Origin: Mortierella sp. BCC40632
Lineage: Eukaryota; Mortierellomycota; Mortierellomycetes; Mortierellales; Mortierellaceae
DNA length: 64,000 bases
Assembly: GCA_011634665.1 (NCBI GenBank)
Contig: WAEK01000009.1
Coordinates: forward strand, 2,223,501-2,287,500
Reading direction: 5' to 3'
Shown: piece by piece, positions 1 through 64,000 of the stretch
Numbering within the stretch: the stretch's first letter is position 1
Layout of the letters: every line of letters starts with the position of its first letter
Made by a program: the position numbers and the translations under genes
The notes under the pieces: model-generated
The model's database searches: none
What the model was told of the DNA's origin: nothing
Seen by the model: the letters and a program-made list of their open reading frames with translations, nothing else

Positions 1-2051
1 ACTTCAATATCGAGTCCAAAGCAACCTTCATCTCTTGCCCAATCTTTGTCAAATCGTCCCACATTTGATGCTGACCTGTGTTGCCAGCAACCTTTCCCTC
101 CAGTAATACGACGGAGATCCGATGGTTTCGTACAAGTGTTGTAGTTGCATAGTCAGGGATTAATAGGGACATCTCTGAACCTCTCGTCTCATGCTGTGTT
201 GCGGTCCTAAGGGACTAGCATGGTTAGATTGAAGCAGAACGTAGCTCCAGAACTAAACTCAGGATGGTACGAATACACTTACCAGTGACTTGTCGTATGT
301 GGGATCTTGAAATACGTCTCGAGGAAAGGACCCAGACGGGACTTCAAATATGTGTCCTCATTTGACGCACTGCAGTTCCAGTGCTGTCCAGTGCCAGCCA
401 TCTTTGTCAAGATAGACCTGAGGGAACGGTCCTTAGGAGGGAATTCTTCTAGAAGTTGCTCGAGCTTCTCAAACTTACTGTTGGCCAATCGATGGCTCCA
501 TTGGTGTACCTCTATGAGAACCTCGTTTGACAGTGGCGAAATGGAGTCTTTTAGTGCTTCGCACAAAGAATCCCATGTATTGTCATTGACCTCTCCATGG
601 AGACCTCCGTCTTGGAACTCTGCCTCCACTAAAAATATGAAGTTGACCGCCCTGTGCGAAGAAGAAATTAAGTGAGGTTAGGAAGAGTTCACCACATTTG
701 CATTCATACCTTCATCTGGGAAAACAGCATCCTTGTCTTCTTCTGCTAACAGGAACCTACAGCTTTTGGTGCGGATCCATGAGACCACCATTGTTTTCGA
801 TTACTCTATTTCTAAACTTCATCAGTTCGGTACCAACCACAGTCGCACCACACGTCCAATGACTTTGAACCTCGGAGTCTAATCGACCTGGACCATCGAG
901 ATAGTCCCAGAAATATAGTTTCGATGTCGAGTTGTATGTATCGTTGAGCTCATCAAAACTCAAATCGACGGGGTCCGTTGAGGGTAGATCTGATCCAAGC
1001 AACCGCCGAGGAGAATAGATAGGTGGAGTGGCGCATGAGCTGTTGTTGTCTGCAGTTGGTAGCTCTGAGAGAGAGACTTTAAATGTCAGTGTCGATATCG
1101 GTACGTTGGAAAAAGTACACTAGAGCTTTGACATAACACCATTGACTTGGCAAAAAACTCATTAATGAGACCATTACCTTTCTCGATTTTCTCCCTTGCC
1201 AGTTTGTTGCTTGAAGAAAGTGTCGACAGTCCAGGCTGTATGATATTTCTCGCGCCAGATGCGACCTCCGTGGAGGGACTCGATGGAGCAGACGCATGTG
1301 CAGGCATCTTAGGTGAGGCAGGCAGCGTGGTCTGTTTATCATCTCTCATCCCATTTTTGTCCTGGAAGTAGAGTTCCTCTGGTGTAGTTGATCTTTTCTG
1401 ATTCTGGTCAGAGACAAACTCTGAGGAGGTCACAGCGGCTTGGTCGTGTCGGAGTAGTGGCCCTAGTTGAGCTGCGCCGAAAATGCTGTCTTTAGTAGTA
1501 CTCGAAGCTACTTGGCAGGAAGATTTCAATGAGTACAGGTTTACATATCATTAACAGGGGTGCTCTGGGGTGAAATACATTGCCGCCATGTTGAGAACAT
1601 AGTAAATAAAGATTGCAAGAAAAGAAAGGCAGCCTCACATACCATCAAGGCCCCTGATCTTCTTGGTATAATGCTGGAATTGGGCATCAAGTTGATCAAC
1701 AGCATTCGTTTGCAAACTCAAATAATGCTTTCGATCAAGTTGCCGTTCCATATTGTTCACTTCTTCATCAAATCTCTTGTCCCAATATTTCTTCGTCTCG
1801 CCTGCTTGTTCTAGCCATTCTCGGCTCAGCCGCTTATGTTGATCAAATAGGTGCTGAATCTTACTTGACTCTATTCTTCGCAAAATTACATTTAGCCATC
1901 GTCTGTGAAGAACACTCTTGTCTTCAGCGTGGAAGGAACAATATTTGAAGTAATCAAGGTGATGGATTTCGGTCGGGAAGGCCAAACTGTAGAAGTACTC
2001 ATTGTCCTCAATGCTGTCGAACTCCGTATGCCAAGACGCCTTTCCACTCAT
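1..2051 (-). CDS. Uncharacterised fungal protein with PD-(D/E)XK-like motif, 3' end outside window
   Basis: Spliced minus-strand gene running off the left edge. Seen exons: 2051-1643 (ATG at 2051), 1510-1178, 1064 to about 760, about 645-283, and 214 to beyond 1. Introns 1 and 2 have GT-AG ends and join in frame. The last exon reads a PDY segment followed about 16 residues later by LLEGK, a D...ExK pattern typical of restriction-endonuclease-fold nucleases, then a helix containing WDDLTKIGQEMK. From memory of fungal proteomes this resembles a repeated Mortierella-type family of unknown function; I could not search. The third exon has a stop at about 763 where the following sequence stays open one base out of frame, so the gene may be frameshifted or the splice there is misjudged. 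The N-terminal exon is charged and helical with no recognised domain. Confidence 0.6.
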
Positions 2052-2200
2052 CTGTGTTTAATACAGGATGAATATTCCTAGGCATGAGAGCGTAACAGAT
2101 GAGAGACGGTTGCCATAATTATGGTAGTTAAAAGCCCTGGAATACCCTTAGCACCCTCATCGACGTCGTGCTAGGCTCGCCACCAGCGCACTTTTGAATG

Positions 2201-2577
2201 GTAAACGCACCAATCCCGCCCCACAACACTGCTGGGTCATGTGGAAGGAGGCCGCTTAAGTGAACATGCCCGACCGCCACCAGCTTCTCTTCTGCAGTAA
2301 GAAAGGAGTCGAAGAGACGCTGGCTGGAAGACTGAAGGCGACCACCTTCAGCGATCTTCCCGACGTTCGACCTAGGCCCACCACTCTTGGAATGGGTAAA
2401 CGCACCAATCCCGCCCCACAACACTGCTGGGTCATGTGGAAGGAGGCCGCTTAAGTGAACATGCCCGACCGCCACCAGCTTCTCTTCTGCAGTAAGAAAG
2501 GAGTCGAAGAGACGCTGGCTGGAAGACTGAAGGCGACCACCTTCAGCGATCTTCCCGACGTTCGACCTAGGCCCACC
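2201..2577. repeat. 195-bp tandem duplication, two units
   Basis: Unit 1 begins at 2201 and unit 2 at 2396; the two are nearly identical. The period is a multiple of three, so a minus-strand frame (2580-2128) stays open through both units as two near-identical 65-residue blocks. No domain is recognised. The minus-strand frame is followed upstream by a short A/T homopolymer near 2597. It is probably a recent duplication and may be non-coding. Confidence 0.8.
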
Positions 2578-2599
2578 CATTCATGCGCTAAAACTTAAA

Positions 2600-4770
2600 A
2601 AAAAAAAAAAACCTTGATTACCTTGATTCTAGCGTGTTCAGTAATTCAAGACGGACAAGAGATGCGACGCGTTGTCCAGATTGGGACGTTTCGATCGTGG
2701 GTGAGGGATATCGGAGTGCCTGACTGGGATGAGATTATCGAGTTGACGATGACAATCGAGGTTTGATTTTCTGGGAGTTGCTGTCAAGGGAAGCGTGAAG
2801 GGGACTCAGAGAATTAGATGGATGGGAAGTGAATGGTATGTGGCTTTTTTTTCCGAGCAACTATTCTTCATCTCCATCATCTCCATCTCCATCATCTCTT
2901 TCTTACCAACCATGTAAGATGTCATGGATACTCGACGCTCAAAAGGTCAGGACGCCCTTTTCGGCGAGAGTGAAGATAGGGGCCAGTGTATCCAGATAGA
3001 AAGGCGAGCTCAGCAGTCAATGGATGAAGAAACCGAGTTACAAAGGTGACTGCAACAGTCGTGGACAATCCGTTTACTGGCGTCAACAAAGGCATATTCA
3101 TCTTTGCCAATGTTATCACTCATGAAAATACTTCTATTAACAAGGCCATCAACGCCTTTGCGCGAGCGCATGATTGGGTCTACATTAGCACAGAGGTTAT
3201 ACGCTTCAAATCTCTTGTCACCAATTGGCAAGACTTACAACCGGATCTTCTACATTGGCCTTTGAAGAACGCATGGCGTGAACACTGACGATGGTCATAA
3301 AGGGAAAAGATTATCGAGGGACATGTTGTCACTCACCAGCACATGTTTCTGCCCATTTGTGATACACCACCTCCTGCAATAGAGCGTCCAGGCAAAGATC
3401 TCAGAGGATCTGTAAGCTTCGCTCTTTGTAGCCTCTGCTCCGTGTCTCACTGATAAGTCTGCAGGGAAGAAGGCAAACGATAACAAGCACCTTCAAATAC
3501 TTTTTGCAAGATCAAAAGTGAAAACACAATCCTAGAGCTTGACACTCGTAGATCTTGGCACCCAAATTTCTCAGCATCGATAATTCATAGCGCCGAAAAT
3601 CATATTTTGCACTCATAAAGCATAATCAGCAGAAAACTAAGCGCAGGGCGTTACCCTTGGAGCTTGTTTTATTTTTACACGGGTTGTCTTTTTTTTTTTT
3701 TTTTTTTTTTTTTTTCCTTCTTGTTAGTTGGGACTAACTATACTCCATCGCTCTTCCGGGATCTCTAGGCAATTGCCGACTTCCGCTTCATTTTGAAAGA
3801 GTCTGCCGTATCTGAAGCCATACTACTGATTGAGCTACGCCAACACAAGTGGAAGCACCATTAGAACTGCTTGACTATTTGAATAAGAGCTGAGAAACGT
3901 CGATATTCGTAGATGGTGTGCTGCCCCAAGACGTGTCATACGCCTTGATCGATACAAATGACTACATTGAGTCTTGGCACAGCATTCTCAGGCCTACTTT
4001 TTCAGGGATCGGCACCAATGTTGAGCTGGCTGAGTCATCTACATTCTTGCATTCATAGCCATCCCTCGCTTCCAAGAAAAAAAAGTACGGCCTAAGTGCT
4101 TTGATGAGGGTTGGTCGAGTAGATCCTGCACGAAAGACTGAGTTATGATTCACGAAGATCACTCAGGAACATATTCAAATAAGAGGTTCATAAGGCTAAA
4201 GGAATGAGCCTCTTGTCCAGGTTTCTAACCAGGTACTCCGCGCGGAGCCCTTCACAAGACTAGAAAAAGCGTAGTTGGTGCTCCTACAGACACTGCATAT
4301 TCAGACATGATATGGTGAAGAGGACGTCCAAGGAAATCAAGACAACAAACGTGCACTGCTTGCTCAAGCCCATCAAGAATATCTAGAGCACTGGCCCCAG
4401 TGAGCAGGACCGATCACCTTTTGGACCCTGATCATGACTTGATCGCTCAGAAAGATAAAAGCAAACCTCTGGCAAACGAAGAAACGATAAATAATCTCTT
4501 TTCCTAATTAACTAATCTTTGCAAACAGGAGGCTTCTTGCCTCAATATCCACAGCAAGCGCCTGAGAATTAACTATGATAAGTAAGCATATGGGTTAAAC
4601 TGGTAAATATGCAGTATATTGATGAAAAAGACGATTTACTAGTTTCCTTAGCCCTTTTCTCAGGAACCATTGATCCTAGACGGATAAAGTTGGGGTCCTT
4701 AGGATACTTGGGTCAGATACCAACACTTTTACTTAGCGAAGCCCTCGTCACTGTTTACTAATGATGTTCT

Positions 4771-4816
<46 letters not shown>

Positions 4817-5100
4817 TCTTGGGACACTTTATAAATGAGGAGCTGTCAGATATTAGGACGTCTATCTGAATGCAAGAATGGTCACGGAAAAGTAGGGGAG
4901 GGGTGGTGTCTTGGTGGTCTGGAGTAAACTTGCCGTTGATTTAAGGACTCTCGGCTTTCTCTTGAGTATTTGAGTACGCCACAACTTCATCCTCACTCCA
5001 TGCCTGTCACAGCATTTTGCACCAACTTCACTCATCGTTGTCCTTCTATCCCTTTCTTACCATTCTCGCCATTCTCATCTCCTTTGCTGTCTCTTTTTCT
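2600..5100. other. No recognisable gene
   Basis: Only short overlapping frames on both strands, none with a recognisable domain or coherent exon chain. It holds a T tract near 3691-3715 and an A tract of about 40 bases at 4770-4810. Confidence 0.5.
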
Positions 5101-5114
5101 CTTTGATTACACTT

Positions 5115-5120
<6 letters not shown>

Positions 5121-5184
<64 letters not shown>
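5121..5184. repeat. (TC)n microsatellite
   Basis: Uninterrupted TC dinucleotides over about 64 bases. Ser/Leu-rich frames across it are an artefact of the repeat. Confidence 0.95.
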
Positions 5185-5187
<3 letters not shown>

Positions 5188-5368
5188 CAAGAGTCTTTGC
5201 CCCGAATTCATCAGTATTTGGGTTGCCTGTGCATTACGGGTGCTGCCTTTTTTTATACACTGCAAAACTGACATCGAATCGGATGGGATCACTAGAGGAA
5301 CGTCGTCAGGTCACGAGCGCCAACTTTATCTTGGTGCTGCATTGAGGTATGTACCTGCGGTATCTTGA

Positions 5369-6179
5369 TTGCTACTTAAGTTAGGCGAAAGAACTACCAT
5401 GACTGGTAACTCATCCAAAGGAGATCCTGCCGCCGAGACAGATAACTTGGAACTGAAGGAGCTTTACAAGCGAAAGCGTAGACGTAATGAGTCTAGGAAG
5501 CTGCATTTGGATGAGAGGCAACTGGCTAGTGTTCTTCAACTCAACTCACCAACTCACCGACTCAACTCAACTCAACTCATGAGTTGAGTTGAGTTCAAAC
5601 TTTCCCCCAACTCGTGTAACATGAGTTGAGTTGAGTCGAAGCTTTTTTCGACTCATGAACTCATGAGTTGAGTTGAGTTGAGTTGAGTTGGAGTGAGTCG
5701 ACTCGCTTACAGGGCGTAGATGCCCTGAGTTGAGATGAGTTCAACTTTTCAACTCATGAGTTGAGTTGAGTTGAGTTGAGTTCAAACTTTTCGACTCATG
5801 AGTTGAGTTGAGTTCAGATTTTTTCCAGCTCATGTGGGCATGAGTTGAGTTGAGTCGAACCTCCAACTCAACTCAACTCGACTCATGGGAAACACTACAA
5901 CTGGCAAGAGATGATGAGCTTGAAGTATTTGCCACGGGTCGATGCGAACTACAACAACCGTTACTCTATTGGAAGCTCCATCAAGAAGAGTATCCCTATC
6001 TCTCCAAGATGGCGAGAGACTTTTTTGCTGTCCCAGCAACATCGGCCCCATCTGAACGGTGCTTTTCAAAAGCAAGGGCTCTCTTACCTTACCAGAGGAA
6101 TCGACTCGGGTCGGGAACGATACAACAATTGATGCTTTTGGACTCATGGTACAATTACTTTGATAAAAGTGACAATTAA
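5369..6179 (+). pseudogene. hAT transposase C-terminal fragment, split by a miniature element
   Basis: The downstream half (5906-6179) encodes a classic hAT C-terminal dimerisation region: a WKLHQEEYPYLSKMARDF segment, then PATSAPSERCFS and a run ending in LLDSWYNYF and a stop. The upstream half (to 5526) is a charged, K/R-rich stretch ending DERQLA. The two halves are one reading frame interrupted at 5527-5897 by an inserted element with an 8-bp duplication; removing element plus one duplication continues the frame directly from RQLA into RDDELEV. The BED finger and catalytic core are absent, so this is a decayed 3' piece. An intron-like stretch near 5345-5380 resembles sequence downstream of the hAT gene at 27.98 kb, suggesting a related family. 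Confidence 0.8.
5519..5905. mobile_element. Miniature hAT element of GAGTT repeats, with target duplication
   Basis: The element spans 5527-5897 (371 bp). It starts TAGTGTTC and ends GAAACACTA, so its termini are inverted (TAGTGTT), in keeping with hAT ends. Both flanks carry the 8-bp duplication CAACTGGC (5519-5526 and 5898-5905), as expected of hAT insertion. The interior is almost wholly ACTCA/GAGTT pentamers in both orientations, able to form long hairpins, plus short spacers. It has no coding capacity. It sits inside the hAT transposase fragment described above. Confidence 0.9.
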
Positions 6180-6412
6180 GACGTGTTGGGACGGTATAAA
6201 GCTATAAAGCATGGGGTCAGGGGTATTATCAACTGCGAAGCATCAAGTGGAGAGATGGAGAAGCAACAAAGGATATTTGAAAAGTTGGGAGAGAAAGAGG
6301 TAGAGAGAGAACAAGTAAAATAAGAGAGGTGAGGCGAGAACATGTCAAGAAGAGAGGTCGAATAAAGTATTCTCTTAGTAGGCAGCTGCATATAATGAAC
6401 AAGTTACATTGA

Positions 6413-6570
6413 TTTTTTTTTGTTTGCACGTTGGCATGTAAAATACAGAAGACCCAGGTGGCAAGAGCCGCCCCGTTGCCACTTGGTGCAAAAATGAGAT
6501 TACCCTCACGCATGAGGCCCTATGAAACCCCAAATACTCAACAGCCATCACCCACGTACGCATGAGCGGA
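6413..6570 (-). mobile_element. 5'-truncated LINE 3' end
   Basis: Read on the minus strand this stretch shares blocks with the 3' non-coding end of the LINE at 13.4-15.6 kb: a CATGCGTACGTGGGTGATGG block, then ACCAAGTGGCAAC and GGGCGGC, and it ends in a short A run (6412-6420 as T on the plus strand). It is therefore a very short, dead copy of the same LINE family. Confidence 0.65.
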
Positions 6571-6660
6571 CTGCAAGTCTTGGCTAAGGTTGCGAAGATA
6601 CAAAAAATATCAGCTGGAAAAGGCATCAAATCCTATTGACCAGTGCTCCTCCTCGACACG

Positions 6661-6900
6661 CTTTTTTTTTTTTTTTTTTGCCTTCACCTCTTTTTTGCCT
6701 CCATCTCCTCTGTCTCCATCTCTTTTGCCTCCATCTCCTATCTGTCTCCATCTTTTTGCCTCCATCTCCTCTGTCTCCATCTTTTTGTTCTCCATCTCCT
6801 CTGTCTCCATCTTTTTTGCCTCCATCTCCTCTGTCTCTATCTCTTTTTTGCATTTCATCTTAACTTGGCTTCCATCTCATCTTAAATCCTCTTTTTACCT
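6661..6900. repeat. CTCCATCT-type minisatellite
   Basis: A T tract followed by degenerate tandem units of roughly 25-35 bases built on CTCCATCTCCTCTGTCTCCATC. Repetitive frames on both strands follow from the repeat and are not called as genes. Confidence 0.8.
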
Positions 6901-7237
6901 CCATCCCTTTTCCATCCATCTGTTTGTTTCCATCAATGCTCTTTGCAAATCGTCTTCTTCTGTCTCCATCTCTTTTGCCCCTACTATCTTCTTCTGGCTC
7001 CATCATCTCCAACACTTTTATTGTGCTATAATGTTCTATTCCGGAACCTCTTGTCAACTATTCCCTTGTTTCTAACCTTTCTGGCTCCATGGCATACACT
7101 CTCTCCTTCTTATTGCGTTTTATCGTTTCGATTTGATTTGCGTGCGTCCTGTCAGGGACAGCATCAACCCATAACTCTTGACCAGGCTATTTTTCACGCC
7201 GGGCGGATGATGGGAGCTCATTATCTTTGCGGCGGAC

Positions 7238-7277
7238 ACGCTCACACACACACTCACACCCTCACACACAACTCACA

Positions 7278-7358
<81 letters not shown>

Positions 7359-7376
7359 GTCTATCTTTTTTTTTTT

Positions 7377-7409
<33 letters not shown>

Positions 7410-7440
7410 TCTCTTTTTCTCTTTTTCTCTCTCTTTTTCT
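7238..7440. repeat. Compound (CA)n/(TC)n/(T)n microsatellite
   Basis: CACACA-rich start (7238-7275), about 75 bases of TC (7281-7354), then T runs alternating with TC. No gene is supported here. Confidence 0.95.
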
Positions 7441-7796
7441 AACTTACAAACACACAGTCTTCCTCTAAAGTGATCACTGATTGCAATGTCCCACACAGGA
7501 TCAGTCAAGCCGAGGATTTATTTTGCACTATAGGATGTGAAGGCACTGACCTGTGTTTTTAATGATTCTATCTGGCTATTAATCGCTTTGGTATTTCTCG
7601 TCTAGCTCATTGATCCTGCCTGTTAGTCTTTAGTAATACTTTTCATAGCACCAAACAGACCCAATCTCTCACTAGATAGATTTAGGCACTAGTACTGGCT
7701 GGCCGTCCTCGCATCAGTCTTTGCTAAATAAACAAATTCATAATTCCATACAAAAATGCAACGAGAACACCTACAAGTTCCTGAAAAGATTACCTG

Positions 7797-8388
7797 AGCT
7801 GAGCTGGATTTGTGAGTTGAGCTGCCGTGTTCATGATGTGAGTTGGCAAGCTCATGAGTTGAGTTGGTGAGTTGAGTTGGTGAGTTCGTGAGTTGAGTTG
7901 GTGAGTTGGTGAGTTGAGTCGGTGAGTTCAAGAGTTGAGTTCATGAGTTGAGTTGGTGAGTTGAGTTGGTGAGTTAGTGAGTTGAGTTGGTGAGTTGAGT
8001 TGGTGAGTTAGTGAGTTGAGTCGGTGAGTTCATGAGTTGAGTTCGTGAGTTGAGTTGGTGAGTTCGTGAGTTGAGTTGGTGAGTTCGTGAGTTGAGTTGG
8101 TGAGTTCGTGAGTTGAGTTGGTGAGTTCGTGAGTTGAGTTCATGAGTTCGTGAGTTGAGCTGAGTTGAGTTGGTGAGTTGGTGAGTTGAGTTGAGTTGAG
8201 TTGGTGAGTTCATGAGTTGAGTTGAGTTGAGTTGGTGAGTTCATGAGTTGAGTTGAGTTGAGTTCAATTTTTTTGAACTCAAATACAGTTGAGTTGAGTT
8301 GAGTTAAAATTTTTTTGAACTCATGGGTACATGAGTTGAGTTGAGTCGGACCCCCAACTCAACTCAACTCAACTCATGGGAAACACTA
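7797..8388. mobile_element. Long GAGTT-repeat miniature hAT element, left end unclear
   Basis: About 590 bp of degenerate GAGTT pentamers with GGTGAGTT and CATGAGTT variants. The right end (8375-8388) is the same CATGGGAAACACTA terminus as in the 5.5-kb copy. No TAGTGTT start or matching 8-bp duplication is seen on the left, so that end is eroded or deleted. On the right it abuts, and truncates, a minus-strand zinc-finger frame. Confidence 0.75.
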
Positions 8389-8567
8389 CTTGCTGTGTAG
8401 TGTCGTTGCATGTCGTTCCTGGTGGCGTACGTATTGGTACAGTGTGGGTCCGCGCATGGGACGCGGTCGTGCTTGCTTATGTTTTGACAGTGAAGCGGTA
8501 AAATTGGTTGGGGCGAGGATGGTGTAAGGTCAAGAAGCAAAACGCAAGATAATTTTGGTGGATACAT
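8389..8567 (-). pseudogene. C2H2-type zinc-finger fragment
   Basis: A minus-strand frame contains CADPHC followed after 12 residues by a histidine (RHY), the start of a C2H2 finger; the expected second histidine is cut off exactly where the miniature hAT element joins at 8388. No longer protein can be assembled. The original gene is unknown. Confidence 0.4.
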
Positions 8568-8875
8568 GATTTATTGATCGACAGGCTCGTCATACAAAGC
8601 CACATTTATCATGCCAGAGAATGGATTTACTAACCAACTCTTGACGCTTACTGCTGCGTCTCCGAATGATACATAATCATATTGTTTGTCGGATTGCTCT
8701 GTTGCAGCCAACGTATGTACAGCTCGCTGTAGGCAGAACGATGTTCCCTGGCAACCGCATGAATCGAAACCAGTTGAATGGAGTTGCCTGTTGATGCTTC
8801 GATAAGACTACCAGATACTATCCGGCGTGAACTCCTGTTGTCGATCTCACCTGTACACACCCTGCCAAGATGTTC

Positions 8876-9842
8876 CTAGGTCGCTGTTCCACGACATCCA
8901 AATCCAAGAGTTATCATGGCAGCAGAGGGTATATGGTGCCGATTATTATCCTTGACCAAGTCGAGAATAGATCCCGCTGCGAGATTCCTTGATGCCGAAT
9001 CAGGCGTAGATGGATCGGGGAGGTCCATGAACAACAGGCTGGGTCTATTTTCAGGTGCTATCCCGAATCCACGACGCCATGCTCTCGGTAAACCACGAAT
9101 GGATCCGTCAGTCACAGGAAGATTTCCATTGCCCCTCACAAACGCGTCAAGGAAGGTGGCGATTGGTCCTGGTGCAAAGAACTTGTCCGAAATTGTTTTG
9201 ATGTCGGCATGGAGATCGCCTATTGTATGAGAAGAAAGGGTGCGTATGTTAGAACCACCAAAAAAAAAAAAAAAAAAAAAAAAAAAAAGCAGGAACAAGA
9301 GAACATAAGCGAGGTCATACCAGACAGTGGCGAACTGGGATGAGAACCATCCGAATGGTATCCAGGAAGTGGAGTCAATGAGCGAGAAGGCGCTGGTGCA
9401 TGCATCACTAATGGAACAAGGGAGGGAAAAAAAAGAAAGGTTAGCGGGGTGAACAAAACCATGTTTACAGGATCAATGAACAAGACGCGTCTCATTACCT
9501 AAGGGAGGAGGGCTCTGGACAATGATATGATTGTCTTTTGGGAGGCGCCTCTGGAAAGGCATCAGTAATGTCGTCTGTCTCATCAAGCTCTTCTTTTGAT
9601 GGAACATCAGCAAGCCAAATCTCCTTGCGGTCCTTCTTTGGCAGAACAGGAACAGAGATGCACCAGAGGGTGAGGTCCTTGGCATCAACTCCGCTGAATG
9701 TGTCAGGAATCTTGGCCTTGATGGAGTCTTTGAGAGCATCAACGGTCTTTGTGGATTCAATCTCGACCGAGAAGGCATTAGCCTCTCCATCAAGCAGACA
9801 GAACAAAGTGAGGGGGATGGCTGTCATGGTGTTGTGAGGCAT
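8876..9842 (-). pseudogene. Crinkler (CRN)-type protein, broken
   Basis: Exon 1 (ATG at 9842 or 9827) encodes a crinkler-type N-terminal ubiquitin-like header: LFCLLDGE, later LTLWCISVPV, as in other CRN-family proteins. A second exon (from about 9410 to 9325, preceded by a TTAG acceptor) is Pro/Ser-rich, and a third (about 9219-8880) carries a DLPDPSTPDSASRN segment that I recognise from fungal crinklers. Exon 1 is broken: near 9540 the frame shifts by one base at a four-A run, after which the expected header end lies in another frame. The third exon ends at a stop where a nucleotide-binding loop would be expected and the loop is degenerate. A 30-base A tract lies in the second intron. Crinklers are secreted or nuclear effectors or conflict proteins in other organisms; here probably inactive. 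Confidence 0.7.
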
Positions 9843-10223
9843 CAGTGGAAAGAAGGAGAGGAGGAAAGGAAGATGCGAGGTGCAGAGAAAGCGAGAGATG
9901 AAAGAAAAGGACGGGATTTAAAAAGGAACAGGAAGAAGGGACGGAAAGGCGTGAGAACGGTGGCAAAGACGATGCAAAGGCGGAATTGGTGGCAAAAAGA
10001 GATAGAGAGTAACGAAAAGTGAGATCAAAAGAGAGCGTGAGAGTGAGGAGGGTGACATTGCAGGGAGACACGCCGAAAGTGGGTGGAGATGCGAGGTGAC
10101 GCAGCAACTACGGCAAAGTAGAAAATCGGCGACGTAACGAAGTGGCTTGGCGTCCAAGCATCTTTGCCAACTTTCAGCCTCCAGCTTTTCGCGTCATTTG
10201 TTCTTCATTCTCTTTTACACACC

Positions 10224-11918
10224 ATGTCTACCAACCCGTTGAGTTTGTTCTGCCTAGTTGATGGGCTGGCAGTCTCTAACGCGTTCTCTGTCAAGATTTC
10301 CTTAAGCGACACTGTGGATGACCTCAAAAAACTCATCAAAGCCGACCAATCCCCCATTTTCGATGACATTGCTGCAAACAACCTCACCCTCTGGCGCGTC
10401 TCGATCCCCACCTCAGATGACGACGACGATGCCTGCATTCTACTTGACAATGTCAGTAGCAAGGACAAGAAGAAGCTCAGCAATCCGAGGGCGCGTCTCT
10501 CTTCGCTGTTTCCAGAGAGCCTTGATGACAATACTTACATCCTCGTCCAACGCCCGTCACAACCACAAGCAGGTAATTGAGTTCTAGTCGATCCAAATGC
10601 ACAACCGATTCGGAAAGAGTTGAATTGACATCTTTTTTTGCTCCATCAATGTGTAGATTCCCGGGACCCTGAAATGGCCGCACTACGCAAACAAGTGTCG
10701 GACCTCCTCGATCCGTCTATCAGTAAGCGATAAGGAAAGGTCACCTTTTCGTGTCGCTGGTAAGTCGTGTATCTGCCATTAATGTATGTCTTATTTCCTC
10801 CTATTTTCAATTTGGTAGATCTTGGGATTATCGTCAAACCCGACAAAGCAGTTGCATTTTCTTGGTCGGTCCAGATAGACACAGCGACTCTTGAGGACTT
10901 GAGGAAGAACATCTTTGAGTTTTATCCACAGTACGCTCATGACAACTACCTACGGATTTACGTCTACAGCGGACAACCCAAGCCAGAAGCTGTGCTCGAC
11001 GATGAAGGTCTTCGCAAAATACTCAGAGTCGTCAAGACTACATTCAAGACGAAACTGACTATATCTCTGGAGACACCAAGCAAGAGTTTTGCTGCTTGGA
11101 CTTTTAAGGATGTCTGTGAGGAGTACAACCTCTCTGTAGCCTCGGAGCCTCAAGTGGAGGCGCTCAAGCCTTTTACCGACATTGATTCCATGGTGTTGGA
11201 TACAGATTTTCAGAAAGCAGCACAGGATCTCCTCATCATGGAAGTCGAGGCAAGGGTGCGTGTCCTACCACTGTTCAGTGCAAATGAGGCAACCCAGTCA
11301 ATAGTGGTCGCCTCATTTCTGGTGGCAGCGACACAGCTCTTCAAGGACGAGCTCTATCTTGTAGCACAGCGACACCTCAGCGGACGACGAGGAAATGGAC
11401 CAGTCGACTTTTCAATTCATCCTCTGAAGACTCACGACTGCACACTAGGCGTGACGGAGGTCAAGAAAGACGACTTTCGACAGGGAATCGCACAGAATAT
11501 TGTACAGTTGGAAGCAGCCTTGACGGAAAAGAAGCGCAAGCGCGAGAAGAACGACGTTGATGGTGATGAAGAACCACCAAGTGAGCAAAGAGCCTATGGG
11601 ATTGTCACAGATTCAAAGGAGTGGGCGTTTGTTGAGTGTACGGTGGACGAAGATGAGGAAGTGTCGATCAGGATGAGCAGGCTTAGTGAATCCATCAACT
11701 TTGCTGGTGACTGGAAAGACGATGCCAGAAAGATTTTTGCTAAGATCGCATGGCTTTGGTCACGGATAGTAGCGGAGATTCCGGCACGCGATAGCTATTC
11801 CAGGAAATTGACTACTTCACCAAACAAGAGAAAGACCCGAAAATCCATCGACTTGTCAGTTAGCACAAGTACAGTCAGTACAAGCACAGCCAGCATAAGT
11901 GCAGCCAGAATTAGTTGA
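10224..11918 (+). CDS. Crinkler (CRN)-type protein with restriction-endonuclease-like C-terminus
   Basis: Three exons, 10224-10572, 10657-10722 and 10819-11918, with GT-AG introns joining in frame to a predicted 504 residues. The start is ATG in an ACCATG context. Residues 1-116 form the crinkler ubiquitin-like header (LFCLVDGLA, LTLWRVSIP, ILVQRPS near its end). The C-terminal region has D335 followed by E352-V-K354 (PVDFSI, then TEVKK), the D...ExK signature of the restriction-endonuclease fold that known CRN families use as a nuclease domain. A K/R/E-rich segment follows, and a Ser/Thr-rich low-complexity tail (STSTVSTSTAS) ends the protein. No signal peptide is evident. It is divergent from the broken crinkler at 9842, with 381 bp between starts. 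Function is inferred from family: nuclear effector or intragenomic-conflict nuclease. No break is seen. Confidence 0.8.
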
Positions 11919-12395
11919 GAGCACAGCCAGCGCGCAGCCAAGCCAATTTTGGTTGAAACCACAGCCTTGGACCACGCGAATGATCATCCTTCTTTAGCAC
12001 ATCCCTCATAGCAATAGCTGTTCAACCCTCGTCTTGCAGTAATAGTAGCCATCTCAGTTAGCCATCTCAGTTAGCACCCTTACATGTACCAATAGCATAC
12101 GTCCTTTTCCTTCGCATGCTTCCCTCTCTGATGTGTTTTTCACAATATTTTGATTATGCTCACATTAGTTTGAATTCGAGGTGACTAACATGTGTCATGC
12201 CTAGTTATTGTGCCTTGCAAAAATTTTTGACCACAGATTGAGAGGTCAATTCGCTCAATAACTTATTGAACATGCGCGTTATCAGCTCCTCTCAAGCACT
12301 TATTTGCAACCAATGGTCACCTTCTTTGGTGCTCTCTAAAATTAAAGTGCTGTTCCAAAGTATGGGTTGTGCATCTCTTCCTCTTCCCTTTCAAC
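11919..12395. other. Intergenic, no gene seen
   Basis: About 480 bp with a short direct repeat (GCCATCTCAGTTA twice near 12047-12075) and no frame of note. It presumably holds the crinkler 3' region and the promoter of the next frame. Confidence 0.5.
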
Positions 12396-13329
12396 ATGAA
12401 CCGTACCAGCGTTTCCCCTCCTTATCCGTACTCTGATGACTCTCAAGAATCTCCCGTCCTCTCCCCCTTCCCATCTCTCACTCAGACACAGAAACCTTCC
12501 ACAACAACGCCTATTGAGCTCCCTTCCCTCTTAAATATCCGCATCAACATTCGCAAGGGACAGCCCCGCTCAACTCACAGAGCCTTGAGGAGCAAGGATG
12601 GTCGCCAACTTGAGGCCCCTCAGACCGTACTCATCACCAACATTGGCTTCACAACCTTGGCTAGTTTTGTGAAGGATGAAGTCTGCCGAATGACTTTGGA
12701 TGGGCAGTCGCTGTACACTGGCAAAGGCCAGCTTGAAGTTTATCTTAAGCCAACTGGCAGGACCGGACAGAGGGGCTCATCCAACTATGCAAAGACAACG
12801 TTCCCTCAGAGCTACACAAAAGCCTGGCGCCACTTCCGTAAGGTACTCGACAATCAAGGGAAAGAGAACGAAATGGTCATCCTCGATATCTTCACCTACA
12901 TCACGCTCAGCAACACTACTCTCAACCGCGGGTCGCAAAGTTTCAGTCCGCGACCATACTGTTTTCCATTACGCGGGCGGTCAAGCGAGGGCAAATGCGA
13001 CCCATGGGCCGATACGAGTCAGCTTGGTGTGCTCAGACACTATCAAGACGCAAAGTCGTCCCCAGGACGATAGGGAGGTACCCAAAATACCAGAGACTAC
13101 CACCAGGACCCAGGCCCGCCACATTGACCAAATGATTGCTGAAGGTCGTATTCCAGCAAGACCTGAGCAGGGAGGAGACGGCCCGGTGACTCTGCGCGTC
13201 ACCTCGATTACCTTCGCCAGCAGAGAGGAGCTCCAGAAAGCAATAGGGTTGGTCCCAGATTCCAACCTCAGCAGTCTCCGGGGCGACCGAGCGTCCTTAT
13301 GCACCGACCACAAAGACGATGCATTCTAA
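12396..13329 (+). pseudogene. Lineage-type fungal protein of unknown function, frameshifted
   Basis: Frame 1 starts at ATG 12396 with a Ser/Pro-rich leader, then ITNIGFTTLASFVKDEV, a VYLKPTGRTGQ segment, and a segment AWRHFRKVLDNQGKEN. After about 12940 that frame loses sense while another plus frame carries on to 13329 with ARHIDQMIAEGRIP and a REELQKAIGLVPDSNLSSL end. The combined pattern resembles an uncharacterised protein repeated in Mortierella genomes (memory only). One indel between 12930 and 12960 explains the split. No catalytic motif seen. Confidence 0.5.
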
Positions 13330-14352
13330 ATCTACTCATACGTCACCTTCTCTCTCTCGAAGAACGTGGAATTTCCGACCAGTTCCCTAATATAGGTTAA
13401 TAAACTGAATAGCTGCTTCCTCTTTACTCGGATGGATCACTGAGAGACTACGCGAAGGACAGCATCAAAGTGGCCTTTGGGGTGGTGATCAAGAGGAGGA
13501 GAGGACGAGAAGAAATGTTGACTGGAGCAGTGGATGGGTTTGCATCATCAACCAAGGCAGAGCTGATCGGACTACTGGCTGCAATCCTCTGTTGTCCACG
13601 GGAAAAGAAAGCGCTGATCAGGATAGACAACTCGGCAGTTGTTGATGTGTTCCAAGAACTAGTGGAGGGGAGGATAGATGCAACTCCAAGAAGGAAACAC
13701 AGGTCGACATACGCCGAATGGTGGACAGTCGTGTATCAAGCGTTCTGTGATCAGGGGAAGGGAGTAAGGGTCGAGTGGGTTAAAGGACACTCAGGAGACA
13801 TTGGCATCGAGGCAGCAGATCGTTTGGCGAAAAAAGCACACGACAGAGACAACTGCATTTGGGCTCTGCCAGAAAGGATCCAGGAGGAGTACGGCTGCAG
13901 GGCAACCCTCCTTGGGCAAACAGTCGAGGACGATGTACGACAGGTGCGGCATCACGAATGCATCAGCATTGGCTTCGACAGAACAGAACGAAGGACAACA
14001 TCCAGATCTGGACATGGTGGCCAAGAGCCTGTTTGGGTCAAGGTAAGTCAACGAGGTAGAGATGTAGGTTTGTTGAGCTACCTTCAAAGAATAAAAAAGG
14101 CAGGGACGGCGCTAGCCGCCAACCTCCTGTGGCTTGCATCGACCTAGGACAACTGAGTCGCCTAGACTCGACGCTGGAGACGTATTGAATGGAGCGCCAC
14201 ACTGGATATCCTTCACGAGAAGAACCCACCAAGAAGTCTTTTCACCAGCGAGGGGGACTGCAGGAGGAGGGCGCACAGGATCAAGAAACTCCACAGGATG
14301 CTACCGACTCTGATTGAAATGACGAGGCGCCACCCAGACCTCTACGAGGATG

Positions 14353-14616
14353 ACACATGTTCGTCTTGGGATCTATGGCGAGTAGCCTACGCTAGAGGAG
14401 CAGTGCCTGAGGCACGTGCGCCTCACAGTACTTACATTAGAGTTAGCTTCCTGTCTCTCAGGAGGCATGAATAAAAAACCCAACGTCCCTGGGCCAAGTG
14501 GCCAGGCATGTCTTTTTCTCACCGACTCCTTCTTCCCCTTGATGACCCTTTCGATGCTTTATTATTCCCTGTCGAGGTGTTCCCTCGAGGTAAGTTCAAT
14601 CACATCACAACACATG
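14353..14616 (+). mobile_element. 250-bp element, copy 1, with 7-bp target duplication
   Basis: The element spans 14360-14609, exactly 250 bp, from TTCGTCTTGGGATC to TTCAATCACATCACA. Both flanks carry ACACATG (14353-14359 and 14610-14616). Removing it restores the LINE reading frame directly through the zinc knuckle (DDTC into RVCGEE). It has no terminal inverted repeats. Internally it has several short hairpins, an AATAAA and a CGAGGTAAGT near its end. Copies 2 and 3 are at 52229 and 61042. Confidence 0.85.
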
Positions 14617-15507
14617 CAGGGTCTGTGGAGAAGAGACAGAGACGACGAGACACGTATGGGAATGCAAAGCAACAATGGATGGGCAAGGAGAGTACTGGAA
14701 AGGAGAAGTAGAGAAGGTCAAGGAGTATGGACAGACGCAGTTTAGGAAGGGGTTGAAGGCATAGGTGGAGCAAGGAAGGAGTACAGCAGGAAGGACGAGC
14801 CGTTCGAAGAAGCCATGCTTCAGAGAGAGGGACGAAGAAGACCTGTGGGACTCACTGGATGATATTTTTGAAGGTGTCAAAGACATCCGACAGGGGGAGT
14901 GTGAGAGAAGACAGGAGGGGAACGAGGTGATCAGGCCACACACGATCAGGGAAGCATACCAGGGTTTAGTATTAGACGTAGTGGTTCAAAAGTGGAAGCA
15001 GATGCATAGGACATCAACTCGGACAGCAAAGTATATGGCAGCACGGTTCTTTGAGGCCATTGAGGAGTATGGCAGAAAGCAGATCTGGGGTCAAAGGTGT
15101 GAGACCACAGTGGAATGGGAAAAGTCTATAGGAATCAACGCGGTGAGCAAACTCGCTGAGAGACGCAACGGCGACGGAGGACACCATTGTAGCCACGGTG
15201 ATTTCTCGGATTTGAACAATCCACTTAGGTTGAAGCCAGACCTCAGTGAGGCATATGGAGAAGCAGACGAGACGGTGTTGGCATACGTCTTAGGAAAAAA
15301 AAAGTTAGATGTAATGGATAGGTTAGGGAGTTGGAAAAAAGTGTTAGCGATGGACTCAGGCTCATAGACGACGAATGAGCGCAACTGGGCCACGTAGGGA
15401 GCTGGCATTACGACCACTCATGCGTACGTGGGTGATGGCAGTCGAGTGTCTGGAGGCTGTTTAGATAGTTTTCATTCGCGGGTGCAATCCCGCTTTGGTA
15501 CCAAGTG

Positions 15508-15537
15508 GCAACAGGGCGGCCGGAGCCGCCCTGTTGC
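15508..15537 (+). other. Perfect 13-bp hairpin in LINE 3' end
   Basis: GCAACAGGGCGGC, loop CGGA, then the exact complement. The short LINE copy at 6.4-6.6 kb keeps a related stem in the same place, so it may be the structure its reverse transcriptase recognises. The 23 bases before it (from about 15478) mimic a tRNA T-arm but no tRNA can be folded. Confidence 0.7.
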
Positions 15538-15736
15538 TCTATAAACTCAACATGCCCCACGTGGGGTCTTTGTTAAAAAAAAAAAAAAAAAAAAAAAACA
15601 TGCGTAATTAATAGATGGCAACTTGGTAGCCTTTTGATGGTTTTTCTGTGTGAAACGGGGCTCTGACATGGTGGACGGCATACTGTGCAGTAAGTTCTTC
15701 TACCATGTCTAGGCGTCAGTATTAGCTTTCAATTTA

Positions 15737-18528
15737 TTAGCAATTTCGGGTCACCTCTTGCTCTACGTGTGTGTGTAGCCCCACAGCGTCGTCACACAAA
15801 CTCTTCATTTTGGCGGTAAACTCTTGAATGTAGCCTAGACTGCACACCCTGGATCTCTTGTTCAGATGATATCCGATCCTAGTCCAGAGCACCGCAAGCT
15901 CGGTTTCACAGTCTTGAAATGTCTGTTGATAGTCTTCCTCTCGTTTGCGTTTTGCCTTCTCTCGCTCTTTGGCGCGCATTAAAGTCAAATGCTCGCGGAC
16001 ATTGGGCGGGAAGGACCATGGAATGGGTGGTCGGTTATTTTTATCAAGTTTGTTTTCCATGAAATCTTTGCCATAGCCAGTGCTGTTAGTGTTGCCGACT
16101 GGTACAAAAGGAAGTGGTGGATCCTGTATGTGTTTGATGTGGAATGATTCGTAAACCCTTTCGACCAAGTAAAGATGCTTACATGCAATTTGGTGCTTCT
16201 TGAAATCCGGACAGTTGCAGGACAGAATCTGCATCTCTGAGGTGTTCAACCCAGTGCTGTATTCCTTGTTATCTGTCGTAAAGGACTTGACAAAGGCCTA
16301 TCCAACGGTTGCGGAAGATCAGTCTCGACTTTTTCGGGTCAGGGTCTTAATAAACCGCCAATCCAAAATCTTTGATACCTTGCTCTCCTGGATCTCGAGT
16401 GTTACCATTTCCAGTGCTCGGTCGAGGTCTATCTCCTGTGCCTTTTTACGTCTTCTTTTGTCATACACCGACATAGGAGGAGGTTGGCAGCTGTTCAGTA
16501 TTCTATTACGGACTATTTGGAAATCCGTGTCGACAGGGCCCTGCAATATGTAGATAAGATGATCTGCTCGAATGTTCCGTTTGTTTTCCAAGTACACGTG
16601 CTTAAGAGTCCGGTGCCAGTTCTCTAAAAGGTTGTTGGTATTGATATCCACAAGGTGCTGTTTTCTCAAGTAAATTATCAGCTCTTTCATTACTCCTATG
16701 TACTAGATTTCGGAAAATGTACCGCATCATACCTCTCTATGAAAGGCTGCCCATTTTGGCAATTCCTCCGCTGTGAACCATTCTTGGAGGTAGTTGATAA
16801 GCTGTCTAGCGGCAGAATGATCATTCTGAAACTTCTGCCAAAGGCGCTGCTGTTCATCCGCTGTGGTCGACTTGCGGATCTCGTTGAGTTGAGGCCACAT
16901 TGCTCCTATTTCTTTCTAGAGAATACACATTAGCCATACTGCTCGACGTATCCTATCCACTTGTGGTGCCCATAAAGATTACTCGAGAAATTACATTGCC
17001 CTTTGTCCTCAGATTTCGCTCCCAAATCTGAGCAACATGGAAGGAGCAGTAATAAATCCGGCAATCCCTGAATGCGGCCTTGATTCCTGCATGCTCCACC
17101 GCAGAACAGTCTACCATGAATCCATTTGTTCTGAATCCACAGCAATCTCTGAGCCATTTCAGCCAGTGTGCAATGGGGTACCTATTTGATGAGAATATTA
17201 TTGAGTGCAATGCAAAGTGTGACAGCACAGTGTAGCACGTCGAAGTAACCAAAGAGTAACACATACTGTGATTCATTACTACATATCAAAAATGAGATTG
17301 GTATGCCCTTTTTACTAAACTTGTCTTTGACAAGTAGCGTAAATAAGAACCCCGACTCGTACACTGTTGAACCATCCTTTAATGTATGACGAAGCTTCTT
17401 GACGACCTTGTGGGTAGAATCCATGCAGGCAATGTCTGCGTTGTCCGCCATTACCTAGTTAAAAAGTGGCCATGAATATGGTGTGTCTCACGCAAAAAAA
17501 AAGCAAAGCAATTTCGGATATTTACTCACCTTTTTTTTTTTTTTTTGTTTTTTTTTTATTCAGTCTCGACGATGATATTTACTCACCTGCAACTGAAATG
17601 AAGTGCTCCAAGCAATCGCGAAGTCATTTGGGTCGCTGTACTGGCCCTTTCGGAACATAGTCCTGCCGTTCTCCTTCCAAATTTCATCGAGCCATAGTTT
17701 GACGCTCTTTTCTATATCCCGATTCTTACGAAACGTCTTGGGTTGCCTGTCATAAAGTACCTGGCGAACAAGATTGTATGAGACACGCCCACCTATACGC
17801 ATATACATTCGAGAGGCCTACATCAATGGTTTATCGTCTGGTTATGTCGAAGAGGTAAGGATAGTTGCACTTACGTTCTTTCGTTGCTCTTTACTTGGAC
17901 GTAGCACCTTCCTAATAGTGCTCCACTCGTGTCCCCCATTCACCATGTTCTTGACAAAATTACGTTGACTTGCCGCTGGAGGAAGGGCCATTAGTGCCTG
18001 TGGTAAGTTGCTATGGGTGTGTTTCCAGTGGTACTCGACGACAATTCGATCCTCGCCAATACTCTTTCGCAGAAAAATATGAGCCTGGCAGTCTTGAGGT
18101 ACCGACTCGCGTTTACACTTGATGATCCTCTTTTTTCCGTGGCGACGACATCGAAACTTTAAAGTCCAGTCGAACTTTGGTGAAGGGCCGGGGTGCACAT
18201 GTTGGAGTAGCTGCTTACTTTTATCGGGAAGAAAACAATCCATGAACTCTTTCCGGTACCAGTGTCTTGCACTTGGAGTGATGTCATCTGACCAGTCATA
18301 CGCGAGTCTCTCATGTCTCCAGAAGTCACGAAAGCGTTGAGTTGTGAACGACAACAATAGTGGATGAGGAGACCCTGGCGGTATGCAATAGGGGATGGCA
18401 ATGAAATGAGGATCCATGCTAGGGTCTGCATGCCAAACATCCCCAAGAATCAAGTTGTCTGAGATAGGCATTGTGAGGGTGTTGAGGAGCATTCGTGAAT
18501 CGCATCCATCTCTTGACACACTGGTCAT
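15737..18528 (-). CDS. Mutator-like (MULE) DDE transposase
   Basis: At least seven exons on the minus strand: 18528-17875, 17817-17587, 17454-17267, 17181-16983, 16915-16733, 16702 to about 16330, and about 16300-15737; the first five junctions are GT-AG and in frame. Order of domains: an N-terminal FAR1/GCM-like zinc DNA-binding region (RCRRHGK... to HWKHTHS, C-C-H-H), a helical region, then the MULE transposase domain with catalytic D in CMDSTHK, second D in GFMVDCSAVEHAG, CSFHVAQIWERN, and E in TNNLLENWH. It ends with a SWIM zinc finger (CNCPDFKKHQIACKHLYLV) and a charged tail. Nothing clearly disabling is seen, though the 16300-16330 junction is unresolved. It lies head to head with the XPG-Fanzor gene, with 116 bp between start codons. 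It cuts and pastes DNA by a DDE mechanism, probably moving this element. Confidence 0.88.
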
Positions 18529-18644
18529 GTAACAAGCCACCCCATTTTAGGATAAAAAAGCTTTCCAAGCACTCATTGCCATCGTCTCACTGTCCTCACC
18601 CCTTTCACCATTTTACCTGTTCACGTATTCGTCACATTTTCATC
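18529..18644. promoter_or_regulatory. Shared intergenic promoter region of MULE transposase and XPG-Fanzor genes
   Basis: Only 116 bp separate the two divergent start codons, so both promoters must overlap here or extend into the opposite gene. The stretch is pyrimidine-rich on the plus strand toward the Fanzor start. No strong TATA box is visible. Co-regulation is inference. Confidence 0.45.
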
Positions 18645-21600
18645 ATGGGCATCCAAGGCCTTTGGGCCTGGTTGCGTAAGAAAATGAAACCTATATTCCA
18701 TTGTGTCAGTCCACAATTTCCAACTAGCCTCTATTTGCGTTCGCCTCTGTCGACTGTCCGTGTAGATTTCTTGGGTAGTTTCTTCCCCACAATTATTTGG
18801 GCATACTCAAATCACACTCGCGAAAAGGCTCATCTGATTCTGGAAGGCGTTCTGAAGAAACTGGGTACGTGTTTGAATGTCGCCCCCAAATGTAGGTGAT
18901 GCGCACATAGTGGCTATACCAACTCATGGTTTTCATTTTGTTTACCACTGTAGGCTCCCAGCAACGTATCGTTATCTATTTTGACGGCGACCCTGCGGAA
19001 GAAAAGGCCGAGACTCACCAGCGCCGTCGGAAAATACGGGAAGAGGCACAAACACGAGCTCAACATGCGCTCAAGGTGCTGCGAGATCGTGTCCACAGTA
19101 ATCGAAGAGTTCGCAAGACCCATTTCAACAGTGTTCGGAAGCACTTGCGCTGCTGTTTCAGATGGAGTACTTCCGAGCGTGATGCGTTCGTAGCTTTCCT
19201 CCAAAGCAAAGGCTGGACTGTGGTTCTCTGTGAGACAGAGGCTGATGTAAAGATCGCGCAGGATTGCATGATCGATGATATAGTCGTTTCACGGGATAGC
19301 GATATGCTGATACATGGGACGGTCTCCACACTCTGGAGGCCTGTAGGATATGCTACCCAGGGAAAGTTCCTTGAGTATGAGGTCCATCCCATCCTTACAG
19401 CGCTCGGGTTGAGTAGATCCCAATGGACATCGCTCGGAGTGGTAACCAAGAACGATTACTCTGGAAACATCCGTACCTTGGGCATTGCCACCAACTTTGA
19501 ACTGTTAAAATCTCTCGATGGAAACCAAGGTATGGAGTAAATTTAGCGACAGAATACAAGGACCGTTGTCTCACGTTAATACCTAACTCATACCCTTCAT
19601 TGCGTTTTTGATTAGATGTACCTTCCCTTATCAAACAGTACCTGGGACTTGATAAGGTGGCCTGCAAGAACAAGAAAGGGGAGGCCTTCTTATCTGCGAT
19701 AAATGTTTTCTTCTTCAGGCGTCAAAAACCAGTCGCTAGTATTTTGACCGACCCACCTACGGCAGACCTGACCTACCACGCTTTGCGAAACGAGTTTAAC
19801 CGCGTCTGCGATGAATTTGACCAACAGAAGCAGATGCGACAAGTGGCAAGGAAGGAGCTTAAGAGGTAACAATGGAAATGCAAATAACAAATACTCCTTC
19901 ATTCTGGACATGTAGCACCATATTGACTGCAAATTAAATTGCATATATAATTTAGGTCTCATACTTGGCTTCCCAGCCAAAAAGCTCATCAGCACTACAA
20001 CCACTTTCGAACTGTCGACCGTGTGCCACATGACTCAAGAGCGACCGTTTCAACCCTCTCGACGTCAGTAGTTGTCTCTCATATGCCGGAGTCCCTTCTT
20101 CAAGCTCCCGTACCTGCCTTTCCGGCAGCTGCAATTTCCTCGCGGGTGACAGTGTCTACTCCTCGAATGCCCGAGCCTGCACACCAAACATCCGCGCTTG
20201 CCCCTCATGTGCCAACCTCAGCCCAGCAGGAATCGGCAACATCCTCAGGTTACACCAAGAAGCCACAACATCGGCCCCGCTACTCTTTCAAGGAGCGTAG
20301 AAAAGGCAAGGAGCATGATCCTCCAGAGGTTTGTACCCAATTCCAGCGCAAGAACTACAAAAAGCCTCCCGACCCACCCATAATCACTTCTCCATCCAAA
20401 GCAACCAAGAAGGGCCACATTCGTCCTGCAATCACCAACAGCAATAAGAAGACAATTCTGAATGCTCTGGACTATGAGCATCCCATAGTTAGTCTCGACG
20501 TGGGAACACTTCGCACCAATGTCCGAGAGGCTTGTAAGAGCGGCACTCCTTTATCAAGCAGTGTATGCAAGAGCGACATCTCCCCAGCAGACGATATGAA
20601 TCAGACTATTATTTCCTTGGATGATGACAAGCATGAGTCCCACAAGACAAACGACCCATTGTCCAATGAGGCTTTACACTGCATACAAGGGGCAGTACAA
20701 GAGGCTTGGTCTGTCAAGAGACGGTGTCAGCGACTTATCGGCATGTACATTGAGAAGATATTGGCCCAAGAGAGCATTGACAACACAGACCGCGACATCT
20801 TGGATCATCTCTGCCCTCGTCTCCGTGATTTAGATGTCATACAAGTAAAAGAGAAAATCAACACATCTGCTACCGTCACGGATACGAGCAAATCTACAGC
20901 TGGGACTTCCAACTCTACATCTATCACTCCTGCCGGTACTACAGACGAAGAAGAGACGAACCAGGATTATAATCATGATGACGAGGAGTCTAACAAGAAC
21001 AAACAGTTGACATTTTTGCGATCAGTAATGGCGTGCCTTTATTCCAAAAATCGCCCATTGCTTGGAAGCACAGCAGACAACTTCATTACTCGGCTTGAAG
21101 AACTGAACCTTCTTGCTGCAGAGGAAAGACCCCTTCCTCATGGATCTCCGCGGCAAGACGCCATATATACTCCTTCAAGGCTGGTTCGTTCTGTTGCTTC
21201 GCAGCTGAATATTGAACTCATGAAACATTTCAAGAATGGGACTTGTGAGCTTTTTAAAAAGGTAACAATTAGCCAATCTCCAATAATCGTGCATGTAATT
21301 ATACTCAACGCTAACAATTTTCAATTCTGCCCCTGCTCTGCAATTTGCGCTACTTTAGCTAATGCAACAGGTGAACAAGGGGTTATTGCCGCCGAGCCCT
21401 GGCATAGAGCTTCGAACAGATGAATCATCTGTCGAGAATTTCTTTCGACTAAATGCAACTGCCAAGTGGCCCATGACCCCAGTTCCCTTGTCCTCCGTGG
21501 AGCATGGTTACATCAATCTCTCTGAATATGATTTGGCGGCGTTTTTCTGGAAGCATGAAAACCTGAGGACCAAATTGAAAGACCTGATGGCGCCCGATTT

Positions 21601-23131
21601 CCCTAGCGCGTCCAAGGATGAATTCAACATGACATACTGTGTTGATGACTGGATATCGGGCAAGGAACCAGGGTTCTTGATCAAGGAATTCATCTGTGAT
21701 ATCTCCAAGGAGGATCTGACGGTGCGACAACGAGGCAAGGCGGGCTACCGTGCTGCTGTGAAGCAGCTTTCATTCGAACAGCTTTTCCATCACATCAACG
21801 AATTGCGCCATTCATCGTTCAGCCCGCACCATTATGACAAGAAGGGGTATCTAATCCGTGGATCTATCCGAACGAATGGACACCGCTTACAGTTACTGGC
21901 TTATAAACTACGGGAACTCCAATCGGTTAGATTTCGGCGTTACCCACAGAAAAAGCTACCGAATCAACTAACCTGTACGACGGGTGGAACCGATTATTAT
22001 CTCACCGAAATCCGCAACTTGATAACTTGCCCAAATGATGTAAACAGCCTGCTGGGCTGTTCCCCCGACGAAGTCCGGGAAAAAGTGCGCGTTCTGGGCT
22101 TGGACCTTGGACAGGCCTTCGTTGTTGGAGCTAGTGCGGTACAGGCCACGGCTCCCACGCGCAGACGCCGGAGACGACACAAACGTCGTAAGAAAAGAGG
22201 AAGTCGTGGTAAGAAGCGAAGCAACGCCGGCAAGATTGCAAAAACCGACTACTACAACTTAGCTGTGAAACAGAAAGCCGTTTACCAGCCGACATTAAAG
22301 TTTCGACACTGGTTGGAGGCAAGGAAAGCCCGCGCCATCAATAACGCTGATCCCAAAACCATCTGCGAAATCGAATCGCATTTGCCACCTATCCGAGGCC
22401 CGTGCGCCAGTTTGGAGAAATACGTGGAACATGAAAGCAAGTACGCTGACAATTTGGATCAGTTTTACAACAGGAACCAGGTGTACAGGAAATATAGCTG
22501 GGACGCCAAGAAGGCCCTTCAAGAAGAATACAGACGCGTCGCAGACAGTTTGTTGAAAATGATCGGTGGATCTATAGGTGCCCAGACCAATAACAAAGTT
22601 GTCATTGGCGTAGGTCTGAGCAAGTTTTCTGCAAAAACCAGGCTTTCATCGTTGGACGGCACTTTCAGCTCATACTTTATTCGAACAGTAAGTCCCTATG
22701 CTTGTGAATTTTTATTCATTTTATTAGCAAGCTCTTCTTGCGCTGATATTTTTCTCTCGTTTTCTCTGTAGGCAAGGGCGCTCGGGTACACTATCGTGGG
22801 TGTTAACGAATACTATACATCAAAAAAATGCCCGTCCTGCACAAAGTTCGTCTCTCAGGTTGGCGATAATATCAGGTGCTATTATTGCGAAGGGTGCCGG
22901 AAATATTTGCACAGGGACGTCATGGCCGCCAACAACATTTGCAATGTGGTCCTCGGCCATTTAGAGAGTCAAGAAAGGCCAAAGTACCTACAGCCGGTAG
23001 ACGAACATGGTAATTACCCATGGATGCAGGAACCCCAGCGACTCGCTAACGAACGCAAGAGAAGGGCAGTGACAAGCGAGGAGGATCCCACGAAGAAGCG
23101 CAAAGGCAGCACAGCTCGTAACAGCACATAG
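18645..23131 (+). CDS. XPG/FEN1-like nuclease fused to a Fanzor (TnpB-like) RNA-guided-type nuclease
   Basis: Six exons: 18645-18864, 18954-19529, 19616-19865, 19956-21261, 21359-22687, 22772-23131; all introns are 86-98 bp or shorter, GT-AG, and join in frame to 1346 residues. The start MGIQGLW is the canonical XPG/FEN1 N-terminus. Residues 1 to about 350 form that domain with D41, D84 (YFDGD), E167 and E169 (CETEAD), D188 and D190 (SRDSD) and D241 (KNDY) matching the seven metal-binding acids of FEN1. A Ser/Thr/Pro-rich linker runs to about 780. The C-terminal Fanzor part has RuvC-I D1033 (LGLDLG), a basic insert at 1052-1071, a glycine instead of glutamate at the canonical RuvC-II site (VVIGVGLSKF, 1198-1207), an alternative E1240 (GVNEYYTSKKC), a C4 finger (C1247, C1250, C1263, C1266) and RuvC-III D1276 (HRDVMAANNI). 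Eukaryotic Fanzors are RNA-guided DNA nucleases of transposons; flap-nuclease fusion and activity are inferred from sequence only. Confidence 0.9.
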
Positions 23132-23933
23132 TTTTTTTATAGCTAGTCTATTTTTTTCCCCATATTTGTGTGTTCGGAAACACACTCTTTGGATGTGCTC
23201 TGCATATCCAGCAGATTGCGGTGGAGCTCCTAGATGTGATTTGTGATTTCGGTGACGTCATCTGGTCGAGATTTTCACTGCTTTCTAATAGTCAGTATCT
23301 CCAAGCAAAGACGCGTCATTATGAAGAAAAAAAAAAGGCCTCTCTCAACAAACTCATTGTTCTTGCATGTATACAAATTGAAGGTAGTATAGCGACAAAT
23401 TTAATTCATCGTGTAATTGCTCCCAGCGTGCCTTGGAGGGTGGGATGCTCAGCAATTCTGTTGTGCATTCATACGGATGTCACCTTTCAGCCACTGTCCA
23501 GAAACCCTCTGCGTCTGGTTATGCTCATTGTTGCTCATCTGATGCCTCTTTGGTGCTAGCAGAGAGGGGAGCTTTTGCAGGTCCAATGTCACTCCTTCAA
23601 CCGATGTGTTTAAGTAGAAACAGTGATAACCAGTTGCCTTTTCATGTGACTTGACGAGTCATAGGCAATGCAAAAAACATTCAAAGAGTTCCTTCTCGCG
23701 GATACGCACCAACATCTTTACCTTGGACGCAATTTATGCATGTTACATGGCATATCTCGGACGTGCCGGACGAATGGTTTCGAATCTGCAAAGCGAGAGA
23801 AGCCCAGCTTTGAAGAATGTCGCACAATTTACAAGGATACACTCACCCAAACAACATCAAGTCATGCGCAAGCCAAGGCGGCAAAAATCGTCCTCACCGC
23901 CATTGACCAGCATGCTGAAGGTAAGAATTGAAG

Positions 23934-23937
<4 letters not shown>
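23132..23937 (+). other. 3' non-coding region of the XPG-Fanzor gene, possible guide-RNA source
   Basis: About 800 bp without a recognisable gene. It begins with T-rich sequence, and contains a small hairpin GTGTGTTCGGAAACACAC near 23168-23185. An 87-residue ATG frame at 23668-23931 is of unknown value. In described Fanzor and TnpB systems the guide RNA comes from the element end downstream of the nuclease gene, so this is where to look; no guide is demonstrated. A T tract of about 30 bases at 23938-23967 follows. Confidence 0.3.
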
Positions 23938-23967
<30 letters not shown>

Positions 23968-23970
<3 letters not shown>

Positions 23971-25392
23971 GGCCCCGTGGGGTTTTTTTATTCGTCGGCG
24001 CGCGTCTGTCCATGCTCTGCAAAGGACATGGCCTCCGCTGCCTCTTTTTGAAAAGAAAAATAACTATCTAAACATAAAGGGGAAGTGGAGGGGGACGACC
24101 CAGAAACGATATAGGTGGAAAATAAAAATACAAAGCAGATGGGAGATATTTTTTTCTTCTTCTTCTTCTTCTACATACTCTTATACTCTTCTATGAATGC
24201 CTTCACCAAAGTACCAATTGGAGACAGGAAGTGAGGGCCCATCAATTAGTGCGATATGAACTGTCAAGTTTGTCTATGGAATATAGTAGCTGAGAGATGT
24301 TAGTGGCAAGAATATGGATTAAATATAGACAAAAGAGATGCTGCAGCTATTGCCCATATTGCTTGTTGTGTTCAAGGTGTAGACTCTAACAACAAACTTA
24401 GGTTTAATGGGATCTTTGTATGATCCAGTGGTTCCTCAGGCCGACATCAAAAATCTTGCAAGCAACAATCTTATTGATTTTTTTTTTATTTTTCTAGTTT
24501 CCTCACGAAATAGCAATGCAGGCAGAGACTACTATAATAAAAAGCAGGATTGTTTTTATCAAGGACACAAAAAGACCATACTTCATTGAAAGGGAACAAA
24601 GATAGGTAGGAGTTAGGAAAGAGCTTTTGTTGAAGACTGACTTTGCTAGGAGACGCGCTCGTCATATCCATTTGTAACTAGTAGATTGTTCACGGAGTTC
24701 TCCACTTTCCCAATGCATCAGCACTCTAGAAGTTAGAACCGGATTCTACCTAGATCTAATGGAGGTGTCTAAGGAGCAAAGGGTAGTTCGTGGTGACCTT
24801 CTACATGAGTTTACCATTGGGTAGACTGCGTTCCGTACGGTCAAAAAAAAGCGGTAGGGACAATAATCCTTTCCAGTAATCTTACTGAACTACAGCAGCC
24901 GTATCATGCCTCGTTCAAACTTTGGACTTCGCTCTGAGGTATTGCTTGTGCCCAGGGCGTCTTATAGTGCAGTTTTCCTAAACATAAACGTATTGCCGAA
25001 AAGTACACCCCAACACAAGAACTCATGATTGATCTGACTTTTCTCTTGGCTGTCCCATTCGTCAGTTGAAATTTGTATCCTCTGTACTTGGTATCCTCTT
25101 TTATGCCTCTACACAACGTCCCATTATACACATTTACTTACTCTCTCTGCATTGTTTTACTTGCCCCCTAACTAAATGCGCGTCGTCTCCATGGTGACTC
25201 GTAATCTGTTTCTTGCTTGAACTCCGTCGTTTAATACACGTTATGGCGCTATCGCACCCATGTCTATTTCTTTCTGGTCCCATTCATACCATCCGAATAA
25301 CTCTTTGTTCCCAACTACTACCTCATAACTTTTTTCCGAACTGAACCCCATCTTTCCCTCCAGAGGCCACTGCTGTACCAATCTTTGTCACC
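23968..25392. other. No recognisable gene
   Basis: AT-rich, scattered short frames only. The last few hundred bases are pyrimidine-rich and presumably contain the promoter of the hAT gene starting at 25393. Confidence 0.45.
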
Positions 25393-27971
25393 ATGAGTCG
25401 TCGCGGCCAGTCCCAATCATCTACTGATGAAAGCAATAGCCCTTGCCTTACGGTAATGTATTGATATCTGTGGTTCTAATGAACGATGAGTCTACATTAT
25501 TGCTTATTATTGTTTTTTGTTAATCCTCACATCTACACCGACTTTTCTAATTCATGATAGGCCTCGCTGTTGATAGCAGAGGCTGCGAAAGGTTTAGACG
25601 AACAACAGGATCAAAGCAACTCGCAAAACTTCACATTCCATCAGCCCAGCGATAACTTAGAAATTGGTTCATACCCTAGCAGCGTCAGCACACAGCCTCT
25701 CCCGTCTCCAATCACCTCTCCTACTTTTCGAGCCACGCGAAAGGACAAAGGGGTGGACAGACGCCCAAACAGCTCTTTTGATGACAGCACCGATATGATT
25801 GAGATTGAGAACTCATACTTTGTTGACACTGATGATGACGCTCCCTACAATACAACGGCTCAGAAAGAGAGGGCTGTACGTTCTAAAAGGAATGAGAAAG
25901 GCAAAGAACACAGTGGATCATCCTGGGCTTGGGGATACACCGAGAGGAAACAAGGGCCAGATGGAACCATACGCGCGTACTGCAAGTTGAAACCATGCAA
26001 GCAAAAGGGAGGGTGGACAACTGGAGGTGGCGCCACCACTTCAATCATAAGGCACCTTCGAAAAGATCATAATAGCTCTATCAAGCCAGAGTACAGACTC
26101 GACAACCTTGATGCGGATTCCGAGAGTTTAATCGAGACAGCCTTGAAAAAACAGGCCTCAAAAGTCATACCGTTCACAAAAGAGGCTTGGAGAGATGCAC
26201 AGTGTAGGCTATTGGTGAAGCACAAATTGCCCTTCACACTTTTCGAATCGGACTTCCTCAAACACCTATTTCAACTTGCTCTTGCCGCTGGGTCTTTCGA
26301 ACAATTGTTCTTTCCATTAGATACCACCATGGCAAGAATTGTAAGCACGCCTATTACGCTGGACAGCAATGCAAGTAGAAAGAAACCTTCACGACAAACT
26401 AGTGTCCTAAATTTCTATTCTCCATTTCAGATACTTTTGTTTTTTCCATTCTTATTTTCGAGGATTATGCACAGTCCGTTGCACGGGGCTACTGCGAAGG
26501 GGCATGTTATTCTACAAATAAGCAACGCTAAATGAGGTCAAAAACATCTGAAATGGAGAATAATACTTTTTTTATTTTTTTTTCTTCAGATTTCTGACGT
26601 GTACGTTACGATGGAAAAAAAGATCAAGGATCAACTACACGATGTCCCTAAAATTGCCTTCACCTTGGATGGATGGACAAGCCCCTATCGAGAATCCTTT
26701 CTCGGAGTTACAGCGCACTTCATCGACAGCAACTGGAAGTTGCAGGATTTAAATATTGGATTTGAGCCATTGTCTGGTTCACACACAGGCGAAGCTTAAA
26801 TGCGAGCCTTTGTCAAGGTCGTAGAGAAGTTTGGGCTCCAGCGCAAGATCCTCTCAATTACATCTGATAATGCTTCAAATGTCCTCAAGTTAATGAAGTC
26901 GTTAGCAGCATATACGGAAGATAATCCTGACTGGTATTGCCCTAAAATCACAAGAGATTTGCTCACTTCCTACACTCAAGTATATTCTTTGAAAACACTA
27001 ACAGATTTATCCATTGAAAATTACTACTATTTACTCAGGGACATATTTAATGCCGATGAGCAACATGTACCATGCCTTGCGCATGTGCTAAACTTGGCCG
27101 TCCAGGCACTTTTAGGCGCTCATGGCTTAGGGACAAGCGCAACGGCAGCCTCAGGGACATTGGCTTACGAGGACGATGATAATGAAGAAGCATTTGAGCG
27201 GGGCGACTTTTGGTTGAACGAGGGAGACAGCGATGAGGAAGGAAGCGGAGAAGATCTCGACAATAATGACACCGGGGCAGTTACCAAGGTGGCTCTTAAC
27301 AAGCTAAGGAAGGCTGTCGCTACTATCAGGTTAGGACTTGTACAACTTTGACTTTCCTGGTCGATACATAATTTCGACGACTACTGAATAGCCTTTTTTC
27401 ATTGGATAGACGATCAAATCTGCTTAATGAGACATTCAAGAATGCCACACGTTCCCCTTCCAGATCTAAGGGTCTCTGCCCCCTGCTGGATGTTAAAACA
27501 CGATGGGGTTCGACACTTGTCATGATTGAACGTGCAATTGACTGTCGAGCCGCACTCAATGACGTTTTATTTGGGTCTCATGGCAATCTTAGGGCTTTAA
27601 TATTGGAGGCTGAAGAGTGGGAGCGTCTTGAAACACTCGGGGCGCTGTTGAAAGAGTTCCACATCACTACGACGAAGGCTTGTGCCAGCAAGGGATATGC
27701 AACCATCAATCTAAGTATCACTATTTACAACGACCTAATGGAGACCATTGAGAAGTTCATTCAGGACAAGGGTAACCAAAGAAAATATGCGGATTTGGTA
27801 TCAGGAGCAGAGGCAGCTTACGAAAAACTGAAACAGTACTACGCCGCGACGGACAAGTCACCAATCTACTCCATAGCCACCGCACTTCATCCGTTCCAAC
27901 GCTACCAATATTGGATCGATGAAGAATGGGATGAAGAGATGACAGCAGAAGCCAAGGCAGCTGTCCGCTAG
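25393..27971 (+). pseudogene. hAT-family transposase gene, nonsense-mutated and lacking its C-terminus
   Basis: Exons 25393-25452 (ATG in CACCATGAG), 25561-26340 and 26590 onward, with a further intron at about 27331-27410; junctions are GT-AG and in frame. Order: acidic N-terminus, BED-type zinc finger (SSWAWGYTER, C...C...H...H ending IIRHLRKDHN), then the RNase H-like core with FTLDGWTSPY (catalytic D), GSHTGEA, ITSDNASN (second D), HVPCLAHVLNLAVQ, and LDVKTRWGSTLVM. A TAA at 26797-26799 interrupts the core right after HTGEA while the frame continues beyond it, so a single stop disables it. The frame ends at 27971 without the hAT dimerisation region and its catalytic glutamate. Intron 2 carries a miniature element. 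Confidence 0.88.
26416..26562. mobile_element. 143-bp miniature inverted-repeat element with TA duplication
   Basis: Spans 26418-26560. The ends are perfect 15-bp inverted repeats TTCTCCATTTCAGAT, extending imperfectly to about 21 bp, and both flanks are TA (26416-26417 and 26561-26562). Size and TA target suit a Tc1/mariner (Stowaway-like) MITE. It lies within intron 2 of the hAT gene, so it is spliced out. Confidence 0.7.
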
Positions 27972-28541
27972 GACATGCACCTGTAGTAGTATCTTGATTG
28001 CTATTCTAACGATCAGCGGGGCGGACTGCGCTCAACAAGATTGGGGTGAAATGCAATGCTAAAGAGTCGAAAGAGAGGAAGAGTACAAGCCCAATACACC
28101 ATAAATCCAATAAAGAGAACCTTGGTCCTGCGCAACATGTGTCCAGATTTGTGTTCACTTGCCGATTGGTCGCAGTAGGAGGGACGAGACTACAGTACGC
28201 CATTGAACATGCCTGGGGTAGCAGATTTTTTTTCTTTCTCATCCCTAGCCGCCTCCGTTTTGCCATCCCTGGGCTTCATTCTTCACGAACAGGCCAAAAG
28301 AGCCCTGATTCATATAGATTGCTATAAACGTTCAATGCAAAAAAAAAAAAAAAAAAAAGCCCAAGTCACATCTGCCTCCCCCCAGAGCAAAGCCCAAGTC
28401 CAAGCCCAGCACGAGATAGTTTGACTCTCTCCGCCAGGAGACATTGACCACCTTCATTCGTCGTTTCCTGTTGGATTTCTTTACATATTCATCCCCATTC
28501 TTTGCATTCTTTGCATCTCCCGAATCACCTCCCCACCTAGC

Positions 28542-31017
28542 ATGCATTCCACAGTGCCAACCTCACAGCTGCACCCATTTCTCCTTCCTGAATTGGTAGC
28601 ACTGATTGCCTCATTCCTCTCACCCAATGACATCATCACATGCAGAGCCGTCTCCCGTCATTGGCGCATCGTATTTGCACCATTCCTCCAGCTCTCAGGC
28701 TCCCTTTGGAACCATGACTCCTCCCTTCGACTCAACGCCGACTCTGTCCTAGACGCCCTTGGGCCGTTTGTTCGTAGTCTTAAGAATGTCGAGCCAACCC
28801 GAGCAGACCTCGAAACTGTCCTCCAGACTTGTCCTGCTCTAGTTTGTCTGGGGCTCTCTGTACAACCAACCGCTGCGGTTGATGTTCAAGCAATAAGCCG
28901 TTTAATGAATGACAGCCGCATGCGCCAGCTCGAACGGCTACAAATTTGCTCACAGACTCAACGAGGATCTACAGCGCTATTGTTCTGCATTGCTGATGTT
29001 GGCTACCGCCGCTTGCACCGTCTTCAATCAGAAATATACCAGAACACATCACATTTGTCACAGGAGGCTGGCCCTCCTCAACAGCCACTACACCACTCCT
29101 CTGTCCTTTATCCGGACTCTCCATCAGAGACCCCTGTTCTTCAAGAGTTGGTCATTGAGCACGCATTCCGGCGATGTCAGCGGACGCCTATTTCTTGGGA
29201 GCATCTCGAGTCAGTCCTGACCATGAACAAGCATTTGCGTCGACTTGCCATCAAAAACACGGTGCTTGTGGAGGCAACCGAAGAGATCTCGATTGACCCA
29301 CTCGAGTTTGATCTGGATGTTTACCCAGACGAAGAGTCAACAACGAATAGCATTCCCGGATGGGGATTTGTCAGGACAATACTGAAAAAGGCCCATCTTT
29401 GGGCAATAAGAGAGGTCCTCCAAAGGCATCCGATCCTGTCTTTATCAGGCGAGACAACTCGACTCAGGTTCCCGACTCTCGCCAATCTGGAGACGCCGTC
29501 ACACGGATCGATGACATCTATTGCCTCAGAACTGGAGGAGGTTTCGGCTTGGCCATTCGCTCATCTTGAGAGCATCCGGATTGACAATGTTCTCCTCTCT
29601 GAGCCACTTCTTGCAGATATGCTGAGCCGGTGTCCAGCATTGCGACATTTGGATCTGAACCTCGACTGCTCAGGGAACCCTTCTAGCGAATCATGGTACC
29701 GCTGGATCGGATCCTGTCGACAGCTCGAGTCCATCAAAATCATGACTACAGGGATATACCGACTGACTTTGGACATATATCGCTTTTGGATGCTGGCCCC
29801 TCCAACGTTAAAGTCCTTTGAGATTGGAGGATGTCGGTATGGTCCGGTCCACTTCAATGCGGCCCCTGTATTCAACGTTTCTCTCCCATCGCCATCGCCT
29901 GTTCTGAACGAGAATGTAAGTGTGGTGTTCATGTTATAGATTGGTCTTGGGAATCTGGTGTTCACTAGCGGCGAAGCGCTGAGAAACCAACATGACTGAC
30001 TGGCTGACTGACTGACTTTTTTTTTTTTTTTTTTTCAACTTGATTCAGATTCCAGGAAGCTCGTTGACGACACTCTGTCTTCTTGTTGCCATTCCAATAT
30101 CAACTGAGGCGATCTGTTGCTTAATGGCTAGTTGTCGATCCTTAGTAGATCTTGTCCTCTGGATCCAGTGTTTTGTGCCAGAATCTAGCATGAACACTAC
30201 ACCAATGACATCGCCACTGACAGTAAATTCCATCGTAGACCCAGTATTGACTACACCAGAGACAGCAGTAGCGACTCGTTTCTTCCCAGAATGGGGGTGT
30301 GGCCGTACGCTGAAACGGCTTGTGATAAAATCTCTCTTTGGTCATGGTGGCTCTCATATGGATCCTCGACTTCCAGAGTTTATGAGTCGACTCGGAGACT
30401 TGACGGTGCTTGAACGACTCAAATTCCCACTGATGCTGTTGAGTACCCTAATCGAATGTGGAGACGATCGGTATTCAAAATTTGCAGCCTTACTGGATGA
30501 GCACGAGTTGGGCAGAAAAGTTGATCTAGACAATTCCTCAGTGTCTCCAAAGTTGTGGGACCCTTCTCCAGCCAAGGAGTCTTCCTCAGAGTCAACTTCG
30601 ATGCCGTCCTTAAAGTCCAAACGTCGTCAGAGTTCAATTCAAATTGCCAAGGTCAACAAATTCTTTACTGCTTGGAAAAATTCCTTGGAGACCAAGGTCA
30701 TTGCAGACTGGACAGAAATGGATGAGAAGCCGACTCTTGAGGAGAGGATGATCAACTATTTACCTCATATGCCCTCGATCCAACGCGTGACTCTGTCTGG
30801 AACAGGACCTAGTTTATCGTCACTGGTTCCCAAGCTGCAGATGCGGTTTCTTCATATCTTGATGGCGGCCATGCCAAGGATTCGAACGATCTTGACTATG
30901 GTAGAGCTGTATGGAGATGATCATCGAAAAACGTTTGGGGATCTCCAGGAACGATTTTTAAACGAGTACGGTAGGATGGGAGTTCAGCTTTTGATGGGCG
31001 AGGGAGAGTCAATATAA
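28542..31017 (+). CDS. F-box protein with LRR-like repeats
   Basis: Two exons, 28542-29915 and 30049-31017, with a GTAAGT donor and a CAG acceptor behind a T tract, in frame, 780 residues. Residues about 13-50 are an F-box (LLPELVALIASFLSPNDIITCRAVSR is its core, with HWRIVFAPFL), which in family members binds Skp1 in an SCF ubiquitin ligase. The rest has scattered leucine-rich segments (ALRHLDLNLDCSG, LESIRIDNVLLSEPLLADML, LKSFEIGGC) as in fungal F-box/LRR proteins that select substrates; the target is unknown. The start codon is the first ATG before the F-box. It is the longest clearly intact host-type gene in the window, and no break is seen. Confidence 0.85.
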
Positions 31018-31421
31018 CCCTACAAATCAATAGTCCAGCAGATCCTGCTCCATACTGAATATGACGATCCGAGCTTTTTTTTTTTAACAAAATAGAGATA
31101 CGTACCTGCATAGAAAGACCCGACCATCAGGTAGACTATGAAAAGACATAAATGACCTGCTGCTGTTTGTCAATCGAGGACCTTTGACTGGTGAAGAGGC
31201 GAGATTTTTTGCATTTCGTTTATTTAGATCCTTGACTTTTCACTTTGTTGTTCTTGCAAACCATTGCTGCCATTTTCTCTGGGTGTGTTACTGGGTGTTC
31301 AGTGTAGGAATGAGGGGAACGTTGAACAAATCTTGAATAATGTCTGTCCTAGACATGTCTCACCATAAAGACTTTGCTTTTATTGCAGCTCTTAACCTTT
31401 TGAGCAATGTTTTCCCTCCTA

Positions 31422-32042
31422 CTAAAGAAAAAAGTATTTACGAACCAACAACTCGCTAGAGGAGACAGAGATGCTGAGGTTCGATTTGGAGTTTGTGCTG
31501 AGTCCCGGTATTTTCCTTGTGGTTCTTTCTGCTCTGATATCGAGTGTAAGCATCAAAGCTGAAATACAACCCGGAATGACTGGTGTATACAACGAAAACG
31601 GAAACGACCGGGTTGGTGTCGGGAAGAGATACAACAGCCTAAACTCCCACCCACTGACGTTGCCATTGTCTGCCGTGTAGAATTCCCAGCCTTTTCCAGC
31701 CGTTTTTTCCAAACCGTTGAAGACACAATTTATAGCCATTTCGAAGGCTCTGACAAGTTGCGGATTCATAGTAATATGCAAGCTATCCGTGAGATATTTC
31801 TTTAGATCTGATACGACCATCTCAACGTTTGCGTCTTGACAGTTGATCGTGTTTTCAGTTAGTCCACCATATTGTATCTCGGAGTCCGACCACTTCTTGA
31901 CCTTATTTTCCAATTTGGGCCAATTGAATCGGGTATGGTCCGAAACATTCTCCTCGTAGAGTTGTTGCACTTGACCAAGGGTTTTGATAAGACTCCCTGG
32001 CACCAAATTAACTAATAGGTATTCTTTTCGTTCCTGGGCCAT
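31422..32042 (-). CDS. Candidate Cyt/volvatoxin-like pore-forming protein
   Basis: Single-exon frame of 206 residues with its own ATG at 32042. The N-terminal half is helical and charged, and the C-terminal half alternates hydrophobic and polar residues as in beta-strands (WEFRLLYLF, then ISALMLTLDI, then SNLSISV). The layout, length (Cyt-type proteins are about 200-260 residues) and the aromatic WEFYTADNG segment recall the Cyt delta-endotoxin/volvatoxin fold, known from Bacillus and some fungi. Similarity is weak and judged by eye. No signal peptide is seen, consistent with that family in fungi. It could equally be an unrelated fungal protein. Confidence 0.4.
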   Translation of the reverse strand: MAQERKEYLLVNLVPGSLIKTLGQVQQLYEENVSDHTRFNWPKLENKVKKWSDSEIQYGGLTENTINCQDANVEMVVSDLKKYLTDSLHITMNPQLVRAFEMAINCVFNGLEKTAGKGWEFYTADNGNVSGWEFRLLYLFPTPTRSFPFSLYTPVIPGCISALMLTLDIRAERTTRKIPGLSTNSKSNLSISVSSSELLVRKYFFL

Positions 32043-32131
32043 TCTTTGTTAAATACGATTAAAATTGAATGAGATCTGATTAGTTTATAGTCTTCATTGG
32101 GTGCTAGCAACGTCGACGAGGGCGGCTATTG

Positions 32132-32629
32132 TCAATTAAGGCTCGTGTCATGACCAACAGGTATAATAATATGTGTTTGTGTACCTACGGGTAGAGCTGT
32201 GGCAGAAGGGAGTGACGGCGCGGATGAGAAGATTGAGGACGTAGTAGGGGATATAGTAGAGAGGCTTAAAGGTGTGGTAGAGAGGCTTAAAGATGTGGTA
32301 GAGAAGCTTGAGGATGTCGTATAGAAGCTTGAGGATGTCGTATAGAAGCTTGAGGATGCCGTATAAAAGCTTGAGGATGTCGTACAGAAGCTTGAGGATG
32401 TCGTGGAAAGGCTCGAGGATGTGATAGAGAGAATTGAGGGTGTCGTAGAGAAGCCTGCGGATGTGGTAGAGAAGCCCGCGGGTGTGGTAGAGAAGCTTGA
32501 GGATGTCGTAGAGAAGATTGAAGATGTAGTAGAGAAGCTTACGGATGTAGTAAAAAAGCTGGTGGATGTAGTAGAAAAGAGTGAAGGTATACATTGGAGA
32601 AATTCAGTACTGAATTTATAGCAGAACAT
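32132..32629 (-). CDS. Ser/Thr-rich tandem-repeat ORF over a 21-bp minisatellite
   Basis: A 165-residue frame with ATG at 32629 reads about 17 seven-residue units of the type FSTTSSS, ending in a non-repeat tail. It is wholly produced by the 21-bp minisatellite. The opposite strand reads VEKLEDV heptads but has three stops. It may be a mucin-like surface protein or just an open repeat; there is no signal peptide, which argues against the first. Confidence 0.3.
   Translation of the reverse strand: MFCYKFSTEFLQCIPSLFSTTSTSFFTTSVSFSTTSSIFSTTSSSFSTTPAGFSTTSAGFSTTPSILSITSSSLSTTSSSFCTTSSSFYTASSSFYTTSSSFYTTSSSFSTTSLSLSTTPLSLSTISPTTSSIFSSAPSLPSATALPVGTQTHIIIPVGHDTSLN
32227..32590. repeat. 21-bp minisatellite, about 17 units
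   Basis: Degenerate tandem units of the type GTAGAGAAGCTTGAGGATGTC on the plus strand. The multiple of three keeps reading frames open on the minus strand throughout and on the plus strand in part. Confidence 0.9.
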
Positions 32630-32639
32630 TCAGAAAATA

Positions 32640-35600
32640 ATCCAAGGATCCAAATACAAGGTGTATCTACCATGAACATGTTGAAAACTTAACCACAAAT
32701 GTACTGACTGAGTTTATCCTATTTGGATGCCTCGACATACAGGTCCGGAAAACAGTGGGTTTGATCTCAGTATCTGGCAGCAACATGGTTAGTCGACTGC
32801 TTACGTGCTCTACCAAGGGAAGAGTGTTGGCCCACTCTCATCCCAATCTCTTGTTTGAACAACAATCAATAATGACTTTGGGAGATTTTCTATCCAAGCA
32901 AATAGAAGTCAAGTTCTGGCCGATATCATGGATCTGTAGTCATGCATCTTGAACAAGAGAAGTCCCAATGTGGGACAAACATGATGGATCAAGTGGCCTT
33001 TTGCATTAAAAAAAAAAGATCCGTGCCAAGGCGCGGGATTCGGTGTAAAATTCGCACTACACAAAAGCAGGAGATTCTAGCTCGCCAACACTGGATCGAG
33101 CCACCCCAAGTTGAAAAAAAATAAAAAGATTGTGAAAGATGAGTCCATTTCTCCAATGGGACTGACTGCTTTGCATGCACACCATTCTATCAAAAAAAAA
33201 TCTTTCCCAGCATTTACCTAGCCCCCGAAAAATTCTTGACAAACAAGCGGCAAGAGAGGATGGTTTTCGGGGTCCCGACTCACCATCCACCCTCATAATA
33301 CTAAAAATCGACATTGGTCCGACGCCTTGCCTGGACCGAGTTGCTTCCTTAATGGAAATGGGAGCAAATGAGGAAGGTAATCCTTGATCTTTGCCTGTCG
33401 AGTGGGTGCTAGAGATATCTTCAACATTGTTAACTGGTGGGATGAAAGAAACTAAGAGAAGACAAAGGCTTTAGCATAGCATCATTAGTAAGCATAAACA
33501 TTCCCAATCCCGATCGATCGCTCCTAAGATGTTAGTAATATCACTCTCTTGATGAGGTCGACTTGCGGTTTTTTGTAAAGAGAGCTTCGATGCAGAGAAA
33601 TGGATAGCAAAGGAGGAGCCTCTGCATTGCACACGAGTAAAGGAAACAAGAAAAGGGCTGTGTAAGGGCCTGGATAAGGTAAGAAAGTTTGTTCAGCGTA
33701 TGAAAAAGTGAGGCGCGTGCAATGGCGTGAGTAAGAAAGCTTGGACAGCCAATAAAAAAAGTGAGATAGAGAGAGGAGTGAGCAATGGAGTGGGTCGCCA
33801 TGAATGATACTGTCACTCCTCTGCGCCCTCTCAAAGTTTCATGGACCCTACTTCCTCACACTTTGGGGCTATTTCTTTTCCTTGCTCAGTCCCTACTCCT
33901 GCAAGCATGCCTTTTTTTTTTTTTTTTTTTTTTAATGGCATTGACACCCCAAGTCAGTCGCACTAGTTAGAGTCTCGATATCTATCGTGCCGTGCCATAG
34001 GACGCCTATCTGCAATAAAGCTCACCGCAGCCCCTGCTAGTGTCTGGTAGCTTTGATCCGCTTTTGGCCTAAGATGACTTGCTTGGCTGAGCATTTCTCA
34101 ACGAATGGAATTCTCGTTCGATAACTACCCATCCAGTTGCTCCACTTCGCCCGTTGATTGCAACCATACTGAAATTCTTTGTTAGTCACGGGTTCTCTTG
34201 CAGTCGACTCTCCAAGTAGTTGGCCATTTTTATGGCAGCCTTGCGTCTTGGTCATCCCCTTTGGCCTTAGTGGATCTGCTTTCTGATTGTGACCAATATG
34301 AACTCGTAAGTATGTGACCCCATTGTGAAATGGACGTTAACTGAGCATTAGTAAGCCTAGTTATTTCGAGTATAGCTTTCTTCTTGTGGGCTGAGGTGAT
34401 GGAAGGATTGGCTTCAGCAGCTCGGTTTGGTGGCATATGCGAAAGTATAACGCGAGTCTAATTTGTAGGGAGGCTTTTTCTTCTCCACCTGCTTCCTCCA
34501 AACTTTTTTCTCCTCCATCAACGTCCTATCTTATTCTCACCTTCAGTACCGCCCTGCTCTTTATCACACTCTCGTTTTTTTCCTGGAGGAGCATCTTGTA
34601 TGTTCCGCCGAGTTCAGAGTTCTTGCCTATCGAGATACAGCTGAGCTTGTACTATCTACATTCAGCTATATCACAACTGGATCTTGGGGCGTTTGGTAGA
34701 GATGAGGAGATACCACAGAGCGAGGGGGGCCGCATGGCTCCAACTCGTGAGCGATATGACAGGTTTATTTTATCAAGACGCTATAGTTTACCTTTTTGCA
34801 TATTTAGTGGCGCTGACACTAAACCGACTCTTTGCTTCCTCTTTTATCCGCATTGCTCTTTGTTCATCATCCTTCTCGGTTCATCCCTTTGGGGGATTGC
34901 TGTAATAGTGCATTAGGTGCCTCAGAGGAGAAAAATAACATATCAACGCGATTGAGATTGTGTTCATTGGGTTCTTGTAAACAAGGAACGCTTGCTTGAT
35001 TTCTTCAAGTCTGGAATGACTGGCTCTTTCACTGGAAAAGCATTTTACATAAAGGACTTGTCTGACGACAACCGACTGGAGGTAGGAAGTGCTCTATGGA
35101 TGCTATGACTAGCTATGCCTTCTTGGCGCGCGTGTTTTCTATAATGTGAGCAGTACTGTGTGTGGATGATCTCAGTTTTTTGACTACAGAACCTTCCCAG
35201 GAAGGACGCCTTTCGAAGTGTAGTTTCTATTCATGCAGTTAGCCGGCTGATCCCACGTTTGAGCCATCAACTGGCTAATCTTAGACCGCCGCTGTGCGTT
35301 TCTTTTTCGTTCCCGTCCTTCTACTTGGAGTCTCTACTCATACTCTTGGAAGGTTCCATCAAAAAGGTCAGGACACACAAGCAACTGCCTAGATGAAGCA
35401 CATGTGGCTCGGCCACCCTGACAAACAATTTCCTATACTGCTGTAAAAGCTGTTGAGATGCTAATATTGTAGAGGAAGCCTGAGTCAGTGTCTATTCTTA
35501 CTAATTTAGAACGCCCAGAGCAGGTATGAGCAGCAACAAATACCCACACTCAGCGGAGGCTATCACTCCTATCGCCGACGCTTTTGTTTTGAATTTTTTC

Positions 35601-36375
35601 ATTTTCTCTTTTCCGATCTGACCAGATTACCACTGACACAAGCCTATCATCCTGATCATCTGTTTGCACATCCTTTTCGCAACTCCAGGTCTTGCTCATG
35701 TCTCTTGCACGTCACCAAGGTCACCCATTCAAAGTACCTGCCTTTGCTTCAGCTATGACGAACCCTCTTTATTTCATCCACTGACACCAGCCCACCTTCA
35801 CTTGCTTGTGCCATTCTTGTAGGTATTTTTTCTTGTGCAGTGTTGATACTTGATTTTCCTTCTTCCATTGGATGGTACCTAATTTAGTGTTTGTTGTATT
35901 TTGCTTCTCGCCTCTTTTTTTTTTTTTTTTTTTTTTCCTCCTAATCTCTCACTCATCTCACTCACTTGCTCGCTGAATACTAGAGAATACGCCAGGGGCA
36001 TAGCAAGCTGACTTTGCTGTACGGAGATGCAGCTTGCGCCAATTAGATGGAGAGTCATGGTCACCAAAAGTTGCAAATCCACCGATAACTTGGTTTGCCT
36101 GTGCGTTTATTGTCTCAAAGGACATGCAAAAGGGACAAATTGGCTCTACTTGTACCACGACACACTCTTATTGTTCCCCTTGTGCAATCGGTTGCCTTAC
36201 ATTTCTTGGACACCATTGGTTCCTGACTCGATCCAATTGACTCTATACCATTCAGCCACTGGTTACTCCGATCCATAAGGTACAGACGGAAGCTGACCAG
36301 GTTTTATGGGGAGGGAGTCTCCAGTCCTTCATCCAATTTCCGTTCTCCTGAATTCACTGATTGAATATGAATGTC

Positions 36376-36422
<47 letters not shown>

Positions 36423-37480
36423 AAGAGAGAAAGAGATAGAAGTGGTGAGGGGCATAGACCAATTGGTCCGTTCAGAAGGAAAAAGTGTACGTACAACGCT
36501 TAACGGTAGGGAAAGTAAGACGGGGATCAAAGGGAATCAGAGAGCCATGCTCAACAATCCAGGAGCTGTCGAGTTATGGCGCTTTACGGTAGAATGTGAT
36601 CACAATGAGCAAAAGCGAGACCTTCTCACATATCTCACTTCCAAGCAAAGAAAACTAGGGGAGAGACTAGTTTTTTTTTGACTAGAAAGATGTGAGCAAC
36701 AGAGCGATTGGGTGTAAAGATAGGGCCAGGAAGGAAAGGAGCAGACACCGGAAAAAGCGATGGGTTTACAGGAAGACTTGAGCGACCTGGGAGAGGGGGG
36801 GGGAGAACAGCCAAGACCAAGAAGTGGTGAGAGCTGCTCATTGGGTAATTTACTCCTAGTGGCATTCGCTACTTTTCCCTTCCTTTCCTTTCCTTTCCTT
36901 TCCTTTTTTTTTTTTTTTTTTTTTTTGAGCAGAGTCGGTTGGGCGCCTAATTGGATGCAACGGTTCGACTATACTTGGGCGCAGCTCAGCAAGTAAAGTC
37001 CCTGAGCCAAGGTCTAGAAACGTCTAGCTAGACGCCCAGTTCTCACTCGTCTCCCATTCCAGCAAAAAGACTTCCCAAAAAAAAAAAAAAGCAACATCGA
37101 GTAGGAAATCTCTCTATAGAAGAGAGGAGATTGTGACACGGACTAAGAAGAACACAACCCAGTTTCTTGTTTGATTTTCTCGGGTACAGCATAGTGACAA
37201 TCGGTGAATATGTCCAATCTACAAGCTCTTTTTTTGCGATGGAGGTTTGTCCTTCATCTAGCCGAGGTGAAGATTATTATGCACCATTTTGTGCGCCCAA
37301 TCTATTCACCTTCACCCGCCTAATTGATCAGCATAACCTTACAGTACAACTCTCCTTCTTCTCTACATGTTAAATGGTGGAATAGGTGCATCATGCAAAC
37401 AGATGTCTAGGTCCCTCGGATATATTGTTATTTACTGACAAGCACAGCTACAATCGAGAAAACAACAAACTAGGTGGGAA
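32640..37480. other. No recognisable gene
   Basis: Short frames only, with long T tracts near 33910-33933, 35920-35936 and 36903-36926, a CTTTC microsatellite at 36872-36905 and the (GA)n described separately. Nothing resembling a domain or exon chain was found on either strand. Confidence 0.45.
36379..36430. repeat. (GA)n microsatellite
   Basis: About 40 bases of GA dinucleotides followed by imperfect GAAAGA units. Confidence 0.95.
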
Positions 37481-37544
37481 TACTCATTAATGGAGTAGAG
37501 GGTGAGGAGAGGAAAGGGGGTTAGAGGAATAAGTGAGGTGGTAT

Positions 37545-38208
37545 CTAAGGCTTTGGTGGTCCCTTCTTAGCAAAGTGGATTCTTCGGCATCCTCCGCGGC
37601 AGATGTGAAGACCCTTTCTGAATCCGGGCAAGGTCTTCTTCTTGAAGACAGACCACTCGCTGGCCTTGAAGCCGGCCTTCTTCCAGTTGTAGTTCTTGGC
37701 GTAGTAGACATCCTCGTTCTTGCCCAGAGTCTTCGAATTGCACAAGACGTAGGACTCGAACATGTCCCTGGTGACCAAGGAGGCATTGCCATTCAAGCCC
37801 TCGAGTTGCTTAACGCATGGCTATGAGGAAACAGACAAAAAAAAATCGTCAGCTCAAAGTGAAATGAGGGGGGGGGGGAAGGGTGTTGTAGAGGATTGGA
37901 GCGAATACATAATCAAACATGAGCCGTACCTTGATATGTTTCTGCATGTTATCATACAAGAGCTTGATTCTGCCCTGGTCGCTCACTTTCATGTATGTCT
38001 TTGCGCGGATGTCGGGGGCATGGCCGAAAGGTGGCTTGAACTTGACGCACTGCGTCTGGCAGTCAACCACTTGAGCCATTTCCATTGCCGACCATGGGGT
38101 AGGGGTAGGGGCAGGGGCAGGGGTGGTCTTAGTAGGGGCCTTCTGGGCAGCAGCACAGGCGACGGCTGCTCCCAATAGAAGGAAGAGAGATTTGGTGATG
38201 GCGACCAT
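37545..38208 (-). CDS. Small secreted cysteine-containing protein
   Basis: Two exons, 38208-37930 and 37820-37545, with a GTACGG donor and TCATAG acceptor, in frame, 184 residues. The start is the ATG directly before a hydrophobic signal peptide (MVAITKSLFLLLGAAVACAAA). The mature part begins with a Lys/Thr/Pro/Ala-rich linker (KTTPAPAPTPTP) and then holds six cysteines (DCQTQC, PCVKQ, VLCNS, HICRGGC), which could form three disulphides. The C-terminus is basic (KKGPPKP). No known family is recognised; size and layout fit an effector-like or antimicrobial secreted protein, which is inference. The gene looks intact and isolated. Confidence 0.7.
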
Positions 38209-38219
38209 GTTGATTAGGA

Positions 38220-41200
38220 GTGTAACGGAAAAAAAGGAGAGGAGAGGTTTGAGCTGAGGAGAGAGGGGAGTTGGACTTCCTTTATATGTTTTGTCGAAAT
38301 TGAGAGGAAGAGGAGCACACAAGAAGAACAAAAATAGCGCTCAGTTTTTTTAGTCCCATTAGATGGGTCATTTATTACACCTCGCCCTCTCGAGGCTAGA
38401 GAGAAGAGAGCTTCCTTTTATGATTAATGAGGACTTGTGGGGTGTGCATTTGAGCTGTGGTCGCCAGGACATAATTGGCCGAGTGAGCCAATTGTCTGTG
38501 TCCGTGATAGTCCAGAGTCGTAAAGAGAGCCCGGCCGTAGTCCATGATCAAACCCAGAGCCGAACGAGAGAAAGAGAGAGCCCGGTTATTTACCCAGGAG
38601 ATTGCCTCAGTACGTATCTAACTCCAAAGCCTAGAGGGCGCCCGGCTCCTCTTTTGTCACATTCCTAGACTTTGAGGAAGTACAACATCTAGATGGGTGA
38701 TGGGCACAGTTGTCGGAGAAAGCGTTGTGGCCAAAGCAGGTCGGGGAATTGTCTGCGTCAAGCCAGTTGAGTTGTGATACAGTGTAGTAGCAACGGTAAA
38801 AGGTGCAGCTGTGCTGAACGCCCTAAAAGAAAAGAGAAGAAAGAGAGGAGAAGAGGAAAAAAAAAAAAGGTACAGCTCCAAGGTTGTTACATTGAGATGA
38901 AGATGAGATTGGCACTCGCAACAAGATGATTGGTCCATCTTCCATCTTTCTATTGAAAACCAGGGGATGGTAGCCAGCGTTCCTCATTGGTTGTGGTATG
39001 CGCATTTGCTTTCCAATTTTCTCAGACTCTTGCTTTGGTTTGCATTCTGAGAACACGATACAAGAGAGAGAGAGAGCGCGCTGGGGCAGGACGTTGTAGG
39101 AGGAAGAGTCCTTGGCAAAAAGGTGTGTGAATAGAGTAGAACAAGTCTATTGGGATGAGGAGACACGTGGGGAGAGACAATGTATTCCAGAATGGCTGGC
39201 TACCCTGAGAATGGATGGCTGTAGAAAGATGTCCTGTTTGATGATGGCAACGAGAGAGTCGTTTGTCCTGAACAAGGTTGTGAGTGAGAGGGGAAAGCCA
39301 ACTGTAGGCCATTGGAGGTAGAGCGTCAGTATGGCAAAACAAAAAAAAAAAATAAGCAACGGGGCTACTAAATCAGATGGACTTGGCATTCTGAGAGACC
39401 AAAAGTCCTCACTGATGATGAGAAAAAGCCCAGATCTAGCTTGATTCTCTGGCATGTGCGTTTGGCTCGACAGCGTCTACATCTAAGTTGGCAAGGACAG
39501 CTTCGATGGCGTCGATGGCGTTTGATGGCGTCAATGGCGTCGATGGCTCGCATTTACTTGGACGACAAGTGTGCTCAATAGTCGATCCAAGCCCCTTCCC
39601 TCTCCTTGGCTCGCTACCAAGCCCCTTCCCTGTCTACCAAAAGCAATCGTTGGACAAGAAGGGTTCAGACCCTGCATCTGGACGCACAGTCTTTTGGCAC
39701 CTCGTTTCTTTCTTCCCACCCTCGTTTCCCTATCACTCGCTCCGTACCTTGAGGAGAAGAAGAGCCGATCAATCTGGAGATCCCACTCGATCCTCCTGAG
39801 AGCCCTGAGGAAAAGTTATGCCTGGCTGAGGAGAGTCATGTGGGCCTGTCTTTCAAAAGAGAAAACAGGCGCCAGCATGATGCTTGCGCTTTCATACTTC
39901 CTAATCCTCTAACGCATGCAAGTGCATACTTTCCCTATACTTTATCCCGTGTTTTCTCGACGAGACAAAGAGTATCAACAATAACAATAGCCGGCGAAAA
40001 GAAAGAGGTGAAAGGTGAACCCAATGACAGGGCTAACTCAAGCAAGGGACACCGAGGAAGACACAAGGTGCTGGCAAAGATATTCCGCGCTTTCTATTGC
40101 TCTATCGCATTGGAATCCAGGGTTTGGAGCTAGTCTTTTCTGCCGGGGGGAAGGGGAGGAAGCAGCTTCTTTACTAAATCCTACTATGGGACCATTTGAA
40201 TCCCACGTAGGTGTCCTGCCTAGAGTATTCTTCAATGGTCAACCAGCCTTCATCCCTTTCTCTCACCACAAACAATGATAGTGCTCTGGTATGTCTCTAC
40301 TGGACCATGGTGCAAGGTCCAACCCTCCATTCCCACCAACTACCAAAAAAAAAAAAAAAAAAAAAAAAAAAAGGAGTGAAGGACCCTTGAGCTTGAGACA
40401 GTGAAAAGAGTGGCAGTGGCAGAAGGGGGATCTCTCTCTCCCTTCTTCCTTTCGACTGCTCTTTATTCATCGCGTTCGCGCAAGGAAAAGGCGCAAGAGG
40501 ACAAAGAGAAGGGCGGGCAGTCGCATGCCAAAAAAGAGCAAATGCCTGACCGGTGCGCCACCCATGCAGAACCTCTCATTTGGCTAGTCCTTTCTTTTGG
40601 CTTTGCATCTGCTCCTTTCATCTTCTTTCTTTGCATCCCCATCGCCATTCTTCTCTTTCAAACTGGAGAGTCCCCTGTTCTCAGTTACATCTAACAATAC
40701 TTTTGTGCCACACTTTGATCTAGCACCCCATCATTGTCTGGAATCAATAAAAAAAAAAAAAAAAAAAAAAGCTCTCTGCCTATTACTTTCGCACTCTCGC
40801 GGTTGCTACCTATGGAGAGTCAGCAAAGGGACCATCCCAGGCAGGATAAAGGGCAGCAATGATCACTTGGTGCCGGAAGAAGACTCTGGGCAGGACCAAA
40901 GAGTTTGAGCTACTCTGATAGGCCCTTTAATACCTGGCTCTTGGAGACAGTAAGAACTATTATCTCCAGTGTAAGGAGTAGCTCATGGTATGGTATTCGC
41001 TATTGAATCTCTTTGAGGTGGAGTCTACAAGGAGTAGTACAGGAAACCACTAAAGACTGAAGAGGTCGCAGGTCTGGAAGGGCGCTGGATCAGGAAAACC
41101 TGGGCTATTCAAATCTTTTACACCAGTCCAGCTACGTTTAGAGGCTCGTCCTTTCAGCCAGGAACTGTCCCTTCAAACTTTCTTTGCGCGTTCACTGAAA

Positions 41201-42293
41201 GTAAGCTCTCTCTTCCTGAAGCAAGCAGATCGCCGTGTCTTGGTCATGATCAAGCGCCGCCTTTTCCTCAACAGCCACCCCTTCCCGTCATGCCTCAACA
41301 ATCTTAAGGGATTGATGTGTAAGGATGACAAAGCCAAATGTATGTATCGACACTTGAGAAGCTTACCAAGCGTTGTTCTTCAAGCTTCAAGATCGGTTCC
41401 GTCCAACTATCTCGATATTGAGAGTGTCATTGCCAAAGGATCCGCATCTTTCTCAAAGGAAACTATTAAGCAGCGAGTCAATGCACTGGCGTACTATCCT
41501 GACGCATTCCCAGAGTGTAAGAAGCTTTGTTCTGGTACCAAGAGGATGCTCGATAAATGTTTGCCAAGGATCCAGCCAAGTTCAAGGATGCCATTGATGT
41601 TAGGCATGTTCTCAGGCTGACCGTTATTCTTCAAACTTGGCTGGGCCTATCTTGAAGCCTGCCTGGAGAGGAATTGATCTTGCAGGAGAGCGCCATCGCC
41701 TGTCCTAGGATTGTTACTCACCGGGTTGCTACCAGGACTCTCAACACTTGACTGAAATCAACCTTCGTCCGACTGAAGCAGGATACGTACGTCCTGCTCG
41801 TCCAGAACTCATCCCTTATCTACACGGCAGTACTTGCGGTACTCTTTTTGTAACCTTTTGCCACCGGGTCAGTCATGTCTGTCTATCCATGACCTCTCAG
41901 GTGTCTCCACACTTCCTTGAGCATCATGGGCAGCGCAATTATCTTTCTCTTGGGACAGGCAGTAGAAAGCCCAAATGGACTGGTCTCTAGTCTTTACAGC
42001 CGATGATGTCTTTGTCAGTTGCTACAGTAGAACCCTCGCGGTAGAGGATATCTTTGACAGTCGTTACAGTAGCCATTTGCTTGCGAGACATTCGTCTTTT
42101 GCAAGAAATGGCCCAAGTCCTCTTTGTCCGCGCTCACGAGGTTATCAAGACTGGATTGATAGAACGTCTGGACCATACTATCTGCGTTGGACCCTTTGGA
42201 TCTTCATTATCCTGGACAGCCAGTACGTATGATAAGTTACCATCTTCATTTGCTAGTTGGAGGAGTGCGTTCTGGACTGCTCGATCTACCTCC

Positions 42294-42327
<34 letters not shown>

Positions 42328-42850
42328 CATTCCTAGGTCCAGCGCGTGCTTTGTCCTGGCAGCTGCAATACTTGTGGGACCTTGACCACGTTAACTTTCT
42401 CAAGCTGTCTGCCTCAAGGATGGATGCTGATCTCTCCTGTTGATATCATTTCACGAGCTCTTCTCTTCTGCCTGTGATACAGCTGGGCAATAGAGGAGGA
42501 ACCTCAAGTTCATTGGCCGAAGCCATGCCCCTGACTCTTTTGTGTCGTTTTCTGTATGCGTACGTATTTTAAGTTTTCTGGTGGAGCCTCATGCGGACAC
42601 CATCGGAACCCTCTTCATTCGCACATCTTCTAATTGCTCATTTCTCTTGCTGACCGACCTCATTTCGAAAAAAAAAAAAAAAAAAAAGTCGTTAGAACCA
42701 AGACCCTGTCTACGCTACGCTAGGTAACAGGGAGTGTGCAACGCGAAGCTTATTGCTGTGAGACAGCATAGACTAGCAAATGGATGCTAAAAAAAAAAAA
42801 ACCAGACAACTACATTCTCTCACATTCGCAAGCATTAGAGCGCATTAAAC
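38220..42850. other. No recognisable gene
   Basis: Low-complexity and scattered frames only. Contains a short (GATGGCGTC)n repeat at 39504-39547, A/T tracts near 40344-40372, 40748-40770, 42297-42327 and 42668-42687. A frame at 41240-41620 with several cysteines (LCSGTKRML, KCLPR) has no partner exons or family and is not called. Confidence 0.4.
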
Positions 42851-42857
42851 ACAAGAG

Positions 42858-43136
42858 ATGGACAAATTCAAGGTGCTTACGCTGGTCAACTTTGTCATCG
42901 GTTCCGCGGCCTTGTCTTTTCAAGTGGGCGTGTTATACCCTTGGCACCACCAGTTGGATGGCGACTTTAAGGAACTGGAGCGAAATCATCATAGTCGCTT
43001 GCAATTGTTCCATGACCGCAAATGGGAGAAGCTGAAAGAGATTGACTCGAAATTGGAGACGCTAATGAGGCAGCTGAATGAGGTGAACGGTAACCGACCT
43101 TCTCGAGAGGCCGAGGTTACGGAGGACCATCCTTAA
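42858..43136 (+). CDS. Small single-pass membrane protein with coiled coil
   Basis: Intronless 92-residue frame with ATG in GAGATGGAC context. Residues about 5-27 are hydrophobic (VLTLVNFVIGSAALSFQVGV) and form one membrane segment with a short basic N-terminus, followed by a conserved-looking LYPWHHQLD turn and a charged helical region (KELERNHHSRLQLFHDRKW to LETLMRQLNEV) likely to be a coiled coil. The layout resembles small mitochondrial inner-membrane proteins, but I do not recognise the family. Codon composition and clean ends suggest a real gene. Confidence 0.55.
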   Translation: MDKFKVLTLVNFVIGSAALSFQVGVLYPWHHQLDGDFKELERNHHSRLQLFHDRKWEKLKEIDSKLETLMRQLNEVNGNRPSREAEVTEDHP

Positions 43137-43550
43137 TAGAAAAGAAAAAAGAATAAAAAAAAAAAAAAGAGCAGCTACGGCAGCAGTAGCAGCAGGCAGC
43201 AGCAGCAGCATAATAAACCGTAGGCCTTGTGGCGGCTCCACCAAGTTTTTCTTTCTTCTTTTTATTTTAGAGTCGTTGGCACTGTGCCGAAAGAGAGTTG
43301 CTCATATCTCATGTGGCGAGGACCCCCAAGTCACCCAAGGGCAGTGTCCATAAAGTGGGCGGGTGTTGTCCCTACTTGAACAGTTGGCGGCCAGTTGACT
43401 TGGACCGTATTGTATTCTATCAGATTCTCTCCCCCTTGGAAGCTGTGGATATGCCGATAGCATGTGCACCCAGGCGCAGAGTTCCCGGAGGTCTAGCCCA
43501 ACAGATGTGGTGGCGGCAATGACTCTATTGACTGTCTTGCGAAGGTCGAG

Positions 43551-43632
43551 TCTTCTCGTATCAGTAGGTACTCGAGCCTGTCTCGTATCAGTAGGTACTC
43601 GAGCCTGTCTCGTGTCAGTAGGTACTCGAGTC
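43551..43632. repeat. 27-bp tandem repeat, three units
   Basis: Three near-perfect units of TGTCTCGTATCAGTAGGTAC followed by TCGAGCC. Confidence 0.85.
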
Positions 43633-43639
43633 TTTACTT

Positions 43640-45622
43640 CTGGATTGCAGGCGTCCCGAGATACTCTTGAAGAGTTGCAGCCAGACACCAGTCGAGAATT
43701 AGAGTGGGAGCATGGAACGGAAGAATGTTTTTTTTTTTTTTTTTTTTTTTAATCCTGGCATTGCTTTTCCTCTCCTTCAGTAGGTCAACCAGAATCTCTG
43801 AGTAATACAGCGAGAAGTGCTCCTGAATCAGGTTAGAGAGGGGCAAGGTGAGGGCTGATACAGGTGATATCGCCCGCAGCGGGACATGCCGACCAGCAGA
43901 GGATGGATATCGGGTAATCCAAAAAAAAAAAAAAAAAAAAAAAAAGCAATAACAACAACTTGCAGTTGCCCGCGGCTCTATCCGCGGATGTTTGTGATAT
44001 TCTCCTTTTCCCCCGTAACCTGGCCACCTTAACCGTATTTCGCCTACACCCGCACTAGTCAGACAAAAGAAGCAGAGTTCCGCGTTCCTGGCTTTCAGCA
44101 GTCGTCATTGTGTAAAAACAGCAAAGAGGGTTACATGCATCTGTTTCAGTCAGATCAAGAGCACTGTTAAAGAAGTCGAAGTGTGAAATGGTTGAGAGAT
44201 CTGGATGACGCTCGTGGAATGCTGTGAACTTGTGATGATTCATCCTGGTGCGTGTGTAACAATTGTAAAGAAGGTTGCAATAGCAGAATGAACATAAGTT
44301 GATGACCGAATATTAAAAGGTCAAAGAAGAGAACGAAATGTTAGTCGGTGGACACATGTTCATATTGGTTCAGAAAATGGGCTACATAGGGTTAATGTCT
44401 GCATTTCCGAGCGAGGGAGCGGCAAACTACTCACCTTTGTCACCGGATTGTCGTCCCTTTGGCACGAGAGGCACTGACTCAAAAAAAAAGAAAAATCATA
44501 AGTGACTGGGCTCGATGTGTGTCACCGTCTAGTTTCGGAAGTGCCCAACGCTACGCGACGCTAGGCGAAGCAACGCGTTAAAAAGCGGTGTATGCTCCAA
44601 GGGGCAAGAGCAACAACACACGCTGATGGTGGTGGCCTTGAGATAGGAATGACTGTCTTCGAAACGCGTTGCTTGATCGCCCTTCCATCGAATCATGGGC
44701 AAAAGGAGCAAATGACTGACACCAGTCTGCAGGATGCAGCGAGTCAAAAAAAAAAAAAACGCCACTCACCATGAAGCTAGTGGCCAACCTATTTGCGATT
44801 TGCATTCGCCAGCTCCTCTTGCATTGCCGTCCATCTTCTCTCGCCGTTTCCTCCTCCAAATGGATTGTGGAATAGAATCCTACATTGTCGCCCGCTCACG
44901 GTTCGATCGCAAACGTTCTCTGTATCCTCTCCCACCATGGCCTTTTCTTTTTCTCCTTTTTCTTTTGAGAGATGTGCTCTAGCCTGTCTATTCTCCCTTC
45001 TCAGCCCTTCTCTGGATGCATCATGCCACCGATTCAATCACTGACAGAGACATACTCAACTCGCCAGACATGTGACATTGGAAAAGTATCCTTTGCGCAT
45101 CAGGATACCATTAGACTAAGAAGCGCTCGGATGCACACCAGAGACACGAGGAACAGGCACACCCGATAATGGAGCGGATAGTCCAGCGAGCGATGCAACA
45201 CATGGGAGTCTGGGCATCCAAATTCTGCCGCAGCCAGTTATGGGTCTCTGTGACCATGGCTTTGACATAACTGGGAATCATGACGAAAGCAGTTGAACGA
45301 AAGATGTTTTTTTGATGAAAGTGAAAGAAGAGGATGACTTTCTGTCTGGAGAAATGGTCACATAGGAGGTATTCTTTCACCACCTTTTTTTTTTTTTGCG
45401 TATGAAACGAATGGAAAGCGTAAGAGGAGAGCGGAAGCTAATATTCTTGGAATATTTCTGCTAGCATTAATAGGGTTTAATGAAATCTCTAGAGTCAAAG
45501 AAGGCTACCACCGTGAGAAAAGTAAGGATGTGCTCAGGAAAGGCGCCGCCATATCAATCGCTAATGAATTGTATGGATGGTTACTGCAGATTGCTGCCTT
45601 GACTTTTAATTACTCTCGGCTG

Positions 45623-45663
<41 letters not shown>

Positions 45664-46070
45664 AGTAATAATCATCTTTGCACGACCTAGGGTGTCAACG
45701 TCTCTTGAACCGTCAGAGAACATGCTCGTTAAAGATTGTGCAGGAGAGGGAAGGCGACAGAGGCGCCAAGGTCAGGGAAGAGTCTGTTGCATAGTGCTCT
45801 CCTTCAAATCAGAGTACGAATACATTTTGGTTCAAGCAACACCTCACTTTCAAGCTCTACTTTACCATATCCTTCTGATCCAGTCACGCAGGGCACTCTA
45901 TGAGGAACACTGTTGTATGCATGAAGCGTCGTCGAGGGCCTTCTTAGCCAGGTCCGCGTGATGCTTCACTTCGTGCAATTCAAGAACAGCAGGTCTATGT
46001 CAATCTACTCTGTTCTCAAACTGAGTGTTCGTCCATACTCATTCCCGCCTACAAGTAGCAGGCTGAGTTC
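43640..46070. other. No recognisable gene
   Basis: Short frames without domains; A/T tracts at 43728-43750, 43920-43945 and 45624-45656. Confidence 0.4.
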
Positions 46071-46129
46071 AAGTGTGCGACACTTTCTCATTTAGTATCA
46101 GCTTAAGCGACCCTACATGGATGAGCCTC

Positions 46130-49100
46130 GCACTTGGAGCTTCTTATACGGACTGCAGCAGCCTCTCCGACCTCTTGACTAAACTACAGGTGGGACAACT
46201 GCCGCAAGACAATCTTTCGAATACCAATCCAATGCATGCGTTGCTCATTACGTTATTGTGGAGATTAAAGACCAACATCATCGATTTTGATCCGCAGCTC
46301 TCCACCCCACCGTTTCAGCTTCAGGCTTCATGCCTCTCAGGGAGTACGAGGCGAGAAAATCCCAAGGGCTATTCCCTGAATGACATTTGGGTAATATTAA
46401 GTAATCTCGTTAAAGATCCAGATTCACACGTTCGAAAGGCACGATCCAGGACAAAAGGTTGAATAGGTGGTGCTCTAGCGATATCATGTGGTGCAATGTC
46501 AACTGATGGTTGGGGAACTTAGCGTGGAATCCACCTCTGCGGACATTACATTTGAATGATATCATAACGTTTCTGGAGCTCCACAGGCATGGATTCAAGT
46601 TCGAGACCGTCATGAATGATACAGCCGTCCTCTTCCTTGTCGACAATTATCTGGAGGCTCGTTTAGCTGGTTTTGTCATATCATGTAAGTGGGTCAAGTC
46701 TATGTGGTCAGCGAGAATGGTGTGTTGTCGGTTTTAGTTTTAATCGAGTTTTTTTTTTTTAATGCTCTGTTATCCTGATTAGACTCTGTCCGAACTTGTC
46801 AGTGCAAAGACCGGCTGAGACTTGGGTGCATGCAAATCGACTGGTCGATGATGTCTTTATCAAAGTGTGTGACATGGTGAATGACAGCTTGATGGTTGTC
46901 CATGCAAAGGTAGGCTGCCATAGCCTTGGACGAGCCTGCCTTGGGTTCCATCATCATTCTGAATTTTTACTGACGCTAAGCTTAGTTGGACTGCAAATTT
47001 ATAGGCATGCTATCATTTGAGCCGCTTCAGATCTGTGCATCACAAATTCTTGTCACAGACGTTCAGCAAGCTGGTCATGGCTCGTCTTAAAGTAGATCAA
47101 GCGCCCAAGAACCTTGCAGCAGATCCAACCCAGAAGCAGGCTCAGGTAACTTGTGAGCCGATCGCCTCAGCAAAAAAAAGACTGGTTTGTCTGAAGTGTT
47201 CCAAGGGGGGTTGTTCACTTGACATCTAATTTGCTACTGAATCTTGTCAGACCATTTCTTTACTAGAGAGTAAAGCTGATTGCAACCCCAGAAAGCGATC
47301 AGGACGTGACAGCACAACTGACTCGATATTTAGATTCCGGTGCCTGTGGGGCTTTTGTCTATGGACTTGAGGATGAGAACCAGGATGTCAGAAATGCTAT
47401 TATCAGTAAGGAGTGTCTCCCGTGCTGGAGGTTTGATCGTTGAAGACTGACAAGTACGACCGACGTATACATGGTTCCAACGAATGGATGATTGTCTTTT
47501 CTATCTCTTCTTTTTTTTTTTTTTTTGGGGGTTCTCGACATTGAAATGAGCTAGACTCAATCTGCGAACTGTGCCTTCATAATCCCGAGTTTTCAGTACT
47601 TGCCTTGGACTATCTCGTTGATATGATGACAAGCCTCTTGTATGCATGATAGCTGGAGCTTTGGATAGAATACCACAATTTTTGGCCTTTGACGATTAAT
47701 CGCTCACTATCTTTCTCTACCCCTGACACTTTTATGGGCGAGATTGATTACGTCTGCTTGAACGCCTTAACAAGCCTTTGCAAGATTGGCACCAAGATCC
47801 CTCTTGCCTTTAATGCAGAGCAACTCCAGATTGCCCTTGGAGTGTTGGAGGATGCAGATTGGGATGTCCGCGAATCAACTCATAGGCTGCAAAGGTATCG
47901 CTTATGTTCATCATATTCAAGAAGCATTAGAGTGGAAGAAGAGGAGTCTAATATTGATGGATTGGTCCGAAATATAGGGCGATCACAGTGGCGACCGCAG
48001 ACGGGATGAATTCTTTCCTGGAAAGTATTACATCCAGCATGAGGAGATTTCCCGAGGACCAACTTTCTTTGTCTCAAAGCATAACAGCTGTTGGAGGGAG
48101 GTATGGCCCCTTTGTTGGTAAGTCAATTAATGCTCGATCCAGACTTGAATGTGAACTTGAGTTTTCAAGCATAGTACTCAACCTAGCCTCCGTGTGTTCT
48201 TATGACAATAGAATCTCTAGCTCCAGACATGTTGAGCCTGAACAAGATGTATCTCGCGATAGAAGAGAACGTCGAAGATAAACACTGTAAGCTCCATCTC
48301 CTTGAGTTCATGTCTTTTGGTACCTTGGACTGAGGCTACCAATGCTGATTGCTCCGCTCTTTAATCGAATAGATGACGGGCACCTGATCTTGATTTTTGA
48401 TGCTGCCATTCTCATCCCAAAGACTTTGCAAGCTCCTTCTAAATATTCTTTTATGCATTGCATGTACATGCGAGACAAGTATCCTAACTGCTAATCAGAG
48501 CCTAATGTAAGTACGAACACCTTTATGTTTTGTTTGAAAACATGGGAATCACTAAAAAGGACCTTTAGGTATCTTCGCTTGCTCATTTTTCAATTTGTAT
48601 ATATTTCTCCAAAAAGAAATCCCATGTCTTGGAACACAGCCCCTGCTGGAATTAGCTACAGCCTTGACAATGACTATTGTTACACAGGTGGTGAAATGGA
48701 TGTTGACAACAAGGCGCTTTCCAATATCGTCTCATCAGCCTACGAAACAGTAATCGGGGCAATGCGTGTTCAGATTGAGGAGGATGTAGAGTCATTTTAT
48801 GAGAGGGCGTTACAATATCTGGATCGCCTAATTGCCCTCTCTAGGAAAGTATGTTCCGGCGATCTTCGCGATAACCAAGCCCGGAATGCGCGTTTTGGGT
48901 TCAACAGCATCCATCGGACCATTCTTTCGCGGCAGAGCATGGCTTCCCAGAGGGATAAAAGATATCGTGGATGTGCATTCGAGACAGGGCCGCAATTCAA
49001 AGTTTGCAAGCATTTATGTTGAGTGCTGTGATCTCTTGTTGTAGACCCATGGGTGCTATCGATCACCATTGTTCATCATGGTTGGGCCAGTTCTCTCAGC

Positions 49101-49956
49101 TCAGCTTTACAGGCTGTCGTATTACATGGATCACAACTTTATTGGTTGGATCCGAAGACGAGAGTTGGAGTGAGCTTTTCCCACTTGCTAGCTTACTTGG
49201 TCTGGTTCTTTGGTATAACCCAAAAGGAGTTGACAGCTGCACAAGATATGGGAGCTTCTTCATCAGAGAACGACGTGTCAGCAGCAATATCGGTACCGTC
49301 CTCGATTGGAATGATTAGGCTTTGACAAGAGAGTATCTTCGGTCAACGCTTTAGCATGCTATCAAGCGGGTGATTGACCTGCGACTGCAGATGGATCAGC
49401 CGGACAACATCCAGCAACAAATAGAGATTCGCTGTGTTGCCTTAGCGACGCTCGTGTGACTCCTGTTCGTGCCTACAATTCACCGATCTCTTTGGAGATT
49501 GTCAAGTTGATATCCAATTTTGCGGTAAGACCTCTTACCAAGCGTCTGCAATACCTTGTGTCAACGTTGTGTGCCATTTTGCACTTACTAACGACTCTGA
49601 CCCGTCTACAAATAGAGCTTTTCACCTACGGAGATCAACTTCAGAAAGCTGAATTTGAAGAGAGTCGGTTCACAAGTGACACGGCCAACACTCAATTGGG
49701 ACGCGCCTCTGGACATTCATCTCTCATGCCCATTCATGATTCCAGTAGAGGATATAATTCATCATGTGGGGATACAAGGAGAATTGCTGTCCAAGTAACC
49801 TTCCCAGGAGATATTGTCCGCCATTACTATCCCCCGGTGGACCATTTCATCGCAATCGACGAGGATAGCAATGACGACTTCAAGGACAGGAGTGACAATG
49901 AATGTGAAAATGAAAGGGAGGTGAACATTGTTGGACTTCGAGTGGTTGGTAAATGA
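46130..49956 (+). pseudogene. Integrator complex subunit 4-like gene, probably damaged
   Basis: A chain of plus-strand blocks in order matches INTS4, the HEAT-repeat scaffold of the Integrator cleavage module that acts on Pol II transcripts: 46130-46450 (LKTNIIDFDP, VKDPDSHVRKA), 46549-46690, 46800-46985 (RLVDDVFIKVCDMVNDS, EFLLTLS), 47265-47410 (SGACGAFVYGLEDENQDVR, the clearest block), 47550-47640 (DSICELCLHNPEF), 47710-47925 (EQLQIALGVLEDADWDVRES), 47985-48130, 48190-48285, 48372-48495 (ILIFDAA), 49050-49260 and a C-terminal beta block 49600-49900 (VQVTFPGDIVRHYYPPVDHF). Several gaps between blocks look like introns, but stops and frame changes near 46450, 49465 and 49780 are not explained by splicing, so decay or sequence error is likely. 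The 5' end is undefined. Confidence 0.65.
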
Positions 49957-50259
49957 ATCAAGAAGAGTCTGGAGAGACAGTGGATGGGGTAGAAAGTTCT
50001 CAGGCGGGCGCAAGAGATGCTTTGGGAGGTCTTTCACTGGAAACCCCCTTCAATGGGAGCAACGCTATTATGCCACGCACATGAACGCATCGTCTTTGAA
50101 CGTCCATTGAGGTATTTAACGAAGCATCATAGGGAACATCGACTCTTACTCCTATACGTGTCACGCTTCCAAGAGCCCTTCGGCTGGATCTCGTTGGACA
50201 TGGCGAGTTTATTTGTCAGTTCGCCGAAGGGAATGCGCAACAAGGTCGTTACCTAGATT

Positions 50260-52220
50260 CAACCATGCAGCAACAGAGCCTTCTGCTACCGCACCATCAA
50301 TTCCAGCTGCAGGAACCGAGACGGAGGCCGGATCCCTGTTGCCTCAACATACATAAAGTACGTAAACATGTCACAAGGTGTTGCATTTTTCGTCTTTTGC
50401 TGAGCTGTGTTTGATGTGTAAAATACTCTCAATGAAGGGCTCCGGGCAGTGGTCGATCGATTAAACTTATTAGCGTGTTTCCGTCTTGCTCCTGCATTGT
50501 ACAACCCTTGCACTTGATAAAAAAAAAAAAAAAAAAAATAAGAGAGGACATTTGGGCGAGTGGGGGTCCTATCAGTGCTCATTATTGTCAGGCAGCTTGC
50601 TTCCCGGAATGCACCGGCCTACCAAGACTTAGGAACGAGTGGGATTAGAAAACTCCAAACATGCAGAAAGAGAGGATGTTCCATTCCTCGCCTTAGAAAA
50701 AAAAAAAAAAAAAAAAAAAAAAGAGTTATGCTTTGTCCACGCCGAGCAAGACGACCTTTTGTGCAGCAATAGGCGCGTCCTCCAATACCCAAAGTTGACT
50801 CCCTCCCTCTTCCACATTTCCACCCTTCCACCTTTCCACCCCTACTCCTCCTCTCTCAGAGACTCTCTCTCCTTGCCAAAAAAAAAAATATATTCAAACA
50901 GATTCTCCCATACACCTGCCTTTCCGCTCGCCCTTGGCCCAGCCTGCTGACCTTGCGTCCAGGTCAAGGCTCCTACTATCTCAACTGATAGGCCTCCAAC
51001 CCCTTCATGGTTTCGACTATCTCAAGCTTCGTGACTCCACCATCACTTAGCAATATCTATTTCAGTGCACCGTTCAACAAATGCTGATCCAGACAGTGAC
51101 GGATAACAATAGGAGAAATCATCGTCATCAATCAAGCATGATCAGGAAGCTGGAGGAAGCTAAAGAATGAACCATGGGGCAGGTGCGAGGATTCAATGTC
51201 AGTCAGTGTAAATTACCACTATCAAGCTTACTCTCACCAGGCATTCCTCTGAACGCTTTTTCGACTAGGCCATCAATACTTGGTCGTCATTGACCAAATC
51301 AAAAAAGCAGGACGACACACCTGGCCGGCACACACGACATGCTTTTTGAAGAGCTCTGTTCTTGTAGCTAACCTGCTGAGTAAGACAGTAAGCACAAGAG
51401 ACACAGGAGACTTAAGAGACACAGCAGAAAGAGTAGAAAGGGGCGATTGGACACTAAGATGGTGAGGAAAAAGAGATCTACTCTCTGGTGTTGAAGGCCA
51501 TTGGGGGTCTTTTGCGGGTCTTTGAGGGTCGTTTGAGTGGACTCGTCCTCCAGAGGAGAAGAGGTTTGATGAAATGGGGAACTAGCATCTAGTGTTGAGG
51601 GTTCCTAGAGGGGATCATTTGAAGGAAGTTTGAGGGGATTCACCCTACTAAAAGTGGAAGAAGTGAAAAGATGACAGAGTTGAGGAAAGGAGGTTTAGGA
51701 AATTGGAAGACAGAGAAGGTTGGATCGCCTTTACGCATCACTTTTTTTCCCCCTAGGTCAAGAAAACGCAGCTTGGCGCATTATGGCAAGGTTCGAGGAC
51801 ATTGCTAGAGACGTGTAGGTAAACCGTTTCATCAGACAAGCAAAAGGTCGGAATGAGTCTCTGGAAGCATATTTGTACGAACATTCGAACGAACATCTAA
51901 TCCAACATCTGGATGAACATCAGGGTGAACTAACGAGGGGAATTAAAATAAGTTCGAGATGGAGACAATTGGAGAGAGAACCACTGAGCGGAAGCGGAGA
52001 AAATAGATGAAAAAAAATGGTGGTACAATTGAAAAGAGGTAGGCTCCTGTGATCTCTTGCTGTCGACTCTCAAGAATTAGGTCAAAGTCGCAAACCTGAC
52101 AGCCTCAAGAAAAGAAAATAAGGGGATGGAGGGCGTAAGGTTGGAAGGCAAGGATGTAGGCCAGGTCAGCTCAAAGGGCTGAAAACAAAATAATGTGTGA
52201 GAACATTTATCTTTCACCGT
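50260..52220. other. No recognisable gene
   Basis: Two A tracts (50519-50538, 50697-50722) and G/A-rich unstructured sequence. Confidence 0.45.
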
Positions 52221-52221
52221 A

Positions 52222-52485
52222 TGTGCACTGTGATGTGATTGAACTTACCTCGAGGGGACACCTCGACAGGGAATAATAAAGCATCGAAAGGGTCATCAAG
52301 GGGAAGAAGGAGTCGGTGAGAAAAAGACATGCCTGGCCACTTGGCCCAGGGACGTTGGGTTTTTTATTCATGCCTCCTGAGAGACAGGAAGCTAACTCTA
52401 ATGTAAGTACTGTGAGGCGCACGTGCCTCAGGCACTGCTCCTCTAGCATAGGCTGCTCGCCATAGATCCCAAGACGAACATGCAC
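52222..52485 (-). mobile_element. 250-bp element, copy 2, with target duplication
   Basis: Minus-strand copy, 52229-52478, again exactly 250 bp and nearly identical to copies 1 and 3. The flanks are TGTGCAC (52222-52228) and CATGCAC (52479-52485), matching at five of seven bases, so this is probably an older or mutated duplication. It lies in non-coding sequence. Confidence 0.8.
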
Positions 52486-53039
52486 CTTACCCACGCCTAC
52501 CTTATCTGCTCTTGCATTAGACGCAAATACGCATGCTCGCTGTGTCTGTTATGCATGGCCAGTTTTCAGCAGGCACTCAAACAGCGCACCTGTTGTGTCG
52601 ATTGATATCAACCGATGTGTTTTTGATTGGATGGCATGATGGACGACAATAGAGAACTTTGTGAATGTGTGTTGTACAACTAATGAATACGGTAGGCAGA
52701 AAAAAGTGATGCTAAGGAGAAAACAAGGCTAAATCTGAGTTTGAAGAGTAAGGCTGAAATACCAAGCGCGAAGGTTATCCAGAGTTGTTTGCTGAATGCT
52801 TTGTGCGACACTGCAATTCAGTAATTCGGGAGGCGAGGTAAGTTTGCTGCTGTGCTCAGAAGTCAACCCGTGGCATACCCTGGCCAGTCTGTGAAAAGTT
52901 GGAACGGGTACCGGGGACCAAATTCAGGGAAATAAAACAAAAAAATACCTAGATAGTATAAAAAAAAAACACTTAAGCATATGTAGAGCCCGACCTAGAG
53001 AATATTTGGAGAAAGGTATCATTGGACTGACACCATGTA

Positions 53040-54653
53040 AAGTGAATCCATAGATCGATCAATGATTTTTTTAGAAATGCATTCTGGCAGATTGCTCATT
53101 CGTCTATGATGCATCCCAACTGGAGACCACCGTGGGAAAATAAGTCAGCCACTTATCTATGTCCTGCTTCAGTTGCACAGACCTGCAGTAGGGAAGACTT
53201 GATGTATTTTTTTTTTATTTCACTTGTCACATTGAGCCATCACTGGATTCATGGATCCTCATCGGATGATTGCTTCTCCATGGAGGGTCAGTATTTTGTG
53301 TGTCCTCCTTTGCTACGTAGCACAGCCTCAATGCGCCGAGGCATGCTCTCATACAATTTATGGATCAACTCTGGCGAGAGTTTTACCCATTCGTCTTGGA
53401 CTCGTTCCCAGAGCTCATTCAAGTCATTCGGCTCATTGTCGTACTGATTGAGGCGACGCTTGAGGATACTCCAGACGTGTTCAATGATGTTGAGGTCCGG
53501 GGATTTCGCTGGCCACTTCACAACTCTAAACTCCTGTTCTGCAAACCATCTCTTTACTATGTTTGCCATATTGCACTTTGGAGTTGTCCTGTTGGAAGAT
53601 GGAGTCTGCTGGGTCCATGCCGGCCCATTCGAATGAGCTGGTAACATAATCCTGGAGAACCTGGAGGTACATTTCCGGAATTATTCCCTACTTCGATCCA
53701 GCAGAGGTCGCCTGGGGAATTGTAAGTGATGCATCCCCAGATCATCATCTTGCCTCCGCCACCTTGTGGAGTTCGACGGACCTGCTGACGCGAAAGCTTC
53801 CTGTGTTCAAGGTCGCTGTAGTAGAACTGTCTGCCAATGTTCCCACGCGGCTGTTCATGCTCTCATCGGAGAACATTACTTTCTTCCATTCTTCGACAGT
53901 CCAGTCTTTGTGCGCTTTTGCAAATTCATACCTCTCGTGAATGTGATTGGGGAAGAGATCAGGTCGTTTCTGCTTGACAGATGCTTTTGATGCCTCTCTT
54001 ACGTAGATTGGTCCGCACAGTCTCAATCTGGACATGCACTCCATCTCGCTCCTGAATGAACCGCTGAGCTTGACGAAGTGTTTCCATTTTGCCAGTTTTG
54101 AAATTGCGGGCAACAAGGACCATCGTTCTCTCTGGAATCTTAGATTGAGGACCTGGTTTTGATGGAGGAACGTTTTCTTGAATACCTTTACGAATGTTGA
54201 CAGCGGTCCCCATGGAACATCAAGGGCACTTGCCACTTGTCTAACTGATTTCCCTTGCATCAGCAGATCTTTGACCGATTCTTTTTCTCAGGAGAGAGGT
54301 GCTTTGGGGGGCCTTCGAGTTCGCTCCAATGGCTGCTGATTGTGGTTCAAAAGACTGGGGAGAGAAGAATATTCAAGCTGGGTGAATGATTGGTTAGGGG
54401 AAAAAAAGACATGCAATAGAGAGATGTCTCAGCCTTTCTACTTTTCCAGCGTTTGATCAATGTGACTTCTCTGCTACATCAGGTAAACTATTGATGTATA
54501 GCTCTACTAAAGGAGATGGAGAGCAATCAGTTTAAAGTTGAAGGATCACCCATTCTCCCATGAGAGTTCCCCATTGGAATGCATCATAGACGAATGAGCA
54601 ATCTGCCAGAATGCATTTCTAAAAAAATCATTGATCGATCTATGGATTCACTT
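53040..54653 (-). mobile_element. Tc1/mariner element with about 78-bp inverted repeats
   Basis: Bounded by TA on both sides (53038-53039 and 54654-54655). The left end from AAGTGAATCCATAGATCGAT runs about 78 bp and recurs inverted at the right end (about 54576-54653) with few mismatches, including the GCATTCTGGCAGATTGCTCA block. The interior encodes the decayed transposase on the minus strand. Confidence 0.92.
53288..54260 (-). pseudogene. Tc1-type DD34E transposase, frameshifted
   Basis: N-terminal helix-turn-helix (GKSVRQVASALDVPWG), then KPGPQSKIPERT and a second helix-turn-helix region in another frame, catalytic D in KKVMFSDES, MIWGCITY, second D in IFQQDN, and third E in SPDLNIIEHVW. 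The spacing from the second to the third acid is 34 residues, that of the Tc1 group. At least three frame changes (about 53990, 54200 and between IFQQDN and NIVKRWF near 53580) show it is inactive. It would bind the inverted repeats and cut at TA. Confidence 0.88.
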
Positions 54654-55444
54654 TAGGAACGAGTCAAGTGAGAGTACAAACACAATATTCTTATGGTTGG
54701 GCAGCACAATATTTGATTAAAGATATTTGTGTGAAAATACACTCTCCAAGGAAAGTATGTGGCAGTGAACGGTCATAAATATGACTCTTGCAATTGGAGG
54801 CGCACAGCACATCGTTGGTAAAATAGTGCGGCAGCAGCACAGTAGCGTGGGACGCTTCAAAGCTGCCTGGTTTGTCTCTTTGGAACTTTCTAGCTTAAAG
54901 AGTAGGTGGCAAACAGCAATGGAGTTTTGGCGCGCAGTCTTCAGTCTGCAGTGTGGGGCAAGGTGGTTAGTGATGTCTGAATTAGGATGTTTGGGCAAAT
55001 CGGAGGGAATGGTACTGTCCGTGACAGCCTAATAGAGAGGTTCGGCGAAGCTTAGACTGGAGAGTTGAGACAGGGAAAGAGGAGGGGTTCACAAAAACAG
55101 ACTGAGATAACAAAGATAGACTTAAGGTGAGATATTTCATCCGTCCGGCCTCCAGACCATCGTAACTGCTCTACTAATCACAAGCTCAATGACCTTGTGA
55201 TACTTTTTTTTCTCGCGGTCAAGACACATCAATTTGGGGCTAGACAAAAAGTAAATTTAAACAGAGTTGGAGTAAAATAATCTCATCATCAAAACCATTC
55301 CTCACATTCCTATACATCCACTCGATAACCCAACACCATCAGAGTCCCATTTTTATGAATCAACAGGAAACCAGTAGGTCTGCCATGGTAGATTAAATAA
55401 CGCAATTGCCGATTTATATAGGACTACTTGTATTGAAGTAACTA

Positions 55445-55741
55445 ATGTTTTGCTCGACACGGATTTCGCTACTAGATCATCCTGACCTAGTTGTTGAGGA
55501 TGTAGTTAAAGAGCTGAATGGTTGCTCCTCATGGATCGATATGGCCGCCGACATGGTTTGGGTGATGACACCAGGCTCATTTAACTCTGAGGATTATGGT
55601 CAAGCAATACTGAATGGAAAGGCTGAGGAATTTGTCAAGAGTAACTACACCTTTTGCTGTCCAAACTCACAACTCGGCAACAAGAAGACATGGACCTACC
55701 GAGAAGCAAAAAACATGTCCGCTACAGCAGAGAGTAAATAG
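55445..55741 (+). CDS. Unrecognised 98-residue ORF
   Basis: ATG frame with acidic balanced composition (PDLVVEDVVKELNG, WVMTPGSFNSEDYG) ending at TAG 55741. It has protein-like composition but no domain, signal peptide or partner exon that I recognise. It could be a fragment of a larger decayed gene. Confidence 0.3.
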   Translation: MFCSTRISLLDHPDLVVEDVVKELNGCSSWIDMAADMVWVMTPGSFNSEDYGQAILNGKAEEFVKSNYTFCCPNSQLGNKKTWTYREAKNMSATAESK

Positions 55742-55749
55742 GCGATGCT

Positions 55750-57760
55750 TCTAGTTCACAGTTCGATTCTATAACCAATGTCGAGGGCAAGAAGGTCACC
55801 ATCCTATGCAAATAAAAAGCACGGTATCTGGGGGGCATACCACGACAAATGGCCAGACCTGCTAATAAGTTTCCTATCATGCGATACTCTCGGGGCAACT
55901 TTTTTTTTTTTTTTTTTTTAGGGCAAAGTGTTTTCTATTGGATTTGCTACTCCAGCACTTCATTCTTCCTCCTCCTGTACAAAAAAAACATTGACTCTTT
56001 TTTTCTTTCGTATTTACATTGATCTGTGTTCATTTCCATTTCCACCATGCCAACCATTTCCGTTACCAGAGCGCGGGCCACTGACAGACTGCTGTCAGCT
56101 CTGAGAACGCGGTCAAAGACTGCAGGCAGCCAGTCAACACAGTGAGCCCGCTCAATTCGACAGAACCAAAAACCAAGAGAAAAACATTTTCTCGAGTTGC
56201 TCTTGCCGTCACCCCTCCTTCCCCTCTTCTCCACTTTCGCCTTCTCTCTCATCTTTTCCGCAACTGAACCCTCCTTCACCTTTCCTACAACCTCCTCCTC
56301 CTCTCCCACCCCTGCCGCCTGCCTTTCCTTCGCCTCTCCCACTGCCACCTCCTTCTCCTCTTTCACACTCGTTGTCGGCACCTAAAGAGGCAAACGCACC
56401 AATTGCACTAGGCGTTTTCAGCTAGGACAAGAGGTAATCTATATAATTACGCACATAACTGAAACAGCCTAAAAAGGTATGGATACCCAAGGAAGTGAAA
56501 GAATTAAGATGCCCCTTCTGAATCGACCCCATGTCCTCATCGAAGTGAATGACCAAGTGCTCCTTTGAAAATGAGTTAGATCCATCCATTTAAATGTCGT
56601 TTTTCATTCATGAACCCTTGAGAAAAACTTGAAAACATAATCGTATCCTTATTGCATGTGGGGTAGACTTTTTATTTTATTTTTTATACATCCTAAAGTG
56701 GTATCACAGACTTAAGAAGGGTTCCTTTTACCGAGTGGTCGGGTCCTCTCAAACGTCTCTAATCAATTACTCAGAAACCTACTAAAGGACCATAGACAAG
56801 GCCCACCTCTCACTTGCCCTGGACTCATGTACGCTCATCATTTCATGAGAGAAGACCAGCTTATCTCATTCTGTAGGTTTTGTTCTTGCTCCTCAGTAAA
56901 AGAGGGCCATGCATCGCATGCCATCATAGCCTTGCAAAAGCACAAAAGGGCGAGGGGATCTGTCTATATGAGGAAACTCCACTCCATATCGATCAGAAAT
57001 CTTCCCACGAGTAGTCCCTTGGCTGTGCTGTTGTAACAAGGCACGTTCAATAAAGTGAGGTGAGGGTCGGGGACAAGGACAGGGAACAGAGACTGGACAG
57101 GGAAAAGAGATTGGACAGGAACGGGGACTGAGAGGTGAGTTATGAACTGATGTTTATTGTAGGTGGGGAAAGGCGGATTAAATACTAATGTAATTCTAAT
57201 GTGAGCTGACCGGGGCCCCAGGTAATACTTGAAGTCCAGATTGGCGCTAACCAATCTAGGCACACGTGATCCAGAAATACTCAAAGAGACGCGTGTAGTC
57301 AGCGTACTCTTTGACAGCTGTATTCAGAGACAGGTCATGGTACTCCACGTGAGGTATACTTCACTTTTTTTTTTTTTTTTTTTTTTTTTCATTCAACATA
57401 AAGAAATGATACCAGTCATTCTTCCGGCGCATTGATAAGAGAACTGAGGCGAGTGTGTGTGTGAGAGAGGCATCTGAAAGACCAAAGAGGCGTGTCGTCT
57501 TCATTTCACTCTCAATTGAACCACTTTCATTTCAACATTTTCCTTGAGCAGAGTCTGTTGTGCTCACCACTGACCTCCTACTATTGCAGGAGGCGCTTGC
57601 ATGTGGCTCCTCAAAGGTACAGTCGTGGGTGAGTATGTTATTTTTTGTAGAGTCGAATGTAGTAGTTGCAGCTGTAAGGTGAAAAGTGGTGATAGAAATT
57701 GAGTGGAGTTGTTGTAACAGAGAGACTGGGAACAGCTCCGAGAAAGAGGTTGCTGTAGTA
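55750..57760. other. No recognisable gene
   Basis: Low-complexity Pro/Ser-coding pyrimidine stretch at 56200-56380, T tracts at 55900-55919 and 57364-57389, and a GGACAGGGA-type direct repeat near 57075-57125. No gene is supported. Confidence 0.45.
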
Positions 57761-57762
57761 AT

Positions 57763-58021
57763 TAGTGTTTCCCATGAGTCGAGTTGAGTTGAGTTGGAGG
57801 TTCGACTCAACTCAACTCATGCACACATGAGTTGGGAAAAATCTGAACCCAACTCAACTCATGAGTCGAAAAGTTTGAACTCAACTCAACTCATGAGTTG
57901 AGTTGAGTTGAGTCCGTGAGTTGATGAGTTGAGTTGAGTTGAGTCCGTGAGTTGATGAGTTGAGTTGAGTTGAGTCCGTGAGTTGATGAGTTGAGTTGAT
58001 GAGTTGAGTTGAAGAACACTA
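57763..58021. mobile_element. GAGTT-repeat miniature hAT element, third copy
   Basis: Starts TAGTGTTTCCCATGAG at 57763 and ends GAAGAACACTA at 58021, the same two termini as the 5.5-kb copy in opposite orientation. The interior is GAGTT/ACTCA pentamers with GTCCGTGAGTTGAT units repeated three times. The flanking 8-mers (GTAGTAAT and GTGGGAAC) match at only five positions, so the target duplication is eroded or absent. Confidence 0.8.
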
Positions 58022-58186
58022 GTGGGAACGCGCTCATTCAAGTTGCAATTGCCAAGGGAACTCTCTCGCCTCCACCCAGTATTCCATGTATCCTTGCTAG
58101 AGCCTGCCTTACCGTGAGAACACTATCGAAGGACGACTAGTCCCTCCGCCGCCGCCTGTCGAGATTGATTTTTTTTTTTTTTTTTT

Positions 58187-59516
58187 GCCTGCTTTATACA
58201 GTGAGATTTCGGCCACTAACTCTGAGCCTAACCAAACAAACACTACAAAGAGATGCTCTAACTTGTGTCTGCCAATCTGCCACTGTTTACACGTTCTCCC
58301 TCTAAAATCCCCAACGGACAACCCCTCCCATCTTTTCCATGAAAGAGGCTGTAGTCTCCCCCAGGAGACTCATCCGGAGAGCTGCATCTCCCTCCTGCTT
58401 CGTTTTCGTGCCTGGACAGCGGTCATGGACGTGCTCTTGGAGTCGTTCGCCACAGTCGCAGAGGTCCGTCAACCCATCCGTGTTAAAGCCACCTTTGTAC
58501 CATCTTGACCATTCCTCTTTTTCTTCGGCCTCTTCTGGTCTAAATCTCTTGCGTTTTTGACAAGCAGTGATTCTATTTTCCTTTTCCCATCTTGCGACCT
58601 CTTTACAGCGGGGGACCCAAATGTGTTCATATGCACGATCCGCAATGTTCTGGCACAGAGTAAGTGTTACCTTCCTTGCCACCTCCCGAGGAACGTCTGC
58701 TTCCTGACGTATAACATCTGTCCAGAGTTTCTTATTGAACGCTTATTGAACGCAAAAATTCCGCCCATTGAATTGATACAATAATTCAATAAATATAAAT
58801 ATTGAATTGAATGGCCATTTTTTCATTCAATAAGAAACTCTGCATCTGTAAACCACTTTGGTATGATCCCACGATAAAAGTCTTCAACAGTCCAGCAATC
58901 TCTATTGACCCTGTACCCACGTTCCCTGTCTGGTGCATCATCATCTGTGAGGGTTCCGTTAGTCCCACTAGCTTCTCCATCATCATGGTCCGCAACGATG
59001 TGAACTCTTTCTAAACAGCTGTTTCTCGCTCCGGGTACTTGTCATTGAACTTCCTGGTCACCGAGAGTCCGACAGTATTTACCGAAGCTAGAACTTCCTG
59101 CCAGATCTTCTTTCTTTCATTACGGTTTACCGGGCAATGCCAAAGATGGTCGTTATCCTCAATATCGTCGAGACATAATCTGCAGTTGTCGTCAGGATAT
59201 GTGTATGGATACCTGTTAAACATTACCGACATTACTGGGAGTGAGTCATGAAGCCGTTTGATATTGAACGTTCGACGCTGGCTGTTCCTAAAAGAACTCA
59301 TCCACGTCGCCATTGGGATGCCGTCATGAATAAGGTCGTGTGTTGCCAACCAATCGATGTCGAGACGTGTGGGGCGAATTGCACGTTGAACTCTATGCGA
59401 CGATAGCCAAGCAGAATGTGCTCGTCTACACGACTGCATTCTAAGCATTTTCCGGAATTCACTGTCAACGATCTTCTCCCCATAGTAAACCTGGAACATT
59501 ATGTCAACTTGCTGTC
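58187..59516 (-). mobile_element. LINE 3' portion (second family), truncated by Ty3 insertion
   Basis: Minus-strand reading gives VYYGEKIVDSEFRKML, then a zinc knuckle CRLCLDDIEDNDHLWHC, DRERGYRVNRDCWTVEDFYRGI, and a C-terminal segment ADRAYEHIWVPRCKEVARWEKE, the usual C-terminal extension of fungal LINEs, ending with an A tail (58169-58186 as T on the plus strand). The frame is interrupted by the 120-bp element at 58723-58842 and would otherwise be open across it. Reverse transcriptase is missing because the Ty3 LTR interrupts the element at 59517; coding sequence runs right up to the LTR. Confidence 0.8.
58715..58850. mobile_element. 120-bp miniature hAT-like element with 8-bp target duplication
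   Basis: Spans 58723-58842. The ends are perfect 17-bp inverted repeats (CAGAGTTTCTTATTGAA). The flanks are CATCTGTC (58715-58722) and CATCTGTA (58843-58850), a 7-of-8 match. Removing it plus one duplication restores the LINE frame on the minus strand (KWFTD into VIRQEAD). The interior is AT-rich with ATTGAAT repeats and no coding capacity. Confidence 0.88.
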
Positions 59517-59699
59517 TGCAACAGTCAGAGGCCAGGGAGTCTTTGGTTTGGGCAGTTTATTGCTGAAGATTAAGGTAACTAAAGGGCTAACTATTTATAC
59601 AAGTATTTTGGTGGCAATGTGGAGGGGGCGCGGTGGTGGTGGCAACAGGACAGTCACAAATAGTGGCAAAGGGCGCAGCTTGAAGAGGACACTGTCGCA
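59517..59699 (-). repeat. 3' LTR of Ty3 retrotransposon
   Basis: 183 bp with imperfect inverted ends: on the minus strand it begins TGCGACAG and ends CTGTTGCA. It contains TATAAATA and AATAAA, in the order expected for promoter and polyadenylation. A purine tract (AAAAGGGGAAGG) lies directly before it on the minus strand and would prime plus-strand synthesis. The other LTR lies outside the window. Confidence 0.8.
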
Positions 59700-62600
59700 C
59701 CTTCCCCTTTTAAAAATTTAGGTCGTGCTTCTGCTTGTACTCGTCCACGGTTTCCTGGCAATGTGAAAGATCCTTTGCTTTTCCCATGTTGCTTCGTCTC
59801 GAGAGTAGCCCTTCCACAAAATAAGGAACTGATGTTGCCGTCGGTAGAATCGATAGTCCAGAATACTGTCTACTTCAAACTCTTCTTCTCCATCGATGAT
59901 TTCAGGCTCTGGTTCCGAATGTACTGTTGTCCTAGGGCCGAGAGATTCCGGTGACTCTTCATAGTGTCGGAAACGATCCACATGGAATACGTCGTGTATT
60001 TTCATTGTCGGAGGTAATTCAACTTTGAAGGTGACAGGGGACAATTGCTGAAGGAGTGTGTAAGGTCCAATGAATCTTGGCTTCAGTTTTTCGGATGGTC
60101 TGTTCTGGTCTGCTGGGATAGTGATATGTTCCGCGTTGAGCAAGACTTTGTCACCTTCTTTGAAGTTATGCTCGATCCTATGTTTGTCTGCGTTCCAAGT
60201 CTGCCTTTCCTGTGCCAGTCGAATGGAGTCCTGAGCCTCCTTGAGTATCCTGCTCTGGTCGCTAACGAAACTTTCAACCTTGGGAGCTTTAGATGGTTGG
60301 GGCTGTAGTAGGGCGGATGGGATACGGGGATGGTAACCCATGTTCAAAAAGAAAGGAGAGTAGCCAGTTGTTGGGTTGACCGAGTTGTTGTATCCAAATT
60401 CGAGTGACGGTAATAAAAGGTCCCAGTTTGTCTGTTGTTGATCTATGACAGCTCGAAGCATGGTTGTGAGCGTTTGGATTGCGCGTTCTGATTGCCCATC
60501 TGTTTGGGGGTGGTGTGCAGTCGACATGGCTAACTTTGTGTCCATTAGTCGGTGTAACTCCTGCCAGAACTGACTAGTAAACTTTGTATCCCGATCTGAC
60601 ACAATAGTTGTTGGCATTCCATGAAGTCGGAAGACATTTTTGAAGAAACAATGGGCCACATCAACAGCTGTATCTGTAGTTCTACTAGGTGCGAAATGAG
60701 CCTGCTTTGATAGTTTGTCGACAAAAACTGTGATTGCATCAAAGCCTCTCTCTGTCTTTGGTAACTGTACAACAAAATCCATCGTCACTGTTTCCCATCG
60801 TTGATCTGGAATTGGAAGTGGATGGAGGAGTCCTGTCGGCGCACGATTGCTATGTTTGTTCCTCTGGCAACTCTCACAAGTCCTGACGTACGTCCTGATA
60901 TCATTGACTATCTGTGGCCAGAATGCAAGGCGTCTCAAGTTGTCGTAGGTTTTATCGAATCCCAAGTGTCCTGCTATGGCTGAGTCGTGTGCATCATGGA
61001 TGAGTGAGTGGCGGATGTCAGCATTCCTGGGGATACAAATTGTTTGCCTTGGGATCTATGGCGAGCAGCCTATGCTAGAGGAGCAGTGCCTGAGGCACGT
61101 GCGCCTCACAGTACTTACATTAGAGTTAGCTTCCTGTCTCTCAGGAGGCATGAATAAAAAACCCAACGTCCCTGGGCCAAGTGGCCAGGCATGTCTTTTT
61201 CTCACCGACTCCTTCTTCCCCTTGATGACCCTTTCGATGCTTTATTATTCCCTGTCGAGGTGTTCCCTCGAGGTAAGTTCAATCACATCACACAAATTAC
61301 TGATTTGCCTCGTCGTAGCACATGGAGTAGTCCATCGAAAATAGCATATCCTTGAGGTGGTTGTCCTTTCATGCAGCTATAATAGATAGGCCATAAACGG
61401 CTGTCGTCTCTGTAACTAAGGATGAGTCGTTTTCGAAGATCGCGGTCCAGAGTTATTTCCATTGAATTAAAATCGACAGGCTGGGGTAGAGAGTGGTCAG
61501 GTCGGCGGGAGAGGGCGTCTGATACGATGTTTTCTGATCCTTTCTTATATTTGAAGGTGAAGTCGTACTCCTGAAGGAGTTCCATCCAACGAGCTTGGCG
61601 ACGGGTGAGCTTCGGTTGTGTAGGAAAGTGTCGTAGTGTAGCATGATCGGTATAAACGATGAAGTGTGTTCCATCGAGATAGTATCGCCATGTTTTGAGG
61701 GCGTGTACAACTGCCAACAGCTCCTGTTCGTGTGTTGGATAGTTCCTTTCTGCTGAGTTCATTTTCCGAGACGTGAAGGCAACTGGTCGTGATTCTCCAT
61801 TTTTGTCTATTTGAAATAGGACAGCTCCTACTGCAAATCCAGAAGCGTCCGTCTCCACTGATGTTGTTAATTCAGGGTCGAATATCCTGAGGACTGGTGC
61901 TTCACTAACAGCTTTTTGAGAGCGATGAAGGCAGACTCATGGCTGTCATTCCACTCGAAGGGGACGTCGTCTCCTAAGAGGGATGTCAGGGGTAGAGCAA
62001 TCTGGGCAAAATTGTTGACATAGTTGTGGTAGAACTGAGCGAGGCCGATGAACTGTTGAACTTCCTTTTGCTTCGTTGGTCGAGGCCATTCTCTGATAGC
62101 TTTGACGAGTCCAGCGTTTGTTTGAATGCCATCCTTGGTGAGGATGTGTCCCAAAAACTCTGTTTGTTGTTGTAGAAATGAACATTTGCTGAGCTTTGCA
62201 TAGAGACCGTGCTTCCTGAAAAGAGAAAGAACTGTTCGTAAATGATCCAGATGTTCTTTCTTGGTTTTAGAGTAGATTAGAACGTCGTCCAGGTAGGCTA
62301 CAACAATTTCGTCCAAGACAGGGTTCAAGACGGTGCGCATCATAGACGAGAAGGAAGCTGGGGCGTTTGTCAAACCAAAAGGAACAACATTAAATTCATA
62401 ATGACCATATCGACAACGAAAGGCTGTTTTGTGAGTGTGTGGTTCATAGACTCGTTGCTGATGGTATCCTGACAAGAGGTCCAGTTTCGAGAAGTACTTG
62501 GCACCTCTGAATCTGTCTATTAATTCGTCAATCCGAGGCAGAGGGTGGCGGTTCTTTTTGGTGATTCTGTTGAGACCTCTGTAATCCACACACATCCTGA

Positions 62601-64000
62601 GAGTTCCTTCCTTTTTCCGAACGAAGAGGACGGGAGCACCGTATGGTGATGTGCTAGGCTTAATGAATCCTTTTTTCAGAAGGTCATCCAACCGCTTTTT
62701 TAGTTCATCAAGTTCAGCGATTGAAAGTCGAATGACAGGTCGAACAGGTGGGTCGGCGGTTGGGTCAGTGTCAATACCATCAGGGAGAGAGTCAGGGAAT
62801 ACATCCGGAAACTCTTCCATTACGATTTTCCTGATATCGGGGTCGGCATTTTCCATAGGGTTGATAGCAGGCTTGGTGTCTCCTTCTTTGAGTAGGGCAA
62901 GAAAGACTTCACTACCGGGTAGGGCTGTGATTGTGTTGAAATGCATATGACTAAGAAGGAGTCCGCCTGAGGTCGTAGTTACTGAAGTTGGTTTGAAGCC
63001 GCGACATATCCAGTGAACTGTCTTTCCGTTGTGATCAAAGACCAGTTTGTTCGTTTGCCAGTTGATGTTTGGGTTGATGTCCGTGAGCCAGGGTTTACCG
63101 AGGATGATGTCGTATTTTTGGAGGTCATAAGCGATAGCGTCTACTGAGTCGTTATAGTTATCGCGTGCGAGTGTGATAGTTGCCGTGTGAGATGTCGTGG
63201 AGGAGGAGCCGTTTGGGAGAAGGACAGGGATAGGAGTGCAAGACTTTACGGGGATCGAGTGTTGAGATAAAAATCGTTTGCTGATGACATTCATTTCTGC
63301 CCCTCCATCGATTAAAATCTTTGCAGGGTGGTTGTTGACTGCACCGATGAAAGTAAGGAGTCGTTGTTGAGCTTTAGCAATGGTGAAGCTATGAAGGCCC
63401 AATCCTTTCTTTTTCTTCGGTTTGTTTGTTGACTTTGGCGATGGATCTAGCTGTATTTCAAGAGTAGGTGGGTCCAGGTCCACTTTGTCACTAGTACAAG
63501 CCTTTTCCTCAGTCGTTGACGACGTTGGCATTGGTTCATGGACGTATGTGTGGGCCTTGGTTGGGTCGTGAGTAATATTGTCATTATTTTTCTGAGGAGT
63601 GGACGAAGTAGAGTTGAATACTGTTTTATTTTTATTCGCTTGCGAACTTAACTCTGGTCTCGGAACACTCCCCTGGTCCAGGTGGACAGGAGAGGGGGTT
63701 TCAGCAACTAAGCCCTGGACTGATCTAAATTGCTGGGGCCTTTTCCCTGCTCGGGCTGCGAGGGAGAGGCCTCTTCGGATTCTATGTTGTTGAACCGTTT
63801 TCCACTGCGGCATTCGTTCGCCATATGCCCATCCTTGCGACAGCGCAAGCAAGCTCCTCGTTGGCGTGGTCGTTCGCGTTCTTGTGGGGATAACTTGGGT
63901 GTTGCTGTGGGGCGAGAAGAGAATTGTCGACGGAGGGCGTTGAGTTCTGTTCTGAGGTTGTCAATCTCCATGGCCATTGGGTCTTTTGGGGTATTGCTGG
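59700..64000 (-). mobile_element. Ty3/Gypsy chromovirus, 5' part outside window, disabled
   Basis: Minus-strand order: gag end with a CCHC knuckle (CLRCRKDGHMANEC, about 63870-63830), then in another frame protease (LIDGGAEMNVIS, with DGG in place of the usual DSG/DTG), reverse transcriptase (63852-61867; VDYRGLN, AYLDDVLIYS), RNase H (61858-61300; ETDASGFAVGAVL, VYTDHATL), integrase (H-H-C-C ending CESCQRNK; TMDFVVQLP, VSDRDTKFT, HPQTDGQSERA) and a C-terminal chromodomain (VDSILDYRFYRRQHQFLILWKGY). The chromodomain and missing upstream part suit a fungal chromovirus that targets heterochromatin. Disablements seen: a one-base loss in an A run at 61913-61917 between reverse transcriptase and RNase H, another near 59782 after the chromodomain, and the 250-bp insertion at 61042. 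It sits inside the LINE at 58187-59516. Confidence 0.92.
61035..61298 (+). mobile_element. 250-bp element, copy 3, with 7-bp target duplication
   Basis: Spans 61042-61291, exactly 250 bp, flanked by ACAAATT (61035-61041 and 61292-61298, the latter shared with the element end by one base either way). It interrupts the Ty3 pol frame between RNase H and integrase; removing it plus one duplication gives an unbroken minus-strand reading VLRRGKSVIC into IPRNADIRH. Relative to pol it lies antisense, whereas copy 1 lies sense to its LINE host. Confidence 0.88.

Follow-up and report, generated by a model that had tools for sequence, protein, structure and literature searches.

It is an open question what makes transposons hold on to TnpB/Fanzor nucleases and how the repair of the resulting cuts is directed in eukaryotes. 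Here, in the window (the whole stretch of 64,000 nucleotides of Mortierella sp. BCC40632 DNA that was analysed), an XPG/FEN1-family nuclease is fused to a Fanzor-like nuclease, in what looks like a natural two-step tool that cuts DNA and then prepares the cut for repair. A break-processing nuclease welded to an RNA-guided cutter offers a direct handle on this question, as single active-site mutants could be followed for repair, retention and transposition. Where homologous repair is wanted, such a natural fusion of a cutter with a 5'-end-processing activity would also be a ready genome-editing design. The original prediction knew of no described XPG-Fanzor enzyme, and our literature search found none either; a mention is possible in Jiang et al. 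2023 (Science Advances), which reportedly deals with Fanzor diversity. The features of the locus are given in the table, where residues are numbered, as throughout, on the 1342-aa model. The original prediction mentioned neither the transposon ends nor the putative guide RNA, and it also missed the divergent transposase.

Table. Features of the XPG-Fanzor locus, in window coordinates
Feature	Position	Strand	Remarks
XPG-Fanzor fusion gene	18645..23131	+	6 exons; 1342 aa, or 1346 aa with acceptor at 21358
Exons of the fusion gene	18645-18864, 18954-19529, 19616-19865, 19956-21261, 21371-22687, 22772-23131	+	all introns GT..AG
XPG/FEN1-family nuclease, residues 1-348	exons 1-3, 18645..19865 (18645-18864, 18954-19529, 19616-19865)	+
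XPG catalytic acids	D41 (18765), D84 (18983), E169 (19238), D171 (19244), D188 (19295), D190 (19301), D241 (19454)	+
XPG-half basic residues	K91 (19004), R98 (19025)	+
Linker, residues 349-519	19956..20466, first part of exon 4	+	conserved basic motif R457, K461, R463, P472, K481
Fanzor-like nuclease, residues ~520-1290	20467..22972 (rest of exon 4, exon 5 from 21359 or 21371, start of exon 6)	+
Fanzor-half active-site residues	RuvC-I D1029 (22103-22105), E1236 (22808-22810), RuvC-III D1272 (22916-22918)	+	C4 zinc finger
Candidate omega/right-end RNA	23132..23285	+	T-run, stem-loop 1 (23168-23185), stem-loop 2 (23189-23211), terminal stem-loop
Sequence CGGTGACGTCAT of the candidate omega RNA	23250-23261	+	lies in the terminal stem-loop
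MULE-type transposase	15737..18546	-	divergent; motifs MDSTH, VDC..E with C.FH, NNLLENWH, then SWIM zinc finger
Inferred right end of the transposon	23285..23285	+	ends ...ACTGCTTTC; likeness to right ends of sister subfamilies
Stretch expected to hold the left end	15599..15736	.	abutted by poly-A tail of a LINE-like element (15575-15598)

The six exons, joined by script, give a single frame from MGIQGLW to TAG without internal stops, as originally predicted, except that the acceptor of exon 5 may be 21370 or 21358. The junctions were checked against five homologs (P0001, P0002, P0003, P0004 and P0057). Those after residues 73 and 265 are gap-free against P0001, P0002, P0057 and P0004, although identity to P0004 around residue 73 is just 3/16. 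The junction after residue 348 is gap-free against P0057 and P0004 and gapped against P0001, P0002 and P0003, and that after residue 1223 is gap-free against P0001 and P0002, the only two of the five that reach it. After residue 784, the alignment is gapped against P0001, P0002 and P0003 and gap-free against P0004 (6/16), while P0057 does not reach this point. By eye, ten pattern-picked homologs are longer by ~4 residues in this stretch. Given that the acceptor ending at 21358 adds LMQQ and would fit these longer homologs, exon 5 starts at either 21371 or 21359.

Could two adjacent genes have been wrongly joined? The gene model comes from sequence rather than cDNA, and an in-frame ATG lies in exon 4 after the XPG part. 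However, nine annotated proteins cover 97–100% of the fusion-protein query, the join lies within one uninterrupted frame in two paralogs, and the XPG part is found 0.4–2.5 kb upstream of the Fanzor part in every paired case. Two separate genes are excluded on these three grounds, and we consider the chance of a wrong join close to negligible. Homologs, paralogs, folds and conserved acids agree in supporting the single gene for one XPG/FEN1-family and Fanzor-like protein that the original prediction had put forward.

For the N-terminal half of the window copy, XPG_I scored 15.0 bits (cut-off 24.9) and XPG_N 14.1 bits (cut-off 22), both below the Pfam gathering score, which is a detection threshold and not a biochemical criterion; PF00867 is present in 3/56 homologs according to a precomputed column. 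The family profile, on the other hand, matched RAD2 (E 2.1e-11) and FEN1 (1.8e-8). Profile searches had been proposed as a check, and they bore out the fusion through these matches and an above-threshold Cas12f1-like_TNB hit, though not through XPG_N or XPG_I. Structure prediction, also proposed, agreed: in models of relatives, the N-terminal half matches FEN1/EXO1 and shows the nuclease-core fold of the XPG/FEN1 superfamily. Over the fold match, the XPG half is 16–17% identical to EXO1 and FEN1, and it differs from EXO1, FEN1 and XPG (the Rad2 family) in being transposon-borne and followed by a Fanzor.

Conservation was counted over alignment rows with a letter at the position, window included. 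Wherever the position is present, the catalytic acids vary little or not at all: D41 in 22/23 rows, D84 in 32/32, E169 in 35/35, D171 in 36/36, D188 in 36/38, D190 in 38/39 and D241 in 40/40. It should be noted that E167, originally listed among seven retained FEN1 acids, was ruled out as a catalytic acid, because its position is variable (P 10, E 9, R 4 ...). The invariant residues 169 and 171 align with the FEN1 'SEAE' in the family profile, and the catalytic pair is therefore E169/D171 rather than E167/E169. With this pair, all seven acids of the XPG/FEN1 superfamily are present, the other six of the original list being unchanged.

For the C-terminal half, the link to Fanzor at the sequence level rests on Pfam Cas12f1-like_TNB (44.4 bits, cut-off 26.3) and on a phmmer match to the TnpB-like L79 (9b0l); family profile A1 found no Fanzor among PDB sequences at E up to 0.01. 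The VIA list for the full model was filled by the XPG fold and was uninformative on the Fanzor half, which was run apart. In the models of relatives this half has a Fanzor fold, the best structural matches being the Parasitella parasitica and Spizellomyces punctatus Fanzors (9cf0, 9cez, 8gkh), with ~490 residues aligned. Judged by length, the matched chains (722 and ~600 residues) have no room beside the matched part for an XPG domain of ~345 residues.

The RuvC-I, shifted glutamate, zinc finger and RuvC-III of Fanzor were all retained, as had been predicted. The Fanzor1 pattern D-X(125,275)-[TS][TS]-XX-C4 zinc finger-X(5,50)-RD, as given in the accessible part of Bao and Jurka 2013 (PMC3627910), is matched by D1029, T1239 S1240, C1243/1246/1262/1265 and R1271 D1272. 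The accessible text of Yoon 2023 places an alternative glutamate of Fanzor1 six residues ahead of the first CxxC, which corresponds to E1236 (E1236-x6-C1243; E in 41/42 rows, window included). The same text describes a TDG motif in the WED domain of Fanzor1; the window reads T952-N-G954, and the middle position is D in 42, N in 14 and Q in 1 of 57 rows. It also describes DPG at RuvC-I as near exclusive to Fanzors. Here, RuvC-I reads D1029-L-G (middle residue over 54 rows: L 39, G 7, A 5, P 2, M 1), a difference from the Parasitella parasitica and Spizellomyces punctatus Fanzors, and we therefore name the protein Fanzor1-like.

The original prediction expected relatives in related fungi, and 56 homologs were found, every one in a genus of Mortierellaceae. 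In its genome the window copy has no duplicate, the next paralog being 43% identical in the XPG part. Fanzor clusters without an XPG part upstream make up 27/52, many of them short. Between-subfamily dN/dS, in nine comparisons, shows mostly purifying selection; pN/pS within subfamilies (0–2 synonymous and 1–6 nonsynonymous changes per domain) was set aside because the copies are too young. One might suspect a transposon relic in decay, or an XPG domain that is dead and retained for DNA binding alone, as many genomic matches hold stops, one XPG pair has a dN/dS of 0.74, and 11/30 two-domain homologs lack one or more of the eight acids examined, partly owing to gaps. Against this, the frame in the window is intact and the acids are conserved as described above, making decay highly improbable.

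The fusion gene lies head-to-head with a transposase gene whose first Met codon (first frame) is ~117 bp from the ATG of the fusion gene. SWIM scored 23.8 bits (cut-off 19.6) in the window transposase; MULE PF10551 reached 25.8 bits in a sister copy, below its cut-off of 27.6, and gave no match in the window copy. D-D-E and C.FH motifs, which we take to be the MULE transposase signature, were spotted by eye. The same head-to-head arrangement occurs in 12/27 other XPG-bearing loci. As seen in sister copies, the two genes probably form a multicopy transposon of Mortierellaceae.

Perfect 8-bp target duplications, within the 8–11 bp expected for MULEs, flank sister copies at 6/10 insertion sites, one of them (AAAAAAAG, C2) being of low complexity. 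The 8-mer of the C7 copy is present twice in its stretch; we used the occurrence preceding the left end shared with C11. The other 4/10 sites gave no duplication: those of two subfamily-1 copies (on C25, with a truncated left end, and on C4), of a subfamily-2 copy on C2, whose left end was not found, and of a subfamily-3 copy on C7. Mobility can be read from the sister subfamilies only, not from the window copy, where the left end and target duplication were searched for and not found. There, TAATAGAT, adjacent to the LINE tail, and TAATAGTC of the right flank agree at just 6/8 positions and were not taken as a duplication. In a search for empty sites, the joined flanks of two copies matched occupied sites only. 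Long terminal inverted repeats were absent from the window copy and from the inverted-repeat listings of three sister stretches, and the subfamily-1 ends show, by eye, a short degenerate likeness only.

As far as the accessible text of PMC3627910 goes, Mucorales Fanzor1 (ROr-4, PBl-3, MCi-4) corresponds to the Fanzor-type C-terminal half of the fusion protein, likewise sits in fungal MULE-type (MuDR-superfamily) elements, and has the C4 zinc finger and RD motif in common with it. Those elements have TIRs, a 9-bp duplication (8 bp here) and no MuDR transposase, and that text mentions no XPG domain. Mariner PGv-1, in the same source, also carries a second nuclease beside Fanzor, although as a separate protein with a GIY-YIG fold.

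Flap removal at transposition gaps is usually credited to host repair. The XPG half could instead serve the transposase, removing 5' flaps at the 8-bp gaps left by DDE/MULE-type strand transfer, with the Fanzor fusion providing only co-expression or placement at element ends. The head-to-head transposases would fit this, as would distant XPG-like open frames in the genome for which no Fanzor partner was detected. However, in 15/27 other XPG-bearing loci no transposase matched the upstream DNA examined, and a wider query set added none; moreover, the partner to which XPG is joined, and with which it co-evolves, is Fanzor and not the transposase. We regard such a helper role as distinctly unlikely.

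The sequence at 23146-23285, which lies between the stop codon and right end, gave a folding z of -2.84 relative to 200 dinucleotide-shuffled versions. The right-end motif recurs in 13 loci besides the window, and was missing, allowing up to 2 mismatches, from 8 others having the Fanzor 3' exon and DNA beyond; Rfam gave no match for the candidate omega RNA. Most likely, the right end encodes a guide RNA, with a three-stem scaffold and the flank as guide.

From the fusion, the active-site residues of both halves, the mostly purifying selection, the transposon unit of sister copies and the structured 3' region, all established by sequence, we infer RNA guiding, cleavage, 5'-end processing and a role in retention. 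The Fanzor half would be guided to the site occupied by the element and would cut an empty copy of it, arising after excision or sitting on a homologous or sister chromosome. The XPG half tethered to it would degrade or trim 5' ends or flaps at the break and so may steer it towards homologous repair, by which the element would be copied back. As a whole, this reading (one gene, an XPG-linker-Fanzor1-like protein and a transposon with a MULE-type transposase, restored by guided empty-site cutting and 5' trimming) has, in our view, an even chance of being right. Weighing against it are the DLG at RuvC-I, the XPG_N and XPG_I scores below the Pfam cut-offs, the 15 loci in which no transposase matched, the 8 without the right-end motif, the single window copy with no left end found, and the 27 Fanzor clusters that lack an XPG part. 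More tentatively, the protein may be a natural RNA-guided cut-and-resect enzyme, in which an EXO1/FEN1-like domain processes 5' ends at a guided break in a transposon-free site and so forces homology-directed restoration. The sequence fits a resection, flap-trimming or transposition role alike. In the original prediction, the flap nuclease might process the non-target strand, R-loop or transposon ends. Without any resection, the XPG half could also act on the R-loop, cutting the displaced strand or the double-/single-strand junction to widen or stagger the break. This last possibility seems rather unlikely, as characterised Fanzors have no such domain and yet cut both strands, according to the accessible part of PMC10432273.

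In alignment A2, five loci from viral contigs matched short stretches (<100 residues) around the zinc finger.

The original prediction that one gene encodes both an XPG/FEN1-family nuclease and a Fanzor nuclease was borne out by two paralogs, on contigs C1 and C7 of the same assembly, in which the XPG end and the N-terminal half of the Fanzor are joined in a single uninterrupted frame (395 and 402 residues, respectively). Moreover, both halves are covered to 60% or more in 30 of 56 homologs; of these 30, 19 retain every one of the eight acids tested (84, 169, 188, 190, 241, 1029, 1236 and 1272), a gap being scored as a miss. The XPG part is absent from ten of the 56, several of them labelled partial. 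Within the genome, it lies upstream on the same strand, within a 6-kb limit, in 25/52 Fanzor clusters and in 21/30 of those with at least 900 matched bases (window included in both). The distances of the two halves correlate across 31 proteins, the window's included (rho 0.46; 0/999 permutations as high), the yardstick of two Fanzor segments against each other being 0.51. Between paralogs, dN/dS, from counts omitting stop codons, was 0.26, 0.28, 0.29, 0.45 and 0.74 for XPG and 0.13 (dS 1.25), 0.37, 0.41 (5 changes) and 0.50 for Fanzor. Distant XPG-like open frames (24–29% identical) occur on C5, C10, C9, C27 and C17, with no Fanzor cluster detected downstream.

The window lies on contig C9 of an assembly of 49.9 Mb in 62 contigs, and the six exons join in frame, as proposed, into 1342 residues without a stop. 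In the homolog alignment, the junctions after residues 73, 265 and 1223 fit five homologs well where covered, while the fit is mixed at 348 and poor at 784. Around the latter, ten homologs (chosen by pattern) are about four residues longer, and an acceptor at 21358 would add the residues wanting. The relatives expected in related fungi were found, all named protein relatives coming from genera listed under Mortierellaceae, e.g., Mortierella sp. AD094 (54% over 99%); the nearest relative of the XPG part is from Lunasporangiospora selenospora (77%).

Residues ~520–1290 are Fanzor-like. As predicted, the C-terminal part was recognized by profile search (Pfam TNB, 44.4 bits), and the Fanzor motifs are present, including the long Bao-Jurka motif and a glutamate six residues ahead of the zinc finger. 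For the structure search, we used the predicted model (pLDDT 74.2) of P0028, a homolog that lacks the XPG part; the top seven matches were all Fanzors (PpFz 17.4, SpuFz 15.3 to 13.9, GtFz 13.4), followed by a Cas-phi (11.7). Counting against Fanzor identity, RuvC-I reads DLG, not DPG, the WED motif is TNG in the window (D at that position in 42/57 rows), and the family profile listed no Fanzor among PDB sequences.

Bacterial TnpB cuts the empty site and homologous repair then restores the element, which requires 5'-end resection at the cut, the job of EXO1-type enzymes. With an XPG-family domain tethered to the nuclease, the guided cut and such resection would be coupled. Alternatively, the XPG half may trim the Fanzor R-loop rather than resect, or may remove flaps at transposon integration; sequence does not separate these three roles.

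Fanzor1 was located in MuDR-type elements of Mucorales in the available part of Bao and Jurka (PMC3627910). No fusion is mentioned in that part, nor in those of Saito (PMC10432273) and a 2024 structure paper (PMC11423790), and the corresponding part of Yoon (PMC10711439) mentions fusions only as tag constructs; neither Rad2 nor flap is mentioned in these parts of Bao and Jurka or Yoon. Our literature search found no paper linking Fanzor with XPG or with Mortierella.

The sequence setting indicates that the XPG-Fanzor gene is transposon cargo. A SWIM-finger transposase begins ~117 bp from the fusion start codon on the minus strand, and transposase pieces match upstream, likewise divergent, in 12/27 other XPG-bearing stretches examined. 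The remaining 15 gave no transposase match in ~0.8–1.5 kb upstream, even with a wider query set, so the partner is either not universal or too diverged. Two transposon copies are 98.7% identical over 6.95 kb, where the alignment breaks off sharply, and the exact right end GATGCGTGGCTTTC is common to five copies. The subfamily-3 element occurs twice, and in each of the two copies some 7 kb of other DNA splits the Fanzor gene.

The right-end region is a candidate guide RNA. Beyond the Fanzor stop codon, the motif CGGTGACGT[A/C]AT was found at 13 loci as well as in the window, and it also occurs in subfamily 3; TGACGT ends 25–27 bases short of the right end in subfamilies 1–3, and in the window at its inferred end. 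At up to 2 mismatches, the longer motif was not seen in eight other loci with the Fanzor 3' exon and DNA beyond (C18, C1, C4, C6 twice, C7, C9 and C19; tallied by eye), some of which look truncated. TGACGTMA, a palindrome matching on both strands, has its sole window site in this region, at 23253; shuffles average 3.04 matches, so that the occurrence of a site is in itself unremarkable. In 7/7 subfamilies tested, folding of the final 140 bases is better than that of shuffled sequence (z of -2.84 for the window and -4.60, -2.95, -3.38, -2.65, -1.69 and -5.09 for the others; mean +0.39 in 24 control stretches). The first stem varies in sequence and keeps its pairing (GTGTGTT/AACACAC, GCGTGTT/AACACGC, GCATGTT/AACATGT, TGTATT/AATACA); it recurs in 9/10 stretches scanned and is visible by eye in the tenth (C18). 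The available part of PMC10711439 describes the right-end RNAs of Fanzor1 as having three stems and including the duplication.

Perfect 8-bp duplications were observed at 6/10 sister sites with both flanks inspected: TAGTCCGA, CCACTACC and AAAAAAAG (subfamily 1), CGTCTGGT and CGCGCCTT (subfamily 2) and AGGAGAAG (subfamily 3). At four of the six (CCACTACC, CGTCTGGT, CGCGCCTT, AGGAGAAG), the duplication lies exactly five bases past TGACGT, a motif spotted post hoc and expected by chance, as one fixed 6-mer, at 1/4096 per site. At the other two, a subfamily-1 copy had been inserted precisely where a resident subfamily-2 copy ends on the right, forming head-to-tail tandems. TGACGT, a CRE-like motif, occurs both at insertion sites and close to the transposon's own right end. 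The C3 copy lies ~65 bp ahead of an ATG frame that presumably corresponds to an IST1 gene start, its 25-residue peptide having no Pfam match; given this position before a putative gene start, promoter targeting by the transposon is possible.

Coordinates of features in the window and on other contigs
Feature	Location	Strand	Remarks
Open frame, Crinkler N-terminal domain	window 9495-9917	-	PF20147, 76.5 bits; divergent from next
Open frame, Crinkler N-terminal domain	window 10122-10580	+	PF20147, 86.3 bits
LINE-like element	window 12270-15598	+	RNase H domain, 24-base poly-A tail
Repeat just beyond inferred right end	window 23394-23960		97% identical to place on C25
Dispersed short repeat just beyond inferred right end	window 23934-24150		many copies
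Insertion five bases past TGACGT	C3:~1911640		
Insertion five bases past TGACGT	C7:1953798		
Insertion five bases past TGACGT	C11:~1388970		
Insertion five bases past TGACGT	C1:545325		
Subfamily-2/subfamily-1 tandem	C2:1639207-1639219		
Subfamily-2/subfamily-1 tandem	C15:~126080		
Subfamily-3 element	C1:545333-559441		
Subfamily-3 element	C7:2774650 to beyond 2785982		
Uninterrupted XPG-Fanzor frame	C1:562919..		
Uninterrupted XPG-Fanzor frame	C7:571288..		
XPG-Fanzor copy on C6	C6:2618218-2624943		
Distant XPG-like frame (L093)	C5:901200-903600		

Shortly past its Fanzor 3' end, the XPG-Fanzor copy on C6 passes into sequence resembling 28S rDNA. The 3' end of the LINE-like element is found dozens of times across the genome.
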